Source: Alcanivorax sp. DSM 26293
GTDB lineage: Bacteria; Pseudomonadota; Gammaproteobacteria; Pseudomonadales; Alcanivoracaceae
Reading direction: 5' to 3'
Assembly (NCBI RefSeq): GCF_900107995.1
Contig: NZ_FNUM01000001.1
Span: forward strand, 569,695 to 633,694
Length of the DNA: 64,000 nt
How positions within the stretch are numbered: the stretch's first letter is position 1; each line of letters opens with the position of its first letter. Both the position numbers and the translations under genes were made by a program. This document shows positions 1 through 64,000 of the stretch, one piece after another. The notes below the pieces were generated by a model. That model did not search any database, was not told the DNA's origin, and saw only the letters and a program-made list of their open reading frames with translations.

Positions 1-1194
1 AATATCCAGACAGAGCAAGGTAATACCGAAGCAGTTGAGCCGGCGCAGGGTGTTTTTCAGGTCGCCATCGGCGATATCGCCCAGCCCGACTGCACGCAGG
101 GAGCGGTCGATCAGTTGCAGGGGAGCCAACAGCTCCTCGCGGCGCTGGAACCCCTCGCCTTCCGGCACCGGCAGGTTTTCCACCCGCGCTTCCATCTGCC
201 GGCGGGTCAACTTCAGCCGCTGGCGCACCTGACGCAGAATCACCCGATAGGGCTCGTGGCTGTGACCGGTTTCGGCCAGCAACTCGTCGCTGGCCGTTTC
301 CATGGACAGGTCCGCCAGCAGGTTTTCCACATCACGCAGATACAGGTCCGCGGCCATCCAGCGGGCCAGCAGCAACACTTCCCGGGTCACCGGCGCGGTC
401 ACGTTGGGGTTGCCGTCCCGGTCCCCGCCCATCCACGAGGCCAGTCTCACCGGCGCCCAGTCAGCGGGTGGCTGGGGCAGCCCTTGCTCAGCCAGCTCCC
501 GCTCCAGTTGCCGAACCATTTCCGGTACCGCCTGCCACAGGGACTGCTCAATGGTGGCGAAGCCCCACTTGGCCTCGTCCACCGGGGTAGGCCGTTCGCG
601 ACGGATTTCATCGGTGCTCCAGGCGGCCAGGATCAGGCGGTAGAGCTTTTCGCGGCGAAAGGCCAGTTCATCGTCGGTGAGATCCGGACGGTCCAGTTCA
701 CCCAGCAGATCCGCCATCTGGTCGTATTTGCGAATCAGGGTACGGCGGGTCACTTCCGTGGGGTGGGCAGTGAGTACCAGCTCCACTGACAGGTCCCGCA
801 GGGTGCCTTCGATCACTCCACTGGCAATCTGCTCCTCCTGCAGGCGCTGCAGCACATCGCGAATCCCCTGATCACCGCCCGGATCCCCGGGGTAACGCTG
901 ATGCTGACGGTGCAGACGCTCGCGGTGGTGTTGCTCGGCAATGTTGCTGAGGTTGAGAAACTGGCTAAAGGCCCGCGCCACTTCCAGCAGGGTGGCATCA
1001 TCCAGGGGCGACAACAGATCGCGCAGGGACGACAGCGCCGCCCCCTGTTCTCCGCGGGTGGTTACCGAGGCCTGACGGATGGTTTCGATGGTCTGGTACA
1101 GATCCTCTCCGGCCTGCTGGCGCAGGCACTGGCCCAGCAAATCCCCCAGCAAACGCACATCATCTCTCAGCGGCGTGTTGACACTGTTATCCAC
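1..1194 (-). CDS. ppc: Phosphoenolpyruvate carboxylase, N-terminal part (runs off the window)
   Basis: Carboxylates phosphoenolpyruvate to oxaloacetate, the anaplerotic supply for the TCA cycle, in the cytoplasm. The visible 398 codons are the N-terminal part of a protein normally about 880 residues long; the rest lies beyond position 1. The family motif VLTAHPTE is present with the catalytic His at residue 144, and the GGDRDGNP motif follows near residue 255. The N-terminus aligns with E. coli Ppc through ARAFSQFLNL. I chose the GTG at 1194-1192 because AAGGAG lies five bases upstream; no ATG fits better. The neighbour on the other strand is divergent, with about 175 bp between. Confidence 0.95.
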   Translation of the reverse strand, partial: MDNSVNTPLRDDVRLLGDLLGQCLRQQAGEDLYQTIETIRQASVTTRGEQGAALSSLRDLLSPLDDATLLEVARAFSQFLNLSNIAEQHHRERLHRQHQRYPGDPGGDQGIRDVLQRLQEEQIASGVIEGTLRDLSVELVLTAHPTEVTRRTLIRKYDQMADLLGELDRPDLTDDELAFRREKLYRLILAAWSTDEIRRERPTPVDEAKWGFATIEQSLWQAVPEMVRQLERELAEQGLPQPPADWAPVRLASWMGGDRDGNPNVTAPVTREVLLLARWMAADLYLRDVENLLADLSMETASDELLAETGHSHEPYRVILRQVRQRLKLTRRQMEARVENLPVPEGEGFQRREELLAPLQLIDRSLRAVGLGDIADGDLKNTLRRLNCFGITLLCLDI

Positions 1195-1371
1195 GGTGAC
1201 TCCTTCATGACTGCAGGACGGTATGGCCTTCTTTATGCCTGAGCCCATTGGCCTTGGCCATGACATCGGCAAAAAAACGCATTTTTAACAACATTCCCGT
1301 GCCGGACATCTTTATTCCGGAGAGGCCCTGACGCAACATAGGCTCCATAAATAACCGGGGATCGATGAATC

Positions 1372-2313
1372 ATGACGACTTCCAGCCGTATCACCTCGGA
1401 TCAGGGTGTGGTGATCATGCAGTACCTGGCCCGTGCCCTGTTTGCCGCCCTGGCCGTGATTTATTTCCACCATGCGGACAACTTCTTTTTTACCCTGCCC
1501 AAGGCCACCCCCTGGCTGCTGTTTGCCGCCTATGTGGGCCTGCAGTTGTTACTGGTGTTCTGGCGACCGGCCAATGGCGATGCGTTCGCTTCCGGCCTGG
1601 ATCTGCTGACCCTGGGTATCGTACTGCTGCTGGACCCGGGCAATCCGCCGCCCACCATGGCGCTGCTGTTTATCGCCGTGCTCAGCAACGGCCTGCTGCA
1701 TGGCATCAAACGTTTTCTGATCATGCTGGCCGGTGCGGAAATCGTGCTGGCCTTCGTGTTGCCAATCCGGCTCAGTTATGTGACCACGCCAACAGCCTCG
1801 GCAAGCCTGTTCCTGGTCATCGCCCTGAGTGCCTGCATGCTCTATTTCGGGCTGATGATCTGGCGCAACCAGGCCCTGGCACGGGCGGCCCTGGAAGCCA
1901 CCTGGCGGGATCCGGACACGGATTTCATCAGCCGCGAGGCACTGGTCAGCACCGCCGGCTGGCTGGTGCCACTGCACGACCGGATTTCCTCGCCCCTGAC
2001 CCTGGCGTTGGTCCGACACGACGAGCTGCCCCAGCTGGCCAACCGGGTGGCTCACCGCATCCGCCGCAGTGACGTGGCGGCCCGCTATGATGAACAGCAT
2101 CTGGCGCTGCTACTGCCCTGCACGGCCACCGCCGCCGCCGAGCAGCTGCTTAACGATCTGCGCGACCGCCACCCTGGGCTGCGCGCCGCCATCATGACGT
2201 TGAGCGATGGCGATGCGGCCCTGGAGCAGGCCCTGGCTCACCTGCAGAGCTCCATGGCCCGCACCCGGGACGACAACGACCACTGGCTGGCCCACGCCCC
2301 GCCCATGCATTGA
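1372..2313 (+). CDS. Multi-pass membrane protein with degenerate GGDEF domain
   Basis: A 313-residue protein. About five hydrophobic segments fill residues 15-165, and a C-terminal cytoplasmic region resembles the GGDEF diguanylate cyclase fold. The segment RRSDVAARYDEQHLALLLP matches the family's usual RxSDxxARYGGDEFxxLLP, but the GGDEF signature is replaced by DEQHL. Catalysis is therefore unlikely; the domain may be a vestigial or regulatory sensor. An internal ATG at 1417 (residue 16) is an alternative start and is arguably better placed before the first membrane segment. The next gene follows after about 100 bp on the same strand. Family assignment rests on one motif and is moderate. Confidence 0.7.
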   Translation: MTTSSRITSDQGVVIMQYLARALFAALAVIYFHHADNFFFTLPKATPWLLFAAYVGLQLLLVFWRPANGDAFASGLDLLTLGIVLLLDPGNPPPTMALLFIAVLSNGLLHGIKRFLIMLAGAEIVLAFVLPIRLSYVTTPTASASLFLVIALSACMLYFGLMIWRNQALARAALEATWRDPDTDFISREALVSTAGWLVPLHDRISSPLTLALVRHDELPQLANRVAHRIRRSDVAARYDEQHLALLLPCTATAAAEQLLNDLRDRHPGLRAAIMTLSDGDAALEQALAHLQSSMARTRDDNDHWLAHAPPMH

Positions 2314-2414
2314 GCGTCTACCGCCATGGAGTGAACGCGGGTCAGATACACAAGGCTCACACTGCCTTGCCGCGAAAGGCGATAAACTAGTCAAAAACGT
2401 GCAAGGCAGCCGTC

Positions 2415-4181
2415 ATGTTCCGTCGTATCGCTCTGCTGGCGGGGTTGGTCACTCTTCCCTTTTCCAGCCCCCTCGCTGACACCGCCACCCCCCGTATTGT
2501 GGGTGGCGAACCGGCACCTGACCGCTGGCCGTGGATGGCCCAGGTGGCCGTGGATGATCCCAGTGTGAGCGGCTATCTGCTCTGCGGCGCCAGCCACCTG
2601 AGTCCGGAATGGCTGGTGACTGCCGCCCATTGCATGGAATACCTGAACGGCGATCCCGCGGAAGAGAGTCGTACCTTCGTGTTTATCGGCGACCGGGATC
2701 GCAATAACATTCCGCAAAACGGCATCCCTGTCAGACGGATCCTCATTCACCGCCAATATCAGAACCTGAACCGCGACCTGGCCCTGCTGCGTATCGATAC
2801 CCGCACCAACACCCGCTGGCCCAGCATTATCAGCGAGGAACGTTTTGAGGCGCTGGAACAGCAAAACACTGCTGAGCTGGATGAGTCTGTGACAGCTCTC
2901 GGATGGGGGGACACCGGGAATGGCAGCCTCAGCAATGTGTTGCAAGAGGTGCAACTGGACTACATCCCCCAGCAACGATGCCGTGCGCTCTCGAGCCTGA
3001 CCATCACCGACTTTGCCGTGTGTGCCGCCGAGCTGAATCCTCAGGACGGTGTCCAGCAGGATTCCTGCTTCGGTGACAGCGGCGGCCCCCTGTTTCTGGG
3101 CCGTGATCCTCAACCCTGGCTGGTGGGCCTGACCAGTTTCGGCCTGCGCAACTGCGCCACCGGTGCGCCGTCCGGTTATACCCATTTGTCTGCGGAGACC
3201 CGGGAGCTGGAAGTATTGACCGCTCTGGAAGGGATTCCGCTGGTGGATCTACTCCCCGAATGGACAACACCACCACCGCAGTACTATTACCAACCCCCCG
3301 GCGGCAGCCAGACCCTCACCCTGGCCCTGAAGAATGGCAGCCAGGAAAACCCTGCCACTGACCCGGCACTGGCCTTCAGCCTCAGCGGTAACACGGTGGC
3401 CAGTGGCGACTGGTCCGGGTGCGGCGGCTTGCTCTCTGGCAACCGCTGTCGCCTCGCAGACAACCTGTCCGCCGAGGGCAGCCTTATCCGGGATCTGGTC
3501 ATTGACGGTAACGGCGGCGCCGATCAGGTGGTGACCGTGGGCATCACCGCCAGCGCCATCGAGGATGATTACCGGCGTCGCAATAATCGCATTGAGCAAC
3601 GAGTGGTGTTCTCCGACAAGCCGGACCTGGCCCTCTCGGCAGTCCAGCAGAGTGGCAGTGCCAATGAGACCCGGGTCGTCGTCACGCTCACTAACCGCTC
3701 CACGATCAATCTTGCTGGCAATGGTGAGGTCCGCTTTGCCCTGCCAAGGAACACCACCTTGAGCAACGCCGACGCACTGGGTTGTTCACTGTCCAACCCG
3801 GTACGCTGTCCGGCAGGCAATGTCCCCGCCTCGTCCAGCCGAACCCTCAACCTGATTTTTGCTTCGGATACCGGTGACAGTCAGAGCATCACCTTGAGCG
3901 GTTTCTCTGCTGACGGGGATGTACCCAATGATAGCGACTCCCGTGTCACCCTGACCCTGCGTTACCCTTCAGCGGCCCCGGCCCCAGGCGGTGGCAGTAG
4001 CGGCTTTGGCGGTGGTGGTGGTGGCGCACCAGGCCTTCTCACTGTGCTGGCCGGGTTGCTGCTGGCGTTGCGCGGCCTTCCTGCAAAAAAACAACAGCGC
4101 CAGCCCCTCCCTATCCCGTTGGAGCCTTGTTCACAAGGCGAAGGCCATTCGCTTTGCGAGCAAAGCTCCAACGGAGTCTGA
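2415..4181 (+). CDS. Secreted trypsin-like serine protease with GlyGly-CTERM sorting signal
   Basis: A 588-residue S1-family protease. A signal peptide covers about residues 1-21 and the mature-end motif IVGG is at 28-31. The catalytic triad is His72 (TAAHC), Asp121 (RDLALLRI) and Ser222 (GDSGGP). Two beta-rich repeat regions of about 120 residues follow (300-530). The C-terminus has the GlyGly-CTERM layout: a Gly-rich stretch, a hydrophobic helix, then basic residues. Such tails are substrates of rhombosortase, and a candidate lies at 46255-46866. Unusually, the protein continues for about 25 residues past the basic cluster, and that tail is translated from a REP-like palindrome (see repeat at 4116). 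The neighbouring gene converges 8 bp downstream. Confidence 0.93.
   Translation: MFRRIALLAGLVTLPFSSPLADTATPRIVGGEPAPDRWPWMAQVAVDDPSVSGYLLCGASHLSPEWLVTAAHCMEYLNGDPAEESRTFVFIGDRDRNNIPQNGIPVRRILIHRQYQNLNRDLALLRIDTRTNTRWPSIISEERFEALEQQNTAELDESVTALGWGDTGNGSLSNVLQEVQLDYIPQQRCRALSSLTITDFAVCAAELNPQDGVQQDSCFGDSGGPLFLGRDPQPWLVGLTSFGLRNCATGAPSGYTHLSAETRELEVLTALEGIPLVDLLPEWTTPPPQYYYQPPGGSQTLTLALKNGSQENPATDPALAFSLSGNTVASGDWSGCGGLLSGNRCRLADNLSAEGSLIRDLVIDGNGGADQVVTVGITASAIEDDYRRRNNRIEQRVVFSDKPDLALSAVQQSGSANETRVVVTLTNRSTINLAGNGEVRFALPRNTTLSNADALGCSLSNPVRCPAGNVPASSSRTLNLIFASDTGDSQSITLSGFSADGDVPNDSDSRVTLTLRYPSAAPAPGGGSSGFGGGGGGAPGLLTVLAGLLLALRGLPAKKQQRQPLPIPLEPCSQGEGHSLCEQSSNGV
4116..4173. repeat. REP-like palindrome inside the 3' end of the protease gene
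   Basis: The 5' arm begins CCGTTGGAGCCTTG and the 3' arm ends AAAGCTCCAACGG, forming an imperfect hairpin. The same element, with TTGGAGCCTTGC and GCAAGGCTCCAA arms, lies between genes at 56652-56720. Here it is in frame and encodes the last residues of the protease (around PLEPCSQGEG to the stop). Confidence 0.8.
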
Positions 4182-4189
4182 CGCTGTCG

Positions 4190-5194
4190 CTACTGCTCAC
4201 GACGAAACTGCGGCAGCGACGCCAGAATATCCAGGGCATGACGACGCTTCTCCGGGTCGAACAGATCCACGGTTACCATCAGTTCATCCACTTCCACGGT
4301 ATCCAGCAATTGATCCAGCTCCCCCTGAATCGTGCTGGCAGTCCCCAGCAATTGCAGGGCCAGAAAGCCTCTGACCCCGTCTTCTTCCTGCGGATTCCAT
4401 AGGCCCTGCATGCTCTCCACTGGCGGACGCATCCACAGGGGCTGCCCCCGGAACAGGGACAGAATGCGCTGATAGCTGGTGGTGGCCAGAAAACGGGCCT
4501 CCTCATCGGTTTCCGCCGCCACCGCCGGTACCGCCAGCATGGCGTAGGGCTTGTCCAGCTGCGCCGACGGCTGAAACTGCTCCCGGTAGAGACGCAACGC
4601 CTCGCGATACAATCGCGGCGCAAAATGCCCGGCAAAGGCATAGGGCAACCCCCGCTGGGCCGCCAGCTGGGCGCTATAGAGGCTGGACCCCAGCAACCAG
4701 ATCGGCACCTCGGTGCCGGCACCGGGAATGGCGTTGACCGACCGGGAACGATCCAGCGGCCCCAAAAGCCGCTGCAATTCGGCCACGTCACGGGGGAACT
4801 GCTCGGCACCCAGACCCTCGCGGCGCAGGGCGCGGCTGGTCATCGGGTCGGTGCCCGGGGCCCGCCCCAACCCCAGATCAATCCGGCCGGGATGCAGGAT
4901 TTCCAGGGTCCCGAACTGTTCGGCGATAACCAGAGGCGGGTGGTTAGGCAACATCACTCCACCGGAGCCCACCCGGATGGTCTCCGTGGCATTGGCGATA
5001 TGACCGATCAGCACCGCGGTGGCCGCACTGCTGATGCCCTCCATGTTGTGATGCTCGGCCAGCCAGAAGCGCTTGAAGCCCAGGGCTTGCGCATGGCGGG
5101 CATAGGCCACGCTGTTAGCCAGGGTCTGCCCGATGGTGTCACCCTCACGGACGGAGGCCAGTTCCAGCAGGGAAAACGGCAGGGATGCAGCCAC
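4190..5194 (-). CDS. LLM-class flavin-dependent oxidoreductase (luciferase-like family)
   Basis: A 334-residue bacterial-luciferase-like protein, expected to be a TIM-barrel using reduced FMN. The N-terminus ([13 protein letters not shown]), the segment FWLAEHHNM near residue 50 and [20 protein letters not shown] near 95 are typical of the MsnO8/YhbW-type subgroup, as is [12 protein letters not shown]. The substrate cannot be told from sequence. The start is the GTG at 5194-5192, preceded by AAGGAG six bases upstream; an upstream reading-frame extension has no such site. It converges with the protease gene, the stop codons being 8 bp apart. Confidence 0.88.
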
Positions 5195-5405
5195 AGAGTG
5201 CTCCTTGATGGCAGCCAAAGGGATTGAGTCGGGCTCACAGTAACATGCATGAGCGCCACCCTGAATCAGGTTCGCGCATGCCGGGCCTGTGGCGGCCACA
5301 GAGACGGGAAAGCGCCCTCCCCTTGGCGGCAGGCCCGGCCCGTCTTGTTTGCCCTGGCACCGCCCTATATTCTCCCCGGTTTGCTGATCATTCCGGGAGA
5401 ACGCC

Positions 5406-7325
5406 TTGAAGACCACGCCGAGTTACCGCGCCGATATCGAAGGGCTACGTGCGCTGGCCGTTGTCCTGGTGATTCTCTATCACTATGAGGTTCCCGGCAT
5501 CACCGGCGGTTTTATCGGTGTGGACGTGTTCTTTGTCATTTCCGGGTTTGTGATCACCCAGCTTCTACAGCGGGCGTTTGAAAAAGGCACCTTTCGGTTT
5601 CGCGATTTTTACGCCCGTCGTATCCGGCGACTGGTGCCCCTGTTCCTGCTGGTGTCCACGGTCACCTTCCTGATGATCTCGCCCTTCTATATCGGCGATG
5701 CCTACTACATCTTTGCCAAGAGCTGGCTGTCCTCCCTGGTGGGCCTGAGCAACATTTACTATTTCCAGGAACTGAGCCAGTACTTCGCCCCGGAAACCCG
5801 CTCCCTGTCCCTGCTGCACACCTGGTCGCTGGCGGTGGAAGAGCAGTTCTACCTGATCTGGCCGCTGGCCCTGTATCTGGCCTACCGGTTCGGTAAGGGG
5901 CGTGACGGTCACTGGCCGTTCCGCATCACCCTGGTCGGGACTTTTGCGCTGTCCGTGTATCTTGCCAGCGCCCACCCTGCTGCCGCCTATTACCTGCTGC
6001 CCGCCCGGTTATTCGAGTTTATGCTTGGCACCGGCGTGGCCCTGTTCAGCCGTCAGCTTCCGGCCTTGAACCGACCCAGTGTCGAGATTTTGGCAGGCCT
6101 GGGGCTGGCCATGATCATCGCCACCGGCCTGCTGCTGACCAAGCACGATCACTTCCCCGGCTATAACGCCCTGTGGCCGACCCTGGGGACGGCGATGGTG
6201 ATCTATGCGGGTCTGCACCAGACCCACACTCTCACCGCCCGCCTTCTCAGTCTGCCGGTGATGGTGTTTCTGGGCGGTATCTCCTATTCGCTGTACCTGT
6301 GGCACTGGCCGCCGGTGGCGCTATTGCACTATCAACTGATCGAAATCACCTGGCCCATCCGGCTAGGGCTCATGGCGCTGGTGCTACTGCTGTCATGGCT
6401 GAGCTACCGCTTCGTGGAAAACCGCTACCGGCATCGCCCCTGGAGTTTCAAGAAATCCTTCATGGTGTTCATCTTCGTGCCGCTGCTGATCATCTGGGCC
6501 ATCCAGTCCACCATCCGCATTGCCGATGACCTGAGCTTTCGCATCTCCGAAGAACGTCGCGAGCTCTACACCATCATCGCCCAGAACAATGCCGCCGATC
6601 TGTACAAACGCTGCTTCAAGGGTGATCCGAGAGAATTCAACAAGGGCAAGGCCTGCCGGTTCGGCGCCGAACCGGAGAACGGCCAGCCGGATGCCATGCT
6701 GATCGGTGATTCCCATGCCATCGCCCTGCTGGGTTTCGTCGAGCAACTGATCGGTGAGCGCCATTCCATGCTGGTGGTGACCCGTGCGTCGACGCCTTTC
6801 GTGATCCCCGAACACTCAGCCAACGCCTTCTCCGACCCGGAAAAAACCCAACGCAACATCGCCCTGGCCGAGTACCTGCAACAACGCCCCATGACCGTGT
6901 TCGTCAATGCCTGGTGGAGCGCTTACCTGCAAAGTGATGCCTTCCAGCGCTATTTCGTGGACACCGTGGCCTGGCTTCACAGCCAGGGCCACAACGTTAT
7001 CCTCATTGAGGACGTACCCGAGCTACCCTCCTCGTCCTATGCGGAATGCTTGCTGAAAAATATGGACGACTGCTCCATTGATGCAGTGGAGGCGGAAGCG
7101 CATTTGAGCAATTTCTATCGCTTCAAGCGAACCGTACAGGCACGCTTCCCGGATATCACCTGGATTAACCCGAGAAAAGTCCTCTGCAATAAAAGCCGCT
7201 GCCAGACCGTACTGAATGGCATCCCCCTCTACCGGGACGAAAGTCATCTGAACCATGTGGGGTCCACAGAGATTGGTCGGGTGTATCTGGAACGGTTCGG
7301 GAATCCGCTACCCAAAAAACCTTGA
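5406..7325 (+). CDS. OafA/YrhL-type membrane acyltransferase fused to SGNH esterase domain
   Basis: A 639-residue inner-membrane protein. The acyltransferase-3 domain (about residues 1-370, ten or so membrane helices) opens with [19 protein letters not shown], whose Arg-His pattern is a family mark, and contains FFVISGFVI. The C-terminal periplasmic SGNH domain has GDSH with Ser436, and D611-x-x-H614 completes a hydrolase triad. Such proteins O-acylate lipopolysaccharide, exopolysaccharide or other glycans. No glycan gene cluster lies nearby, so the acceptor is unknown. The start is TTG at 5406 with GGGAGA five bases upstream. Confidence 0.9.
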
Positions 7326-7475
7326 CCCCTATCGTAAACGCCGACAAGGAATGTGAAGAACGTCACACCATCCATTCTGACTACAAAAAGTATAGCGTTT
7401 TTCCTACATCTTTCAGCGCTGACAGCACCTAGAATGCCGCCTTTTGGGCATTCTGATTCATCTGGGGAATTTCAC

Positions 7476-9308
7476 ATGAAGTACCACTTGATTGCCGCTC
7501 TGGCTTCCACTCTGGCCTGCAGCACCTTGTTCGCTGCAACCGCCTCACCAAGAGTCGTCGGCGGGGACATCGCTGACAGCGACTGGAACACACTGGTTGC
7601 ATTGATTGATAAACAGGGGAAACAAGACGGCATCACTGAAGAGCACCCCTTCCCGGTAGGTAGAGGACACGTCTGCGGCGGCACCTTGCTGTCCCGGCAC
7701 TGGGTGCTAACCGCAGCGCACTGTGTCCGCTCCGGTGTCGTTACCACCCCTGCCAGTAACCTCGAAATCCTGGTGGGCAGCCAGACCCTGGATGTGCCGA
7801 CAAATAGTCCCATGCTGCTGGATGCAGCATCCGTTATTGTCCACGCCGGCTACAACGAAAATACCTTTGAAAACGATATCGCTCTGATCCGGCTCGCAGA
7901 ACCAGCGGAAACCGACAGCCCGAGCATCCACACCGGGGTACTGTCAAAGCTCGACACCGACAGCGCTATCGAAAACCTGGCCAGCTACGATGACATTCTG
8001 AGTGTATTGGGCTGGGGTGTTGCCACCTATGAGGATCACGACAACAACCCCATGACTCCCATGCGACCTGTGGCCTTTGTAGAGCTGCAGGAAGCAGCGC
8101 TGGACTATGTCACCAACGCATCTTGCCAGGCCACTATTGATCTCTATACCAATGGCGATCAGATACTGGACACCATGCTGTGCGCGAATGAGCCTAACCC
8201 GGATCAAGGCGATACCTTTGGGGAAGACTCCTGCCAGGGTGACAGCGGCGGCCCATTGCTGCTGACCGACGCGATACTGAATGACAGCCCCCAGGTCGGG
8301 ATTACCAGTTTCGGTTATTCCACCGATGGCAAATGTGGCGACCCGGAGATTCCCTCTATCTACACTCGGGTTTCCCAGTATCTGGACTGGATTGAGCAAC
8401 ATTCTGGTGCTGCCGAGCTGGCGCTGCGCGACCTCACCATTGCTGACGACGGCAATACTTTCCAGGGATTCGGCACCATCGATTTCCAGGTGCCGGTAGA
8501 AAACGCGGGCAGCCGTCCAGCAACTCAGTTCGCGCTATCTATCTCGCATCCCACCGAATTGACCCTGACCCCGTCTCCAGACCAAACCGGGCTTGCCTGC
8601 ACCCCGTCGGACAACGGAGTCACCGCATGTCAGTATGACGGCGCAGCCATCCCCGGCGGATCGAGCCAGCCGTTCGGCTTTACCGCCACGGACAGCAATA
8701 GCCAGAGCGATACCGACCTCCAGATAGAGGCCACGGTCGAGCTGGACAACCAACGGGACTACTACCGTTTGAACAACAGCGGCAACATTACCCTGCAACT
8801 TGGCCAACCGGCGCTGGCCATCGCCGCAGAGCCTGTCTGTCTCTCCCCCCGGAACGGTCAGGTAGAGATGCGTATCGAGGCAAGTCTGGCCAACCAGGAC
8901 CCCGTGATCGACTCTATTGGTAACCGTATTACCGGCCCATTGGATGAAGCCCTCACACTGGTAACCAAACTCAGCGCGGAATGCAGTACTGACGAAGGTC
9001 AATACACCTGCCAGCTCGGGCAACTGGATGCCAACCAGGAACTGGACGCCACAATCGTCATTCGGGCTGATGCCGAGACCACGACAACCCTGCTGATTCA
9101 GGTAGAAAACGATAACGGCGTGAAAGTCGGCTCCGTCACCGAGACCGAAGTGGCACTGGACTTCAGCCGTGAAGATCTGGACGCCTGTCCCGATGTCCCC
9201 CCCACTGCGACGCGTTCTCCGCGCAGCTCAGGCGGCGGAGGCGGCAGCCTTCCCCTGGGTCTGTTGTCCCTCATGGTGTTGCTGGGTCTGTACCGGCGCA
9301 AAGCCTGA
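7476..9308 (+). CDS. Second secreted trypsin-like protease with GlyGly-CTERM tail
   Basis: A 610-residue S1 protease related in layout to the one at 2415. The signal peptide spans about residues 1-22 and VVGG is at 27-30. The catalytic residues are His82 (TAAHC), Asp134 (ENDIALIRL) and Ser257 (GDSGGP). Beta-rich repeats follow (about 350-580). The extreme C-terminus is a textbook GlyGly-CTERM: SGGGGGSLPLG, a short hydrophobic helix and terminal YRRKA. It should be cleaved and possibly re-anchored by rhombosortase. I chose the ATG at 7476 because the signal peptide starts there; an in-frame start 41 codons earlier would bury it. A strong terminator follows 15 bp after the stop. Confidence 0.93.
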   Translation: MKYHLIAALASTLACSTLFAATASPRVVGGDIADSDWNTLVALIDKQGKQDGITEEHPFPVGRGHVCGGTLLSRHWVLTAAHCVRSGVVTTPASNLEILVGSQTLDVPTNSPMLLDAASVIVHAGYNENTFENDIALIRLAEPAETDSPSIHTGVLSKLDTDSAIENLASYDDILSVLGWGVATYEDHDNNPMTPMRPVAFVELQEAALDYVTNASCQATIDLYTNGDQILDTMLCANEPNPDQGDTFGEDSCQGDSGGPLLLTDAILNDSPQVGITSFGYSTDGKCGDPEIPSIYTRVSQYLDWIEQHSGAAELALRDLTIADDGNTFQGFGTIDFQVPVENAGSRPATQFALSISHPTELTLTPSPDQTGLACTPSDNGVTACQYDGAAIPGGSSQPFGFTATDSNSQSDTDLQIEATVELDNQRDYYRLNNSGNITLQLGQPALAIAAEPVCLSPRNGQVEMRIEASLANQDPVIDSIGNRITGPLDEALTLVTKLSAECSTDEGQYTCQLGQLDANQELDATIVIRADAETTTTLLIQVENDNGVKVGSVTETEVALDFSREDLDACPDVPPTATRSPRSSGGGGGSLPLGLLSLMVLLGLYRRKA

Positions 9309-9323
9309 ACAGACACCACAAAG

Positions 9324-9352
9324 AAAAGGGCCGGCCTTGCCGGCCCTTTTTT
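9324..9352 (+). terminator. Rho-independent terminator after the second protease
   Basis: AAAAGGGCCGGC, a short loop, then GCCGGCCC and a run of six T. The stem is GC-rich and perfectly paired. Confidence 0.9.
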
Positions 9353-9426
9353 ATTGCCGGAAGAATTTGCGACAATGCGGTTTCTTGCCATCGCCAAGTG
9401 CGCCCTACCCGAGTCACCCGCAGACC

Positions 9427-10236
9427 ATGCCCAACCTGAAATGTCCCAGTTGCGACCTCCCCCTGCTTCTTTCCGGCAACAGCTGGCAGTGCGACAACGG
9501 TCATCGTTTTGATCGCGCCAAACGGGGTTATACCAACCTGCTGCTGGCTCAGCACCGCCGCTCCCGGGCGCCCGGCGACGACAAAGCCATGGTGCAGGCG
9601 CGCACCGCGTTTCTGGAGCTGGGGCGTTATCAACCGCTGGCCGATGCCCTGCTGGATAACCTGGACGCCGAGGACCAGCCCTGGCTGGATATCGGCTGCG
9701 GCGAAGGCTGGTATACCTGCCAATTCGCCCGCCGGCTTGGCAGCGCCAATGGCGTGGGCGTGGATATTTCCAAGTTTGCCGTGGATGCGGCGGCCAAACG
9801 GGACAAGGCGTTGACCTGGCTGGTGGCCAGCGGCGCCCGCTTGCCGTTGTTTGATAACAGTCAGCAGCGGGTCTTTGTGCTGTTCACCCGCTTGTTCACC
9901 GACGACATTGCCCGGGTTCTCAAGCCCGGAGGGGAGCTGATTGTGGTCGGCACCGGTGAGCAGCATTTGCTGCCTCTGCGCGAGGCGCTCTATGAAGAAG
10001 TACGTCAATCCGGGTTCGATGCAGGCAAGTTTCTCGATGCCCGATTCACGCAGATCGACAATCAGGATATCCACCTGGAATGGGTGCCGGATGACGAGCA
10101 GGAACTGCAGAATCTCCTGGCCATGACCCCACACCACTGGCGCGCCAAACCGGAAGCCAAGGCCGGTATCGGCAAGCTGGCGGGCCAGACCATGAATGCG
10201 CATTTTGTGATTCAGCGGTGGGGGAAAATCAATTAA
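9427..10236 (+). CDS. rlmA: 23S rRNA (guanine-N1) methyltransferase RlmA-type
   Basis: Methylates a guanine (G745 in E. coli) in helix 35 of 23S rRNA using S-adenosylmethionine. The 269-residue protein matches E. coli RlmA in size. It has an N-terminal zinc site with CPSC at residues 6-9 and CDNGH at 23-27, followed by FDRAKRGYTNLL and QHRRSRAPGDD as in the family. The SAM-binding motif is LDIGCGEGWYT near residue 90. The ATG at 9427 places the zinc site correctly. The TAA stop lies inside the left arm of the inverted element that follows. Confidence 0.93.
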   Translation: MPNLKCPSCDLPLLLSGNSWQCDNGHRFDRAKRGYTNLLLAQHRRSRAPGDDKAMVQARTAFLELGRYQPLADALLDNLDAEDQPWLDIGCGEGWYTCQFARRLGSANGVGVDISKFAVDAAAKRDKALTWLVASGARLPLFDNSQQRVFVLFTRLFTDDIARVLKPGGELIVVGTGEQHLLPLREALYEEVRQSGFDAGKFLDARFTQIDNQDIHLEWVPDDEQELQNLLAMTPHHWRAKPEAKAGIGKLAGQTMNAHFVIQRWGKIN

Positions 10237-10384
10237 TAGTTAATAATGAATAGTTTCGCGGTTGGATGATTGTGGAATCCGCAAGCAAAGAGGCCGCGCC
10301 CAAAGCATGGGCGCGGCCTCTTGCGTTGCAGAACAGACAACCCATTCCGCGACGTTATTAATTATTCATTATTAACTATTAATT
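10231..10384. repeat. Inverted element with 7-bp-periodic AT-rich arms around a GC hairpin
   Basis: The left arm starts at 10231 (AATTAATAGTTAATAATGAA...) and the right arm (about 10358-10383) is its reverse complement over 22 bp. Each arm is made of 7-bp units (TTAATAG, TTAATAA, TGAATAG). Between them sits a 14-bp-stem hairpin at 10288-10322 (AGAGGCCGCGCCC, loop, complement), which can terminate transcription from either side. The stop codons of both convergent genes (TAA at 10234 and at 10374-10372) lie in the arms. Confidence 0.85.
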
Positions 10385-12021
10385 GCCTTCCCCAAGGCCG
10401 TATCCAGGTACTCCAGCAGGTGATTGGCGTTGCTCACCGGGGCCCGGTAGGCCAGGTGGCCATCCGGGCGCATCAGCCACATTCTCGGCCCCTCCCCAAA
10501 TGCCTCGCCAAACTCACCCTGGTGATCCTGCCAGATTCGCGTGGTGCCCTCCCGGGGAATCGCTTCAGTGGGAGTCCCGCTGGCCACGATAACGGTCAGA
10601 TGAACCCGCTCGCGATATTCCTGCCCCAGACGGTCACTGAGCGCATACAGCACCAGCCGTTCGTTATGCTCCGGGGTCTCACCCAGTTGCAGCAACAGGT
10701 GATGGACCGGTTTCCGGAGCAGACCATGAAGCTGGTGCAGGTGCCCGGTACGTACAGAGCGCAGGGCCGCATCGGGGAGTCGGTCCCCGGGCAACGGCCC
10801 CCGATTGCGCCAGCCCAGATCCGCTTCCGGACCACAGCTCACCAGCGGCGAGGATCGATAGTGCACGTCCAGCTGGCTGGCCGTGCGCAGTAAACGCCGG
10901 GACAAACCGGCACGCCCCCCCGCCATTTTCAGCAGCGAATCGCGGGTGCGGCGCAACATGGGCAACTTCACCAGTGAAGCCCGCGACAGCAAATCCACAC
11001 CGTGCAGCATTTTGTCCGCCACCGGTTTTCGCTCCTGCTCGTAACTGTCGAGCAGGGTACCGCTGCCATACCCTTTGAGATAGAACGCCAGTTTCCAGCT
11101 CAGGTTGAAGGCATCTGCCAGGCCGGTGTTCATGCCTTGTGCGCCCAGCGGGCTTTGCACATGGGCCGCATCGCCCGCCAGAAAAACACGATTGCGACGG
11201 TAGTGATGGGCCAGCCGACGTTGCACCGAAAAGCGGCTGATCCAGCGTGGTTCACCCAGGTCAGGCGTATCACCCAGTATCGGAGTGAGCCGATCCGCAA
11301 AAGGCTGTAGATCTATCTCCCCTTCCCAGGGCTCGTCCCGGGCCATGATCAACCGCCAGCCCGTGGGCAGAGGCAAGGCTATGAGCAACCCCTCTTCCTG
11401 CAAAAAACCGTGGGAGCTGTCATTGCGCCAGGGCCCCTGCCAGTCCACATCAGCCAGCAGGAAATGTTCATCGTAATCGACGCCGTTGAAGCCGATACCC
11501 AGCTGCTCACGCACGGTGGAACCCACGCCGTCGGCGCCCACCAGCAGATCGCAGCTGACAGTTTCCACGTCCGTCCCCTGGCGCAGCCGGGCACGAACCC
11601 CTGCCCCATCCTGGGTAAAATCGAGCAATTCCGTGCCACGGACCAGTTCGCCTCCCAGGCTGCGGTAGCGCTCGGTGAGGACGCTTTCCACATCGGACTG
11701 GGGGCAGCTCAGCACCCAGGGGTACGGGGCATCCAGGCTGGTCAGATCCAGCTCGAACAGGAATCCCTTGTCGCCATAGACAGACACTGCGCTCAGGGTG
11801 CGCGAAGCCTTGCGGATCGGAGCCAGCACTTGCAGGGCGGCAAAGATTTCCAGGGTGCGGGCATGCAGCCCCAGCGCTCGGGACCAGGGAGACGGCTCGG
11901 CGAGCCGGTCGATAATGCAGCAGTGAATGCCGTGTCGACGCAGGCCTATGCCCAGGGCCAGGCCGGTGGGCCCGGCACCGATAATCAGGACCTGCGGTGT
12001 GCGGTTTGCGGTAATGCCGAT
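10372..12021 (-). CDS. FAD-dependent aromatic-ring-hydroxylase-type monooxygenase with atypical start
   Basis: A class A flavoprotein monooxygenase of the UbiH/PheA/TetX type, about 549 residues. The Rossmann motif VLIIGAGPTGLAL is at residues 11-23 and the second FAD motif FLAGDAAHVQSPLGAQGMN is about two thirds in. A C-terminal thioredoxin-like tail is expected in this size class. The reading frame upstream of the Rossmann motif contains no ATG, GTG or TTG before an in-frame TGA at 12036-12034. A good GAGGAG lies eight bases before an ATC at 12021-12019, and ATT follows at 12015. The next ordinary start (GTG, 11829) would delete the FAD-binding motif. Substrate unknown. Divergent from dinB. 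Confidence 0.8.
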   Translation of the reverse strand: MGITANRTPQVLIIGAGPTGLALGIGLRRHGIHCCIIDRLAEPSPWSRALGLHARTLEIFAALQVLAPIRKASRTLSAVSVYGDKGFLFELDLTSLDAPYPWVLSCPQSDVESVLTERYRSLGGELVRGTELLDFTQDGAGVRARLRQGTDVETVSCDLLVGADGVGSTVREQLGIGFNGVDYDEHFLLADVDWQGPWRNDSSHGFLQEEGLLIALPLPTGWRLIMARDEPWEGEIDLQPFADRLTPILGDTPDLGEPRWISRFSVQRRLAHHYRRNRVFLAGDAAHVQSPLGAQGMNTGLADAFNLSWKLAFYLKGYGSGTLLDSYEQERKPVADKMLHGVDLLSRASLVKLPMLRRTRDSLLKMAGGRAGLSRRLLRTASQLDVHYRSSPLVSCGPEADLGWRNRGPLPGDRLPDAALRSVRTGHLHQLHGLLRKPVHHLLLQLGETPEHNERLVLYALSDRLGQEYRERVHLTVIVASGTPTEAIPREGTTRIWQDHQGEFGEAFGEGPRMWLMRPDGHLAYRAPVSNANHLLEYLDTALGKAINS

Positions 12022-12097
12022 GTTACACTCTCCTCAGGGCGGCCCAAGCGACACAGGCAACCCGATTGTCAATCCTGCCACATCCCAGAGTTCATTC

Positions 12098-13201
12098 ATG
12101 GCACAGGCCTCACGCAAGATTATCCACGTGGACTGCGACTGCTTCTACGCCGCCGTGGAAATCCGTGATGATCCGTCCCTGCGCAATCGGCCCGTGGCAG
12201 TGGGGGGCGACCCCAACCGCCGTGGCGTTATCGCCACCTGCAATTACCCGGCCCGGCATTTCGGGGTGCATTCCGCCATGGCCTCATCCCACGCCCTGCG
12301 CCTGTGCCCGGAACTGGTCATTGTACCCGCCAACTTTGACAAGTATCGCAAGGTCTCGGCACAGATCCACGATATCTTTCGCCGTTACACCAGCCTGATC
12401 GAACCCTTGTCCCTGGACGAGGCCTTTCTGGACGTGACCGACAGCGAACAGTTCGATAATAGCGCAACCCGTATTGCCGAGGCGTTAAGACAGGATGTTC
12501 GCCGGGAGCTGGGCATTACCGTATCCGCCGGTGTGGCGCCCAACAAGTTTCTTGCCAAGGTGGCCAGCGACTGGCGCAAGCCTGACGGCCTGTTTGTGAT
12601 TCCGCCGGACCAGGTGGACGCCTTCGTGGCCGCCCTGCCGGTAAAAAAGATTTCCGGGGTGGGCCGGGTGACGGCCGAGCGCATGGCCGGTCTCAACCTG
12701 CATACCTGTGGCGACCTGCAAGGCATGAGCCGACTGGAGCTGTCACAGCACTTCGGCAGTTTCGGCGAGCGGCTCTATCACCTGAGCCGCGGACATGATG
12801 ATCGGCCCATACAAACCGGCCGCCGACGCAAATCCGTGTCCGTAGAGCGCACCTACGACCAGGACCAGCCGGACCTGAATGCCTGGCTGCGGGAACTGGA
12901 TGGTCTGCTGGAAAAGCTCAAGGCCCGTTTCGCCAAACTGGATCAGCACTATTTGATCAGTGGGCTCACCGCCAAGGTGAAATACCAGGATTTTGTCAGC
13001 CTGAGCTGCGACAAGGCCGGCAACGATCTGGATCCGGCCCATTTCGAGGCACTGCTGCGACAATTGTGGGAACGCCGCCAGGGCCCGGCCCGCCTGATCG
13101 GCATCGGCGCCCGCCTGCGCGACCTGAAAGCTCCGCAGCAGCCGGATTTGTTTCCGGAAGAGAGGGAAAAGGCGTTGCGGCAGCAGCGGAATCGGCTGTA
13201 G
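12098..13201 (+). CDS. dinB: DNA polymerase IV
   Basis: Y-family translesion polymerase, 367 residues. The N-terminus KIIHVDCDCFYAAVE carries the first metal-binding Asp, and SLDEAFLDV provides Asp107 and Glu108. A helix-hairpin-helix segment (KISGVGRVTAERM) and the little-finger region follow. The C-terminal QPDLF is a beta-clamp binding motif. The ATG at 12098 is right before the conserved start; the upstream frame is non-coding. It is divergent from the FAD monooxygenase with 76 bp between. I do not see an obvious LexA box in that gap. Confidence 0.95.
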   Translation: MAQASRKIIHVDCDCFYAAVEIRDDPSLRNRPVAVGGDPNRRGVIATCNYPARHFGVHSAMASSHALRLCPELVIVPANFDKYRKVSAQIHDIFRRYTSLIEPLSLDEAFLDVTDSEQFDNSATRIAEALRQDVRRELGITVSAGVAPNKFLAKVASDWRKPDGLFVIPPDQVDAFVAALPVKKISGVGRVTAERMAGLNLHTCGDLQGMSRLELSQHFGSFGERLYHLSRGHDDRPIQTGRRRKSVSVERTYDQDQPDLNAWLRELDGLLEKLKARFAKLDQHYLISGLTAKVKYQDFVSLSCDKAGNDLDPAHFEALLRQLWERRQGPARLIGIGARLRDLKAPQQPDLFPEEREKALRQQRNRL

Positions 13202-13228
13202 CAGCGTTGGGCGGTGCTATCACCCAGT

Positions 13229-13341
13229 TTCGAGGTACGAGTTGCGAGAAGCTATCTGCCATGAATTGCAGGTTTTGATCTTCGAAACTCGCTTCTCGCA
13301 ACTCGCAACTGATTAATCGCGCCGCCAGCGACGCTCCTATC
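13229..13341. repeat. Inverted element with AGnnnCG heptad arms plus REP
   Basis: Left arm 13229-13252 reads as units AGTTTCG, AGGTACG, AGTTGCG, AGAAGC. Right arm 13281-13310 reads CGAAACT, CGCTTCT, CGCAACT, CGCAACT. A REP in reverse orientation (ATCGC...GCTCCTA) follows at 13316-13340. It lies between the convergent dinB and the small gene at 13357. Confidence 0.85.
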
Positions 13342-13356
13342 AGAAGCGAGGCGGGG

Positions 13357-13572
13357 TCAATGCACCCGCTGACAGACGCGGCTGTGCAACTCGGAGGGAA
13401 TCATTCCGTCCATCAGCTCCCGTCCCCGACGTTGTACCGGCTCCATCTGCGCATCCAGATAAGCGTCCAGGGTGGCCACGCAATCCGCGCAGCGGTTGAC
13501 GGTATCCGTATCCGGGTGATCGCAAGCCGCCTTGACTGCCTGTTCCAGCTGATTCAGATATTTGAGCAACAT
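13357..13572 (-). CDS. Small uncharacterised cytoplasmic protein (71 aa)
   Basis: I do not recognise the family. It is 71 residues, mostly helical, with Cys residues at 17, 28, 31 and 68; the pair CADC (28-31) resembles a metal or redox site. No signal peptide or membrane helix is seen. Translation is well supported by AGGAG five bases before the ATG. It stands alone between a REP element and a 418-bp gap, convergent with dinB. It could be a small regulator, but nothing in the sequence shows that. Confidence 0.65.
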   Translation of the reverse strand: MLLKYLNQLEQAVKAACDHPDTDTVNRCADCVATLDAYLDAQMEPVQRRGRELMDGMIPSELHSRVCQRVH

Positions 13573-13990
13573 GTTTTGCTCCTGATAAACCTCATTAACG
13601 GGACGGCCTTATGCCGGTTCCCAATCGATCAAGTATGGCGGCTGCTGAAGACAGCCAGATGACACAGATCAACCATGCAGTCAGTGTGCCAGACCTGATA
13701 AAGGATGTGACGCTTGCGGCGACAAGGCGTTCCCGGGAAATTGTAAAAGAGTCTGTCGCCACCCCGGGAACAAGGGCTTGCAACTCTTCACTCACCGGGA
13801 GTGTCATCTGGGGTACTCTTGGGAGTTGTAGCTGCATTTGGGATGAACTGCGACGGCTTGGCCGCCCTGCGGGGGCTTCCTTGCTCAAGCAAGGTTCGCG
13901 CCTCAAGCGGCGCTCCTACAGCGGCTTCGTAGCCGCACGGGCTGGCCTGCAGCCTCTGAGTAACGATTATTTTGCGACGGACCCGACCCT
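13573..13990. other. Non-coding gap with partial REP-type composite repeat
   Basis: No convincing gene. From about 13845 to 13935 it holds a divergent copy of the composite repeat seen at 19588, 30859 and 41369, ending GCTCCTACAGCGGCTTCGTA. Two overlapping open frames here are partly built from that repeat and have no family resemblance. The promoter of ppnN must lie in the last 50 bp or upstream of the repeat. Confidence 0.6.
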
Positions 13991-15358
13991 ATGACCGAAA
14001 CGGTATCCACCATTGTTGCCCCGGAAGGCAGCCTGGAAGTTCTCAGCCAACACGAAGTTGAACGTCTGCGTGACACCTCCGGCAGCGGCCTGCATGAGCT
14101 GCTACGCCGGTGCGCGCTGGCCGTACTCAACTGTGGCACCCCCACCGATGACAGCCGCCAGGTACTGGAGACCTACAAGGATTTTGATATCGAGGTGATT
14201 CAGGAAGACCGTGGGCTGCGGCTCAAGGTGGACAATGCCCCCGCCGGCGCCTTCGTGGACGGACGCATGATCCGCGGCATCCGCGAGCATTTATCGGCGG
14301 TGTTGCGCGATATCGTCTATGTGGCCAATGAGATCCAGAATAACGACAGCTTCAACCTCAATAGCAGCCAGGGCATCAGCAATGCGGTCTTCCACATTCT
14401 GCGCAACGCCGGCGTGCTCAAGGCAGGAGCCTCGCCAAACCTGGTGGTCTGCTGGGGCGGCCACAGTATTTCCCGGGAAGAATACGACTACAGCAAGAGC
14501 GTGGGCTATCAACTCGGCCTGCGTCACAAGGATATCTGCACCGGCTGTGGCCCTGGTGCCATGAAGGGGCCAATGAAAGGCGCCCATGTGGCCCACGCCA
14601 AACAACGTTTCAAGGGCGGCCGCTATCTGGGCATCTCCGAGCCCGGCATCATCGCCGCCGAGGCCCCTAACCCCATCGTCAACGAGCTGGTGATCATGCC
14701 GGACATCGAAAAGCGGCTGGAGGCGTTTCTGCGGGTCGGCCATGGCATCATCGTCTTTCCTGGCGGGGTGGGCACCACCGAGGAAATCCTCTACCTGCTT
14801 GGCGTGCTGCTGCACCCGGACAATGCGGACATGCCCTTGCCGGTCGTGTTCACCGGCCCGGCCAGCAGTGCGGACTACTTCCGCCAGGTGGATGCCTTTA
14901 TTCGCGCAACACTTGGAGACCAGGCGGCGCAACGTTACCAGATCATCATCGATGACCCGGAAGCCGTGGCCCTGGCAATGTGCGTGGGCATCGACCGTCT
15001 GACCCTGTTCCGCCGCGACAATGATGACGCCTTCTACTTTAACTGGCGGCTGAACATTCCCCTGGAATTCCAGCAACCCTTCGAGCCTACCCACGAGGCC
15101 ATGGCCAGCCTGGATCTGAGCCCCAATCAACCGGTCCATCAGCTGGCTGCCAACCTGCGCCGGGCATTCTCCGGCATTGTGGCCGGCAATGTGAAAGAGC
15201 AAGGCATCCATGCCATCGAACAGCACGGTCCCTATCGGCTGCATGCGCCGGGTGAACTGATGACCCACCTGGACGAACTGCTCAAGGCGTTTGTGGAGCA
15301 ACATCGCATGAAACTCCCCGGGAGCCATTACGAGCCGTGTTATGCGTTGGTGGGGTGA
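13991..15358 (+). CDS. ppnN: Nucleotide 5'-monophosphate nucleosidase (LOG family, YgdH)
   Basis: Cleaves purine and pyrimidine nucleoside monophosphates at the N-glycosidic bond; in E. coli PpnN is a (p)ppGpp target that tunes nucleotide pools. The 455-residue length matches E. coli PpnN (454). The lysine-decarboxylase-like (LOG) core has GCGPGAMKGPMKGAHVAH (residue 180 region) and the signature FPGGVGTTEE (near 255). An extended N-terminal domain and a C-terminal domain are present, as in the family. It converges with the SDR gene at 15597. Confidence 0.93.
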   Translation: MTETVSTIVAPEGSLEVLSQHEVERLRDTSGSGLHELLRRCALAVLNCGTPTDDSRQVLETYKDFDIEVIQEDRGLRLKVDNAPAGAFVDGRMIRGIREHLSAVLRDIVYVANEIQNNDSFNLNSSQGISNAVFHILRNAGVLKAGASPNLVVCWGGHSISREEYDYSKSVGYQLGLRHKDICTGCGPGAMKGPMKGAHVAHAKQRFKGGRYLGISEPGIIAAEAPNPIVNELVIMPDIEKRLEAFLRVGHGIIVFPGGVGTTEEILYLLGVLLHPDNADMPLPVVFTGPASSADYFRQVDAFIRATLGDQAAQRYQIIIDDPEAVALAMCVGIDRLTLFRRDNDDAFYFNWRLNIPLEFQQPFEPTHEAMASLDLSPNQPVHQLAANLRRAFSGIVAGNVKEQGIHAIEQHGPYRLHAPGELMTHLDELLKAFVEQHRMKLPGSHYEPCYALVG

Positions 15359-15390
15359 AGGAAAGGACCTAGCAGCCAGGCAAGACTTCC

Positions 15391-15535
15391 GTAGGAGCGT
15401 CGCTGGCGGCGCGATTACAGGAGTCACGAGTTGCGAGAAGCGGGTTTCGAAAATCAAACCCCGAAATTCATGAAAGGTAGGCTCTCGCTTTTCGAAACTC
15501 GAAACTGATGCATCGCCCGCCAGCGCCGCATCTGC
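15391..15535. repeat. Nested REP / heptad-arm inverted element
   Basis: Outer layer: a REP at 15391-15414 (GTAGGAGC...GCGAT) and an inverted partner at about 15511-15535. Inner layer: arms at 15424-15455 (AGTCACG, AGTTGCG, AGAAGCG, GGTTTCG) and 15483-15507 (CGCTTTT, CGAAACT, CGAAACT). Both arms have a 7-bp period. Confidence 0.85.
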
Positions 15536-15541
15536 AAAAAA

Positions 15542-15573
15542 GAAAAAGCCCCGGAAATCCGGGGCTTTTTCTT
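15542..15573. terminator. Bidirectional terminator between ppnN and the SDR gene
   Basis: GAAAAAGCCCCGG, short loop, CCGGGGCTTTTTC. A-run and T-run flank the stem, so it can serve both convergent genes. Confidence 0.88.
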
Positions 15574-15596
15574 TTCACTCGTCGCTAACAGCTGCC

Positions 15597-16367
15597 TTAC
15601 CGCGGCTGCATACGGATACCACCATCGATGCGGATGGTCTCACCGTTAAGGAAGCTGTTCTCGATCATGTGGCAGACCAGCTGCGCGTATTCCGCCGGGT
15701 TACCCAGACGCTTGGGGAACTGAGTCATTTCGATCAGCGGCATTTTCACCTTGTCAGGAGCCGCATTCATCAACGGGGTGTTGAAGATGCCCGGGGCGAT
15801 GGTGTTGCAGCGAATGCCCAGCGGCGCCAGGTCACGGGCGATGGGCAGGGTCATGCCGACAACACCGCCTTTGGTGGCCGCGTAAGCCACCTGGCCAACC
15901 TGACCATCAAAGGCTGCCACAGAAGCCGTGTTCACAATCAGGCCACGCTCGTTGTCTTCACCCGGCTCGTTCTCGGCCATGGCGGCGGCGGCCAGACGGG
16001 CCACGTTGAAGGTACCGATCAGGTTGATCTTGACCACCATGTTGAACACGCCCAGATCATGGGGCTTGTTCTCGCGACCCACGGTCTTCATGGCAGACCC
16101 CACCCCGGCACAGTTCACACACACATGAATGGCACCGAATTTTTCCACGGTGGCGTCGATGGCCGCCTTAACGGATTCCTCGTCGGTCACGTCGGTCTGC
16201 ACAAACGCCGCATTGGCACCCAGCTCCGCCGCCACTTCCGGGCCGCGCTTGTCGTCACGATCCAGAATCATCACCTTGCCGCCCTTGGCGATAATGGCTT
16301 CGGCCGTGGCCTGGCCCAGACCGGATGCAGCGCCGGTGATCACGGCAACTTTATCGGTAATATTCAT
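15597..16367 (-). CDS. SDR-family 3-hydroxyacyl-CoA dehydrogenase (HSD10-like)
   Basis: A 256-residue short-chain dehydrogenase. NAD-binding TGAASGLGQ is at residues 11-19, NCAGVG near 90 and the catalytic Tyr-Lys pair is in AYAATKGGVVG. The insertion NKPHDLGVFNMVVKINLIGTF and the C-terminus SFLNGETIRIDGGIRMQPR are typical of type II 3-hydroxyacyl-CoA dehydrogenases, which oxidise 3-hydroxyacyl-CoA in beta-oxidation. Branched-chain or steroid substrates are also possible. The ATG at 16367 has AAGGAG seven bases upstream. It is divergent from egtB. Confidence 0.88.
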   Translation of the reverse strand: MNITDKVAVITGAASGLGQATAEAIIAKGGKVMILDRDDKRGPEVAAELGANAAFVQTDVTDEESVKAAIDATVEKFGAIHVCVNCAGVGSAMKTVGRENKPHDLGVFNMVVKINLIGTFNVARLAAAAMAENEPGEDNERGLIVNTASVAAFDGQVGQVAYAATKGGVVGMTLPIARDLAPLGIRCNTIAPGIFNTPLMNAAPDKVKMPLIEMTQFPKRLGNPAEYAQLVCHMIENSFLNGETIRIDGGIRMQPR

Positions 16368-16528
16368 ATGCTCTCCTTGTGGTGAAAGGGCATGGGCTGT
16401 CACTGCGTCGCAGCAACAACCCACTACAAATGCTGCCCCGCAGTATACCCACACCGTTCACGCGTCACATTGTTGCTTTCGCTCAAAGTGGGTGCCACTC
16501 TTTGACAACCGGATTGGGAGGGAAAACC

Positions 16529-17773
16529 TTGCCAGATACCGCCAGACAAGACGTCAGCGCTACCTTGATAGCGCACTACCAGCGTATCCGGGCCTTCAGC
16601 GAACAACTCTGTGAGCCGTTACTCACCGAGGACATGGGGTTGCAGGCCTGCGCTGACGTGAGCCCACCCCGCTGGCATCTGGCCCACACCACCTGGTTCT
16701 TCGAAACCTTCCTCCTCAAGCCCCACCTGCCCGGTTACCGGGTGTTCGAACCGCAATTCGAGTATCTCTTCAACAGCTACTACAACGGCATTGGCGAACA
16801 GTTTGCCCGCCCGCAACGCCACCTGTTGTCACGCCCCACCGGCGCAGACGTCTATGCATGGCGACAGCAGGTGGATGAGGCCATGGCACGGCTTATCGCG
16901 CAATATCCGGGTCTGGCGGATCTGGTGACACTGGGGCTCAATCATGAGCAGCAACATCAGGAATTGTTGCTGACCGATCTGAAATACAGCCTCTCGTTCA
17001 ATCCGCTGGCACCAACCCTCGGCCAGCCCCTCGACCCGTCTGGCCCGGCTGCCCCATTGCGCTTTCAAACGTTCAGTGGCGGCCTGGTGGATATGGGCGC
17101 CAGCAGCAATGGCTTTGCCTTCGATAATGAAACGCCCCGGCATCGAGTCTGGCTGGAGCCGTTCTCCCTGGCCAACCGGCCTGTCACCCAGGGTGAGTTC
17201 CGCGCCTTCATCCAGGACGGCGGCTATCGGCGTGCGGATTTATGGCTGTCTGACGGCTGGGCCTGGGTTCAGTCAAACGCTGTCCAGCGCCCTCTTTACT
17301 GGCATGAGGACCTTGACCAGCACTTCACCCTGGCAGGGCTACAACCGTTGCTCCCTGGTCAGATTCTGGCCCATGTGAATTATTATGAAGCCGACGCCTA
17401 TGCCCGCTGGGCGGGCAAGCGTCTGCCCACGGAACAGGAATGGGAGCACGTGGCCACCACGCAACCGCAGCAAGGCAACTTTGTGGACAACGGTCTCTAC
17501 CAACCCGCCCCGGCCATTGATACCGGCATGGCACACCTGTTCGGGGATGTATGGGAATGGACCGCCAGCGCCTATTTGCCCTACCCGGGATTCCAGCCTG
17601 ATGCCGGTGCCGTGGGTGAGTACAACGGTAAATTCATGTGCAACCAGATGGTGCTGCGCGGCGGCTCCTGTGTCAGTAGCCGGGACCATCTTCGCGCCAG
17701 CTACCGTAATTTCTTCTATCCTCACCATCGCTGGCAATTCAGTGGTATCCGGCTTGCGGGAGAGCCATCGTGA
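16529..17773 (+). CDS. egtB: Ergothioneine biosynthesis sulfoxide synthase EgtB
   Basis: A non-haem iron enzyme that joins a thiol (gamma-glutamylcysteine or cysteine) to the imidazole C2 of hercynine with O2. The 414-residue protein has an N-terminal DinB-like helical domain with iron ligands His53 (HLAH) and His139/His143 (HEQQH). A C-terminal formylglycine-generating-enzyme-like fold follows, with WEWTAS and VLRGGSCVS. I chose TTG at 16529 because GGAGGG lies six bases upstream and it gives the usual family N-terminus; an upstream in-frame ATG adds 50 unlikely residues. Its TGA overlaps the GTG of egtD by 4 bp, so the two are translationally coupled. Confidence 0.93.
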   Translation: MPDTARQDVSATLIAHYQRIRAFSEQLCEPLLTEDMGLQACADVSPPRWHLAHTTWFFETFLLKPHLPGYRVFEPQFEYLFNSYYNGIGEQFARPQRHLLSRPTGADVYAWRQQVDEAMARLIAQYPGLADLVTLGLNHEQQHQELLLTDLKYSLSFNPLAPTLGQPLDPSGPAAPLRFQTFSGGLVDMGASSNGFAFDNETPRHRVWLEPFSLANRPVTQGEFRAFIQDGGYRRADLWLSDGWAWVQSNAVQRPLYWHEDLDQHFTLAGLQPLLPGQILAHVNYYEADAYARWAGKRLPTEQEWEHVATTQPQQGNFVDNGLYQPAPAIDTGMAHLFGDVWEWTASAYLPYPGFQPDAGAVGEYNGKFMCNQMVLRGGSCVSSRDHLRASYRNFFYPHHRWQFSGIRLAGEPS

Positions 17774-18738
17774 ATCAACAACAGCTCGGCCCCAACCTGA
17801 CCTTCTTCGACCTCCACCCGCCGACCACCGACATGCTTGCCGAGGTCAGTGAATCCTTGCGAGCAACCACGCCGACGCTGCACCCCAAGTTCTTCTACGA
17901 CGAAACCGGCTCCACCCTGTTCGACCGCATCACCCGCACTCCGGAGTACTATCCCACTCGCACGGAAGCCCGTTTGTTGCGTCGCTATGCCGAGGATATT
18001 CAGTCGCGCCTGGAGAACACCCACACCATCGCCGAACCCGGTGCAGGCAGCTGCGAAAAAGTGCGGGTGTTGCTGGATGCCTGGCAACCGGCCCATTACA
18101 TGCCGCTGGAAATCTCCCGGGAGTGTCTGCTTGGCGCCTCACGGCGCCTGGCCGACGACTTTCCGCAGATTCACATCAGTGCGGTCTGCGCGGATTATTG
18201 CCAGGCCATGGCCATGCCCGAGGGATTACAACAGCCGGGCCGTCTGGTCTTTTTCCCCGGCTCCACCATTGGCAACTTTGAACCGGCCCAGCGAGCCAGC
18301 TTTCTGCGCGGGCTGCGGGAACTGGCCGGACCCGGTGGCGCCCTGCTGATTGGCGCGGACCTGCAGAAACCCTCTGAGCAGCTCCATGCCGCCTACAATG
18401 ACTCGCAAGGACTGACCGCCGCCTTCAACCTGAATGCCCTGCACCATCTGAACCGGGAACTGGATTGCGGCTTCGATACCGATACCGTGCGCCATCTGGC
18501 GTTCTACAACAGCACGCAAAGCCGTATCGAAATGCACCTGGAGTGCCTGCAGGATCAGCACATCCGCCTTGGCGACGACAGCCTGACACTGACTGCCGGC
18601 ACCCGTATTCACACAGAAAATTCCTACAAATTCACCATCGAAGGGTTCTCCGCCGAACTGGTTGCCGCCGGTTTTTCCCCATCCGGGTGCTGGACGGATA
18701 GCGACAGCCTGTTCAGTCTGCATCTGGCCTGTGCGTAA
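17770..18738 (+). CDS. egtD: L-histidine N-alpha-trimethyltransferase EgtD
   Basis: Trimethylates histidine with three SAM to give hercynine, the substrate of EgtB. It has 322 residues, the family size. The start region HPKFFYDETGSTLFDRITRTPEYY is the diagnostic EgtD N-terminus, IAEPGAGSCEKV near 90 is the SAM site, and FFPGSTIGNFEP near 160 follows the family. The GTG start at 17770 overlaps the egtB stop, with GGGAG upstream. No egtA, egtC or egtE is next to it; the last C-S lyase step must be encoded elsewhere. Confidence 0.94.
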   Translation: MNQQQLGPNLTFFDLHPPTTDMLAEVSESLRATTPTLHPKFFYDETGSTLFDRITRTPEYYPTRTEARLLRRYAEDIQSRLENTHTIAEPGAGSCEKVRVLLDAWQPAHYMPLEISRECLLGASRRLADDFPQIHISAVCADYCQAMAMPEGLQQPGRLVFFPGSTIGNFEPAQRASFLRGLRELAGPGGALLIGADLQKPSEQLHAAYNDSQGLTAAFNLNALHHLNRELDCGFDTDTVRHLAFYNSTQSRIEMHLECLQDQHIRLGDDSLTLTAGTRIHTENSYKFTIEGFSAELVAAGFSPSGCWTDSDSLFSLHLACA

Positions 18739-18870
18739 CCGTTGCAACCCCCTGCACACAGGGCATCACGCGCCGAAACCCTCGCCTGGCGCGGGACAGG
18801 ATTGCAAAGACTGTAAAACTGAGCACTTTGATATCAGCGAATAGTGTGAACTGGCACTGGTACCGTTATA

Positions 18871-18897
18871 CTGAATCGCGTTTTTTTGCCGATTCAG
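18871..18897. other. Small inverted repeat upstream of the thioesterase gene
   Basis: CTGAATCG and CGATTCAG pair across an 11-base T-rich loop. A TATACT hexamer just before it (around 18867) could be a -10 box, so this may be an early-transcript hairpin or an operator. No known motif recognised. Confidence 0.4.
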
Positions 18898-18948
18898 TCT
18901 TCGAAAGAATAAAAGGGGTCACGGACCACCGTGGCATAGGGAGATCGG

Positions 18949-19473
18949 ATGCTCGAACTGATCAGCGCGGCTCGCCGTCGTAAACGGCCGCCCACACACC
19001 AGCTGTTTGATGTTGTCACCCAGGAATACCGGGTGGGGTTGCTGGATATTGACCTGAACATGCATCTGAACAACGCCAAATACCTGAAGTTCATGGATCG
19101 CTGCCGGCTGGAGCACGCGGTGGTTACCGGCTTGCTCAACCGCATGATCGAAGCGCGCTGTAACGGTGTGGTTGCCAATACCGAGATTTCCTATATCCGC
19201 GAGTTGCGCCCGTACCAGCAATTCCAGGTGCATACCCGCATTCTCGGCTGGGACGACAAATACGTGTACTACGATCAGCGCTTCGAATCCCAGCGCAAAC
19301 TGCACACCCATGCCCTGTTGCGAGTGGCCAATGTGTATGGCGGTAAATCTATCAGCCCCCAGACCCTGCAGGAAATTACCGGCTTCAATCAAACCTCCCC
19401 GGCCCTGCCGGAGTACGTGGAACAGTGGAAGCGACTGCTGCAGACCAAGCGGCGGCTGACAGAGAGTGACTAG
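18949..19473 (+). CDS. Hotdog-fold acyl-CoA thioesterase-like protein
   Basis: A 174-residue member of the 4HBT/THEM6-like hotdog family. The segment LDIDLNMHLNNAKYLKFMDRCRLEH (residues 28-52) has the family's hallmark N-x-H-L-N-N-x-Y, and NTEISYIRELRPYQQFQVHTRILGWDDKYVYYDQRF is the central sheet. Such enzymes hydrolyse acyl-CoA thioesters in the cytoplasm; chain-length preference is unknown. The TAG stop at 19471-19473 touches the left arm of the next inverted element. Confidence 0.82.
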   Translation: MLELISAARRRKRPPTHQLFDVVTQEYRVGLLDIDLNMHLNNAKYLKFMDRCRLEHAVVTGLLNRMIEARCNGVVANTEISYIRELRPYQQFQVHTRILGWDDKYVYYDQRFESQRKLHTHALLRVANVYGGKSISPQTLQEITGFNQTSPALPEYVEQWKRLLQTKRRLTESD

Positions 19474-19770
19474 ATACGAGCTGCTAGCTACTAGCTAACA
19501 GAAAAATCCGCTGTAGGAGCGTCGCTGGCGGCGCGATCCGAGCCTTGGCGAGGGGAGATCAAGGTCTACCCGCTATTTTTCTGGAACCTGTCGAGTTCTG
19601 AAACTCCTGATCGCCCTATGGGCGATTTCCTCGCTACGCGAGGTTCGCGGCTCAAGCGCCGCTCCTACAGCGGCTTCGTAGAAAGGTTATTCCTCTCCAG
19701 ACAGCAAAAGCCCCGGCATGCCGGGGCTTTTTTGTTTCTGTTAGAAGCTAGTAGCTAGCCACTCGCAGCT
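19474..19770. repeat. Nested element: AGCT-heptad arms around a REP pair and a terminator
   Basis: The outer arms 19474-19500 and 19736-19770 are inverted and 7-bp periodic (units like GCTAGCT, ACTAGCT). Inside are a REP at 19512-19537, a composite repeat 19588-19683 ending in an inverted REP (GCGCCGCTCCTACAG), and the terminator at 19706. The outer arms abut the stops of both convergent genes. Confidence 0.85.
19706..19733. terminator. Terminator between thioesterase and lipoprotein genes
   Basis: AAAAGCCCCGGC-AT-GCCGGGGCTTTTTT: perfect stem with A- and T-runs on either side, usable in both directions. Confidence 0.9.
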
Positions 19771-19771
19771 G

Positions 19772-20368
19772 TCATTTTTCCGTCGTATAGGTATAAAACG
19801 GTGCCCAACGCGGCACCTTGCTGTCGCGGCCGGCATAGTAGACGCCAGGCTCATCCAGACGCAGATCGGCGATTTCCCGCAGCGCCACGGCACGGGGAAC
19901 CTGTTGCAAGGGGCCGGCCTGCTGGTAGTTCTCCGGGTCGGCAACCAGTTCTTCCATATCCAGCGGACGGGTTTCCGAGTAGCGGAAGTAGTAATCCTTG
20001 CCCCCTTCCACTTCCAGCGGCATTTCGAAGACCATCTTCAGATAGAGCACGCTAAGCGGACGGCGGGCATAGAAGTCGTGGGTGCCGGCGGGCAATTCCA
20101 GCCAGCTGTAGGCACCGGCCTTGAGACCAAAAAGCTGCGTGGCATCCAGGAAGAACACCGGCGCCTGCACTTCTTCGTAGCCCCAACGGGTAATCGGACG
20201 GTAGATATAGACCATGGCATTACGCGGATCCAGCGTATCCATGGGTTTGAAGGTCTTGCCCTGGGGGGCATGGATAAAAGCACCGGGGGTTGAGGGAACG
20301 CCCACACCCAGGCTGGAACATCCGGAAAGCATCCACAGGCAAGCTGCCAGCAACACAGCCAATCGCAT
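19772..20368 (-). CDS. DUF2846-type outer-membrane lipoprotein
   Basis: A 198-residue lipoprotein with lipobox LSGC (Cys17) after a hydrophobic signal. The body resembles DUF2846: AMVYIYRP near residue 52, then a beta-rich region with PAGTHDFYARRP. Family members are small secreted lipoproteins of unknown function, often described only by this domain. The residue after the lipid Cys is Ser, consistent with outer-membrane sorting. It converges with the thioesterase gene across the nested repeat element. Confidence 0.82.
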   Translation of the reverse strand: MRLAVLLAACLWMLSGCSSLGVGVPSTPGAFIHAPQGKTFKPMDTLDPRNAMVYIYRPITRWGYEEVQAPVFFLDATQLFGLKAGAYSWLELPAGTHDFYARRPLSVLYLKMVFEMPLEVEGGKDYYFRYSETRPLDMEELVADPENYQQAGPLQQVPRAVALREIADLRLDEPGVYYAGRDSKVPRWAPFYTYTTEK

Positions 20369-20742
20369 TATTATTCTCCAGTGATGCCGCTTCCCGTTAA
20401 TCCGGGGCGACCCTGTTTATTATTTCGCGCAAGACAGAGCATTTGTTCGTTGCCACCTGAGTCTGTGACTTCAGCGTGGGTGCATGGCGCAAGCATCGGT
20501 TGCCACAGGGTGTTTTCTGCAGAAGCGTCGTCGCAAATACGCTCCACTGAAGGCGCTCTTGAGAAAACAACAACTCTGTGGCGACAAAGACTTGCGTCAG
20601 GCGCCGCGATCAAGCCACGGATTCAGGTGCTAACTATGGCCGATTTGCCGACATTGCTCAAGATAGCAGCAAACGCTCAAATTCCCGCCAAACGGCGTCC
20701 CCTCGCGCTTCCCTGCCCGGGGTTTTCTGGTAGTCTTCGGCC
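20369..20742. other. 374-bp gap without recognisable gene
   Basis: Divergent promoter region for the DUF2846 lipoprotein and the DUF1289 gene. Short open frames on both strands (for example 20381-20896 and 20371-20613) look like chance: they overlap each other and the DUF1289 start and match no family. No repeat of the types seen elsewhere is present. Confidence 0.5.
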
Positions 20743-21243
20743 ATGGCAGTCAATCGTATCCACACCCCCTGTATCGGCGTCTGTTCCACCGTTTTCGGTG
20801 ATACGGTCTGTCGTGGCTGTCGCCGCTTCAGCCACGAGGTTGTGCACTGGAACGGATACACCAACGAAGAGAAGCGAATCGTCTGGAAACGCCTGAATTT
20901 GCTGCTTTGCCAGGTAGTGGACAACTATTTCCAGGTCACCGATGCGAACCGGCTGGCGGCGGAGATGGACTTCCAGAACCTCCGCTACCAGACCCAGCTT
21001 TCTCCACAGGGCTGGGTGCCGGAATTGCTCAAGGCCGCCGGCAAACAACCGATTCCCTATGACCGTTTCGGCCTGCACCCCCTGCCCGCGACCCGCGGCC
21101 TGCTGCCCCGTGAGCTCTACGATCAGATCAGCGCCGAATGCCACGCCCTGGCCCAGGCCCACTACGACCGCTCCTACGCCCGCCCGGTCACCCTCGCAGC
21201 AGAACTCACCGAACTGGCCGCCCGGGAAAAGGGCTTGATCTGA
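20743..21243 (+). CDS. DUF1289 family Cys-rich protein
   Basis: A 166-residue protein. The N-terminal DUF1289 motif TPCIGVCSTVFGDTVCRGCRR carries Cys residues at 10, 14, 23 and 26, a likely small zinc or Fe-S site. A helical C-terminal region follows (LYDQISAECHALAQAHYDRSYARPV) that short family members lack. Function unknown. The stop is 15 bp before the REP element at 21259; the TetR operon follows on the same strand but with its own operator. Confidence 0.82.
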   Translation: MAVNRIHTPCIGVCSTVFGDTVCRGCRRFSHEVVHWNGYTNEEKRIVWKRLNLLLCQVVDNYFQVTDANRLAAEMDFQNLRYQTQLSPQGWVPELLKAAGKQPIPYDRFGLHPLPATRGLLPRELYDQISAECHALAQAHYDRSYARPVTLAAELTELAAREKGLI

Positions 21244-21258
21244 CCCCCCTCCTCCATT

Positions 21259-21417
21259 CGTAGGAGCGCCGCTGGCGGCGCGATAAACCAGTTGCGAGTA
21301 ACGAGTTTCGAGAAGCGAAAATCATTGGGCTTTCCCGTGTTCGGGGTTCGCCTTTCGAGACTCGCTTCTCGCAACTCGAAACTTTGGGTTATCCCGCCGC
21401 CAGCGACGCTCCTACGG
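21259..21417. repeat. 159-bp nested palindrome: REP - heptad arm - arm - inverted REP
   Basis: REP at 21259-21284 and its inverted partner at 21392-21417 (CCGCCGCCAGCGACGCTCCTA). Inside them, arms at 21289-21320 (AGTTGCG, AGTAACG, AGTTTCG, AGAAGCG) and 21353-21383 (CGAGACT, CGCTTCT, CGCAACT, CGAAACT). This is the clearest two-layer example in the window. Confidence 0.88.
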
Positions 21418-21482
21418 ATAGCCTCTATCATTTGTCCCGAAATGACCCTTCCATAAAAACATCACTCAATGGCACAGTTACG

Positions 21483-21498
21483 GAATGAACATTCATTC
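21483..21498. promoter_or_regulatory. Palindromic operator, probably for the adjacent TetR regulator
   Basis: GAATGAA-CA-TTCATTC, perfect 7-bp arms, 21 bp before the tetR ATG. Position and symmetry are typical of TetR autoregulatory operators. Confidence 0.7.
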
Positions 21499-21519
21499 AA
21501 TCACTGAGTGAGACTTGCC

Positions 21520-22146
21520 ATGACCCTCGCTGACCGGACTGTGCCGGCCGATAACAAGGAAGCTCGCAAAGGCGACCAGATCATCCAGGCCGCGCTGCGG
21601 GTGTTTGCTGAGCATGGCCTGCACGGCACGCCGGTACCGCCCATCGCCGCGGAGGCCGGAGTCGGCGTGGGAACCCTGTATCGCTATTTCGACAGTAAGG
21701 AAGCGCTGATCAACGCCGTCTTCCGGGACAGCAAGCGCCGCCTCAAGGAACGTCTGCTCAGCGATCTGGACCTGCTACACCCCTCCCGCAGTCTCTTCGA
21801 TACCCTCTGGGCCCGGCTTACCGCCTTTGCCCGCGAAGAGCCGGACGCCTTTCATTTTCTGGAGATGCAGGATCACCACAGCTACCTGGATCCGGAAAGC
21901 CGCCATCAGGAGCAGGCCCTGCTGATTCCCCTGGGCATGATGGTGGTCATCGGCCAGCGCACCGGCCTGCTCAACGACATCATGAAACCGGATCTGGCCA
22001 TCGCCCTGTTCTGGGGAGCTTTCGTGGGTGTCTTCAAGGCAGAGCGCCTGGGCTATCTGACCCTGGATGATGACGACCTGACACGGGCACGGGATGCCTG
22101 CTGGCTCGCCATCGCCAATCACAACAACAAAGGCACGCAATCATGA
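21520..22146 (+). CDS. TetR/AcrR-family transcriptional regulator
   Basis: A 208-residue repressor. The helix-turn-helix is at about residues 20-65: IIQAALRVFAEHGLHGTPVPPIAAEAGVGVGTLYRYFDSKEAL is a textbook TetR N-terminal domain. The C-terminal ligand domain is helical. I chose the ATG at 21520 over the GTG four codons earlier. Its stop overlaps the next gene by 4 bp (ATGA), so it is the first gene of the SDR-BVMO-patatin operon and probably senses a hydrophobic substrate or product of that pathway. It most likely binds the palindrome at 21483. Confidence 0.9.
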   Translation: MTLADRTVPADNKEARKGDQIIQAALRVFAEHGLHGTPVPPIAAEAGVGVGTLYRYFDSKEALINAVFRDSKRRLKERLLSDLDLLHPSRSLFDTLWARLTAFAREEPDAFHFLEMQDHHSYLDPESRHQEQALLIPLGMMVVIGQRTGLLNDIMKPDLAIALFWGAFVGVFKAERLGYLTLDDDDLTRARDACWLAIANHNNKGTQS

Positions 22147-22916
22147 CACCCACACATATCCTGATTACCGGCGGTGCCGGCGCCATTGGCGGCCAGCTCG
22201 CCGGGCAGTTTCGTCAGCATCACCCGGACGCACGCATCACCCTGGTGGACCTGAATGCCGAGGCCCTCGCCCTGGCCGCCGACCAGCACGGCGCTCACGC
22301 GGAAACCTGCGATCTGACCGATATCGACGCCCTGCCTGGCTGGTGGCAGTCGCTGATAGATCGTCGCGGACCGGTGGATGTGCTGATCAACTGTGCCGGC
22401 ATCATGGACATCATCAGCATCACCGGCACCGGCTGGGAGCAGGGCAAACGTTTGCTGGATATCAACTTCACTGCCCCCATGCGGCTGATGGACCTGGCAT
22501 TGCCAACCATGGTGGAGGCCCGCAACGGTTGCGTGATCAATGTGGCCAGCATGGCCGGGCGCGTGCCAATTCGTGGCTGCAGCTACTACGGTGGCGCCAA
22601 GGCCGGCATCGGCCTGGCCTCGGAAATCGCCCGGCTGGATCTGAAGAAGCAGGGCGTGAATGTGATCACTGTCTACCCGGGCCCGATCCATTCCGGCCTG
22701 GAAAGCCATGCCCGCAGCCAGGTGAAGAAAGGCCCGGTGTCCCGCTATATCCCCACCGGCAAGCCGGAGGTGCTGGCCGAGCGTATCTACCGCACTTTCC
22801 GCAAGGGTGGCGCCCGGGTGATCTACCCGGATATCTACGCCCTGGCCAAACAGGTCGCCAACCTGAATCTGACCAACCGGGCCATGGATTTCTTCAGCCC
22901 GCAACCGAACCAGTGA
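22143..22916 (+). CDS. Short-chain dehydrogenase in the BVMO operon
   Basis: A 257-residue classical SDR. The nucleotide motif TGGAGAIGGQ is at residues 9-18, NCAG near 84, Ser in NVASMAG and the Tyr-x-x-x-Lys pair in YYGGAKAG. An Asp after the second strand (LVDLNAE) suggests NAD rather than NADP. Within this operon it probably interconverts an alcohol and a ketone ahead of the Baeyer-Villiger enzyme. The start ATG overlaps the tetR stop; the BVMO gene follows 14 bp after its stop. Confidence 0.88.
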   Translation: MTPTHILITGGAGAIGGQLAGQFRQHHPDARITLVDLNAEALALAADQHGAHAETCDLTDIDALPGWWQSLIDRRGPVDVLINCAGIMDIISITGTGWEQGKRLLDINFTAPMRLMDLALPTMVEARNGCVINVASMAGRVPIRGCSYYGGAKAGIGLASEIARLDLKKQGVNVITVYPGPIHSGLESHARSQVKKGPVSRYIPTGKPEVLAERIYRTFRKGGARVIYPDIYALAKQVANLNLTNRAMDFFSPQPNQ

Positions 22917-22930
22917 CCCCGGACATTCCC

Positions 22931-24415
22931 ATGACACAGCAAGCCAACACTCCACTTTATGACGTCCTGATTGTGGGCGCCGGCATCAGCGGCATCGGCC
23001 TGGGCATTCGCCTGCGCGAAGCCGGCTTCGATAACTTTGTGATCCTGGAAAAAGCCGCGGACCTGGGCGGTACCTGGCGGGATAATACCTACCCGGGCTG
23101 TGCCTGCGATGTGCCCTCGGCGCTGTACTCCTATTCCTTTGCACAGAAACCGGACTGGAGCCGGGCCTTCGCCGGCCAGGCAGAGATTCTCGACTATGTG
23201 CGTGAAACGGCTAACCGCCACAACATACCCGCCTTCATTCGCTTCAATCAGGGCGTGGAACGGGCCCAGTGGCGGGAGCGGAAAAATCTCTGGGAAGTGC
23301 AGACCGGCGACCAGCTCTACCGGGCCCGTACCGTGGTGGCCTGCTCCGGCTACTTGCACGAACCCATCATTCCGAACATCCCCGGCCTGAAGGATTTTCA
23401 AGGCAAGCTGTTCCATTCCTCCCGCTGGGACCATGACCACGACCTGAGCAGCGAACGGGTAGCCGTGATCGGCACAGGCGCTTCGGCCATCCAGTTCGTG
23501 CCGGAGATCCAGCCCAAGGTGCGGCACCTGACCCTGTTCCAGCGTACCCCGCAATGGGTGCTGCCCAAGCCGGATCACCCCATCCCGAAAATCGAGGAAA
23601 ACTTCTTCCGCCTGCCGTTCACCCTGAACGCCTGGCGCAAGATGCTTTACGGCGGATTTGAAACCTTCGGCATCGGCTTTCGCAAACCGGCCCTGCTGCG
23701 GCAGATCCAGAAACTGGGCGAGGCGCATATTCGCCTGGCCATCAAGGATCCGGCCCTGCGCGCCAAGCTGACCCCGGATTACACCCTGGGCTGCAAGCGG
23801 GTGCTGATGAGTAACCAGTATTACCCGGCACTCAATCAGGACAATGTGGATGTGTTTGCCACCGGCCTGAAAGCGGTGCGCGGCAATACCCTGGTGGGCC
23901 AGGACGGCAGCGAGTGCGAGGTAGACACCATTATTCTGGGTACCGGGTTCTTCGTCACCGAGCCGCCCATTGCCGATCACATCTATAACGATGCCGGCGA
24001 CTCACTCAGCCAGATGTGGAAGGACGGCATGCAGGCCTACCGCGGCACCACCATTGCCGGCCTGCCGAACGCCTTCATGGTGCTGGGGCCCAATCTGGGT
24101 ATCGGCCACAATTCTGCCTTTATCGTTATTGAAGCGCAGATCAACTATATCCTCAGCACCCTGACAACCATGCGCGAGCAGCAACTGAGTCGGGTGGAAG
24201 TCAAAGCCGATAGCCAGAAAACCTACAATCGCAAGGTCCAGAAAGACCTGCAGGGCACCGTCTGGAACACCGGCGGCTGCTCCAGCTACTACCTGGACAA
24301 GAACGGTTTCAACAGTGTGGGCTTTCCCTGGAGTACCCTGGAAATGCAGCGTCTGCTCAAGGACTTTGATGCGGAAAACTACTCGCTCACCCCCGCCAGC
24401 CAACCCGTCTTTTAA
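22931..24415 (+). CDS. Type I Baeyer-Villiger-like flavin monooxygenase
   Basis: A 494-residue FAD/NADPH enzyme. The first Rossmann motif VGAGISGIGLGIRL starts at residue 15, GGTWRDNTYPGCACDVPS follows near 45, and the type I BVMO fingerprint FxGxxxHxxxW is exact at residues 156-166 (FQGKLFHSSRW). The second Rossmann motif is VIGTGASAIQ near 180. Members turn ketones into esters; some oxidise long-chain or aromatic substrates. It differs from AlmA-type alkane hydroxylases at the N-terminus. The ATG at 22931 gives the usual short leader. Neighbouring SDR and patatin hydrolase fit an alcohol-ketone-ester-acid route. Confidence 0.9.
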   Translation: MTQQANTPLYDVLIVGAGISGIGLGIRLREAGFDNFVILEKAADLGGTWRDNTYPGCACDVPSALYSYSFAQKPDWSRAFAGQAEILDYVRETANRHNIPAFIRFNQGVERAQWRERKNLWEVQTGDQLYRARTVVACSGYLHEPIIPNIPGLKDFQGKLFHSSRWDHDHDLSSERVAVIGTGASAIQFVPEIQPKVRHLTLFQRTPQWVLPKPDHPIPKIEENFFRLPFTLNAWRKMLYGGFETFGIGFRKPALLRQIQKLGEAHIRLAIKDPALRAKLTPDYTLGCKRVLMSNQYYPALNQDNVDVFATGLKAVRGNTLVGQDGSECEVDTIILGTGFFVTEPPIADHIYNDAGDSLSQMWKDGMQAYRGTTIAGLPNAFMVLGPNLGIGHNSAFIVIEAQINYILSTLTTMREQQLSRVEVKADSQKTYNRKVQKDLQGTVWNTGGCSSYYLDKNGFNSVGFPWSTLEMQRLLKDFDAENYSLTPASQPVF

Positions 24416-24433
24416 TGTGAACAGGCCCGAATA

Positions 24434-25372
24434 ATGACAAACAACACTCCATCTCCCCGTCGCGCCCTGGTACTGGGCTGCGGCGGTGTCGCCGGCGGCG
24501 CCTGGTCCATTGCCGCCCTGCACCATCTAGAGCAGAAACTGGACTGGGACGCCCGCGACGCCGATATCCTTATCGGCACCTCGGCAGGCGCGGTGCTGGC
24601 CACCTTGCTGGGGAGCGGCGTCAGCGTGGATCAGCTGCTGGCCTGCCAGCAGGGCACCCGTCAACAATGCCGCTGGAATCACGACAGCGATACCGGCGGC
24701 GCCCTGCCACCGCTACCCGCGGCCAGTCTCACCGGCGCCAAACTTGCTCTGAAGGGCTTGCGTGGAGACGTCTCGCCATTGACCGCCTTCTGCGGCCTGC
24801 TGCCCCGGGGCCAGTTTGACATGACGCCCTTTCGGAAATTGGTGGACGACGCCACCGGGGGCGCTGACTGGGTGGCCCACCCGGCCACCTGGATCATGGC
24901 CGTGGATACCACCAGCGGCAAACGGGTGCCCTTCGGTAAAGGCGGCGCGCCACAGGCGAATATCCGCGATGCGGTTTGTGCGTCCTACGGGGTCCCCGTC
25001 TGGTGTCCGCCGGTAAGCCTGGGCAACCGCACCTACATCGACGGCGGCGTGGCGTCCCCCACCTCCGCAGACCTTCTGGTGGATAGTGCCGTGGATGAGG
25101 TCATCATTCTTGCTCCCATGGCCTCACGGCAACCGGACCGGCCGCGCTCCCCCCTGGCCGCCATCGAGCGGCGGGTACGCCGCTACATGACCCGCATCGT
25201 GGATAAGGAAGTCAACAAACTGGAAAAGGCTGGCAAGCGGGTGATTCGCCTGGAACCCAATGCCGAGGACCTGAAGGCTTTCGGGTTCAACATGATGGAT
25301 CCAACCCGGCGGCGTCGGGTATTGGACACGGCGTTGGAGACCACGGCCAAAACGGTTCAGGCCGCGCTGTAG
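24434..25372 (+). CDS. Patatin-like phospholipase/esterase
   Basis: A 312-residue patatin-domain lipid acyl hydrolase. The oxyanion loop GCGGVAGGAW is at residues 15-24, the nucleophile Ser50 is in GTSAG, and Asp203 in DGGV completes the Ser-Asp dyad. No signal peptide. As the last gene of the TetR operon it may hydrolyse the ester or lactone made by the monooxygenase, or act on lipids taken up with the substrate. The intergenic gap to the monooxygenase is 18 bp, so co-transcription is likely. Confidence 0.9.
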   Translation: MTNNTPSPRRALVLGCGGVAGGAWSIAALHHLEQKLDWDARDADILIGTSAGAVLATLLGSGVSVDQLLACQQGTRQQCRWNHDSDTGGALPPLPAASLTGAKLALKGLRGDVSPLTAFCGLLPRGQFDMTPFRKLVDDATGGADWVAHPATWIMAVDTTSGKRVPFGKGGAPQANIRDAVCASYGVPVWCPPVSLGNRTYIDGGVASPTSADLLVDSAVDEVIILAPMASRQPDRPRSPLAAIERRVRRYMTRIVDKEVNKLEKAGKRVIRLEPNAEDLKAFGFNMMDPTRRRRVLDTALETTAKTVQAAL

Positions 25373-25417
25373 TCAGGAAACGTGGGGGGGGGGGCTCGCC
25401 GGGCTCCCCACATCATC

Positions 25418-25630
25418 CTAGAGTGAGTTCACCGACTCCATGAGCGACGCCTTGATCTCATGCAGGGCCCCCTGGGTTGCCTGCCCCTCTGCATAGATCA
25501 GCCCACCCAGAATTAACGCCCCCGCCGCCAACACGACCAGCGCCAACAGGCGCACACGATCGGCTTCAAGCTTTCGTGCCGCAGGAAAGTGACCGGCGTT
25601 TCGATGTTTATCTTGTGTGTGCTCTCGCAT
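25418..25630 (-). CDS. Small single-pass membrane protein (70 aa)
   Basis: Unrecognised family. It has a basic, hydrophilic N-terminus (about 30 residues), one transmembrane helix (LLALVVLAAGALILGGLIY, residues 31-49) and a short C-terminal tail. The ATG at 25630 has a strong AGGGGAGG site four bases upstream. It converges with the patatin gene; 46 bp separate the stops. It precedes no clear partner, but the two genes upstream on the same strand are also small. Confidence 0.6.
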   Translation of the reverse strand: MREHTQDKHRNAGHFPAARKLEADRVRLLALVVLAAGALILGGLIYAEGQATQGALHEIKASLMESVNSL

Positions 25631-25683
25631 AGTACACCTCCCCTTTAGTTCTACGCGGCGAGGGGTGAACCTGCAAGCGGGGG

Positions 25684-25881
25684 TCAGGTGTTGATGGAAC
25701 ATTCCGGACAAAAGCGCAAGCTACGGAAATACAGCTTTGCCACCGGCAAGGCATGAATACAGTGGGAAAAATCGCCCAGATAAATTCGCTGGTCATTTTC
25801 CTTGGGCAAGTGACGGCAATTCACCGTGTGAATTTCCCAAGTGTCATCATCAGCCTGGATCTTGCTGAGGTAATACCGCAT
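25684..25881 (-). CDS. Small Cys-containing protein (65 aa), unknown function
   Basis: No family recognised. The 65 residues contain VNCRHLP, FSHCIHALP and a terminal FCPEC: four Cys and several His spaced like a small zinc-binding protein. A longer reading frame extends upstream to 26025, but GAAGGG just before the ATG at 25881 favours this start, and the extra residues would overlap the tRNA terminator region. It lies 50 bp upstream of the small membrane protein gene. Confidence 0.6.
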   Translation of the reverse strand: MRYYLSKIQADDDTWEIHTVNCRHLPKENDQRIYLGDFSHCIHALPVAKLYFRSLRFCPECSINT

Positions 25882-26032
25882 ACCCTTCCCCGATTCGCGG
25901 ATTCGACAGCGGGGAATAGTAGGGATCTGAGCGGCGAAAAGAATGAAAAGAAGGTAAAACCTGAAAGGTAATGAAATTAACTTGATAGCGGCAATGCGGA
26001 GGCGTTGCAGCGCCCAGAAAAGCAAAAGGCCG

Positions 26033-26060
26033 TAACAGCAATGCCGTTACGGCCTTTCTT
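26033..26060 (-). terminator. Terminator after tRNA-Leu
   Basis: On the minus strand: AAAGGCCGTAACGGCATTGC followed by the pairing TGTTACGGCCTTTT. The stem is 11-12 bp and ends in a short T-run, 5 bp beyond the CCA end. Confidence 0.85.
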
Positions 26061-26065
26061 TGAGA

Positions 26066-26150
<85 letters not shown>

Positions 26151-26195
26151 AATGGGCGGCTATTCTAGCAGGCTAATCGTTAATTACCAGCGGCA

Positions 26196-26861
26196 TCAGC
26201 CGCCCTGGAGAATCCGGTAAAGTGCCTGCAGGTCCTTGTCGACTTTCTCCACCTTGCTCGCCAGAGCCGATAGCTCGGCGCTGTTATCTGATACCGGTTG
26301 CGCCACCGGTGCAGCGGGTTGCGGCCGGGCAGCCAGGTTGCTGATCCGTGAGGACAAACCGCTCAATCTGCTGTCCAGCGCATCCAGCCGGGTTTCCCAT
26401 TCGCGACTTTCCGGGCCATTGCCTCGCTGTTTGGCCAATGCCACGGTCAGACCACGCACCTTGGCATTGAGCTCACGCAGGTCTTCACGAAGGGGAGCCA
26501 GAGCAGGAGAGGTTTCCAGGTCTGCCGTCGCCGGCAATGTTGCCATGCTGCGCGCCTCCTGCTGCTGGCGTTCAGACGCCAGTTGGTAGTATTGCTGACG
26601 CAGCTCGCTGAGCTCATGACGGATGTCACCGTGAGCCATCCATTGACTGACCGCCAACATCAGGGCAATCACCGCCAGCACCAGGGACAGCCAAAGCAAG
26701 CCGGAATGGCCGCCTTCGCTGACCGATACCGGCTTGCTCTTGTTCTGGGGACGCAGCGCTACCGGCTCCCTATCCGGCCCCGGCAGTGGAGCGGTTACCG
26801 CCAACACATCCTGATTCAATCCCTGTAGACGCCGCTCTTTATTTTCCGGCAACTTGGCCAT
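26196..26861 (-). CDS. Single-pass membrane protein with periplasmic coiled coil
   Basis: Unnamed 221-residue protein. A cytoplasmic N-terminus of about 50 residues precedes one transmembrane helix (LLWLSLVLAVIALMLAVSQ, residues 55-73). A heptad-rich coiled coil follows (about 80-175), then a Pro/Ala linker and a short C-terminal coil (LSALASKVEKVDKDLQALYRIL). Layout and size parallel its upstream neighbour at 26919, from which it is separated by 57 bp. They probably form one operon and may interact. Function unknown. Confidence 0.7.
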   Translation of the reverse strand: MAKLPENKERRLQGLNQDVLAVTAPLPGPDREPVALRPQNKSKPVSVSEGGHSGLLWLSLVLAVIALMLAVSQWMAHGDIRHELSELRQQYYQLASERQQQEARSMATLPATADLETSPALAPLREDLRELNAKVRGLTVALAKQRGNGPESREWETRLDALDSRLSGLSSRISNLAARPQPAAPVAQPVSDNSAELSALASKVEKVDKDLQALYRILQGG

Positions 26862-26918
26862 GGCAAGACGCTCTTTATCATTATTGTTTTTCGCTGATCC
26901 CTACCCCCCCGGGTTCGA

Positions 26919-27794
26919 TCAACGCCCTTCCAGTTTATCCAACCGACTATTGACCTGGAGCCGATAAGCGTCAAACGCCGCAATGGCTGCCTCGGTTTCA
27001 TCCACCCGGTCTTTCAGCGCAGCCAACCCGGCCTGGCCTTTCTCCACTTTGGACAGCGCGTTTTTCAGGTTTTGCTGCTGGCTTTCCAGCTGATTGATAT
27101 TTTCCACCAGCACATCCAGCTGGGTCTGCATCTGACTGATGCGGGTCTGCCACTGCTCACTGCTTTTGTTCACTGCGGCGACCGCACTGTCCACCTGCTT
27201 TTTCAGGGCAGCGGTGTCTTTACCGATACCCTGGAGTTTGCCATCGACACCGGCCTGGGCCTTTTTTACCTCGTTTATCGTGGAGGACAGGGCATTCAGT
27301 TTCTTGCTCTGCTCGGCAATATCCGCCCGATTGCGTTTATTGCTCAGGTCCCAGAGTTTACGGATTTCGGTGTTGTTTTCTTCCAGCTTCTTGCCCTGGG
27401 CACGGACCGTGTCCTGCAGCTGACCGGAGGACTGATTCAGACTCTCGTCGGTGGCAGATAGCCGGGACTGGAGATTGCCCAGTTTCTGGCTGGATTCCGA
27501 AATGCGCTCATCCATCTGAGCCTGCAGCACGGTCATCTGTTTCTGGAACCAGACCCCCATCACAGCAATCAGAACCACCAGCACCAGACAGGCAATCATC
27601 CATCCACCGCCACCGCCTCCGTTGCTATGGGCTTTCGGGGCCGGTTTTTTGGGGGCCTTGGGAGGCTTGCCTTTACCCTCGCCCTTGCCGTTGTTGTCGG
27701 CTCCGGCGGGGGAAGAGCGGCGACCGGTATCACCATGGTCATCCACGGTGACGTCATTCAAGTTACCCAGATTTACTTCACGATCTCGCGTCAT
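26919..27794 (-). CDS. Larger single-pass membrane coiled-coil protein
   Basis: A 291-residue protein. The N-terminus is hydrophilic and Lys/Pro-rich (GKGEGKGKPPKAPKKPAPKA), then comes a Gly run and one transmembrane helix (residues about 69-86). About 190 residues of nearly continuous coiled coil follow, ending MDKLEGR-like as NSRLDKLEGR. A Ser-Ser-Asn-Gln-rich pattern without Cys suggests an elongated periplasmic rod. The ATG at 27794 with AGGA seven bases upstream is preferred over one five codons earlier. Unknown function; scaffold or cell-envelope tether is an inference from shape only. Confidence 0.72.
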   Translation of the reverse strand: MTRDREVNLGNLNDVTVDDHGDTGRRSSPAGADNNGKGEGKGKPPKAPKKPAPKAHSNGGGGGGWMIACLVLVVLIAVMGVWFQKQMTVLQAQMDERISESSQKLGNLQSRLSATDESLNQSSGQLQDTVRAQGKKLEENNTEIRKLWDLSNKRNRADIAEQSKKLNALSSTINEVKKAQAGVDGKLQGIGKDTAALKKQVDSAVAAVNKSSEQWQTRISQMQTQLDVLVENINQLESQQQNLKNALSKVEKGQAGLAALKDRVDETEAAIAAFDAYRLQVNSRLDKLEGR

Positions 27795-27957
27795 TCCAGT
27801 GTCCTGCAATCCCGGCTAATGGCCCTGTTGATAGCGATGGTTGGATAGTGCCACAGGCGGGGCCGCATAGCTGCCAAGCAGCCCCCATTTCATCCGGGGA
27901 GACCCTGGAGAACGGCTGGCGCTCACCGCGGTCCCTGGCCTGCCTGTTTTTGAAAGT

Positions 27958-28491
27958 TTATTCGCCGCCTTTCTCGAACAGCGGCTGCTCGGTGGCGTAG
28001 TAGACCATATCACCGAGCTCATGCTTGCCTGCCTCATTTTTCAGCAGCGGCAGAAAGATCACCCAGGGGCGAACATCGCGGTGATCCACCTGGGCCCACA
28101 CCCCGGTGACTTTGTCGCCATTTTCAGCGGTAATCTCATGGAGACGGAACAGCGCCATCAACTCGATGTCCGGCTGCTCTTTACCGATCTTGCGCAACTG
28201 CATGAACAGGCCCTGTGCCCACTCTTCCGCGCTGGGCGCATCTTCCTTATCCCCGGAATAGCCCACCGCCCGAACCGTATCGCCAGACTGAATCATACCG
28301 AAAGGATAGAGCCCGCCGGAGCGCTGGATGGCTTTCAGCGCCTGGCGAAGGCCGGCTTCAGCCAGCTGGTCCATGGCTTGCTGTTCAGGGCTTTTCTGTT
28401 GCTTTTCAGCCCCAGCGGCAGGGGCCTCCTCAGCCGTGACACTGGTTGCCCACAGCCCCATTACAAGAAAAAAGATTCCCAAAAAACGCAT
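27958..28491 (-). CDS. Uncharacterised periplasmic protein
   Basis: A 177-residue protein with a cleavable signal peptide (MRFLGIFFLVMGLWATSVTA, residues 1-20). The mature part starts with a Gln/Glu-rich stretch and has a mixed alpha/beta core with GLYPFGMIQSGDTVRAVGY and VTGVWAQVDHRDVRPWVIFLPL. No family recognised. It is the first gene of a minus-strand row with the two coiled-coil proteins, 163 bp upstream of the larger one, so operon membership is possible but not certain. Confidence 0.7.
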   Translation of the reverse strand: MRFLGIFFLVMGLWATSVTAEEAPAAGAEKQQKSPEQQAMDQLAEAGLRQALKAIQRSGGLYPFGMIQSGDTVRAVGYSGDKEDAPSAEEWAQGLFMQLRKIGKEQPDIELMALFRLHEITAENGDKVTGVWAQVDHRDVRPWVIFLPLLKNEAGKHELGDMVYYATEQPLFEKGGE

Positions 28492-28600
28492 ACATTACAC
28501 CTGTTATTTTCATTCGCTTGGGGGTTGGACCACACAACGGCCGACAATATCCCAGGCTGGGGACGCTACCAAACTTCCCTGATCGCCGCCATATGGACAC

Positions 28601-28629
28601 AAAAAAGGCCGCGAAGGCGGCCTTTTTCG
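28601..28629 (-). terminator. Terminator after sodB
   Basis: AAAAAAGGCCGC, four-base loop, GCGGCCTTTTT; A-run on one side and T-run on the other. Serves sodB on the minus strand. Confidence 0.88.
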
Positions 28630-28664
28630 TTACCTGAACGGTATCCCCGCAGGGATAGACCGTC

Positions 28665-29252
28665 TTAACCGGCAAAGTTGCTGGCGGCAAAGTCCCAGTT
28701 GATCAGGTTCCAGATGGATTCCAGATACTTGGGACGGGCATTGCGGTAGTCCACGTAGTAGGCGTGTTCCCACACGTCCACAGTGAACAGCGGAGTCTGG
28801 CCCTTGTCGTGGGCGATCGGGGTATCCGCATCGTCGGTGTTGACGATTTCCAGGCTGCCATCGCTGTTCTTCACCAGCCAGGTCCAGCCGGAGCCGAAGT
28901 TGCCGGTAGCCTTGGCGTTGAACTGGGACTTGAACTCGTCGAAAGAACCGAAGGCCTTGTCGATGGCCGCAGCCAGATCACCGGTGGGGGCGCCACCGCC
29001 GTTGGGGCTCAGGCTATTCCAGTAGAAAGTGTGGTTCCACACCTGGGCCGCCTGGTTGAACAGACCGCCTTCAGCGCTCTTGATGATCTCTTCCAGGGAT
29101 TTGCCTTCGTTGTCAGTGCCGGCAACCATTTCGTTCAGCTTGGTCACGTAGGCATTGTGGTGCTTGCCGTGATGGTACTCGAGAGTCTCTGCAGAAATAT
29201 GCGGTTCCAGTGCATTTTTCTCGAACGGAAGCGGCGGTAATTCAAAAGCCAT
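28665..29252 (-). CDS. sodB: Superoxide dismutase, iron type
   Basis: Dismutates superoxide to O2 and H2O2 in the cytoplasm. The 195-residue protein starts FELPPLPFEKNALEPHIS, and metal ligands are His27 (YHHGKH), His in WNHTFYW, and Asp and His in DVWEHAYY. AAQVWNHTFYWNSL with Gln at the active site favours iron over manganese. I chose the second of two close ATGs (29252), seven bases after AGGGGA. It is divergent from the thiolase gene with a 290-bp gap between. Confidence 0.95.
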   Translation of the reverse strand: MAFELPPLPFEKNALEPHISAETLEYHHGKHHNAYVTKLNEMVAGTDNEGKSLEEIIKSAEGGLFNQAAQVWNHTFYWNSLSPNGGGAPTGDLAAAIDKAFGSFDEFKSQFNAKATGNFGSGWTWLVKNSDGSLEIVNTDDADTPIAHDKGQTPLFTVDVWEHAYYVDYRNARPKYLESIWNLINWDFAASNFAG

Positions 29253-29414
29253 AGTCATTTCCCCTGACATCATGTTGTTCTGTTGCGGCTCGGCAACAGA
29301 AAGAAATTCCCCGCTGGCGGCATGCCTGTCGCCAACGGCTGAATGATAATAACAAGCTACCGGCGGCAATCTCCACCACGGACCAGGGGTTTACCATGAT
29401 TGCCTTTGGCTGCA

Positions 29415-29429
29415 ATAGACGATTTCTAT
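29415..29429. promoter_or_regulatory. ATAG-N7-CTAT dyad (OxyR/LysR-type site candidate)
   Basis: ATAGACGATTTCTAT lies in the sodB/thiolase divergent gap, 163 bp before sodB. It has the half-site spacing described for OxyR (ATAG-N7-CTAT), but only one such unit is seen. Confidence 0.3.
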
Positions 29430-29542
29430 CGCCAATGCCTGATCCGTGACCGGCAGGTCCCTGTGAGATGGGGTGTCTGCCCCTTGTTTCAAGTACAATG
29501 CGCCCCAAATTTTGATAACTGCGTGCTTGGCAGGAGAAAACG

Positions 29543-30724
29543 ATGTCTGATGATGCTGTAGTAATTGTAAATGGTGCCCGTACTGCCATGGGTGGCTTCC
29601 AGGGTTCCCTGTCTGCGGTCTCCGCTCCCGAACTGGGCGCCGCCTCTATCCGTGAAGCCGTGTCCCGTGCCGGCCTGAAGCCGGAAGACGTACAGGAAGT
29701 CATCATGGGCTGTGTACTGCCCGCTGGCCTCAAGCAGGGCCCCGCCCGCCAGGCCATGCGTCTGGCCGGCCTGCCGGACAACACCGGTGCCACCACCATC
29801 AACAAGCTGTGCGGTTCCGGCATGAAGGCCACCATGTTCGCCTATGATTCCATCAAGGCCGGCACCAACGACATCGTCGTTTCCGGTGGTATGGAATCCA
29901 TGACCAATGCGCCCTATGTGCTGGACAAGGCCCGCAGCGGCATGCGCATGGGGCATGGTCAGGTCTATGACCACATGTTCCTGGACGGGCTGGAAGATGC
30001 AGAAACCGGCCGCCTGATGGGCTCCTTCGCCCAGGAAGTGGCGGACAAGCGTTCCATCAGCCGGGAAGACATGGACAACTACGCCATCGAATCCCTGAAG
30101 CGTGCCCAGGCGGCCATCGAGAACGGCTGGTTCAAGGACGAGATCGTGCCGGTGACCGTGAAAACCCGTAAGGGTGAAGTGGTTGTCGACACCGACGAGC
30201 AGCCCGGCAACGCCAACATCGACAAGATCCCGACCCTGCGTCCGGCCTTCGCCAAAGACGGCACCGTCACCGCCGCCAACGCCAGTTCCATCTCCGATGG
30301 CGGCTCCGCGCTGGTACTGGCCCGTGAGTCCGTGGCCAATGAACGCGGCCTCAAGCCGCTGGCCCGCATCCTGGCCCACGCCACCAACAGCAAACACCCC
30401 AGCGAGTTCACCATTGCGCCCATCGGTGCCACCGAAGCGGTCATGAAAAAAGCCGGCTGGACCGTGGACGACGTGGATCTGTTCGAGATCAACGAAGCCT
30501 TTGCCATGGTGGCCATGATGCCGATGATTGACCTGGGCATTCCCCACGAGAAGGTGAACATCCACGGCGGCGCCTGTGCCCTGGGCCACCCGGTGGGCTC
30601 CACTGGCTCGCGCATCATCCTCACCCTGATCCACGCGCTCAAGCGCACCGGCGGCAAGCGCGGTGTGGCCAGCCTGTGTATCGGCGGCGGCGAAGCCACT
30701 GCGGTGGCTGTTGAGCTGCTGTAA
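29543..30724 (+). CDS. Acetyl-CoA C-acetyltransferase (thiolase)
   Basis: A 393-residue biosynthetic-type thiolase that condenses two acetyl-CoA to acetoacetyl-CoA or runs in reverse. The nucleophile Cys90 is in NKLCGSGMKA, the His is in GGACALGHPVGSTGSR and the second Cys is in CIGGGEATA near the C-terminus. NEAFA is present. AtoB and PhaA types cannot be told apart from sequence alone and no phaB or phaC is adjacent. AGGAG precedes the ATG at 29543. A strong terminator follows 25 bp after the stop. Confidence 0.94.
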   Translation: MSDDAVVIVNGARTAMGGFQGSLSAVSAPELGAASIREAVSRAGLKPEDVQEVIMGCVLPAGLKQGPARQAMRLAGLPDNTGATTINKLCGSGMKATMFAYDSIKAGTNDIVVSGGMESMTNAPYVLDKARSGMRMGHGQVYDHMFLDGLEDAETGRLMGSFAQEVADKRSISREDMDNYAIESLKRAQAAIENGWFKDEIVPVTVKTRKGEVVVDTDEQPGNANIDKIPTLRPAFAKDGTVTAANASSISDGGSALVLARESVANERGLKPLARILAHATNSKHPSEFTIAPIGATEAVMKKAGWTVDDVDLFEINEAFAMVAMMPMIDLGIPHEKVNIHGGACALGHPVGSTGSRIILTLIHALKRTGGKRGVASLCIGGGEATAVAVELL

Positions 30725-30749
30725 TAGGTACAACGCTCGATGCCAGACC

Positions 30750-30775
30750 AAACGGGGCCTTCGGGCCCCGTTTTT
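30750..30775 (+). terminator. Terminator after the thiolase gene
   Basis: AAACGGGGCC-TTC-GGGCCCCGTTTTT: GC-rich stem, UUCG-like loop and T-run. Confidence 0.92.
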
Positions 30776-30801
30776 GGTTGGCGACATCCTATTTCCCGCC
30801 C

Positions 30802-30957
30802 TCTGTAGGAGCACCTCTTGAGGTGCGAACCAGGGAGAGCGTGATCATTCAGAAAGACCTGTCAGGCCCTGGAATGCCTGATCCCCCTGCGGGCGATTCC
30901 CGCGCAAGCGCGGTTCGCGGCTCGAGCGCCGCTCCTACAGCGGCTTCGTAGAAATGA
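30802..30957. repeat. REP plus ~100-bp composite repeat
   Basis: A REP with a different stem (TGTAGGAGCACCTCTTGAGG) at 30803-30830, then the composite repeat 30859-30957 that shares ATGCCTGATC, GCGATTCC, GCAAGCGCGGTTCGCGG and GCTCCTACAGCGGCTTCGTA with the copies at 19588 and 41369. No 7-bp arms surround this copy. The rest of the 400-bp gap to fabY carries its promoter region. Confidence 0.8.
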
Positions 30958-31125
30958 CAAAGCCACCCCTCCAACAATTCATTTCCGAAACATCCGCTTT
31001 CACTTTCAAATTCTGTTGCACTTTCCTGACCGGATTCGCCCTCCGTCGTATACGCAAAACAGGGTTTCATCTGTACCCTGACCGGCTAGTCACCGTTTTG
31101 GATTGGGCGCAGGCCCGGGAGCACC

Positions 31126-32934
31126 ATGACAGCATTACCCGTGATCACCGCCATGGGCGGCATCAATGCGGCCGGCCGCAGCGCCCTGCATTTCGGCTTT
31201 CAACGGCTGGTATTTGACGCCCTGCCGGATGCCGGCCGCCAGGACACACTGCGTTCGCTGGGCCAGTTGACCGGCCGCAGCATGGACCAGCAGCTGGCCG
31301 CCACGCTGATTCGCGCCCTGCCCGACGCCCACCGTCTCCACGCCGCCATCAGCGGCACCAGCGACATTCCCGTTACCCTGGAAATGCGCAACATGGACCT
31401 GCCTGACCCGCTACCCGCTGGCTGGCAGGTCTCCCCTATCGACAAACGCCGCTGCCAGGTCACCCTGCCCGCGGGGCTGGATCTGCGTGTTCCCCATGAC
31501 GCCCCGCGCCGGGTCAGCGCTGCCGGGCAATTGCCGGACGGCTTCGATCCCGGCGCCCTGTATGCCTCGCGCAACCACCCCCGGGCCCTGCAGATGGCCA
31601 TCTTCGGTATCAGCGATGCGCTGGGGGATCTGGGCATGGACTGGGCCACCGTGGCCGGCAAGGTGCGCCCGGATCAGGTCGCCGTTTACGCCAGCAACGC
31701 CATGTCCCAGCTGGACGACAACGGCCTGGGCGGCGTCATGCGCTTCCCGCCCAATGGCCAGCGCATCACCTCCAAACAGGTGCCGCTGGGACTGGGCGAG
31801 ATGACCGCGGATTTTCTCAATGCCTATGTGCTGCACTCGGTGGGTACCACCGGCGGCATGCTGGGCGCCTGCGCCACCTTCCTCTACAACCTGGAAAAAG
31901 GGGTGCAGGCCATTCGCAGCGGCAAGGTACGGGTGGCCATCGTCGGCACCAGCGAAGCCCCGCTGGTAGCAGAAGTCATGGAAGGGTACCGGGCCATGGG
32001 TGCGCTGGCAGAAGACCAGGACCTGGCCGCTCTGGACAGTGCCCAACAGGCGGATGTGCGCCGCGCTTGCCGGCCGTTTTCCGATAACTGCGGCTTTACC
32101 ATGGCCGAGTCCGCCCAGTTCACCGTGCTGATGGATGATGCCCTGGCCCTGGAACTGGGTGCCGATATTCTCGGCGCCGTACCGGATGTGTTTATCCATG
32201 CGGACGGGGCCAAGAAATCCATTTCCGCCCCCGGCGTGGGTAACTACCTGACCGTGGGTAAAGCCGCTGCCCTGACCCTTCAGCTGATCGGCGACAAGGG
32301 CCTGCGCGAGCACAGCTTTGTTCATGCTCACGGTACCGGCACCCCCCAGAACCGGGTCACCGAATCGGTGATTCTGGACCGGGTGGCCGAGGCCTTCGGT
32401 GTCCGCCAGTGGCCGGTGACGGCCATCAAGGCGTTTGTGGGACACTCCCTGGGCAGTGCCGGCGGCGACCAGCTGGCCGCGACGCTGGGTAGCTTCGCGC
32501 AAGGGATATTGCCGGGCATCAGCACCATCGACCACATTGCCAGTGATGTGCACCGCCAGCACCTGGACTTCGCCATGGACCACGTCCCGCGCGACGACTT
32601 GCAAGCCAGCCTGATCAACTCGAAGGGGTTTGGAGGCAACAACGCCACTGCTGTGGCGTTGTCCGCTCGGGTCACCGAGGCCATGTTGCAACAACGCCAT
32701 GGCAGCAAAGCCATCAGCCATTGGCAAACTGCCCGTGACACGGTGCTGCAGGCCAAGAGCCGTTTCCGCGACCACTGCCTGCACGAAGCCCCCAAACCGG
32801 TATACCGGTTTAACGAGGGGGTAATGGGAGATGAAGCGGTGACGCTGACCGGGGATGCGGTGCAACTCAATGGCGGCACCGCCATGCCCTTTGACGACGA
32901 CAACGGCCTGGCGGCTTACCAAATCAATCTCTAG
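31126..32934 (+). CDS. fabY: Beta-ketoacyl-ACP synthase FabY-type
   Basis: A 602-residue condensing enzyme of the FabY class, which in Pseudomonas aeruginosa starts fatty-acid synthesis from acetyl-CoA and malonyl-ACP in place of FabH. The active-site Cys is in GACATFLYNLEKGV, and the two His are in HAHGTGTPQNRVTES and GHSLGSAGGDQLA. The long N-terminal region (about 170 residues before the thiolase core) distinguishes FabY from FabB/FabF. GGGAG precedes the ATG. It converges with the DUF6351 gene over a short heptad-arm element. The FabY call rests on overall length and pattern. Confidence 0.85.
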   Translation: MTALPVITAMGGINAAGRSALHFGFQRLVFDALPDAGRQDTLRSLGQLTGRSMDQQLAATLIRALPDAHRLHAAISGTSDIPVTLEMRNMDLPDPLPAGWQVSPIDKRRCQVTLPAGLDLRVPHDAPRRVSAAGQLPDGFDPGALYASRNHPRALQMAIFGISDALGDLGMDWATVAGKVRPDQVAVYASNAMSQLDDNGLGGVMRFPPNGQRITSKQVPLGLGEMTADFLNAYVLHSVGTTGGMLGACATFLYNLEKGVQAIRSGKVRVAIVGTSEAPLVAEVMEGYRAMGALAEDQDLAALDSAQQADVRRACRPFSDNCGFTMAESAQFTVLMDDALALELGADILGAVPDVFIHADGAKKSISAPGVGNYLTVGKAAALTLQLIGDKGLREHSFVHAHGTGTPQNRVTESVILDRVAEAFGVRQWPVTAIKAFVGHSLGSAGGDQLAATLGSFAQGILPGISTIDHIASDVHRQHLDFAMDHVPRDDLQASLINSKGFGGNNATAVALSARVTEAMLQQRHGSKAISHWQTARDTVLQAKSRFRDHCLHEAPKPVYRFNEGVMGDEAVTLTGDAVQLNGGTAMPFDDDNGLAAYQINL

Positions 32935-32952
32935 CGCTACTCGGATGGGAAA

Positions 32953-33021
32953 GGGTGAGTAACGAGGTATGAGTTACGAGTTACGAAAACCTTTCCCGGT
33001 CTTCGCAACTCGTCACTCAGC
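32953..33021. repeat. AGnnnCG heptad-arm inverted element between fabY and DUF6351 gene
   Basis: Left arm 32956-32990: AGTAACG, AGGTATG, AGTTACG, AGTTACG. Right arm 33001-33021: CGCAACT, CGTCACT, CAGC. It has no internal hairpin or REP and is the simplest form of the element. Confidence 0.8.
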
Positions 33022-33039
33022 ACCCCCAGCGACTGAAAA

Positions 33040-35664
33040 TCAGCGAATCTCCACCTGGAAGGCCGGCGACGCCCAGCCCTGAGGACGGGTGGCCATACCA
33101 TCAGCCAAGGGGGCACCGCCGTAAATGACCTGCTGCGCATCACCGTACTGCAACCAGGTCCGGGTAGGCATGGTCCCCTCGCCGGGCTTGCTGTAATCGC
33201 AGACGCCCTGCGGGAAGATCTCCGCCACCTGGTCCGCGAAACCCTGCGGATCCAGTACCGTGGGGTAATCTGCCGGATCCACCGGTTTCAGCTGGCATTT
33301 GTTGGTCAGGGTCTGGATGCTGTCACCGGCCACGGTCCGTGGCGTCCCGAAACGGGTCTGCACCACGGTCTGTTGCAGGCCCAGAACCGGATCGGTCAGC
33401 GGTGCCAGCAACTCACCCAGGGTGCCCAGTAACTCACCCAGCACCGGCAGCTCGGACACCACCGGCAGCGCGCTGATATCCAGGCCACATACCTGACCGG
33501 TGAGCGCATCCACCACCACCCCGGCTTCCGCCGGTGCCGGCGGCAGCAGGGACAGATCCAGCCCCGGCAGGATCGGGTCCGGGTACAACAGATTGCCGGT
33601 CAACGGCACGATGGGGCCTTCAGGGCCGAACAGGGACGATACGGAAAGACACCGGTCGCGGGCATAAACCGGCTTGTTGGCGATCACCTTTTCGGCCACC
33701 GGCGTGGCCGTGGCATCCTGCTCGATGCCGGACAGCCACAGGTCCATGACCAGCAGGGCTTCGGTGGTGAAAACCGAATCGCCAAACAGCGGTGCCGGGC
33801 CATACCAGATCACATGGTTATCGGCGTGACCCTGGGTCTGCTCCAGCCGCGCACGCATCTGCCAGGAATGGTAGGCGTCATGGGCAATGCCCGGGTCCGG
33901 GCCACGCAGATCAATGATCGGCACATTGGCCAGATGCTCAGCGGTGTTGATGGCGCCGGTCCGATAGGCATTTCGCAAGGCTTGCGGGTCAGCCACGGTG
34001 CGCTCGGCCTGATAGTCGATATCCACACTCAAACCGCCGATTTCCCGATTCACCCTGAGAAACTGTTCGCCGCTGATCACCCCGTTCTGCAATGCTTTCA
34101 ACCCATACTGGACGCCCACATTATCCAGCGGAATACCACCAAAACCGCGACCGAGCAGCTGTTCATTGCGGGTCCATACCGACGGGTCACGGGGGCCAAA
34201 CTGGTTGATCATGTAATCCAGCAAGCCGCAACGCAGTCCGTCCGGCTGCGACTCGGCGTCATAGACCGCCACCCCTTCCTGCAGACCCGGACAATCTTCC
34301 TGGTCCGGGTAGGCGGACGGGAAGAATGCCAGATCGGAGACCACCGGATTCAACGGCAAGTGGCCATAGAAGGCGGACCACTGCGCGGCCGGAATCACCC
34401 CGGAGGTCAGCAGCGAGGTAACCACCTCCTGAAACCCTTGCGGATCGGTAGGCAGCTGGTTGCCGAAGTAATTACTGAGCAGGTTGTAGTCCGCGAACTG
34501 GGTGGCGGTGGTCCAGACATCCGGGTAGGAGCATTGCACGATCAGTCCCTGATAAATGCCCGGGTAGGCATTGGCCACGTGGTGCTGGGTAATGGAACCA
34601 CCGGAACAACCGGTGCCGATGGTGTAACGGATTTCCCCATACTGTTCGATGATCCGCTCTTTCCCCATCATCAGGGACTCCGCCGCGGTTGCCAGATTGG
34701 CGTTATGCCCCAGGTTGGCCTGGGCCGTGGACAGGGTCATGAACCCCCGCGCCAGGGCGGTAGTGATGCTGTCACCCAGCAACAGCTCGGCGCCCGCGGG
34801 GGCAGTGCCGGCGATATCACCACGGGGCACCTCCCCCATGCCATAACTGACGCCCACGTTACCGCCATGATGAATCAGCAGCTTGCCGTTCCATTGCGGT
34901 TGCGGGTCCAGGGCGGTCCAGGGCTGATCCGGTTGATAGAGCGTCATGATCAGGTAACGGTCACGATTCATGACCCCTTCTTCCATGCGCACGATAAAGG
35001 GCATTTCCATGCCTTCATCCGTGGTAATGCGGGCAATGCTGTCATCGGCAGGCGGATTTGCCGGGTCGTAGGGCTGGAAGGCTTGCGGCAAGCCGGGGTT
35101 TTCCGGATCAAAGTTGGTCAGCAGGTTTTCCAGTTTGTTGGCCTGCACATACTGAAAGGTGTATTCCGGCGGCTGATTACACTGGGCATCCACCGCCTGT
35201 TCATTGGTGCACTGCCAGGGCTGCAGCTGGGGCCCGGAAAACACCGGACCGCCGTTGGGGTGGTTGATGATCTGCCGCTCCAGCACCGACGCATCGGCCA
35301 GCACCACGGTGACCGTGTTGGCCCCCAGCGCCATGCCTTCCAGCAAGCCCTTTAGGGTGCCCTCGCTGGTTGCCGTCAAGTGCTCGGTCACCTCCCGATC
35401 ACCCAGCATGACCTTTGCCCCGCTCAACAGGGCGCTATCGTCTACCGTAATTTCCACCAGGGCATCACCGCCGCTGATCAGGTCCGCGCGATTGGACAGC
35501 ACACGGATATCACCTTCTCCCGCCTGCGGCGTTTCGGGAAGGTCCGGATCGGGGGTATTCGGAACCGGATTACTGGCCGCCGGCGACGACGACGAACCGC
35601 CACCACCACAAGCCGCCAACAGGGCTACCAGGACGGCCGCCAGCAAACGAGACAGGGATTTCAT
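33040..35664 (-). CDS. Large DUF6351-type lipoprotein with tannase/hydrolase-like core
   Basis: An 874-residue secreted lipoprotein. The signal ends in the lipobox LLAAC (Cys20), followed by Gly-Ser linker GGGGSSSS. An N-terminal beta domain (about 50-130) has ISGGDALVEI. The core contains GTGCSGGSITQHHVANAYPGIYQGL near residue 350, a GxSxG-like nucleophile elbow, and HADN plus HDAYH His-containing segments further on, giving an alpha/beta-hydrolase look related to tannase/feruloyl esterases or hydroxybutyrate-oligomer hydrolases. The substrate is not known. It is divergent from the phospholipase D-like gene. Confidence 0.75.
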   Translation of the reverse strand: MKSLSRLLAAVLVALLAACGGGGSSSSPAASNPVPNTPDPDLPETPQAGEGDIRVLSNRADLISGGDALVEITVDDSALLSGAKVMLGDREVTEHLTATSEGTLKGLLEGMALGANTVTVVLADASVLERQIINHPNGGPVFSGPQLQPWQCTNEQAVDAQCNQPPEYTFQYVQANKLENLLTNFDPENPGLPQAFQPYDPANPPADDSIARITTDEGMEMPFIVRMEEGVMNRDRYLIMTLYQPDQPWTALDPQPQWNGKLLIHHGGNVGVSYGMGEVPRGDIAGTAPAGAELLLGDSITTALARGFMTLSTAQANLGHNANLATAAESLMMGKERIIEQYGEIRYTIGTGCSGGSITQHHVANAYPGIYQGLIVQCSYPDVWTTATQFADYNLLSNYFGNQLPTDPQGFQEVVTSLLTSGVIPAAQWSAFYGHLPLNPVVSDLAFFPSAYPDQEDCPGLQEGVAVYDAESQPDGLRCGLLDYMINQFGPRDPSVWTRNEQLLGRGFGGIPLDNVGVQYGLKALQNGVISGEQFLRVNREIGGLSVDIDYQAERTVADPQALRNAYRTGAINTAEHLANVPIIDLRGPDPGIAHDAYHSWQMRARLEQTQGHADNHVIWYGPAPLFGDSVFTTEALLVMDLWLSGIEQDATATPVAEKVIANKPVYARDRCLSVSSLFGPEGPIVPLTGNLLYPDPILPGLDLSLLPPAPAEAGVVVDALTGQVCGLDISALPVVSELPVLGELLGTLGELLAPLTDPVLGLQQTVVQTRFGTPRTVAGDSIQTLTNKCQLKPVDPADYPTVLDPQGFADQVAEIFPQGVCDYSKPGEGTMPTRTWLQYGDAQQVIYGGAPLADGMATRPQGWASPAFQVEIR

Positions 35665-35892
35665 GGGAGACTCCAGGCCGGTGCGCTGACCGGCTTATTG
35701 TTATTAACATCAGTGTCAACCCATTCTCGAGGACCGGGGGCCGACTTACTGTTGATGTGCGGTTGCGCGATAGTTAACAGGAGGGGACATTCTTTGCAGA
35801 ATGTTGTACGAATGTACCACACCATGATCCGCCAAGGTTCAGCCCCACGAGCCAGGCTGTTAAGGTAGCCGCAACCTCTGGATGGACCGCCC

Positions 35893-37320
35893 ATGATCCG
35901 ACTGAAACTTGCCCTGCTCTTGCTGCTGGCGCTGATCGCCTGCACCGCCCTCTGGCACCGTTACAAACCCCTGCCGGACGGTCTCGCCCATGAATCACCG
36001 CTGCTCCCTGCCATGGGGCTGAATCTGCTGGTGGATGACACCTGGGAAACCGCCGATGGCGGCCGGGGCATGCGTCAGCGCATTTTCGACGAGGCCCTGC
36101 GGTTGATCGAACAGGCCCGGCAACTGGTGGTGGTGGACATGTTCTTGTTCAACGCCTTTCAGGGCGCCGATGAGGCCAGTTACCGGCCCCTGTCCGAGCA
36201 GCTGACCCGGGCACTGGTGGCCAAGAAACAGCAGCAACCGGATCTACCCGTTGTCCTGATCACTGATCCCATCAACACCCTCTACGGCGGCCTGCACAGC
36301 GAGCACCTGGAGCGCCTGGAAAACGCCGGGGTGGTGGTGGCCACCACGCCCTTGCACCGGTTACGCGACTCCAATCCGAGCTGGTCCGGGATCTGGCGGA
36401 TCTGCTGTCAGTGGCTGGGCAACAGCAACGAGGGGGGCTGGCTGCCCAACCCCATGGGGCCCGGCCAGGTCACCCTGCGCAGCTACCTGACCTTGCTCAA
36501 TTTCAAGGCCAACCACCGCAAGACCCTGGTGGTGGATGAAGGCGACCGGTGGACCGCTCTGGTCACCACCGCCAACCCCCACGACGCCAGCAGTGCCCAC
36601 AGCAATCTGGGCCTCACTTTCCAGGGCCCGGCCGTGGCGGAACTGCTGGACAGCGAACTGGCGGTGGTTCGCATGGCAGGCGTTCCGCTCCCGGATCTGC
36701 CCCCCGTCCCCACCGGTCCCACAGCGGAAACCACCGCCGCCCAGCTGCAGGTACTCACCGAGGGCGCCATCCGCGACGCCTTGCTGGCCGCCGTGTCCCG
36801 CAGCCAGCGCGGTGAAGCGCTGGATGTGTCGGTGTTCTACCTGTCCCACCGCCCCCTGGTGAAGGCGCTATTGGCAGCCCATGAGCGAGGCGTTGCCGTA
36901 CGCGTGCTGCTGGACCCCAACAAGGATGCATTCGGCCGCCAGAAAAACGGCATCCCCAACCGCCAGGTGGGCGCAGAACTCCATGCAGCGGGCATTACAG
37001 TGCGCTGGTGCAACACCCAGGGCGAGCAGTGCCATACCAAGATGTTGTTGCGCAGAGGCGCTGAGCGCTCGGAAGTGATCATCGGCTCCGCCAATTTCAC
37101 CCGCCGCAATCTGGACAACCTGAACCTGGAAAGCAGCGTGCGGGTGCTGGCGAAAACGGATCACGCGTTCATGGTGAATGCCCGATCCGCCTTTGCCAGA
37201 CGCTGGGACAATCGTGACGGGGAGAAGCACAGTACCGATTACGGGGTGTACGCGGACGAAGCAAGCTGGAAGTACTGGGTGTATCGGGTAATGGAATTTA
37301 CCGGGTGGAGCAGTTTCTAG
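35893..37320 (+). CDS. Phospholipase D / cardiolipin synthase-like protein
   Basis: A 475-residue PLD-superfamily protein with two catalytic HxK motifs: NHRKTLVVDE (His208, Lys210, Asp215) and CHTKMLL near residue 378 followed by GSANFTRRNLDN. A hydrophobic N-terminus ends LIAC (Cys17), so it may be a lipoprotein or a signal-anchored periplasmic enzyme. Family members transfer or hydrolyse phosphatidyl groups. Compared with cardiolipin synthases it lacks paired N-terminal membrane helices. The ATG at 35893 follows GATGGACCGCCC without a strong ribosome site. Confidence 0.85.
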   Translation: MIRLKLALLLLLALIACTALWHRYKPLPDGLAHESPLLPAMGLNLLVDDTWETADGGRGMRQRIFDEALRLIEQARQLVVVDMFLFNAFQGADEASYRPLSEQLTRALVAKKQQQPDLPVVLITDPINTLYGGLHSEHLERLENAGVVVATTPLHRLRDSNPSWSGIWRICCQWLGNSNEGGWLPNPMGPGQVTLRSYLTLLNFKANHRKTLVVDEGDRWTALVTTANPHDASSAHSNLGLTFQGPAVAELLDSELAVVRMAGVPLPDLPPVPTGPTAETTAAQLQVLTEGAIRDALLAAVSRSQRGEALDVSVFYLSHRPLVKALLAAHERGVAVRVLLDPNKDAFGRQKNGIPNRQVGAELHAAGITVRWCNTQGEQCHTKMLLRRGAERSEVIIGSANFTRRNLDNLNLESSVRVLAKTDHAFMVNARSAFARRWDNRDGEKHSTDYGVYADEASWKYWVYRVMEFTGWSSF

Positions 37321-37367
37321 GGTAAAGGCAATTTTCACCGCAAAGTAGACGCGCCAGCTTCGCAAAC

Positions 37368-37494
37368 CGTAGGAGCGTCGCTGGCGGCGCGATTCCAGGC
37401 GTTGGATTATGCACTTCATGCACCCTACGGACCGCCCTCGCGGGCGTTACCTCCACTGCGTTCCGGTTCGCGCCGCCAGCGACGCTCCTACAGA
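37368..37494. repeat. Inverted pair of REPs
   Basis: REP at 37369-37393 (GTAGGAGC...GCGATT) and its inverted partner 37468-37493 (CGCGCCGCCAGCGACGCTCC). The region between has no 7-bp period. It sits between the convergent phospholipase-like gene and the 37505 gene. Confidence 0.85.
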
Positions 37495-37504
37495 AAGGAA
37501 GGGG

Positions 37505-37807
37505 TTATTCCGTAGCCGGAGATTCTTTCACCGGCCGGTTGCGGTACCAATCCAAACCACTGACCGCGCCGTTGATCAGCCAGGCGGCTGCCACCAGGCC
37601 GCCGGCCATGGGCCAACCCCAGGTTTCCGGCAGCAGGTCGGTGCCGGGTACAAACACCAGGAACAGCACGGTCTCCAGTACTGCCAGCAACAAGGGGGCC
37701 GCCAATCGAGCCGGGTAATGCAGCTCAATGCCCAGCCAGCGCAGAACGGCGCCGCCCATGCCAAGGCCAAGCCAGATAACGATCAGACCACCAATAATCA
37801 CTGCCAC
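37505..37807 (-). CDS. Small membrane protein (100 aa), unknown
   Basis: Three hydrophobic segments (residues 2-20, 34-52, 66-84) in a 100-residue protein; no family recognised. GTG start at 37807 with AGGAG eight bases upstream. It begins 2 bp after the stop of the YjbR-family gene upstream, so the two are probably co-transcribed. Confidence 0.65.
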   Translation of the reverse strand: MAVIIGGLIVIWLGLGMGGAVLRWLGIELHYPARLAAPLLLAVLETVLFLVFVPGTDLLPETWGWPMAGGLVAAAWLINGAVSGLDWYRNRPVKESPATE

Positions 37808-37809
37808 CG

Positions 37810-38208
37810 TTAACGCTCCTGTTCCTGTTGTCCGTAGAGTGCCTCACGGCCGTGCCGGACCGCCATGCCTTCGCGCACTTTTTTCGGCAAGCCGCCCACC
37901 ACCAGGGCGTAGGAATGGTCGATCATGCGCTCGATTTCCCCGCGCGGGATGGAGCCATCCAGCTTGAGGGTATTCCAGTGTTTCTTGTTCATGTGGTAAC
38001 CGGGAGTCACCGCCGCGAAAATATCCCGCAGCGCCTGGGCCTGGTCCGGGTCACATTTGAGATTCATGCGCCCTTCGCCCTGCTCTTGACTCAGCGTCGC
38101 GAACATCTTGTCACGGACTTTCATGACCGCCACATCCGGCCCAAAGGGAAAATCCTTGCGCGCTTCCGGCTTGCTCAGCAGGTAGGCTTCAGCGGCTTTT
38201 ACGTCCAT
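37810..38208 (-). CDS. MmcQ/YjbR family protein
   Basis: A 132-residue cytoplasmic protein. The family marks are FPFGPDVAVMKVRDKMFA (residues 20-37), LKCDPDQAQALR and GYHMNKKHWNTL (near 72), with IDHSYALVVGGLPKK at the end. Members have a CyaY-like fold and are labelled DNA-binding without a proven role. I chose the ATG at 38208 because the upstream extension is low-complexity and lacks family residues. It overlaps the control region of the gene at 37505. Confidence 0.85.
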   Translation of the reverse strand: MDVKAAEAYLLSKPEARKDFPFGPDVAVMKVRDKMFATLSQEQGEGRMNLKCDPDQAQALRDIFAAVTPGYHMNKKHWNTLKLDGSIPRGEIERMIDHSYALVVGGLPKKVREGMAVRHGREALYGQQEQER

Positions 38209-38659
38209 GATTCCGGTGTCCTGGTTGGCCGGCCATTGAGAAACCGTCGCCTGTCCGTGTCGCGTTGGCAGCAACGGCCATGGAGATGATACCGCCCCTG
38301 TTACCCACCGCCTACCGCACAACCGGTCGTTTGCACCGGAAAAACAGGTGGGCACTGATGAGCATGTTGCCCGGGCCCCGGGCGCATCCGCCCAATAAAA
38401 AACCCCGGCGGGTAGCCGGGGTCTTGAGCTTCGACAGTACCCTTGTGAGGTGGGGCCGAAACAGGCCGAGAGTTTACCCGCTTGCGGAAAGGATCGCGAC
38501 AACCCGGCAGCGGGGAATGCCCGGGTTAATGAAAAATAATGTCACCCGATGAACAGCCTCCCGCCATGAAAGCCATGCTCAATACACCACCGCAAGCCCA
38601 TTGGCGCCCCGGAACTGGCACGCCGCAGGCTCGCGATGGCGCAGGCACGCGCCCCGTTA
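38209..38659. other. 450-bp gap between prfC and the YjbR gene
   Basis: Contains a strong hairpin terminator at 38395-38422 pointing with prfC, some 240 bp after its stop. The 80 bp before that terminator could be a long 3' UTR or a small RNA. No coding frame of interest. Confidence 0.5.
38395..38422 (-). terminator. Rho-independent terminator on the minus strand
   Basis: GACCCCGGCTACCCGCCGGGG followed by TTTTTT on the minus strand. The stem is 8 bp of mostly GC pairs. Confidence 0.85.
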
Positions 38660-40243
<1,584 letters not shown>

Positions 40244-40327
40244 GGGGCTTCCGACTCTGACAGGGATTTTCGAGGGCGCGAGTATAACAGCCTTGCGAGC
40301 CCTTATCAGGCTCTCAGCGCCACCCTG

Positions 40328-40663
40328 TCAGACGATGCCGGAGCCCTTCAGCTGGCGCTGACGCATTAGCAGATAGAGGGCAAATCCCACCGCGACACCA
40401 GGAACCAGCCCCAGCAGCAGCGCCAGCCAACCGCCGCGGACCTGGTAACGCTGACGCTCGAACACCACCCAGATGGCAAGCACCACCCAGCACAAAATAA
40501 CATCCGTGGAATACCCGGCCGCAAAGGGATTCACAAAGCCTCCGGCGGCGGCAGCCAGGATATCCGGGTTCTCCAGCAGCGGCGGGATAATCAGCACCGC
40601 AAACACCACACAAAAGCTCAGGGCTACCAGCAATAACAGTCGACGAAACAGGTTCTCTGACAC
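40328..40663 (-). CDS. DUF2834-type small membrane protein
   Basis: A 111-residue protein with three transmembrane helices (about 8-28, 53-71, 78-102). NPFAAGYSTDVILCWVVLAIWVVFERQR matches DUF2834. Members are found in bacteria and cyanobacteria without known role. GTG start at 40663 with GAGGA upstream. It precedes prfC by 84 bp on the same strand. Confidence 0.8.
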   Translation of the reverse strand: MSENLFRRLLLLVALSFCVVFAVLIIPPLLENPDILAAAAGGFVNPFAAGYSTDVILCWVVLAIWVVFERQRYQVRGGWLALLLGLVPGVAVGFALYLLMRQRQLKGSGIV

Positions 40664-40808
40664 AGGCCAAGTCCTCGCAATAGGTCATCCGTAATCACCG
40701 TATCCTTGAGGATTTACTCTGGTGTGTCCACCTTTCCAACTCGGTACTTCAGGGCGAGCCGAAAGCAGTGCTAGAGTGTCGGTTCCAGAACAACAAGGAT
40801 GCCAGACC

Positions 40809-41228
40809 ATGCCTGTTTATCTCCGCGCTTTCGCTGCCCTCTTCCTCGCTACCCTGCTGGCGGCCTGCAGCCGCACCCCGGACGCCAGCGATGCCCGTCA
40901 AGCGCTGGAGGCAGAACTGGACAACGCGCACCTGTCCGGCCTGTTGGCAGTCACCGATGTGGAAAAGCGCAATGGGTACGACGACGGAGACGGCCGCTAC
41001 ACCCTGGAAGTGGATTACCAGCTGAAAGCCAGGGACGACCTGGGTGGCTACACCGACAAGATCAAGGGTAACGAGGATCTGTCCGGCATGGATCGCTTTG
41101 CCATGATCATGACGCTCAGCGCCCTGCGTATGGAGCACGGCAACTTCAAGAAGGGCGATACCTTCCAGCGCCAGCGGGTGATTACCTTCCGGGATTCAGA
41201 GAACGGCTGGATGCCGATTCAGGAATAA
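40809..41228 (+). CDS. Small lipoprotein, unknown
   Basis: A 139-residue lipoprotein with lipobox LLAAC (Cys19). The mature part is acidic and helical, with an Asp/Gly-rich middle (NGYDDGDGRY). No family recognised. It is divergent from the DUF2834 gene. The stop is followed within 4 bp by the left arm of the heptad element. Confidence 0.72.
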   Translation: MPVYLRAFAALFLATLLAACSRTPDASDARQALEAELDNAHLSGLLAVTDVEKRNGYDDGDGRYTLEVDYQLKARDDLGGYTDKIKGNEDLSGMDRFAMIMTLSALRMEHGNFKKGDTFQRQRVITFRDSENGWMPIQE

Positions 41229-41230
41229 CA

Positions 41231-41510
41231 GGGAGCTGCAAGCCTCAAGCTGCAAGCTGCAACGCGGGTTGGGCCGTGCTAATCGAATAGCGCCCTGCCC
41301 GCGTTTTTTGTAGGAGCCTGCTTGCAGGCGATTGGAGTTGGCACCGGATTGGTAGGGCTTGGTTAGGCCTGTCGAGTTCTGAAATGCCTGATCGCCCTCC
41401 GGTCGATTTCCGCGCAAGCGCGGTTCGCGGTCGAACGACCGCTCCCACAGCAGCTTCGTAGAATGGCAATGAGCTCAGGGAACTTTCCAATCTTTCCCTA
41501 TCCAACCAGC
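41231..41510. repeat. AAGCTGC heptad arm, REP and composite repeat
   Basis: Left arm 41232-41262: GAGCTGC, AAGCCTC, AAGCTGC, AAGCTGC. Then a REP with stem CTGCTTGCAG at 41310-41334 and the ~100-bp composite repeat 41369-41467. The matching right arm is the long tandem array that follows. Confidence 0.85.
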
Positions 41511-41608
41511 GTAGCTTGTAGCTTGTAGCTTGTAGCTTGTAGCTTGTAGCTTGTAGCTTGTAGCTTGTAGCTTGTAGCTCGTAGCTCGTAGCTCGTAGCT
41601 CGTAGCTT
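41511..41608. repeat. Tandem array of 14 exact 7-bp units
   Basis: Fourteen heptamers without gaps: nine GTAGCTT, four GTAGCTC, one GTAGCTT, 98 bp in all. It ends 1 bp before the rimI stop codon and pairs as the right arm with the AAGCTGC-type arm at 41232. Confidence 0.95.
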
Positions 41609-41609
41609 G

Positions 41610-42089
41610 TTATTTATGCCCGCCGGAGAGCAGGCATTGCATCAGTACCGCATTCTCGTGGCCTTCTCCCCTGCGGTAATAATTCTTGCGCACACCACAG
41701 ACCTCAAACCCCAGCTGACGATACAGTGCCTGGGCGCTTTGATTGCTTTCGCGCACCTCCAGATACACCACCGACATGGCATCGGCCCGGGCGGACGCCA
41801 GGGCCTGTTGCAACATCCGTCGGGCGATACCTCGGCGTTGCCAGGCGGGCGCCACTGTAATATTGAGCACATGGGTTTCGTCGAGGATGCGCGAGAGGAT
41901 CAGGAAGGCGACCAGCACATCGTCCACGGTGGCCACCTGACACAGATAGTTGTCGTTGCCCAGACAATCGCGAAAGTGGGCGCTGCTCCAGGGAGTCAAC
42001 TGGGCCGCGGTTTCGATGGCCATGACCGCATCCAGATCTTCCGGCTCCATGGCGCGGATGAGCTCCTCGCGGGCGGGCTCACTCGCCAT
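41610..42089 (-). CDS. rimI: Ribosomal protein S18 alanine N-acetyltransferase
   Basis: A GNAT acetyltransferase of 159 residues (E. coli RimI 148). The acetyl-CoA loop QRRGIARRML follows VLNITVAPAW, and YLEVRESNQSAQALYRQLGF with the terminal Tyr (KNYYRRGEGHENAVLM) is the RimI signature. It acetylates the N-terminal Ala of S18; in many bacteria it sits near tsaB, here not visible. Start ATG at 42089 overlaps the upstream gene's stop by 11 bp; ATG at 42098 is an alternative. Confidence 0.93.
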   Translation of the reverse strand: MASEPAREELIRAMEPEDLDAVMAIETAAQLTPWSSAHFRDCLGNDNYLCQVATVDDVLVAFLILSRILDETHVLNITVAPAWQRRGIARRMLQQALASARADAMSVVYLEVRESNQSAQALYRQLGFEVCGVRKNYYRRGEGHENAVLMQCLLSGGHK

Positions 42090-42822
42090 GGAAACCATTG
42101 GCCTGCATGGCTTGCCAGCTGGCCTTCTTGTGCTCGGCGGGCTCTGCCAGCATTTCCGCCAGGCTACTGACCACCAGCGCCGGTCGGCCCCCCAGCTGTA
42201 AGGGCTGATAGCGAGGCTGCTGAAACAGGGCATCACAGAGGCTGTCCGGCAGGCACAGCAGCACCCGCTCGCCACCAGCCTGTTCACAGAGGCCAGCAAT
42301 AAACGCCGAGAGGGCCTGTGAGGCTTCTGCTGCCGGCATGGGCTGGTCGGTCAGCGGACAGAAGAAACGTCGCGGACGCTGGGGGCGCGCCTGAAACAGC
42401 GCCAGCAGGTTGGCCATCAGCGGCGCTTCAAACCGCCCCAGCCCCGGTGCCTGGCTGTCTTCCTGGGCGCACAGCAACCAGGTATCACCGCCAAGATGGG
42501 CCTCCAGGGTAAAGGTCAGCCCCCTGCCTTTCTCGACCGCGGGTGCCGCCGAAACGGGCTCCGGGGTCTCCGTGGGGGCTTCCGGGCTCTGGCTTTGTGG
42601 AGCCGTCGCAACCGGTGCCTCGCTGACCACCGGCGCCGCGGTCTGCGGCTGTGCCGGAGAAGGTGCAGCCTCTGCTGGCGATGCCGCCGGCGTCACCGGC
42701 TGATCGTTTTCCTCGTCCCAGTCCAGCAGCGGCGACGATGCCGCACCCGGCAACGGGGACCGGGCCACCCAGGGGGTCAGCCCCAGGGCTTTCAGGTAAT
42801 GTTGTCGCTGGGCTTCATTCAT
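42079..42822 (-). CDS. Uncharacterised protein with Pro/Ala-rich linker, rimI-coupled
   Basis: A 247-residue protein. The N-terminal 30 residues (QRQHYLKALGLTPWVARSPLPGA) resemble a conserved motif in Pseudomonas-type rimI-upstream genes. A disordered Pro/Ala/Glu linker (about 45-115) separates it from a C-terminal domain with LLCLPDSLCDALFQQPRYQPLQLGG. I do not know its role. ATG at 42822 has GGAG upstream. The stop overlaps rimI, so the pair is co-translated. The upstream neighbour is leuA. Confidence 0.75.
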   Translation of the reverse strand: MNEAQRQHYLKALGLTPWVARSPLPGAASSPLLDWDEENDQPVTPAASPAEAAPSPAQPQTAAPVVSEAPVATAPQSQSPEAPTETPEPVSAAPAVEKGRGLTFTLEAHLGGDTWLLCAQEDSQAPGLGRFEAPLMANLLALFQARPQRPRRFFCPLTDQPMPAAEASQALSAFIAGLCEQAGGERVLLCLPDSLCDALFQQPRYQPLQLGGRPALVVSSLAEMLAEPAEHKKASWQAMQANGFHGE

Positions 42823-42859
42823 AGGGCGCTCCGCACCGGTCGGATGTCCGACCAGAGAC

Positions 42860-44407
42860 TCATACATCCGCCGCCTGCGGGTGGGCCCGTTCCAGGCCCG
42901 CCGCAAAATGGTTCAGCGCATTCAGGTAGGCCTTGGCCGAGGCAGTGATGATATCCACATCGGCACCGTGACCATTGACGATTCGCCCGCCCTTTTCCAG
43001 CCGCACCGTTACCTCACCCTGGCTGTCGGTGCCGGCGGTAATCGCGTTCACCGAATACAACTGCAGGGTGCTGTGGCTTTCCGCCAGCATCTCGATGGCC
43101 TTGAAGGCCGCGTCGACGGGACCGGCGCCGGTGGAGGTGGCCTCACGCTCCTGACCATCAATGGTCAGCACGATACGTGCTTCCGGGGTTTCACCGGTGC
43201 GCGCCGTGGCTTCCAGCAGCACCAGTTTGAAACGTTCTTCTTCGGCGGCTTTCTTGGTATCGCTGACCAGCGCCTGCAGGTCCTCATCAAACACTTCGTG
43301 CTTCTTGTCGGCCAGATCCTTGAAGCGCTGGAAGGCCTCGTTCATGGCGGCTTCCGACGCAAAGGTGATGCCCAGCTCGTCCAGGCGAGCGCGGAAGGCA
43401 GCGCGGCCGGAATGCTTGCCCAGCACCATCCGGTTGGTATGCCAGCCCACATCCTCGGCGGACATGATCTCGTAGGTTTCCCGGTGTTTGAGTACCCCGT
43501 CCTGGTGGATACCGGACTCGTGGGCGAACGCGTTGGCGCCGACGATGGCCTTGTTGGGCTGCACCGGGAAGCCGGTGATCTGCGACACCATTTTCGAGGT
43601 GGGCACGATCTCTTTGGCGTTGATGCCGGTGTCCACGTTGAACAGATCCTGGCGGGTACGGACCGCCATGACGATTTCTTCCAGTGAGGCATTCCCCGCC
43701 CGCTCACCGAGACCGTTGATGGTGCACTCCACCTGCCGGGCACCGGCCTGGACGGCGGCCAGTGAATTGGCCACCGCCAACCCCAGGTCATTGTGACAAT
43801 GGACAGAGAACACCGCCTTGTCCGCGTTGGGAATGCGGGTGAGCAGCTTGCCGATGGTGTCACCGAACTGCTCGGGAATGGCATAGCCCACTGTGTCAGG
43901 GATGTTGATGGTGGTGGCGCCGGCATCGATCACTGCCTCGATGATGCGGCACAGGAAATCCAGCTCGGAACGGCCCGCATCCTCACAGGAAAACTCCACA
44001 TCCCCCATATGATTGCGGGCATGTTTTACCGCCGCCACCGCATGCTCGACCACCTGATCCGGCGCCAAGCGCAGCTTGTGCTGCATATGGATCGGGCTGG
44101 TCGCCAGGAAGGTATGAATGCGCCCGGATTCTGCCCCGGCCAGGGCTTCTGCCGCCCGGTCGATATCCGACGCCTTGGCACGGGCCAGGGAGCAAATGGT
44201 GGATTCGCGCACGGTGTCGGCAATGGCCTTCACCGACAGAAAGTCCCCCTGGCTGGCGATGGCGAAGCCGGCTTCGATCACATCCACCTTCATCCGTTCC
44301 AGGGCCTTGGCGATACGCAGCTTCTCGTCCTGGTCCATGGTGGCGCCGGGGCTCTGCTCGCCATCGCGCAGAGTGGTATCGAAAATAATCAGGCGTTCTT
44401 TGCTCAT
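42860..44407 (-). CDS. leuA: 2-isopropylmalate synthase
   Basis: First step of leucine synthesis: acetyl-CoA plus 2-oxoisovalerate to 2-isopropylmalate. It has 515 residues, the LeuA type I length. [12 protein letters not shown] is at residues 9-20, [14 protein letters not shown] carries the zinc His, and [10 protein letters not shown] follows. The C-terminal regulatory domain (about 390-500) with [11 protein letters not shown] gives leucine feedback. The tail [13 protein letters not shown] has no known role. No leader peptide with Leu codons is seen upstream, only a repeat. Confidence 0.97.
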
Positions 44408-44449
44408 CGGGGTCTCTCTCTGGCGGGTGAGCCATCCAGCTCACCGAGC

Positions 44450-44548
44450 TGTAGGAGCTATGCTTGCAGGGCGAACGACGGTGGCAAGTTTCCTGCCACG
44501 CAGTTGCCAACCCGAAGCCTCTTTGCCATGCGAGCATGGCTCCTACGG
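44450..44548. repeat. Inverted REP pair upstream of leuA
   Basis: TGTAGGAGCTATGCTTGCAG at 44449-44468 and its partner GCGAGCATGGCTCCTACGG near 44532-44549. The stems differ from the main REP type. It separates the DUF3592 gene stop from leuA. Confidence 0.75.
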
Positions 44549-44576
44549 TGATTTGTCGTTGGGGTTTCCCTGAATT

Positions 44577-46304
44577 CTACACCAGTCGCAGGGTGCGCAG
44601 CACGGCTTCACGCAGGGCCTCTCCCGCCTCTCGCCCGGCGATTCCCTCTGCCAACCGGATCTTTTTGCCATCCACCTCGGCGATCAGCGTCACGTACTCG
44701 GTGCGGCGGCCATTGGTGGTGCTGCTCATGCCACTCTTGAGCACGACCTGCTCCGCCCTCAGCAGCTGTCCCTTGCGGGTAAACAGGGGCACACCCAGCC
44801 AGCGGCGCAGGCTGCGCACTTCGCCACCGCGAATCCATACATCCAGTCCGCGCCCCAGCGTAAAGAGGGTGCTGCCGACAATGGCATAGCCAATCAACCC
44901 GAAGATGCTGCCCATGACATACAGCATGAAACCCTCGCTGGCGGCAGCGATAAACAGCCCGGTGCCCACGGCGGCGAAAATACCCCCAAACACCAGTAGC
45001 GCCAGCTTCATGCCCAGGTGTCGGCCCGGACCGCTTTCCAGGTGCAGACCCTGGCCGGTCTGCGCCACCCGGATCTGTTCGTTGGCGGACTCCAGCGCGT
45101 CCACCTGACGCTCGCGCTGGTCGGCCATGACATGGGACTCCGGCAGACGGAAACGGCTTTCCCCCTGCCCTGCCACCACCGGGATATCCCAGCTGCGTTT
45201 CAGCTTGCGCTCTTCTACCCTGCCCTCCAGCTCTACGCGCCAGCAGATATAATTGCGGCCACTTCCGGAGGTCGGCGGCTGCTCCGCCGGCACATCGAAA
45301 CAGAACAGAATATCGCTGCCTTGCTGGGTGGGCTGGCAAAAGGCTCGCTGGTCAATCTGCCAGAGAATGTCTTCCACGGTCTTGCGGTCCTTGCCGCTGC
45401 CGCTTTCCCGGCCACGGATACAGCTTAGCCATACGTCCATGTCCGTCTCCCGGGGCAGTGCCTTGCCCAGGCGGATGACGCCACCCACCTGCCCCCCGGC
45501 ATGGCCCGGTTCCGGGTCCAGCTCCAGGGGAGTGGGGCCGAAAAACCGGTAATTACGGCGCATTTTCCAGCCTGCCCAGGCAATGCCGGCGCCCACGGCG
45601 GGAAACAGCAGCACCATCAGAATCGCATAGTCACCCCGGCTGACCTTATCCCAGACGGCCAGATACGCTGGCGACGGCAGCAGGATGAAAATGGCGCCAA
45701 ACCCCACCAGAAACCAGTGACCGGATTTCTCATTGCTGTGGTACTGGCCGCCATCTGCCAGCTCGGCCTTGCCCTTGCTGTCCCGGTTAAACAGAAACAT
45801 CAGGCCGCCGCCCACCAAGGCAAAGACACCACCGAAGGCCAGGCCAAACACCAGTGAGCCCCAACGCAGAGTGCGATCCAGAAACGCCTCGGACGGATTC
45901 GCCGGGTTGACCCAGGCCAAGACGGTGCGTCCGTGGGTGCGAGCCGACTCCAGACGGCGGGCCAGACGCTGCCAGTAATCGTCGAAATTATCGCTGCCGC
46001 CATACTGGCTCACCGTATCGTTGGCGTAGCTTCGCCCGTTATAGTCATAACGGTAGCGGGCGCTGACGCTGTAAGTGGTGGAACCGTCAGAATAACTGCG
46101 ATTGAGAGTACTGCTAAGCACGGTGGCCGGCACCCTGTCCCAGCTACCGGACTGCCAGTATTGAAAGACGGGTTTGAGTCCCACAAAGAACATCACCGCC
46201 AGGCCTGCCACCAGGAAAACCCCGGGAAACAGGATGGTCATACACCCTGATGCCTTATCGTCTTTCTGCCCGTCCTGTTCTGTTTTTTCTGCGGTATTCG
46301 ACAC
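44577..46304 (-). CDS. DUF3592 membrane protein, overlaps rhombosortase gene
   Basis: A 575-residue protein. The N-terminal part carries a DUF3592 domain: one transmembrane helix near residue 30, a short periplasmic domain with WDRVPATVLSSTLNRSY and a Tyr-rich strand, then a second helix. Two more helix pairs lie near 190-240 and around 440-480. The C-terminal domain has LAEGIAGREAGEALREAVLRTL. Function unknown. GTG start at 46304 has GGGGGA seven bases upstream. It overlaps the end of the rhombosortase gene by 50 bp, suggesting shared expression. Confidence 0.78.
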   Translation of the reverse strand: MSNTAEKTEQDGQKDDKASGCMTILFPGVFLVAGLAVMFFVGLKPVFQYWQSGSWDRVPATVLSSTLNRSYSDGSTTYSVSARYRYDYNGRSYANDTVSQYGGSDNFDDYWQRLARRLESARTHGRTVLAWVNPANPSEAFLDRTLRWGSLVFGLAFGGVFALVGGGLMFLFNRDSKGKAELADGGQYHSNEKSGHWFLVGFGAIFILLPSPAYLAVWDKVSRGDYAILMVLLFPAVGAGIAWAGWKMRRNYRFFGPTPLELDPEPGHAGGQVGGVIRLGKALPRETDMDVWLSCIRGRESGSGKDRKTVEDILWQIDQRAFCQPTQQGSDILFCFDVPAEQPPTSGSGRNYICWRVELEGRVEERKLKRSWDIPVVAGQGESRFRLPESHVMADQRERQVDALESANEQIRVAQTGQGLHLESGPGRHLGMKLALLVFGGIFAAVGTGLFIAAASEGFMLYVMGSIFGLIGYAIVGSTLFTLGRGLDVWIRGGEVRSLRRWLGVPLFTRKGQLLRAEQVVLKSGMSSTTNGRRTEYVTLIAEVDGKKIRLAEGIAGREAGEALREAVLRTLRLV

Positions 46305-46866
46305 CGGTGATTCCCCCAAACAACAATACTCCGGCCAGGGCACCGTACAGGTGGGCATTCACATAGACCCGCCCGTCGATCCAGCTACGGAGATAATCCA
46401 CGTCATAGCCTGCCTGCTGCTCAGTGACAATGCGCCCGGCGATCACCAGTAACACCAGCGAATGCAACCAGGGGTTACCCCGCCAGCCGATTAACAGACA
46501 GAAAACCAGCAAGCCATGAAGAATACCGGACAGGCCCACATAGTGCTGTAAACCGGTATCCAGAAAATACAACGCCAGGCCGGTGGCCAGCCCGCAGAAC
46601 AGCAGCCAGCTCCAGAAACGCCCTCGATCCAGCAGGTCCGTGAAGAAATAACCGCACAGCACCAGCCCGGCCAGATTGAGCAGCATATGCCAGTGATTGA
46701 GATGCACCAGATGGCAGGTCAGCAGCCGCCAGATCTGACCCTGCTCGATGGCCCCACGGTCAAACCCCAGCCAGGGGTTAACCCATGCATGGGCCAGACC
46801 CAACACCACCATGAGGATCACCATCAGGGCGAAGTGCAGGCGGAGTTTGTTGTCTCTGGGTTGCAT
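46255..46866 (-). CDS. rrtA: Rhombosortase (GlyGly-CTERM processing rhomboid protease)
   Basis: A rhomboid-family intramembrane serine protease of the small rhombosortase type. It has 203 residues and about six helices. The catalytic Ser113 is in YVGLSGILHG and His172 in VNAHLYGALAG. WRLLTCHLVHLNHWHMLLN (46-64) is the rhombosortase loop with the conserved H-x-x-H-x-N-x-x-H. It should cut GlyGly-CTERM tails such as those of the proteases at 2415 and 7476. ATG at 46866 was chosen; no good ribosome site is visible. The next gene overlaps its 3' end. Confidence 0.9.
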   Translation of the reverse strand: MQPRDNKLRLHFALMVILMVVLGLAHAWVNPWLGFDRGAIEQGQIWRLLTCHLVHLNHWHMLLNLAGLVLCGYFFTDLLDRGRFWSWLLFCGLATGLALYFLDTGLQHYVGLSGILHGLLVFCLLIGWRGNPWLHSLVLLVIAGRIVTEQQAGYDVDYLRSWIDGRVYVNAHLYGALAGVLLFGGITGVEYRRKNRTGRAERR

Positions 46867-46948
46867 GGAGGTACCGGCTGAAAGAGAGCGGTCATTATGG
46901 GGAGGCAGCAATAGAAGGTGCAACCCAAGCCGAGCCCCAACAGCCTCC

Positions 46949-47126
46949 CTGTAGGAGCGTCGCTCGCGGCGCGATAACCCAAAGTCTGAAAATACAGATT
47001 TACCACAGAGCGCACAGAGATCACCGAGTAAAAGAACAGGTTTGCTCGGTGATCTCTGTGCGCTCTGTGGTAAAAGTGCTTTTGGTCCAGAGCTGGTTAT
47101 CGCGCCGCGAGCGGCGCTCCTACGGT
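46949..47126. repeat. REP pair enclosing 30-bp arms with a 9-bp period
   Basis: Outer REPs at 46951-46976 and 47100-47125. Inner inverted arms about 46998-47029 and 47043-47073 match over 30 bp. The inner sequence is made of units CACAGAGCG, CACAGAGAT and CACCGAG, a 9-bp period. Confidence 0.85.
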
Positions 47127-47151
47127 GGGTTCAGGACAGATGCCCCATAAA

Positions 47152-47180
47152 AGAAAACCCCGCACAAGGCGGGGTTTTCT
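47152..47180 (-). terminator. Terminator after groEL
   Basis: AGAAAACCCCGC, ACAA loop, GGCGGGGTTTTCT; A/T runs on both sides. Confidence 0.9.
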
Positions 47181-47206
47181 GTGGAGCGTGTGACGAGGGG
47201 GATGAT

Positions 47207-48856
<1,650 letters not shown>

Positions 48857-48946
48857 TTACCTCTGCAAATCTTTACCCCGGAATGGGGTGAATACCCTTG
48901 CGGGCGTTCGTGTTCTTTCTTGGCTCTCGTACCCGGTCTTCAGCGC

Positions 48947-49237
48947 TTAGCCTTCGACCACGGCCAGAATTTCGGATTCGCTCATGATCAGCAGTTCTTC
49001 GCCGTCCACCTTCACGGTGTTACCGGCGTACTGACCGAAGATCACCTTGTCACCGGCTTTCACGTCCAGCGGACGTACATCACCGCTATCGGTGATCTTG
49101 CCGTTACCCACTGCGATCACTTCGCCGCGGGACGGCTTCTCGGCAGCGGAACCGGGCAGCACGATACCGCCAGCAGTCTTGGTTTCTTCCTCTTCACGGC
49201 GAACCAGCACGCGATCATGCAAAGGACGGATGCTCAT
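48947..49237 (-). CDS. groES: Co-chaperonin GroES
   Basis: The 10-kDa lid of GroEL, 96 residues: [31 protein letters not shown] is the textbook N-terminus with mobile loop. First gene of the groESL operon, downstream of a CIRCE operator and a sigma-70-like promoter. Confidence 0.98.
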
Positions 49238-49311
49238 TTTTCCTTAAACTCCCAGTTAGTTCGGTTGACACCCGAGCCGCTTCCCCAGCGGGCAGGGCTC
49301 GACAGTCGCAA

Positions 49312-49338
49312 TTAGCACTCTAACGAGTCGAGTGCTAA
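49312..49338. promoter_or_regulatory. CIRCE operator (HrcA binding site) of groESL
   Basis: TTAGCACTC-N9-GAGTGCTAA, an exact CIRCE with the canonical nine-base spacer, 75 bp before groES. It implies an HrcA repressor in this genome. Confidence 0.95.
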
Positions 49339-49365
49339 TAATAGTAATGATGCCAGAGCAGTCAA
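49338..49365 (-). promoter_or_regulatory. groESL promoter, sigma-70-like
   Basis: On the minus strand TTGACT-N16-TATTAT. The -10 abuts the CIRCE, so HrcA would cover the start site. Confidence 0.75.
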
Positions 49366-49597
49366 TAGGGAATGTGACCTTTGAAAGCGCCGGTCCCGCG
49401 ACCGCCTGCAGGACACAGGAGTGGGGCCGCAGCCCCGGGTTTCAAGGGGGCGGCGAAGAAAAATACTTTGCCGGACAAGGTAGCCCCGGCGTGCCGTTTG
49501 CCGTTTTTGCGAGTCTCTGAGCAATCCGGTCATTGGCCCGACCGGGGCTGCCCACCATAATCCGGGCCATCGTGAACCGACATTGCAAGGAATCACC

Positions 49598-50359
49598 ATG
49601 GATCTGAAGCAGAAAGTGGTTGTTGTCACCGGCGCCGGCCGCGGCCTGGGCCGGGGTATTGCCACCTACTTTGCCGGCAAGGGCGCCCGCCTGGCCTGCG
49701 TGGACCTTAGCCAGGAAGACCTGGACGCCACTGTGGCGGCCTGCGAAGCCGCTGGCGGTGAAGCCCGTGCCTACCTGGCCAATGTGGCCAAGGAGGAAGA
49801 GGTAGAGAAACTGTTCAATGATGTGGTGGCCGACTTCGGCACCTTGCACGGCGTGGTCAACAATGCCGGCATCACCCGCGATGGTCTGCTGGTAAAGGCC
49901 AAGGACGGACAAGTGGTCAGCAAGATGAGCCTGCAACAATGGCAGGCGGTGATCGACGTGAACCTGACCGGCGTGTTCCTGTCTGGTCGCGAAGCGGCAG
50001 CCAAAATGCTGGAGCTGGGTGTCGAGGAAGGGGTCATCGTCAACATTTCCTCCCTGGCTCGCCAGGGCAGCTTCGGCCAGAGCAACTATGCCGCCGCCAA
50101 GACCGGGGTGGTTGCCCTGGCCGAGGTGTGGGCGAAGGAACTGGCTCGCTACAACATCCGTACCGGCGCCGTGGCCCCCGGCACCATCAACACCGACATG
50201 CTGGCCGCCATGAAGCCGGAAGCCCGTGAACGCCTGATTCAGGCCGTGCCCCTGCAGCGTCTGGGTGAAGCGGAACACATCGCCCGCTCCGTGGCCTTTA
50301 TTTTCGAGACCGATTACTTCACCGGCCGTTGTATCGATATGGATGGCGGGCTTCGCTGA
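49598..50359 (+). CDS. SDR-family oxidoreductase (3-oxoacyl reductase-like)
   Basis: A 253-residue SDR with TGAGRGLGRG at residues 10-19, NNAGITRDGLL near 84 (FabG-like) and catalytic Ser/Tyr/Lys in NISSLARQGSFGQSNYAAAKTG. It ends FTGRCIDMDGGLR. Likely acts on 3-oxoacyl or 3-hydroxyacyl substrates; the precise one is unknown. ATG at 49598 has AAGGA seven bases before. The TGA stop is the first bases of the following heptad arm. Confidence 0.88.
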   Translation: MDLKQKVVVVTGAGRGLGRGIATYFAGKGARLACVDLSQEDLDATVAACEAAGGEARAYLANVAKEEEVEKLFNDVVADFGTLHGVVNNAGITRDGLLVKAKDGQVVSKMSLQQWQAVIDVNLTGVFLSGREAAAKMLELGVEEGVIVNISSLARQGSFGQSNYAAAKTGVVALAEVWAKELARYNIRTGAVAPGTINTDMLAAMKPEARERLIQAVPLQRLGEAEHIARSVAFIFETDYFTGRCIDMDGGLR

Positions 50360-50492
50360 GCTGCAAGCTGCAAGCTGCAAGCTGCAAGCCAGCATGGTGT
50401 GCTGGCCACACAAAAGGGCACGCCTTCGGGCCTGCCCTTTTGTCTTCTTTCATGCTTTCCTTGTAGCTTGAAACTTGTGGCTTGAAGCTGCC
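50359..50492. repeat. AAGCTGC/CTTGnnn heptad arms around a terminator
   Basis: Left arm 50358-50391: four repeats of AAGCTGC type. Right arm 50460-50491: CTTGTAG, CTTGAAA, CTTGTGG, CTTGAAG. A hairpin terminator lies between. The right arm ends 4 bp before the ATG of the next gene, covering where its ribosome site should be. Confidence 0.88.
50412..50441 (+). terminator. Terminator between SDR and alkyltransferase-like gene
   Basis: AAAAGGGCA, loop with CTTCGG, TGCCCTTTTGT. Confidence 0.85.
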
Positions 50493-50495
50493 TTT

Positions 50496-50798
50496 ATGGA
50501 CCCTGCATTCCGAGACGCCGTCTACCAGATTGTTGCCGCCATTCCGTCTGGCGCGGTGAGCAGCTATGGCGCCGTGGCCCGGCAGGCGGGCTTTCCCCGC
50601 CATGCCCGGTTTGTGGGTCGGCTGATGAGCCAGTTGCCCAGCGACACCCGTCTGCCCTGGCACCGGGTGTTGCGTGGAGACGGCCGGATAGCCCTGGCAG
50701 GCACGCCGGCAGGGGAAGAACAGGTACAGCGACTGCGCAACGAAAATGTCACCGTCCTGAGCGGCCGGGTACCCCGCCAGTATTTCCTGGGCCGGTAA
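50496..50798 (+). CDS. Alkyltransferase-like protein (ATL)
   Basis: A 100-residue MGMT-family C-terminal domain. The active-site PCHR of O6-alkylguanine methyltransferases is PWHR here (Trp55), which is the mark of ATL proteins. Such proteins bind O6-alkylguanine and hand it to nucleotide excision repair rather than repair it themselves. The DNA-binding helix GAVARQAGFPRHARFVGRLM and Arg finger region are present. ATG at 50496 falls right after the heptad arm. Followed after 77 bp by ampG. Confidence 0.9.
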   Translation: MDPAFRDAVYQIVAAIPSGAVSSYGAVARQAGFPRHARFVGRLMSQLPSDTRLPWHRVLRGDGRIALAGTPAGEEQVQRLRNENVTVLSGRVPRQYFLGR

Positions 50799-50875
50799 TG
50801 CCCCCGCATCGCTCCTTGCGGACAAAGTGTCTATGATGAGCCCTTCGCCCATCGGCAACATCCGCCAAGAGACTT

Positions 50876-52420
50876 ATGCCCCCACAATCGACCAGTTGGC
50901 AGCAATCCCTGAAAGCCTTCCTGCACCCCCGTGTAGTGACCATGTTCTTCTACGGGTTTTCTGCAGGCATTCCGTTACTCCTGATCTTCTCGTCGTTATC
51001 CTTGTGGCTTCGCGAGGCGGGCATTGATCGCTCCACCGTCACCTACTTCAGCTGGGCAGCGCTGGCCTATTCCTTCAAATTTCTCTGGGCGCCGCTGATT
51101 GACCGCTTACCCATCCCCGGCCTGACACGCTGGCTGGGACGCCGTCGCGCCTGGCTGCTGGTAGCCCAGGCCACGGTGGCCATTTCCGTCTTCAGTATCT
51201 CTCTGGTGGATCCCACACAACCCGGCGCGTTGAATCTGATGGCCTTTGCCGTGGTAATGCTCGGGTTTACCGCAGCCACGCAGGATATTGTCATCGATGC
51301 CTATCGCATCGAGTCTGCCGGGGCAGAATTACAGGCGCTGATGTCCTCGTCCTATATCGCCGGCTACCGGATAGGCATGCTCACCTCCGGTGCCGGCTCC
51401 CTGGTGCTGGCAAGCTGGCTGGGCTCAACCAGCGAGGCCTACAGTTATCCCGCCTGGCAAACCACCTATGCGGTAATGGCCCTAACCATGCTGGTTGGCG
51501 CCATTACCACCTTGATTATTCGTGAGCCTGACAATCCCAGAACATCGCCCTACCAATACAGCAGCAGCCAATACCTGAAATTCCTGACCATCTTTGTGGC
51601 CGGTATTGCCACATTTATCAGCGTCTACGTCATGACCGCCGAGCTCGCCACGGCCCAGCGCACCACCCTGACTGACCTTCTCCACAATGGGGTCTTGTCC
51701 GGGCTGATCGTGGAGACACTTCGCCTTACCCTGGCCATTCTGACGGTTGCCGTGGTGATCAAGGCCCTCTCGCTGACACCGTTGTATGAAAAGCGGCTGG
51801 TCACCGAGAGCTACCTGGAACCGGTGAGAGATTTCTTCCAGCGTTACGGCAAACGATTGGCGTTACTGCTGTTGGTGTTTATCGGTTTTTACCGCATCTC
51901 GGATATTGTTCTCGGGGTGATTTCCAATGTCTTCTTTGAAGATATTGGCTTTACCAAAACCGAGATTGCCGGGGTGGTAAAAACCTTCGGGTTATTTATG
52001 ACCATCGCAGGCGGTTTTCTGGGGGGGCTGCTGGCGGTCCGACACGGGGTCATACGCGTGCTTTACCTGGGGGCATTCCTGACCGTGGCCACCAATTTGC
52101 TGTTTCTCTGGCTGGCCTACGCGGGCCACGATATCCGCATTTTGTATGCGGTGATCTCTGCCGATAACTTGACCGCCGGCCTGGCCAGCGCCGCCTTTGT
52201 GGCCTTCCTCTCCCAGCTGACCAATGTGTCGTTCACCGCCGTCCAGTACGCCATTTTCAGCTCCCTGATGACGCTCCTGCCCAAAACCATTGGCGGCTAT
52301 TCCGGCAGCATGGTGGATAATCTGGGCTATCCCGGTTTTTTCCTGCTGGCCAGCCTGATGGGCGTGCCGGTGCTGGGATTGATTTATCTGATCCAGCGCC
52401 ATGAGGCCTTTCGGCAGTAA
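50876..52420 (+). CDS. ampG: Muropeptide permease AmpG-type MFS transporter
   Basis: An inner-membrane major facilitator of 514 residues with about 14 helices that imports anhydromuropeptides for cell-wall recycling. MFFYGFSAGIPLLLIFSSLSLWLREAGI (23-50), FLWAPLIDRLPIPGLTRWLGRRRAWLL and ATQDIVIDAYRIE are AmpG marks. Some members carry other peptides, and a general MFS label would be safer. It stands between the ATL gene and the response regulator gene, each about 80-100 bp away. Confidence 0.88.
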   Translation: MPPQSTSWQQSLKAFLHPRVVTMFFYGFSAGIPLLLIFSSLSLWLREAGIDRSTVTYFSWAALAYSFKFLWAPLIDRLPIPGLTRWLGRRRAWLLVAQATVAISVFSISLVDPTQPGALNLMAFAVVMLGFTAATQDIVIDAYRIESAGAELQALMSSSYIAGYRIGMLTSGAGSLVLASWLGSTSEAYSYPAWQTTYAVMALTMLVGAITTLIIREPDNPRTSPYQYSSSQYLKFLTIFVAGIATFISVYVMTAELATAQRTTLTDLLHNGVLSGLIVETLRLTLAILTVAVVIKALSLTPLYEKRLVTESYLEPVRDFFQRYGKRLALLLLVFIGFYRISDIVLGVISNVFFEDIGFTKTEIAGVVKTFGLFMTIAGGFLGGLLAVRHGVIRVLYLGAFLTVATNLLFLWLAYAGHDIRILYAVISADNLTAGLASAAFVAFLSQLTNVSFTAVQYAIFSSLMTLLPKTIGGYSGSMVDNLGYPGFFLLASLMGVPVLGLIYLIQRHEAFRQ

Positions 52421-52519
52421 GGCAGCGCCCCAACCCGGCAGGGAGACAGTATACTTTTCAATCAATTGACAAACCGGCTATAGTGGACACTTACAAAAAA
52501 CAACAATAAGAACACACGG

Positions 52520-53470
52520 ATGAGTGACTCGGAACTCGATATTCTGGTGGTGGACGATGCCCGCTTCTCGGCGGCGGTGGTCAATCGTACCCTCGCCACT
52601 GCCGGTTATACCCGCATTCGCCACGCCCACAGCGCCCAGGACGCTCTCGGCCAATTGACCGAACAACCCGCCGATCTGGTGGTGGCGGACTGGCTGATGC
52701 CCGGCATGGACGGCCTGGAATTGACCCGTCGCATTCGTCAAAACGACGAAGCCAGCAATCGCTACACCTATGTGCTGCTACTCACCGCCCGCGAAGGCGT
52801 GGCGGCCTTGCAACAGGCCTTTGACCAGGGCGTGGACGATTTTGTGTCCAAATCCGCCATGACCGAGCAACTGCATCACCGGGTGATGGCGGCAGACCGG
52901 ATCATTCAGCGTCACAACCGCATACAAACCGACTACCAGCGCATGCTGACCGTAAACCGTCAGCTCAAACGCCACGCCCTCATCGATCCCCTCACCGGTT
53001 TCGGTAATCGCCAGGACGCCCTGCGCGCCCTGCAGAATACCCTCAAGCAGGCAGAAAAACGGGGCGGCGCCGCCTGCCTGTTGATGCTGCGCCTGGAAGA
53101 CTTCGAGGCCCTGCGTGCCCAGCGGGGCGACAAGGTAATGCAGCAGGGGGTCCTGGCGTTCAGCCGGCGCCTGCGCCAGTCGGTACGTCCCATGGATCAT
53201 CTCTGCCGGTTGCAGACCGACCAGTTTGCCCTGATCACCTGGCAACCCCAGTTGAGCCATTGCGATCCCACCGGTTTCCGGCGCTTGTATGAAGGGCTCA
53301 ACCACCGGGCCTACCAGACCGCTGCCGGCTTTCTGAGCTTGCAGGTAAGCATGGCAATCGCTGCCTCCGAAGGCCATGGCAGTGCCGAGCAGATGTTCGA
53401 CCAGGCCCTGGTGGAGCTGGATCAGTCCCTCAGCGAACGACGCATTGTCTCGGCCACCGCCAACGTGTGA
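52520..53470 (+). CDS. Response regulator with degenerate GGDEF domain
   Basis: A 316-residue protein. An N-terminal receiver (residues 6-125) has phosphoacceptor Asp57 in VVADWLMPGMDG and Lys in SKSAM. The C-terminal part (150-310) has the GGDEF-family opening DPLTGFGNRQDAL, but the signature is QTDQF instead of GGDEF, so cyclic-di-GMP synthesis is unlikely. It could act by protein contact. No kinase gene is adjacent; the neighbour downstream is panE-like. Confidence 0.85.
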   Translation: MSDSELDILVVDDARFSAAVVNRTLATAGYTRIRHAHSAQDALGQLTEQPADLVVADWLMPGMDGLELTRRIRQNDEASNRYTYVLLLTAREGVAALQQAFDQGVDDFVSKSAMTEQLHHRVMAADRIIQRHNRIQTDYQRMLTVNRQLKRHALIDPLTGFGNRQDALRALQNTLKQAEKRGGAACLLMLRLEDFEALRAQRGDKVMQQGVLAFSRRLRQSVRPMDHLCRLQTDQFALITWQPQLSHCDPTGFRRLYEGLNHRAYQTAAGFLSLQVSMAIAASEGHGSAEQMFDQALVELDQSLSERRIVSATANV

Positions 53471-53632
53471 CTCATGACGCCGTCCCACCGCGTCCCGATT
53501 TGAGCGTCGACACCCGGTTCCCGCTTCCAATCTGATATTGCCGCTCACGGCCATCCGCCGACAACAATCTCCCCGATCTCTGTGCTCTCTGTGCCGGCTG
53601 TGGTACAAAACCATTCTTTGCGGTTGGACATC

Positions 53633-54511
53633 ATGCCACACACTCTTCCCCACTGGTTTTTGCTCGGGGCCGGCAATATGGGCTCGCTGGCGGCCTGGTA
53701 TCTGACCCGGGCCGGGCACCGGATCACCGTGATTCGTGACGCCACCGCCTCGCCATTGGAAAAAACGCTCTGGCTGCCGGACGGACAGCCGCACGCCTTT
53801 TCACTGCCTGTGCTGGCGCCTGCGGCCCTGCCCGACCGGATCGACCATTTACTGGTGGCCGTCAAAACCCCATATACCCGCCAGGCGATGGCGACCGTGG
53901 CTGACCGTCTCGATAACGGCGCCCGGGTATTGCGTTTTCAGAACGGCATCGGCGCCATGGACGGTTTATTGCCAGCGGGCTGCCAGCTGATGGAGGCGAT
54001 CACCACCAGCGCCGTCAAAGGGCAACACCCCACCCATACCGTGGTGGCGGAAAATGCCACCTGGCTGGGTGGCAGCAGCCCCCCGCCTGACTGGTTTGCC
54101 ACCCTGGCCAAACACTGGCCCCACCTGCACTGGGAGGACGATATCCGCCCGCGCCAGTGGCACAAGCTGGTCGCCAATGCGGTAATCAATCCGTTGACCG
54201 CCCTCCACGATGTACCCAATGGCCGGGTGAGTGACGACCCGGCCCTGCGCGAACAGGCCCAGCAACTTTGCCGGGAAGCAGATCAGATACTGCAGCACCT
54301 GGACCCGGCATGGCCCGGTCATTCCATAGACAATGTGCTCGCCGTGGCCCGGGCCACCGCCGGCAACACCTCCTCCATGCGCGCTGACCGGCAACGGGGC
54401 GCTCCCACGGAGGTGGATGCCATCAATGGCTGGCTGGTGAAGCAGGCAGAGAAACTGGGCTTGGCAGTTCCCGCCAACAGGCAGGTGATCACGGCACTAA
54501 CGGTGCGCTAA
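53633..54511 (+). CDS. panE: 2-dehydropantoate 2-reductase-type protein
   Basis: A 292-residue NADPH reductase of the KPR family, which makes pantoate for coenzyme A. GAGNMGSLAAWYL is the nucleotide site at residues 10-22 and the catalytic Lys is in WHKLVANAVINPLTAL near 182; SSMRADRQRGAPTEVDAINGWLV holds the substrate loop. Several KPR paralogues reduce other keto acids, so the symbol is likely rather than sure. ATG at 53633 was preferred to an upstream frame of 17 more residues. Confidence 0.85.
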   Translation: MPHTLPHWFLLGAGNMGSLAAWYLTRAGHRITVIRDATASPLEKTLWLPDGQPHAFSLPVLAPAALPDRIDHLLVAVKTPYTRQAMATVADRLDNGARVLRFQNGIGAMDGLLPAGCQLMEAITTSAVKGQHPTHTVVAENATWLGGSSPPPDWFATLAKHWPHLHWEDDIRPRQWHKLVANAVINPLTALHDVPNGRVSDDPALREQAQQLCREADQILQHLDPAWPGHSIDNVLAVARATAGNTSSMRADRQRGAPTEVDAINGWLVKQAEKLGLAVPANRQVITALTVR

Positions 54512-54529
54512 AACCCTTGACGAAATATG

Positions 54530-54609
54530 CGGTTCGAGAAGCGACAACCAGGCTTTCCCGGCGGTCATGGTTTTGCTCTTCGAAACTCGCTTCTCGAACC
54601 TCGAACCTG
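54530..54609. repeat. Heptad-arm inverted element before the TonB receptor gene
   Basis: Left arm 54531-54546 (GGTTCGAGAAGCG). Right arm 54580-54608: CGAAACT, CGCTTCT, CGAACCT, CGAACCT. No REP or hairpin inside. It starts 19 bp after the panE stop. Confidence 0.78.
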
Positions 54610-54732
54610 AATGCCCCCCGCCCTACCCTTTCTGAGTCATCCCGACCGCTGCGGCTTTTACCCATCAGCACTGGAATTAGACGCGGTTTTTCGCCATCGT
54701 AGCGGGCACTTCTCCGGATTCGTGGAACACCG

Positions 54733-56637
54733 ATGCAACCTCGACATCTTCTGGCCATAGGCCTGATTGCCTCCAGCGGCCTGACCCTGGCTGATAACGA
54801 AATCAAGGCGGTAAAAGTCAGTGGCGCCAGTCACCCCAGCCTGGCCGGGGAGCTGCCCACCGGCACCCTGACCCTGGACCGGGAAACCCTGGCCAGCATG
54901 CCCGCCGGTAACCTGACGGAAGTGCTGGATACCGTGGGCGGCCTGCAGGCCAGTCAGCTCTTTGGCATTAACGGCAGCGAGGCCAGCCTGGACCTGCTGG
55001 GCTTTGGCGCCACCGCCAACCAGAACACCCTGATCCTGCTCAATGGTCGCCGCCTCTCGAATATTGATCTGGCCAGCCCCTTCCTCAGTGGCATTCCCCT
55101 GGCCGCCATTGAGCGTATCGAGATCCTTCCTGGCGCGGGTGCAGCCTTGTACGGCAATGGCGCCGTGGGCGGGGTGATCAATATCATCACCCGCCGCCGC
55201 TATGAAAACAGCGCCGGGCTGGAAGTGAATGGCGGCAGCTATGGCACCCTTGGCGGCAGCGGCTATGCCACTGGCCAGCAGGGCAACCTGAGCGGCGCCG
55301 TGGCCATCAGCACCCTGGACAGCGACGGGTACCGGGACAACAACGCGGTGCGCAATCACAGCGCCTTCGCCGATGTGCGCTACCAGGAGGAAGGTATCGA
55401 AGCCTACTTCACCGCCAGCGGCGAAGACCAGGAACTGGGCCTGCCCGGCGGTCGCACCGACGCGCAATTTCGCAATGACCCACAGGGGACCGACACTCCC
55501 TTCGATAATGCCGAACAGGACAATTACTGGCTGATGCCGGGCCTGCGCATCGCCTTGCGCGGTAACACCGCGCTGACCCTGGAAGCCAGCAAACGCCGCC
55601 AGCAGCAGGCGTTTGAATACGTTTCCAGCGGCAGCGTGGGGGAAACCGTGGTTGAGAGCATCAGCGTCACCCCCAAACTGGAAGGTCAGCACACCACCGG
55701 TAGCGCAGTGCACAACTGGACCCTGGGTCTGGATCTGAACGAATACGACTACGACAGCCAGACCAGTTTCGGTGACCGGGAACTGGAACAGAGCCAGCGG
55801 GCCTGGTATCTGCACAACCTGGTCAGCCTGACCCCGAAACTTTCCGTCAGCGCCGGGGCCCGCAAGCTGGAAAGCACCCTTAGCGGCGAAGGACAAGACA
55901 AGGAGCAGGACGGCGAAATGTACGAGGGCGGGATTCGCTATACCTTCACCGGCAACCTGGCCCTGTTCGCCGGCGCCCAGCGCAGTGTGCGTATTGCCAA
56001 TGTGGATGAACTGAGTCCTTTCAATCCCCCCATTGATCCGCAAACCGGCAAGGGCTACACCGCCGGGGCCAGCTGGTCCCAGGGACGTCAGCACTCCACC
56101 CTGACTTTCTGGCGGGCCGAGATCGACAACGAGATCGTCTTCGACCCAACCGTCGGTGCCTTTGGTAGCAACCGTAACCTGGAAGATCGCACCGTGCACA
56201 AGGGCGTCAGCATCAACTCCCGCTGGCGGCTGGACAAGGACCTGATGCTGACCATCAATGCCAGCGCCCAGCAGGCCCGCTTCGACGGTGGCCCCTTCGA
56301 CCGCAACGACGTCCCGCTGGTGCCGGAACAGACGATGCAACTGATTGCCGACTGGCAGGCCCTGTCCTGGCTGTCCACCCAGATCAGCCACCGCTATGTG
56401 GGGGATCGACGGTTCGACGGGGACCTGGACAACCGCTTCCGCAAACTGGACCACTACCGCACCACGGACCTGCAGCTGACTGCTCGCTACCGGGCCATGT
56501 ACCTCAAGGCCGGGGTCTACAACCTGGAAGATCACCAGGTGGTGGATTACGGTAACTTCAGCAACACCACAAACACGGCCACGCTGTATCCGTTACCGGA
56601 ACGTCATTACCGCGCCGCGTTTGGCATGGAATTCTAA
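54733..56637 (+). CDS. TonB-dependent outer-membrane receptor
   Basis: A 634-residue receptor. The signal peptide is residues 1-20. The plug domain (about 35-150) has NTLILLNGRRLSNIDLASP and IERIEILPGAGAALYGNGAVGGVINIITRR, and the 22-strand barrel ends in the terminal Phe (FGMEF). The TonB box is probably near residues 25-30 (IKAVKVSG). The substrate is unknown; because the next gene is a cobalamin adenosyltransferase, cobalamin or a cobalamin precursor is a fair guess. I see no cobalamin riboswitch upstream. Confidence 0.88.
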   Translation: MQPRHLLAIGLIASSGLTLADNEIKAVKVSGASHPSLAGELPTGTLTLDRETLASMPAGNLTEVLDTVGGLQASQLFGINGSEASLDLLGFGATANQNTLILLNGRRLSNIDLASPFLSGIPLAAIERIEILPGAGAALYGNGAVGGVINIITRRRYENSAGLEVNGGSYGTLGGSGYATGQQGNLSGAVAISTLDSDGYRDNNAVRNHSAFADVRYQEEGIEAYFTASGEDQELGLPGGRTDAQFRNDPQGTDTPFDNAEQDNYWLMPGLRIALRGNTALTLEASKRRQQQAFEYVSSGSVGETVVESISVTPKLEGQHTTGSAVHNWTLGLDLNEYDYDSQTSFGDRELEQSQRAWYLHNLVSLTPKLSVSAGARKLESTLSGEGQDKEQDGEMYEGGIRYTFTGNLALFAGAQRSVRIANVDELSPFNPPIDPQTGKGYTAGASWSQGRQHSTLTFWRAEIDNEIVFDPTVGAFGSNRNLEDRTVHKGVSINSRWRLDKDLMLTINASAQQARFDGGPFDRNDVPLVPEQTMQLIADWQALSWLSTQISHRYVGDRRFDGDLDNRFRKLDHYRTTDLQLTARYRAMYLKAGVYNLEDHQVVDYGNFSNTTNTATLYPLPERHYRAAFGMEF

Positions 56638-56651
56638 GGTCATACCCCAAC

Positions 56652-56720
56652 CCCGTTGGAGCCTTGCTCGCAAGGCGAATGAGGTTAACGCTTCGCCTTG
56701 CAAGCAAGGCTCCAACGGGA
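56652..56720. repeat. REP-like palindrome, TTGGAGCC type
   Basis: CCGTTGGAGCCTTGCTCGCA and its inverted partner GCAAGCAAGGCTCCAACGG. The same element as the one inside the protease gene at 4116. Confidence 0.85.
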
Positions 56721-56753
56721 AAAGAGTGATACGCGCCCCCATCAGGAGCCACC

Positions 56754-57317
56754 ATGAGCGACAAGGACAAGACCCGCATCAACCGGGTAATTACCCGCAC
56801 CGGCGACCGTGGCGACACCGGGCTTGCCGATGGCAGTCGGGTGAGCAAATGGCATCCGCGCATTCAGGTACTGGGTGAGCTGGATGAGCTGAACAGCGCC
56901 CTGGGGGTACTGCGAGCCCGGTCCCTGGATACGGATCTGGATACCGTGCTCGGCCTGGCCCAGCAATTGCTGTTCGATATCGGTGGCGAGCTGGCGATCC
57001 CCGGTCGCCGGGTCATCGACGATCACGATCTGGTGGAACTGGAATCCCGGGCGGATACCTTCAATGCGGAGCTGCCGCCGCTGAAAGAGTTCGTTCTCCC
57101 CGGGGGCCACCCGGATGCCGCCTGGTGCCATCACTGTCGCACGGTCGCCCGGCGCACCGAACGCCACCTTGTTGCCCTTCTGGAAGCCGACGAAGACGCC
57201 GTCAATCCGGTCAGCCTGGCTCTGATCAATCGCCTTTCTGATCTGCTATTCGTGATGGCCCGGGTGATCAATCTGCGCCAGGAATCACCGGAGACGCTTT
57301 GGACGCCGAAAGGCTGA
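56754..57317 (+). CDS. Cob(I)yrinic acid a,c-diamide adenosyltransferase (PduO type)
   Basis: Adenosylates cob(I)alamin with ATP to coenzyme B12. The 187-residue protein has RTGDRGDTGLADGSRVSK (residues 15-32), the ATP site of PduO-type enzymes, and RRTERHLVALLEADEDAVNPVSLALINRLSDLLFVMAR, the C-terminal active-site helices. AGGAG precedes the ATG. It sits next to a TonB receptor and may be expressed with it; a repeat separates them. Confidence 0.93.
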   Translation: MSDKDKTRINRVITRTGDRGDTGLADGSRVSKWHPRIQVLGELDELNSALGVLRARSLDTDLDTVLGLAQQLLFDIGGELAIPGRRVIDDHDLVELESRADTFNAELPPLKEFVLPGGHPDAAWCHHCRTVARRTERHLVALLEADEDAVNPVSLALINRLSDLLFVMARVINLRQESPETLWTPKG

Positions 57318-57335
57318 GGAACAAGTTGCAACGGC

Positions 57336-57353
57336 CATTGTGAAAACATTGTG
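57336..57353. promoter_or_regulatory. Tandem CATTGTG half-sites upstream of the sensor kinase
   Basis: CATTGTG at 57336-57342 and 57347-57353, 11 bp apart, as expected for OmpR-family regulators. A possible -10 (TACACT) lies downstream near 57384. Likely autoregulatory site of the adjacent two-component pair. Confidence 0.45.
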
Positions 57354-57416
57354 CAACCCTGACGCAAAAGCAGAGGCCCGGGCTACACTGTAAGCCCGGA
57401 TTGATGATGTTTTGCC

Positions 57417-58769
57417 ATGGGCATCCGCAACAAACTCTTTGTCATTTTCCTTTCCACCTTCCTGGTGCTCACCCTGGCGGCCAGCGGTTTCTATTACCTG
57501 GCCTTTCTGGGCAGCCTGGAAACCTATCTGGATGAACGCCAGCAGGCCCAGGTAGAAAGGCTGGCAGATCATCTGGGTCTGCTCTACCAGCAACGTGGCG
57601 GCTGGCAATTCCTGATGGACGATCCCCGCCTGCTTAAACGACTCTACCGGCTGGCCGGCGACCGGGATGATGACCGGGACAGCCGTGCTGATCACCGCCA
57701 CCTGCAACTGCTGGATGCACATCGGCAGCGGCTGCTGGGCCCACCGGTGCCACCGAAATTCCGTTCGGAAATCCCCGTCCAGGTCGGCCCTGGTATCGTT
57801 GGCTACCTGACTTACCCGGACCAGGAAGCCATCCGCGACAAGCTGGACCAGCGCTTCATGGGCCGCCAACTGCGCTTCATCGGCTGGATGCTGTTTGTCG
57901 GTGTCTTGCTGTCACTGCTGGTCTCCTGGCTGCTGGCTCGCCACCTGGTGGCTCCGATTCTGGCCCTGTCCAAGCACACCCGCGATCTCCAGGAAGGCCA
58001 TTACAGCGCCCGTCTGGAAAGCCGGCGCCGGGACGAACTGGGTACGCTCACCGACCAGGTGAATCAGTTGGCACAACGACTGGATCAGGGCCAGCAGGCC
58101 CGTCAACGCTGGTTCTCGGACATTGCCCACGAGCTGCGCACCCCGGTGGCAATCCTGCAGGGGGAACTGGAAGCCATCAGCGATGGCATTCGCCCCTTGA
58201 GCCCGGCGTTCATCAAGTCCCTGGAAGGAGAAGTGGCCCAGCTCACCCACCTGATCAACGACCTGCACGATCTGGCGCTGGCCGACGGTGGCAATCTGCG
58301 TTACCAGTTCCATCGAGACGATCTGGCGGACCTGCTTGGCGAGGTGGTCGACAGTTATCGCAACAGCTTTAGCCAGCAGAGCATCAGCCTGGAAACCCAT
58401 CTTCCCGACCGAGCCGTTATCGATATGGACCCGGTGCGTATTCGCCAGTTGCTGGACAACCTGATGCAGAATTCGCTCAAGTACACGGCCAGCGGCGGGA
58501 CCTTGAGCCTGTCCCTGACACAGCAGTCAGGCCAATGGGAACTCCTTGTCGACGACAGCGCCCCCGGCGTGCCCGACGATGCCCTGCCCCGCCTGTTCGA
58601 TCATCTCTACCGGGTGGAAAGCTCTCGCAACCGCCGCACGGGGGGGGCCGGCCTGGGGCTGGCTATCTGCCAGCGGATTATTGAAGCCCATGGCGGCACC
58701 ATTGCGGCAGCACACAGTCCTCTGGGCGGCGTTCGCATCTGCATTACCCTGCCGGGAGGCGCCCCATGA
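57417..58769 (+). CDS. BaeS/CpxA-like sensor histidine kinase
   Basis: A 450-residue membrane kinase with helices at about 8-28 and 150-172, a periplasmic loop of about 120 residues between, a HAMP domain (175-225), and DHp with His238 in DIAHELRTPV. The ATP-binding domain has NLMQNSLKYTASG (N box) and RTGGAGLGLAICQ (G box). The regulator gene overlaps its stop by 4 bp. With the Spy-like gene this suggests envelope-stress sensing like BaeSR or CpxAR, but the signal is not known. Confidence 0.9.
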   Translation: MGIRNKLFVIFLSTFLVLTLAASGFYYLAFLGSLETYLDERQQAQVERLADHLGLLYQQRGGWQFLMDDPRLLKRLYRLAGDRDDDRDSRADHRHLQLLDAHRQRLLGPPVPPKFRSEIPVQVGPGIVGYLTYPDQEAIRDKLDQRFMGRQLRFIGWMLFVGVLLSLLVSWLLARHLVAPILALSKHTRDLQEGHYSARLESRRRDELGTLTDQVNQLAQRLDQGQQARQRWFSDIAHELRTPVAILQGELEAISDGIRPLSPAFIKSLEGEVAQLTHLINDLHDLALADGGNLRYQFHRDDLADLLGEVVDSYRNSFSQQSISLETHLPDRAVIDMDPVRIRQLLDNLMQNSLKYTASGGTLSLSLTQQSGQWELLVDDSAPGVPDDALPRLFDHLYRVESSRNRRTGGAGLGLAICQRIIEAHGGTIAAAHSPLGGVRICITLPGGAP

Positions 58770-59437
58770 ATCGCATCCTGATCGTGGAAGACGAGCCCCG
58801 CCTGTCACAACTGATGGCGGACTATCTCCAGCACGCGCACTTTCACACCGAGCAGACTGACAGCGCAAGGCAGGCTATGGCGTTGGCAAAAAAGGAACAC
58901 TTTCAGGCCATTCTGCTGGATCTGATGCTACCGGATGGTGATGGTATGGAAGTGTGCAAGGCCATTCGCCAACACAGCCAGGTGCCGATCCTGATGGTCA
59001 CCGCCCGGGTGGATGAAGTGGATCGTCTGCTGGGCCTGGAGCTGGGCGCCGATGATTATATCTGCAAGCCCTTCAGCCCCCGGGAAGTGGTGGCCAGGGT
59101 CAAGGCGGTATTGCGCCGGGCCAATCCGCAACAAGACAGTTCCACCCCCACCCTGACTCTGGACGAGGAGCGTTATGAGGCAGTCATGGGTTCACAGCGG
59201 GTCGCTCTCACCGCCATTGAGTTTGCCCTGCTTGCCACCCTGGCCCGCCACCCCGGCCGTATCTGGTCCCGGGACCAGTTGATGGATGAAATCTACCAGG
59301 ATCACCGGGTAGTGTCCGACCGCACCATCGACAGCCACATCCGCAAACTGCGCCGCAAACTCAGCGACGGGGATGACGCATCCCATGACTGGATCGGCAG
59401 TGTTTACGGAGTGGGATACCGGTTGGAGCAGCCATAA
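58766..59437 (+). CDS. BaeR/OmpR-like response regulator
   Basis: A 223-residue regulator: receiver with Asp52 (LLDLMLPDGDG) and Lys in CKPFSPREVVARVKAVLRR, and a C-terminal winged helix with LTAIEFALLATLARHPGRIWSRDQL and DRTIDSHIRKLRRKL. It overlaps the kinase stop (ATGA). The following heptad-arm element begins 4 bp after its stop. It probably binds the CATTGTG repeats at 57336. Confidence 0.92.
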   Translation: MNRILIVEDEPRLSQLMADYLQHAHFHTEQTDSARQAMALAKKEHFQAILLDLMLPDGDGMEVCKAIRQHSQVPILMVTARVDEVDRLLGLELGADDYICKPFSPREVVARVKAVLRRANPQQDSSTPTLTLDEERYEAVMGSQRVALTAIEFALLATLARHPGRIWSRDQLMDEIYQDHRVVSDRTIDSHIRKLRRKLSDGDDASHDWIGSVYGVGYRLEQP

Positions 59438-59439
59438 CA

Positions 59440-59600
59440 GCCGCAAGCGACAAGCCTCAAGCTGCAACATGGTGAAAGGTTTTATGATCGAAAACCGCTG
59501 AGGCCGCGCCCCTACTTTGGGCGCGGCCTCAGCGCTGAAAAGCACAGAATCCAGGATTCGCGTTTTAGCTTGCAGCTTGAGGCTTGTAGCTTGTCACTGC
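59440..59600. repeat. nnCAAGC/GCTTGnn heptad arms around the same hairpin as at 10288
   Basis: Left arm 59444-59471: CGCAAGC, GACAAGC, CTCAAGC, TGCAAC. Right arm 59567-59594: GCTTGCA, GCTTGAG, GCTTGTA, GCTTGTC. Inside is a 15-bp-stem hairpin at 59497-59533 containing GAGGCCGCGCCC. Confidence 0.9.
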
Positions 59601-59693
59601 TTCTTCCTTTTTTCCTGCATATTCCTTGCACGCTTCCCGCCCATACTGATCCCACACATTCACAGGGACTCACAGAGTCACAAGGAGAGCATC

Positions 59694-60020
59694 ATGAAAA
59701 AACTGGCTATCGTTGCCCTGGCTATCTTTACCACTTCCGCTTTTGCCTATGGCCCCGGTCATAAAGGCGGGGAGCAAATGGTTGAGCGCCTGGAAAAGAA
59801 ACTGGAACTGAGCGAAGCGCAAAGCACCCAGCTCAAAGCGATTTTTCAGGAGCAGGGCGAAAAGATGAAAGCCTTGCACGAAGAAACACAAAGCAAGATG
59901 AACCAGGTATTGACCCCGGCGCAGCAGGAAAAGCTGGCTGAGATGAAAGAGCAACGCAAGGCACGCTGGGAAGAACGCAAGGAAAACTGGAAGGAAAACA
60001 AGGGCAAGCGCGGAGAGTAA
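59694..60020 (+). CDS. Spy/CpxP-like periplasmic protein
   Basis: A 108-residue periplasmic protein with signal peptide residues 1-18 (TTSAFA). The rest is charged and helical (EKLAEMKEQRKARWEERKENWKENKGKRGE), with LTPAQQEKL as in Spy and CpxP, small ATP-independent chaperones induced by envelope stress. The strict LTxxQ pair of CpxP is only partly present. AAGGAG precedes the ATG. Position right after a BaeSR-like pair supports the role. Confidence 0.85.
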   Translation: MKKLAIVALAIFTTSAFAYGPGHKGGEQMVERLEKKLELSEAQSTQLKAIFQEQGEKMKALHEETQSKMNQVLTPAQQEKLAEMKEQRKARWEERKENWKENKGKRGE

Positions 60021-60097
60021 TCCGCGCTAATGCCTTATCCCGCGCGATACACAAAACCCGGCCATTAAAGACCTGGGATAATGTCCGTTCTTTGCCG

Positions 60098-60166
60098 TAG
60101 GAGCATCGCTCCCGGCGCGATTCCAACGTAGCCAATCGCGCCGCCAGCGACGCTCCTACAGCAACG
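60098..60166. repeat. Inverted pair of REPs, one providing the aceF stop
   Basis: REP at 60098-60123 and inverted partner 60137-60163. On the minus strand the second one reads GTAGGAGC..., and its TAG is the aceF stop codon. Confidence 0.85.
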
Positions 60167-61811
60167 CCCGTCGCATATCTGTCAACAACTGGCTCAGGTA
60201 GGTCGTGAACCGGGCCGCATCGGCCCCATCAATCACACGGTGATCATAGGACAGGCTCAACGGCAGCATCAGCCGGGGCTGAAACTGTTCACCATCCCAG
60301 ACCGGCTGCAGGTCGGACCGGCTCACCCCGAGGATGGCCACTTCCGGCCAGTTCACGATGGGCGTAAAGGCCGTGCCGCCAATGCCTCCCAGCGAAGAAA
60401 TACTGAACGTCCCGCCCTTCATGTCTGCCGGTGTCAGTTTGCGATTGCGGGCCTTTTCCGCCAGCTCACTCATTTCCAGGGCAATGGCTTTCAGCCCCTT
60501 CTTGTCCGCATCCTTGATCACCGGCACCACCAGCCCATTGGGGGTGTCCACGGCAATGCCGATGTTGATGTAGTGCTTCTGGATCAGCGCCTCACCACTG
60601 TTTTCCAGGGAGCTATTGAAACGGGGGAATTCCTTCAAGGCTCTGGCACAGGCACTGACCAGAAACGCCAGCATGGTCAATTTGACGCCCTCTTTTTCCA
60701 GGGCCTTGTTCTGTTGTTTGCGGAAAGCTTCCAGGTCAGTGATATCCGCATTGTCATGCTGGGTGACATGGGGAATGGTCAGCCAGGAGCGAGTCAGGTT
60801 CTGGGCGGACACCTTGCGCAGCTTGTTGAGCTCCAGCCGCTCGATCTCGCCGAACTGGCTGAAATCAATTTCCGGCAATTCCACCGCCAGCCCACCGCCA
60901 GCTGCGGCAGGTGCACCTTCAAGGCGCTGTTTCACCCAGGCGTGTACATCTTCCTTGAGGATTCGGTCCTTGGGACCGGTGCCGTTGACCTGGGCCAGAT
61001 CGACACCCATTTCCCGGGCCAGTTTGCGGACCGCCGGGCCAGCATGCACGGACTTTGAGGGGGAACCGGCATCCGCCGTGGTTGGCTGCGACGTTGCCGG
61101 AGCCGGTTTTTGCTCGGTGGAGGCCTGCTCCGGGGCTGGCGTCGGCTTTGTCTCTGACTTTTCTGCCGCCTCGGCTTTGTTGTCCGCTGCCGGCTTGCCG
61201 CCGGCCACCGCCATGGTCAGCAGCGCATCGCCGGTGCCGACCTTGTCACCCACCTTCACCGCCACCGATTCCACCTTGCCGGCGGAGGGAGAAGGAATTT
61301 CCAGGGACGCCTTGTCCGATTCCACCACCACGATGACCTGCTCCTGCTCGAGCTCATCACCCACGGCCACATTCACTTCGATAATTTCTGCGGAATCGAT
61401 ATCGCCCAGGTCCGGGACTGAAACGGTTTCGCTGCCACCGCTTTGCTGCGCTTGCGACGCTTCGGACTCACCCCCTTCTTGCGGCTTTGACTCCGTATCC
61501 GGTTTTTCCTCTGCGGCCTGCGACGGTTCACTGGCAGCCTCGGAGCCCGCGGAGGCCTGATCTTCCGACTCGACTTCGGCCTCCACTTCCATCAGTTCAT
61601 CGCCTTCCTTGACCCGATCCCCCACCTTGACGCTGATGGCGGTAATTTTTCCCGCTTGCGGTGCGGGCACTTCCACCGTGGCCTTGTCGGATTCCAGAAC
61701 AATAATGGTGTCTTCTGCGGCAATGGTGTCGCCGACTTTCACGCTGATCTCGATGACGTCAACAGGATCACTGCTGCCCACATCGGGAACACGAATCATG
61801 CTCTTACTCAC
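60156..61811 (-). CDS. aceF: Pyruvate dehydrogenase E2, dihydrolipoyl acetyltransferase
   Basis: The core of the pyruvate dehydrogenase complex, 551 residues. It has two lipoyl domains with lipoyl lysines 43 ([10 protein letters not shown]) and 167 ([10 protein letters not shown]); E. coli has three, many pseudomonads two. A Pro/Ala/Glu linker leads to the E1/E3 binding domain ([16 protein letters not shown] near 275) and the catalytic domain with [15 protein letters not shown] near the end. GTG start at 61811 has AAGGAG six bases upstream; ATG at 61799 is an alternative. aceE ends 36 bp upstream. Confidence 0.96.
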
Positions 61812-61847
61812 ACCGGTCTCCTTTTGTGAGATCACGTTGGGGTGCGA

Positions 61848-64000
61848 TCAATGCATCACCGGATAGGGTTTATCCGTATCGATGCCGTATTTTTCGATGG
61901 CCTTTTTCACGGTAGACGCCTCCACCTTGCCGTCCTTGCGCAATGCACTGAGCGCCGCCAGCACCACGAAATGACGATCCACCTCAAAGAAGTGGCGCAG
62001 TTTCTGGCGGGAATCGCTGCGGCCGAAACCGTCGGTGCCCAGTACCGTATACGGTGCGTGTATCCAGGGCCGGATCTGGTCGGCAAAGGCGCGCATGTAG
62101 TCGGTGGACGCGATCACCGGACCGTCGCGACCATCCAGGCATTTCTCTACCCAGGTGCGCTCGCGCTCTTTATCCGGGTTAAGGATTTCATCCCGGTCCA
62201 GGCGCAGACCTTCCCGGCGCAGTTCGTTGAAGCTGGTGACACTCCACACATCTGCCGCCACCCCGAAGTCATCCCGGAGCAGCTCCGCTGCTGCTTCCAC
62301 CTCGCGCAGAATGGTGCCGCAACCCAGCAACTGCACGCGGGGGGATTTCTTGGTTTTTCCCTTGCCTTCACGCAACAGGTACATGCCCCGGCGAATACCT
62401 TCTTCGGCCCCCTCCGGCATGGCACCGTGCACGTAGTTTTCGTTCATCAGCGTCAGGTAATAGAAGACCTTTTCATTGTCTTCATACATGCGTTTCAAGC
62501 CGTCATGGAGGATCACCGCCAGCTCATAGCTGTAGGTCGGGTCGTAACTGACACAGTTGGGGACCGTGCTGGCCAGGATGTGACTGTGACCATCCTGATG
62601 CTGCAGCCCTTCCCCATTGAGCGTGGTGCGTCCAGCGGTGGCGCCCAGCAGAAAACCGCGGGCCTGACTGTCACCGGCGGCCCAGCACAGGTCGCCAACG
62701 CGCTGGAAACCGAACATGGAGTAATAGATATAGAACGGGATCAGGGTGAAATCGTGCACGCTGTAGCTGGTGGCGGCGGCCAGCCAGCCGGACATGGCGC
62801 CCGCTTCGTTGATCCCCTCTTCAAGGATGCGACCCTTCTTGTCTTCCCGGTAATACATGACCTGACCGGCATCCTCGGGCTCGTATTTCTGGCCACCAGA
62901 GGAATAGATACCCAGTTGCCGGAACAGGCCTTCCATGCCAAAGGTACGCGCCTCATCGGGCACAATCGGCACCACCCTTTCACCGATCTGCTTGTCCTTG
63001 ATCAGCGCACTCATCATGCGCACAAACGCCATGGTGGTGGAAATCTCCCGGTCGCCACTGCCTTCCAGGAAGTTGGCAAAAATATCCAGCCCGGGCAGGG
63101 TCAGTGCCTGACTGGCCTGCTGGCGACGCACCGGCATATAACCGCCCAGCTTGTCGCGCTGTTCTTTCATGAAACGCATTTCCGGGGAGTCGGCGTCCGG
63201 CCGGTAGTAGGGCACATCCTTGAGTTCTTCGTCGGTAAACGGCATATCGAAGCGATCACGGAATTCCTTGAGACTTTCCAGATCCAGCTTCTTCATCTGA
63301 TGGGTCTTGTTGACCGCTTCACCGGCGCCGGTGGCGTACCCTTTTACGGTCTTGGCCAGAATCACCGTGGGCCGACCGGTGTGGTTCACCGCCGCATGGT
63401 AGGCCGCGTAGACCTTGAACGGATCGTGGCCACCGCGATTGAGGCGGTACACCTCATCGTCGGACATGTGCTCTACCAGCTTCTTCAGCTCCGGGTACTC
63501 ACCGAAGAAATGCTCACGAGTATAGGCGCCGCCGTTTTTCTTGTAGGCCTGGTATTCCCCGTCCACGCACTCTTCCATGCGCCGGCGCAGCAGGCCCTGG
63601 TTATCCCGTTCCAGTAGCGGATCCCAGAGTCGCCCCCAGACCACCTTGATCACATTCCAGCCGGCCCCACGGAATACGCCTTCCAGTTCCTGAATGATCT
63701 TGCCGTTACCGCGCACCGGGCCATCCAGCCGCTGCAGGTTGCAGTTGACCACAAAAATCAGGTTATCCAGTTTCTCCCTGCCAGCCAGGGCCAGGGCACC
63801 CAGAGACTCCGGCTCGTCCATTTCGCCGTCGCCCAGGAAGGCCCATACCTTGCGATCATCCTTCTGGATCAATTCACGGTTTTGCAGGTATTTCATGATA
63901 TGGGCCTGGTAGATGGCCTGGATCGGCCCCAGCCCCATGGACACGGTGGGAAACTGCCAGAAGTCCGGCATCAACCAGGGATGCGGATAGGAGGACAGGC
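61848..64000 (-). CDS. aceE: Pyruvate dehydrogenase E1 (5'-truncated by window edge)
   Basis: The thiamine-diphosphate enzyme that decarboxylates pyruvate. About 717 C-terminal codons are present; the N-terminal part (about 170 residues) lies past 64000. The visible start reads LSSYPHPWLMPDFWQFPTVSMG as in E. coli AceE. The diphosphate motif FLGDGEMDEPES follows shortly after. Transcribed before aceF, in the usual order. Confidence 0.96.
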   Translation of the reverse strand, partial: LSSYPHPWLMPDFWQFPTVSMGLGPIQAIYQAHIMKYLQNRELIQKDDRKVWAFLGDGEMDEPESLGALALAGREKLDNLIFVVNCNLQRLDGPVRGNGKIIQELEGVFRGAGWNVIKVVWGRLWDPLLERDNQGLLRRRMEECVDGEYQAYKKNGGAYTREHFFGEYPELKKLVEHMSDDEVYRLNRGGHDPFKVYAAYHAAVNHTGRPTVILAKTVKGYATGAGEAVNKTHQMKKLDLESLKEFRDRFDMPFTDEELKDVPYYRPDADSPEMRFMKEQRDKLGGYMPVRRQQASQALTLPGLDIFANFLEGSGDREISTTMAFVRMMSALIKDKQIGERVVPIVPDEARTFGMEGLFRQLGIYSSGGQKYEPEDAGQVMYYREDKKGRILEEGINEAGAMSGWLAAATSYSVHDFTLIPFYIYYSMFGFQRVGDLCWAAGDSQARGFLLGATAGRTTLNGEGLQHQDGHSHILASTVPNCVSYDPTYSYELAVILHDGLKRMYEDNEKVFYYLTLMNENYVHGAMPEGAEEGIRRGMYLLREGKGKTKKSPRVQLLGCGTILREVEAAAELLRDDFGVAADVWSVTSFNELRREGLRLDRDEILNPDKERERTWVEKCLDGRDGPVIASTDYMRAFADQIRPWIHAPYTVLGTDGFGRSDSRQKLRHFFEVDRHFVVLAALSALRKDGKVEASTVKKAIEKYGIDTDKPYPVMH

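Follow-up and report, generated by a model that had tools for sequence, protein, structure and literature searches.

The trypsin-family protease encoded in the 64,000-nt stretch of Alcanivorax sp. DSM 26293 DNA analysed here (the window), which sits within a 3.7-Mb genome, ends in residues that a first-pass annotation took for the in-frame reading of a REP-like palindrome. How might a repeat come to be read as a protein C-terminus, and what would such a tail mean for the processing and synthesis of the protease?

The protease C-terminus and its tail

By its sequence, the product of the 2415–4181 ORF carries a Gly-rich motif, a transmembrane (TM) segment and a basic cluster near its C-terminus, where the parts follow one another as GGGSSGFGGGGGG-APGLLTVLAGLLLAL-RGLPAKKQQR-QPLPIPLEPCSQGEGHSLCEQSSNGV. 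Residue 562, at the end of RGLPAKKQQR, is the ancestral C-terminus as judged from orthologue sequences, and the tail past it comprises 26 residues (codons 563–588, 4101–4178), two of them Cys; a Cys-containing tail after the basic cluster had been noted at first reading, with a length of ~20 residues that fits the part derived from the palindrome proper but not the whole. The repeat lies between the 3′ ends of the protease and a convergent luciferase-like monooxygenase ORF. The features concerned are as follows.

2415–4181, plus strand: trypsin-family secreted protease ORF, 588 aa (ORF listing; Pfam PF00089, E = 8e-36; orthologues 80, 79 and 75% identical)
3984–4100, plus strand: GlyGly-CTERM-like region, with a Gly/Ser-rich stretch, hydrophobic APGLLTVLAGLLLAL and basic RGLPAKKQQR (sequence)
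4101–4103, plus strand: CAG (Gln563), replacing the putative ancestral stop codon (alignment, orthologue ends)
4104–4178, plus strand: apparently once-intergenic DNA read as tail, residues 564–588, PLPIPLEPCSQGEGHSLCEQSSNGV (ORF listing, orthologue comparison)
4116–4174, no strand: REPIN, an inverted REP pair, with REPs at 4118–4142 (plus, two mismatches) and 4148–4172 (minus, no mismatches) relative to the genome consensus
4179–4181, plus strand: current TGA stop, directly past the REPIN (sequence, ORF listing)
4190–5416, minus strand: convergent luciferase-like monooxygenase ORF (PF00296, E = 1.2e-40; the extent is an upper limit)
46255–46923, minus strand: rhombosortase (TIGR03902, 148 bits, cut-off 84; match at 46258–46923)
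56653–56718, no strand: second intact REPIN of the window, between genes (repeat search of the window)

The repeat and its family

The repeat in the protease tail is a REPIN, being an inverted REP pair of a kind present in many, mostly extragenic copies in a genome with a REP-flanked RAYT gene, and the first-pass view of a REP-like palindrome read in frame is thereby borne out. Its arms (4116–4142 and 4148–4174) measure 27 nt each, are 85% complementary and are separated by 5 nt, and as RNA the region is predicted to fold with −41.6 kcal/mol (z = −7.5), a value equalled by none of 200 shuffles. The outer 10-mer has four occurrences in the window, where 0.2 would be expected, and the second copy, placed at first between genes near 56652, was recovered there at 56653–56718. 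A weaker third REPIN, with three and four mismatches in its REPs, was also seen at 44451–44546. Allowing up to three mismatches, the REP consensus GTTGGAGCYTTGCNNGCAARGCGAA has ~212 copies (101 + 111) in the window's genome (G000) and the reversed pattern used as control has none; two REPs are present in 44 of 65 elements sampled, and 66 of the 67 sampled from this genome are extragenic. Elsewhere in the chromosome, at G000:C7:230033–230260, lies a gene for a RAYT transposase (NF047646, 121 bits, cut-off 80), which also matches the solved TnpArep structure 4er8 and has REPs on both sides, at 229337–229832 (a tandem array) and at 230420–230444. The REP abounds in the related species G003, G004, G014, G012 and G016; most others of the genus have almost none.

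These features are those of the REPINs or REP doublets described with RAYTs (Bertels and Rainey, 2011; PMC3116915), alike in inverted REPs separated by a short spacer, in many and mostly extragenic copies and in a REP-flanked RAYT; the present case differs in that one copy stands in a reading frame, the neighbouring gene apparently having lost its stop, and is known at the level of sequence. The consensus starts GTTGGAGC, that is, GTTG, and so lacks the terminal tag of the GTAG REP superfamily, for which the variants GYAG, GYRG, GTRG and GTMG, with GTGG in one family, have been named but not GTTG (PMC3733652). A search of Rfam at the palindrome matched no family. An intrinsic terminator at the hairpin was considered and rejected, since neither strand has a U-run past it and a terminator scan returned none.

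Some further observations concern the RAYT neighbourhood. The REPs beside the gene (G000:C7:229337–230444) are regularly spaced at 117–118 bp, and a similar array occurs at G004:C1:185908–186638. A frame open upstream of the likely RAYT start (L082:2881–3552, minus strand) reads through a REP in the frame giving PLEPCSQGE, a peptide that it has in common with the protease tail; this stretch is probably leader rather than coding sequence.

Orthologue ends and the history of the tail

The three closest protease orthologues (G004, 80% identity; G016, 79%; G003, 75%) have a TAG that aligns to the window CAG at codon 563 (4101–4103), and the alignment places a TAA in the same column in a fourth, G014, in keeping with the early expectation that orthologues would stop at the basic cluster. 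Behind the aligned stop, G003 and G004 have the REPIN 12 nt away, as in the window, and G014 has one at 5 nt; in G016 it is decayed. When G004 and G003 are read past their stop in the tail frame, a stop is met within the element, so that their likeness to the window in this stretch is one of DNA and not of protein. The tail was absent from all 15 other orthologues compared, and orthologues sharing it at the protein level without the palindrome, the outcome that would have spoken against the first reading, were sought among them and not found. The protease relatives from named records are all Alcanivorax, A. jadensis T9 among them.

An intact stop with the REPIN behind it in relatives implies, by parsimony, that the REPIN came first and the loss of the stop second. 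Going beyond the first-pass annotation, the sequences thus indicate that the tail arose by loss of a stop codon ahead of an extragenic REPIN and not by insertion into the gene. By alignment, the common ancestor of the window lineage and its closest relatives would have had an ordinary extragenic REPIN 12 nt past the protease stop, between convergent genes. TAG would then have become CAG in the window lineage by a single T-to-C change, which is seen in the alignment and given its direction by parsimony, and, the REPIN being stop-free in the protease frame, the frame would have extended by 26 codons to the TGA just beyond.

Two other origins for the tail were weighed. Insertion of a REPIN into the gene's end, with the earlier stop displaced by it, has a precedent in other species, where REP elements lie wholly inside ORFs (PMC3733652), but we regard it as highly improbable here: G003 and G004 have the same REPIN behind an intact TAG and can be aligned across the site, and the lost stop lies 12 nt upstream of the element rather than at its edge. 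Somewhat less remote, yet still improbable, is a sequencing or assembly error at the CAG, with the true gene stopping at 4101–4103. The evidence for the change is one base in one assembly of the one genome of the species, and the CAG may accordingly reflect a base-calling error or a change confined to a single strain; against an error stand the openness of the tail frame to its end, where that frame is interrupted by stops in G004 and G003, and the rating of the genome as 100% complete and 0.05% contaminated. Loss of the stop ahead of a pre-existing REPIN, giving a tail that would be cytosolic, discarded at rhombosortase cleavage, near-neutral and specific to this lineage, is the account to which we give high overall probability.

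How often REPs enter reading frames was examined in 150 REP elements sampled from the best matches listed in five species (67 in G000, 52 in G003, 29 in G004 and one each in G016 and G014), with genes called by a hexamer score trained on the window rather than by curated annotation. One element, that of the protease, overlapped a coding-scored ORF and 149 lay outside. About ten ORFs had entered REPs on the first pass; those inspected other than the protease look by composition like antisense shadow ORFs, and under a stricter, non-overlapping gene call the protease was the sole ORF left running into a REP in the sampled stretches. No further REP-coded tail was found in the relatives sampled. 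Among gene 3′ ends adjoining a REP, 30 of 71 lie within 20 nt of it, a proximity also reported for other REP families (PMC3733652). REPINs have on average 4.5 of six frames open, compared with 2.3 after shuffling and 3.5 for stretches taken at random from the genome, so that loss of a stop before one would tend to yield a tail rather than a quick new stop.

Processing and translation of the extended protease

GlyGly-CTERM proteins are expected to be processed by rhombosortase, and one such enzyme is encoded in the same genome (46255–46923). Before residue 563, and in the orthologues, the protease has the features of such proteins, namely a Gly motif without Cys, a TM stretch and basic residues after it; in the window these do not form the extreme C-terminus, 36 residues being present from the first basic residue on. 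Up to E = 10, TIGR03501 matched neither the protease end, with or without the tail, nor two relatives. About 3.3 kb downstream, a second secreted protease (7479–9308, plus strand) has a regular GlyGly-CTERM end (TIGR03501, 18 bits, cut-off 15.5) and would be a natural comparison for processing. VesB of Vibrio cholerae is alike in being a secreted trypsin-family protease with a Gly-rich motif, TM helix, basic cluster and a rhombosortase in its genome, and in its model the Gly motif is periplasmic, the basic cluster cytosolic and the GlyGly-CTERM domain removed by rhombosortase (PMC6219818); the window protein differs from VesB-type proteases in having 36 residues rather than a few beyond the TM helix and in not matching TIGR03501. 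Placed after the TM helix and basic cluster, the added residues, including both Cys, would be expected in the cytosol, and, if the VesB pathway applies (PMC6219818), rhombosortase cleavage at the Gly-rich motif would discard them with the C-terminal peptide and leave the mature protease unchanged.

The number of residues from the first basic residue after the TM segment is 5–12 in 14 of the 15 other orthologues (10 in the close relatives), and 21 in that of G007, whose tail is unrelated in sequence to that of the window. Together with the 36 of the window protein, these lengths point to loose constraint here. The G007 tail, RRPLPQGRALNCGNAARISSA (L015), extends over the 3′ end of the convergent luciferase-like gene, which it reads in antisense.

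The tail might nonetheless alter membrane insertion or rhombosortase cleavage, leaving some protease uncut or cleaved by a different rhomboid protease. In GlyGly-CTERM proteins zero to five residues follow the TM helix, and in substrates of other rhomboids forty or more (PMC3237569), against 36 in the window protein; the net charge here is +1 against +2 to +4 in the orthologues; and a second rhomboid is reported to cut VesB at another site (PMC11389362). With the basic residues adjoining the TM helix retained and the natural 21-residue tail of G007 arguing for tolerance, we hold such an effect to be unlikely. About as doubtful is slowing or stalling of ribosomes at the 3′ end by the in-frame REPIN hairpin, with less protease made as a result of ribosome rescue. 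The predicted stability of that hairpin in the mRNA (−41.6 kcal/mol) speaks for it, as does work in E. coli in which Liang, Rudd and Deutscher, in 2015, reportedly found that REPs within ~15 nt of a stop codon cut translation through stalling; on the other side, ribosomes are able to open stable hairpins as they translate. Most likely the tail is close to neutral and confined to this lineage, its neutrality being a guess because so stable a hairpin within a coding region could stall ribosomes.

That REPs can encode protein segments, some at ORF ends (PMC3733652), and that C-termini can be extended by loss of a stop (PMC4494051), is already known. The REP-coded segments of the GTAG/CGTC families, including the Rickettsia palindromic elements, are likewise palindromic repeats read in frame; their dimers encode 20–30 residues and slightly over 10% lie at ORF ends (PMC3733652). 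Those repeats lie inside ORFs, whereas here the repeat is outside the gene in relatives and the stop would have been lost afterwards, and the Alcanivorax REP starts GTTG, not GTAG. A survey of stop losses in yeast and Drosophila (PMC4494051) likewise describes non-coding DNA becoming a protein C-terminus; the present case differs in being bacterial and in having co-opted a mobile-type repeat, stop-free in most frames. What is new is that the states before and after are both visible in related species.

It is a long shot that REPINs near stops act as ready-made, mostly stop-free extensions, giving a ~20-residue REP-coded tail upon stop loss in many genes, and that the protease tail has been kept as a means of tuning membrane retention or processing. 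From the closeness of REPINs to stops and their openness in most frames, further tails of this kind would be expected in genomes rich in REPs; the relatives sampled, however, had none. The protease itself provides a natural experiment on whether a long cytosolic tail is tolerated in GlyGly-CTERM processing, and would exemplify how an extragenic mobile-type repeat can turn into protein, the repeat coming first and the stop loss later.
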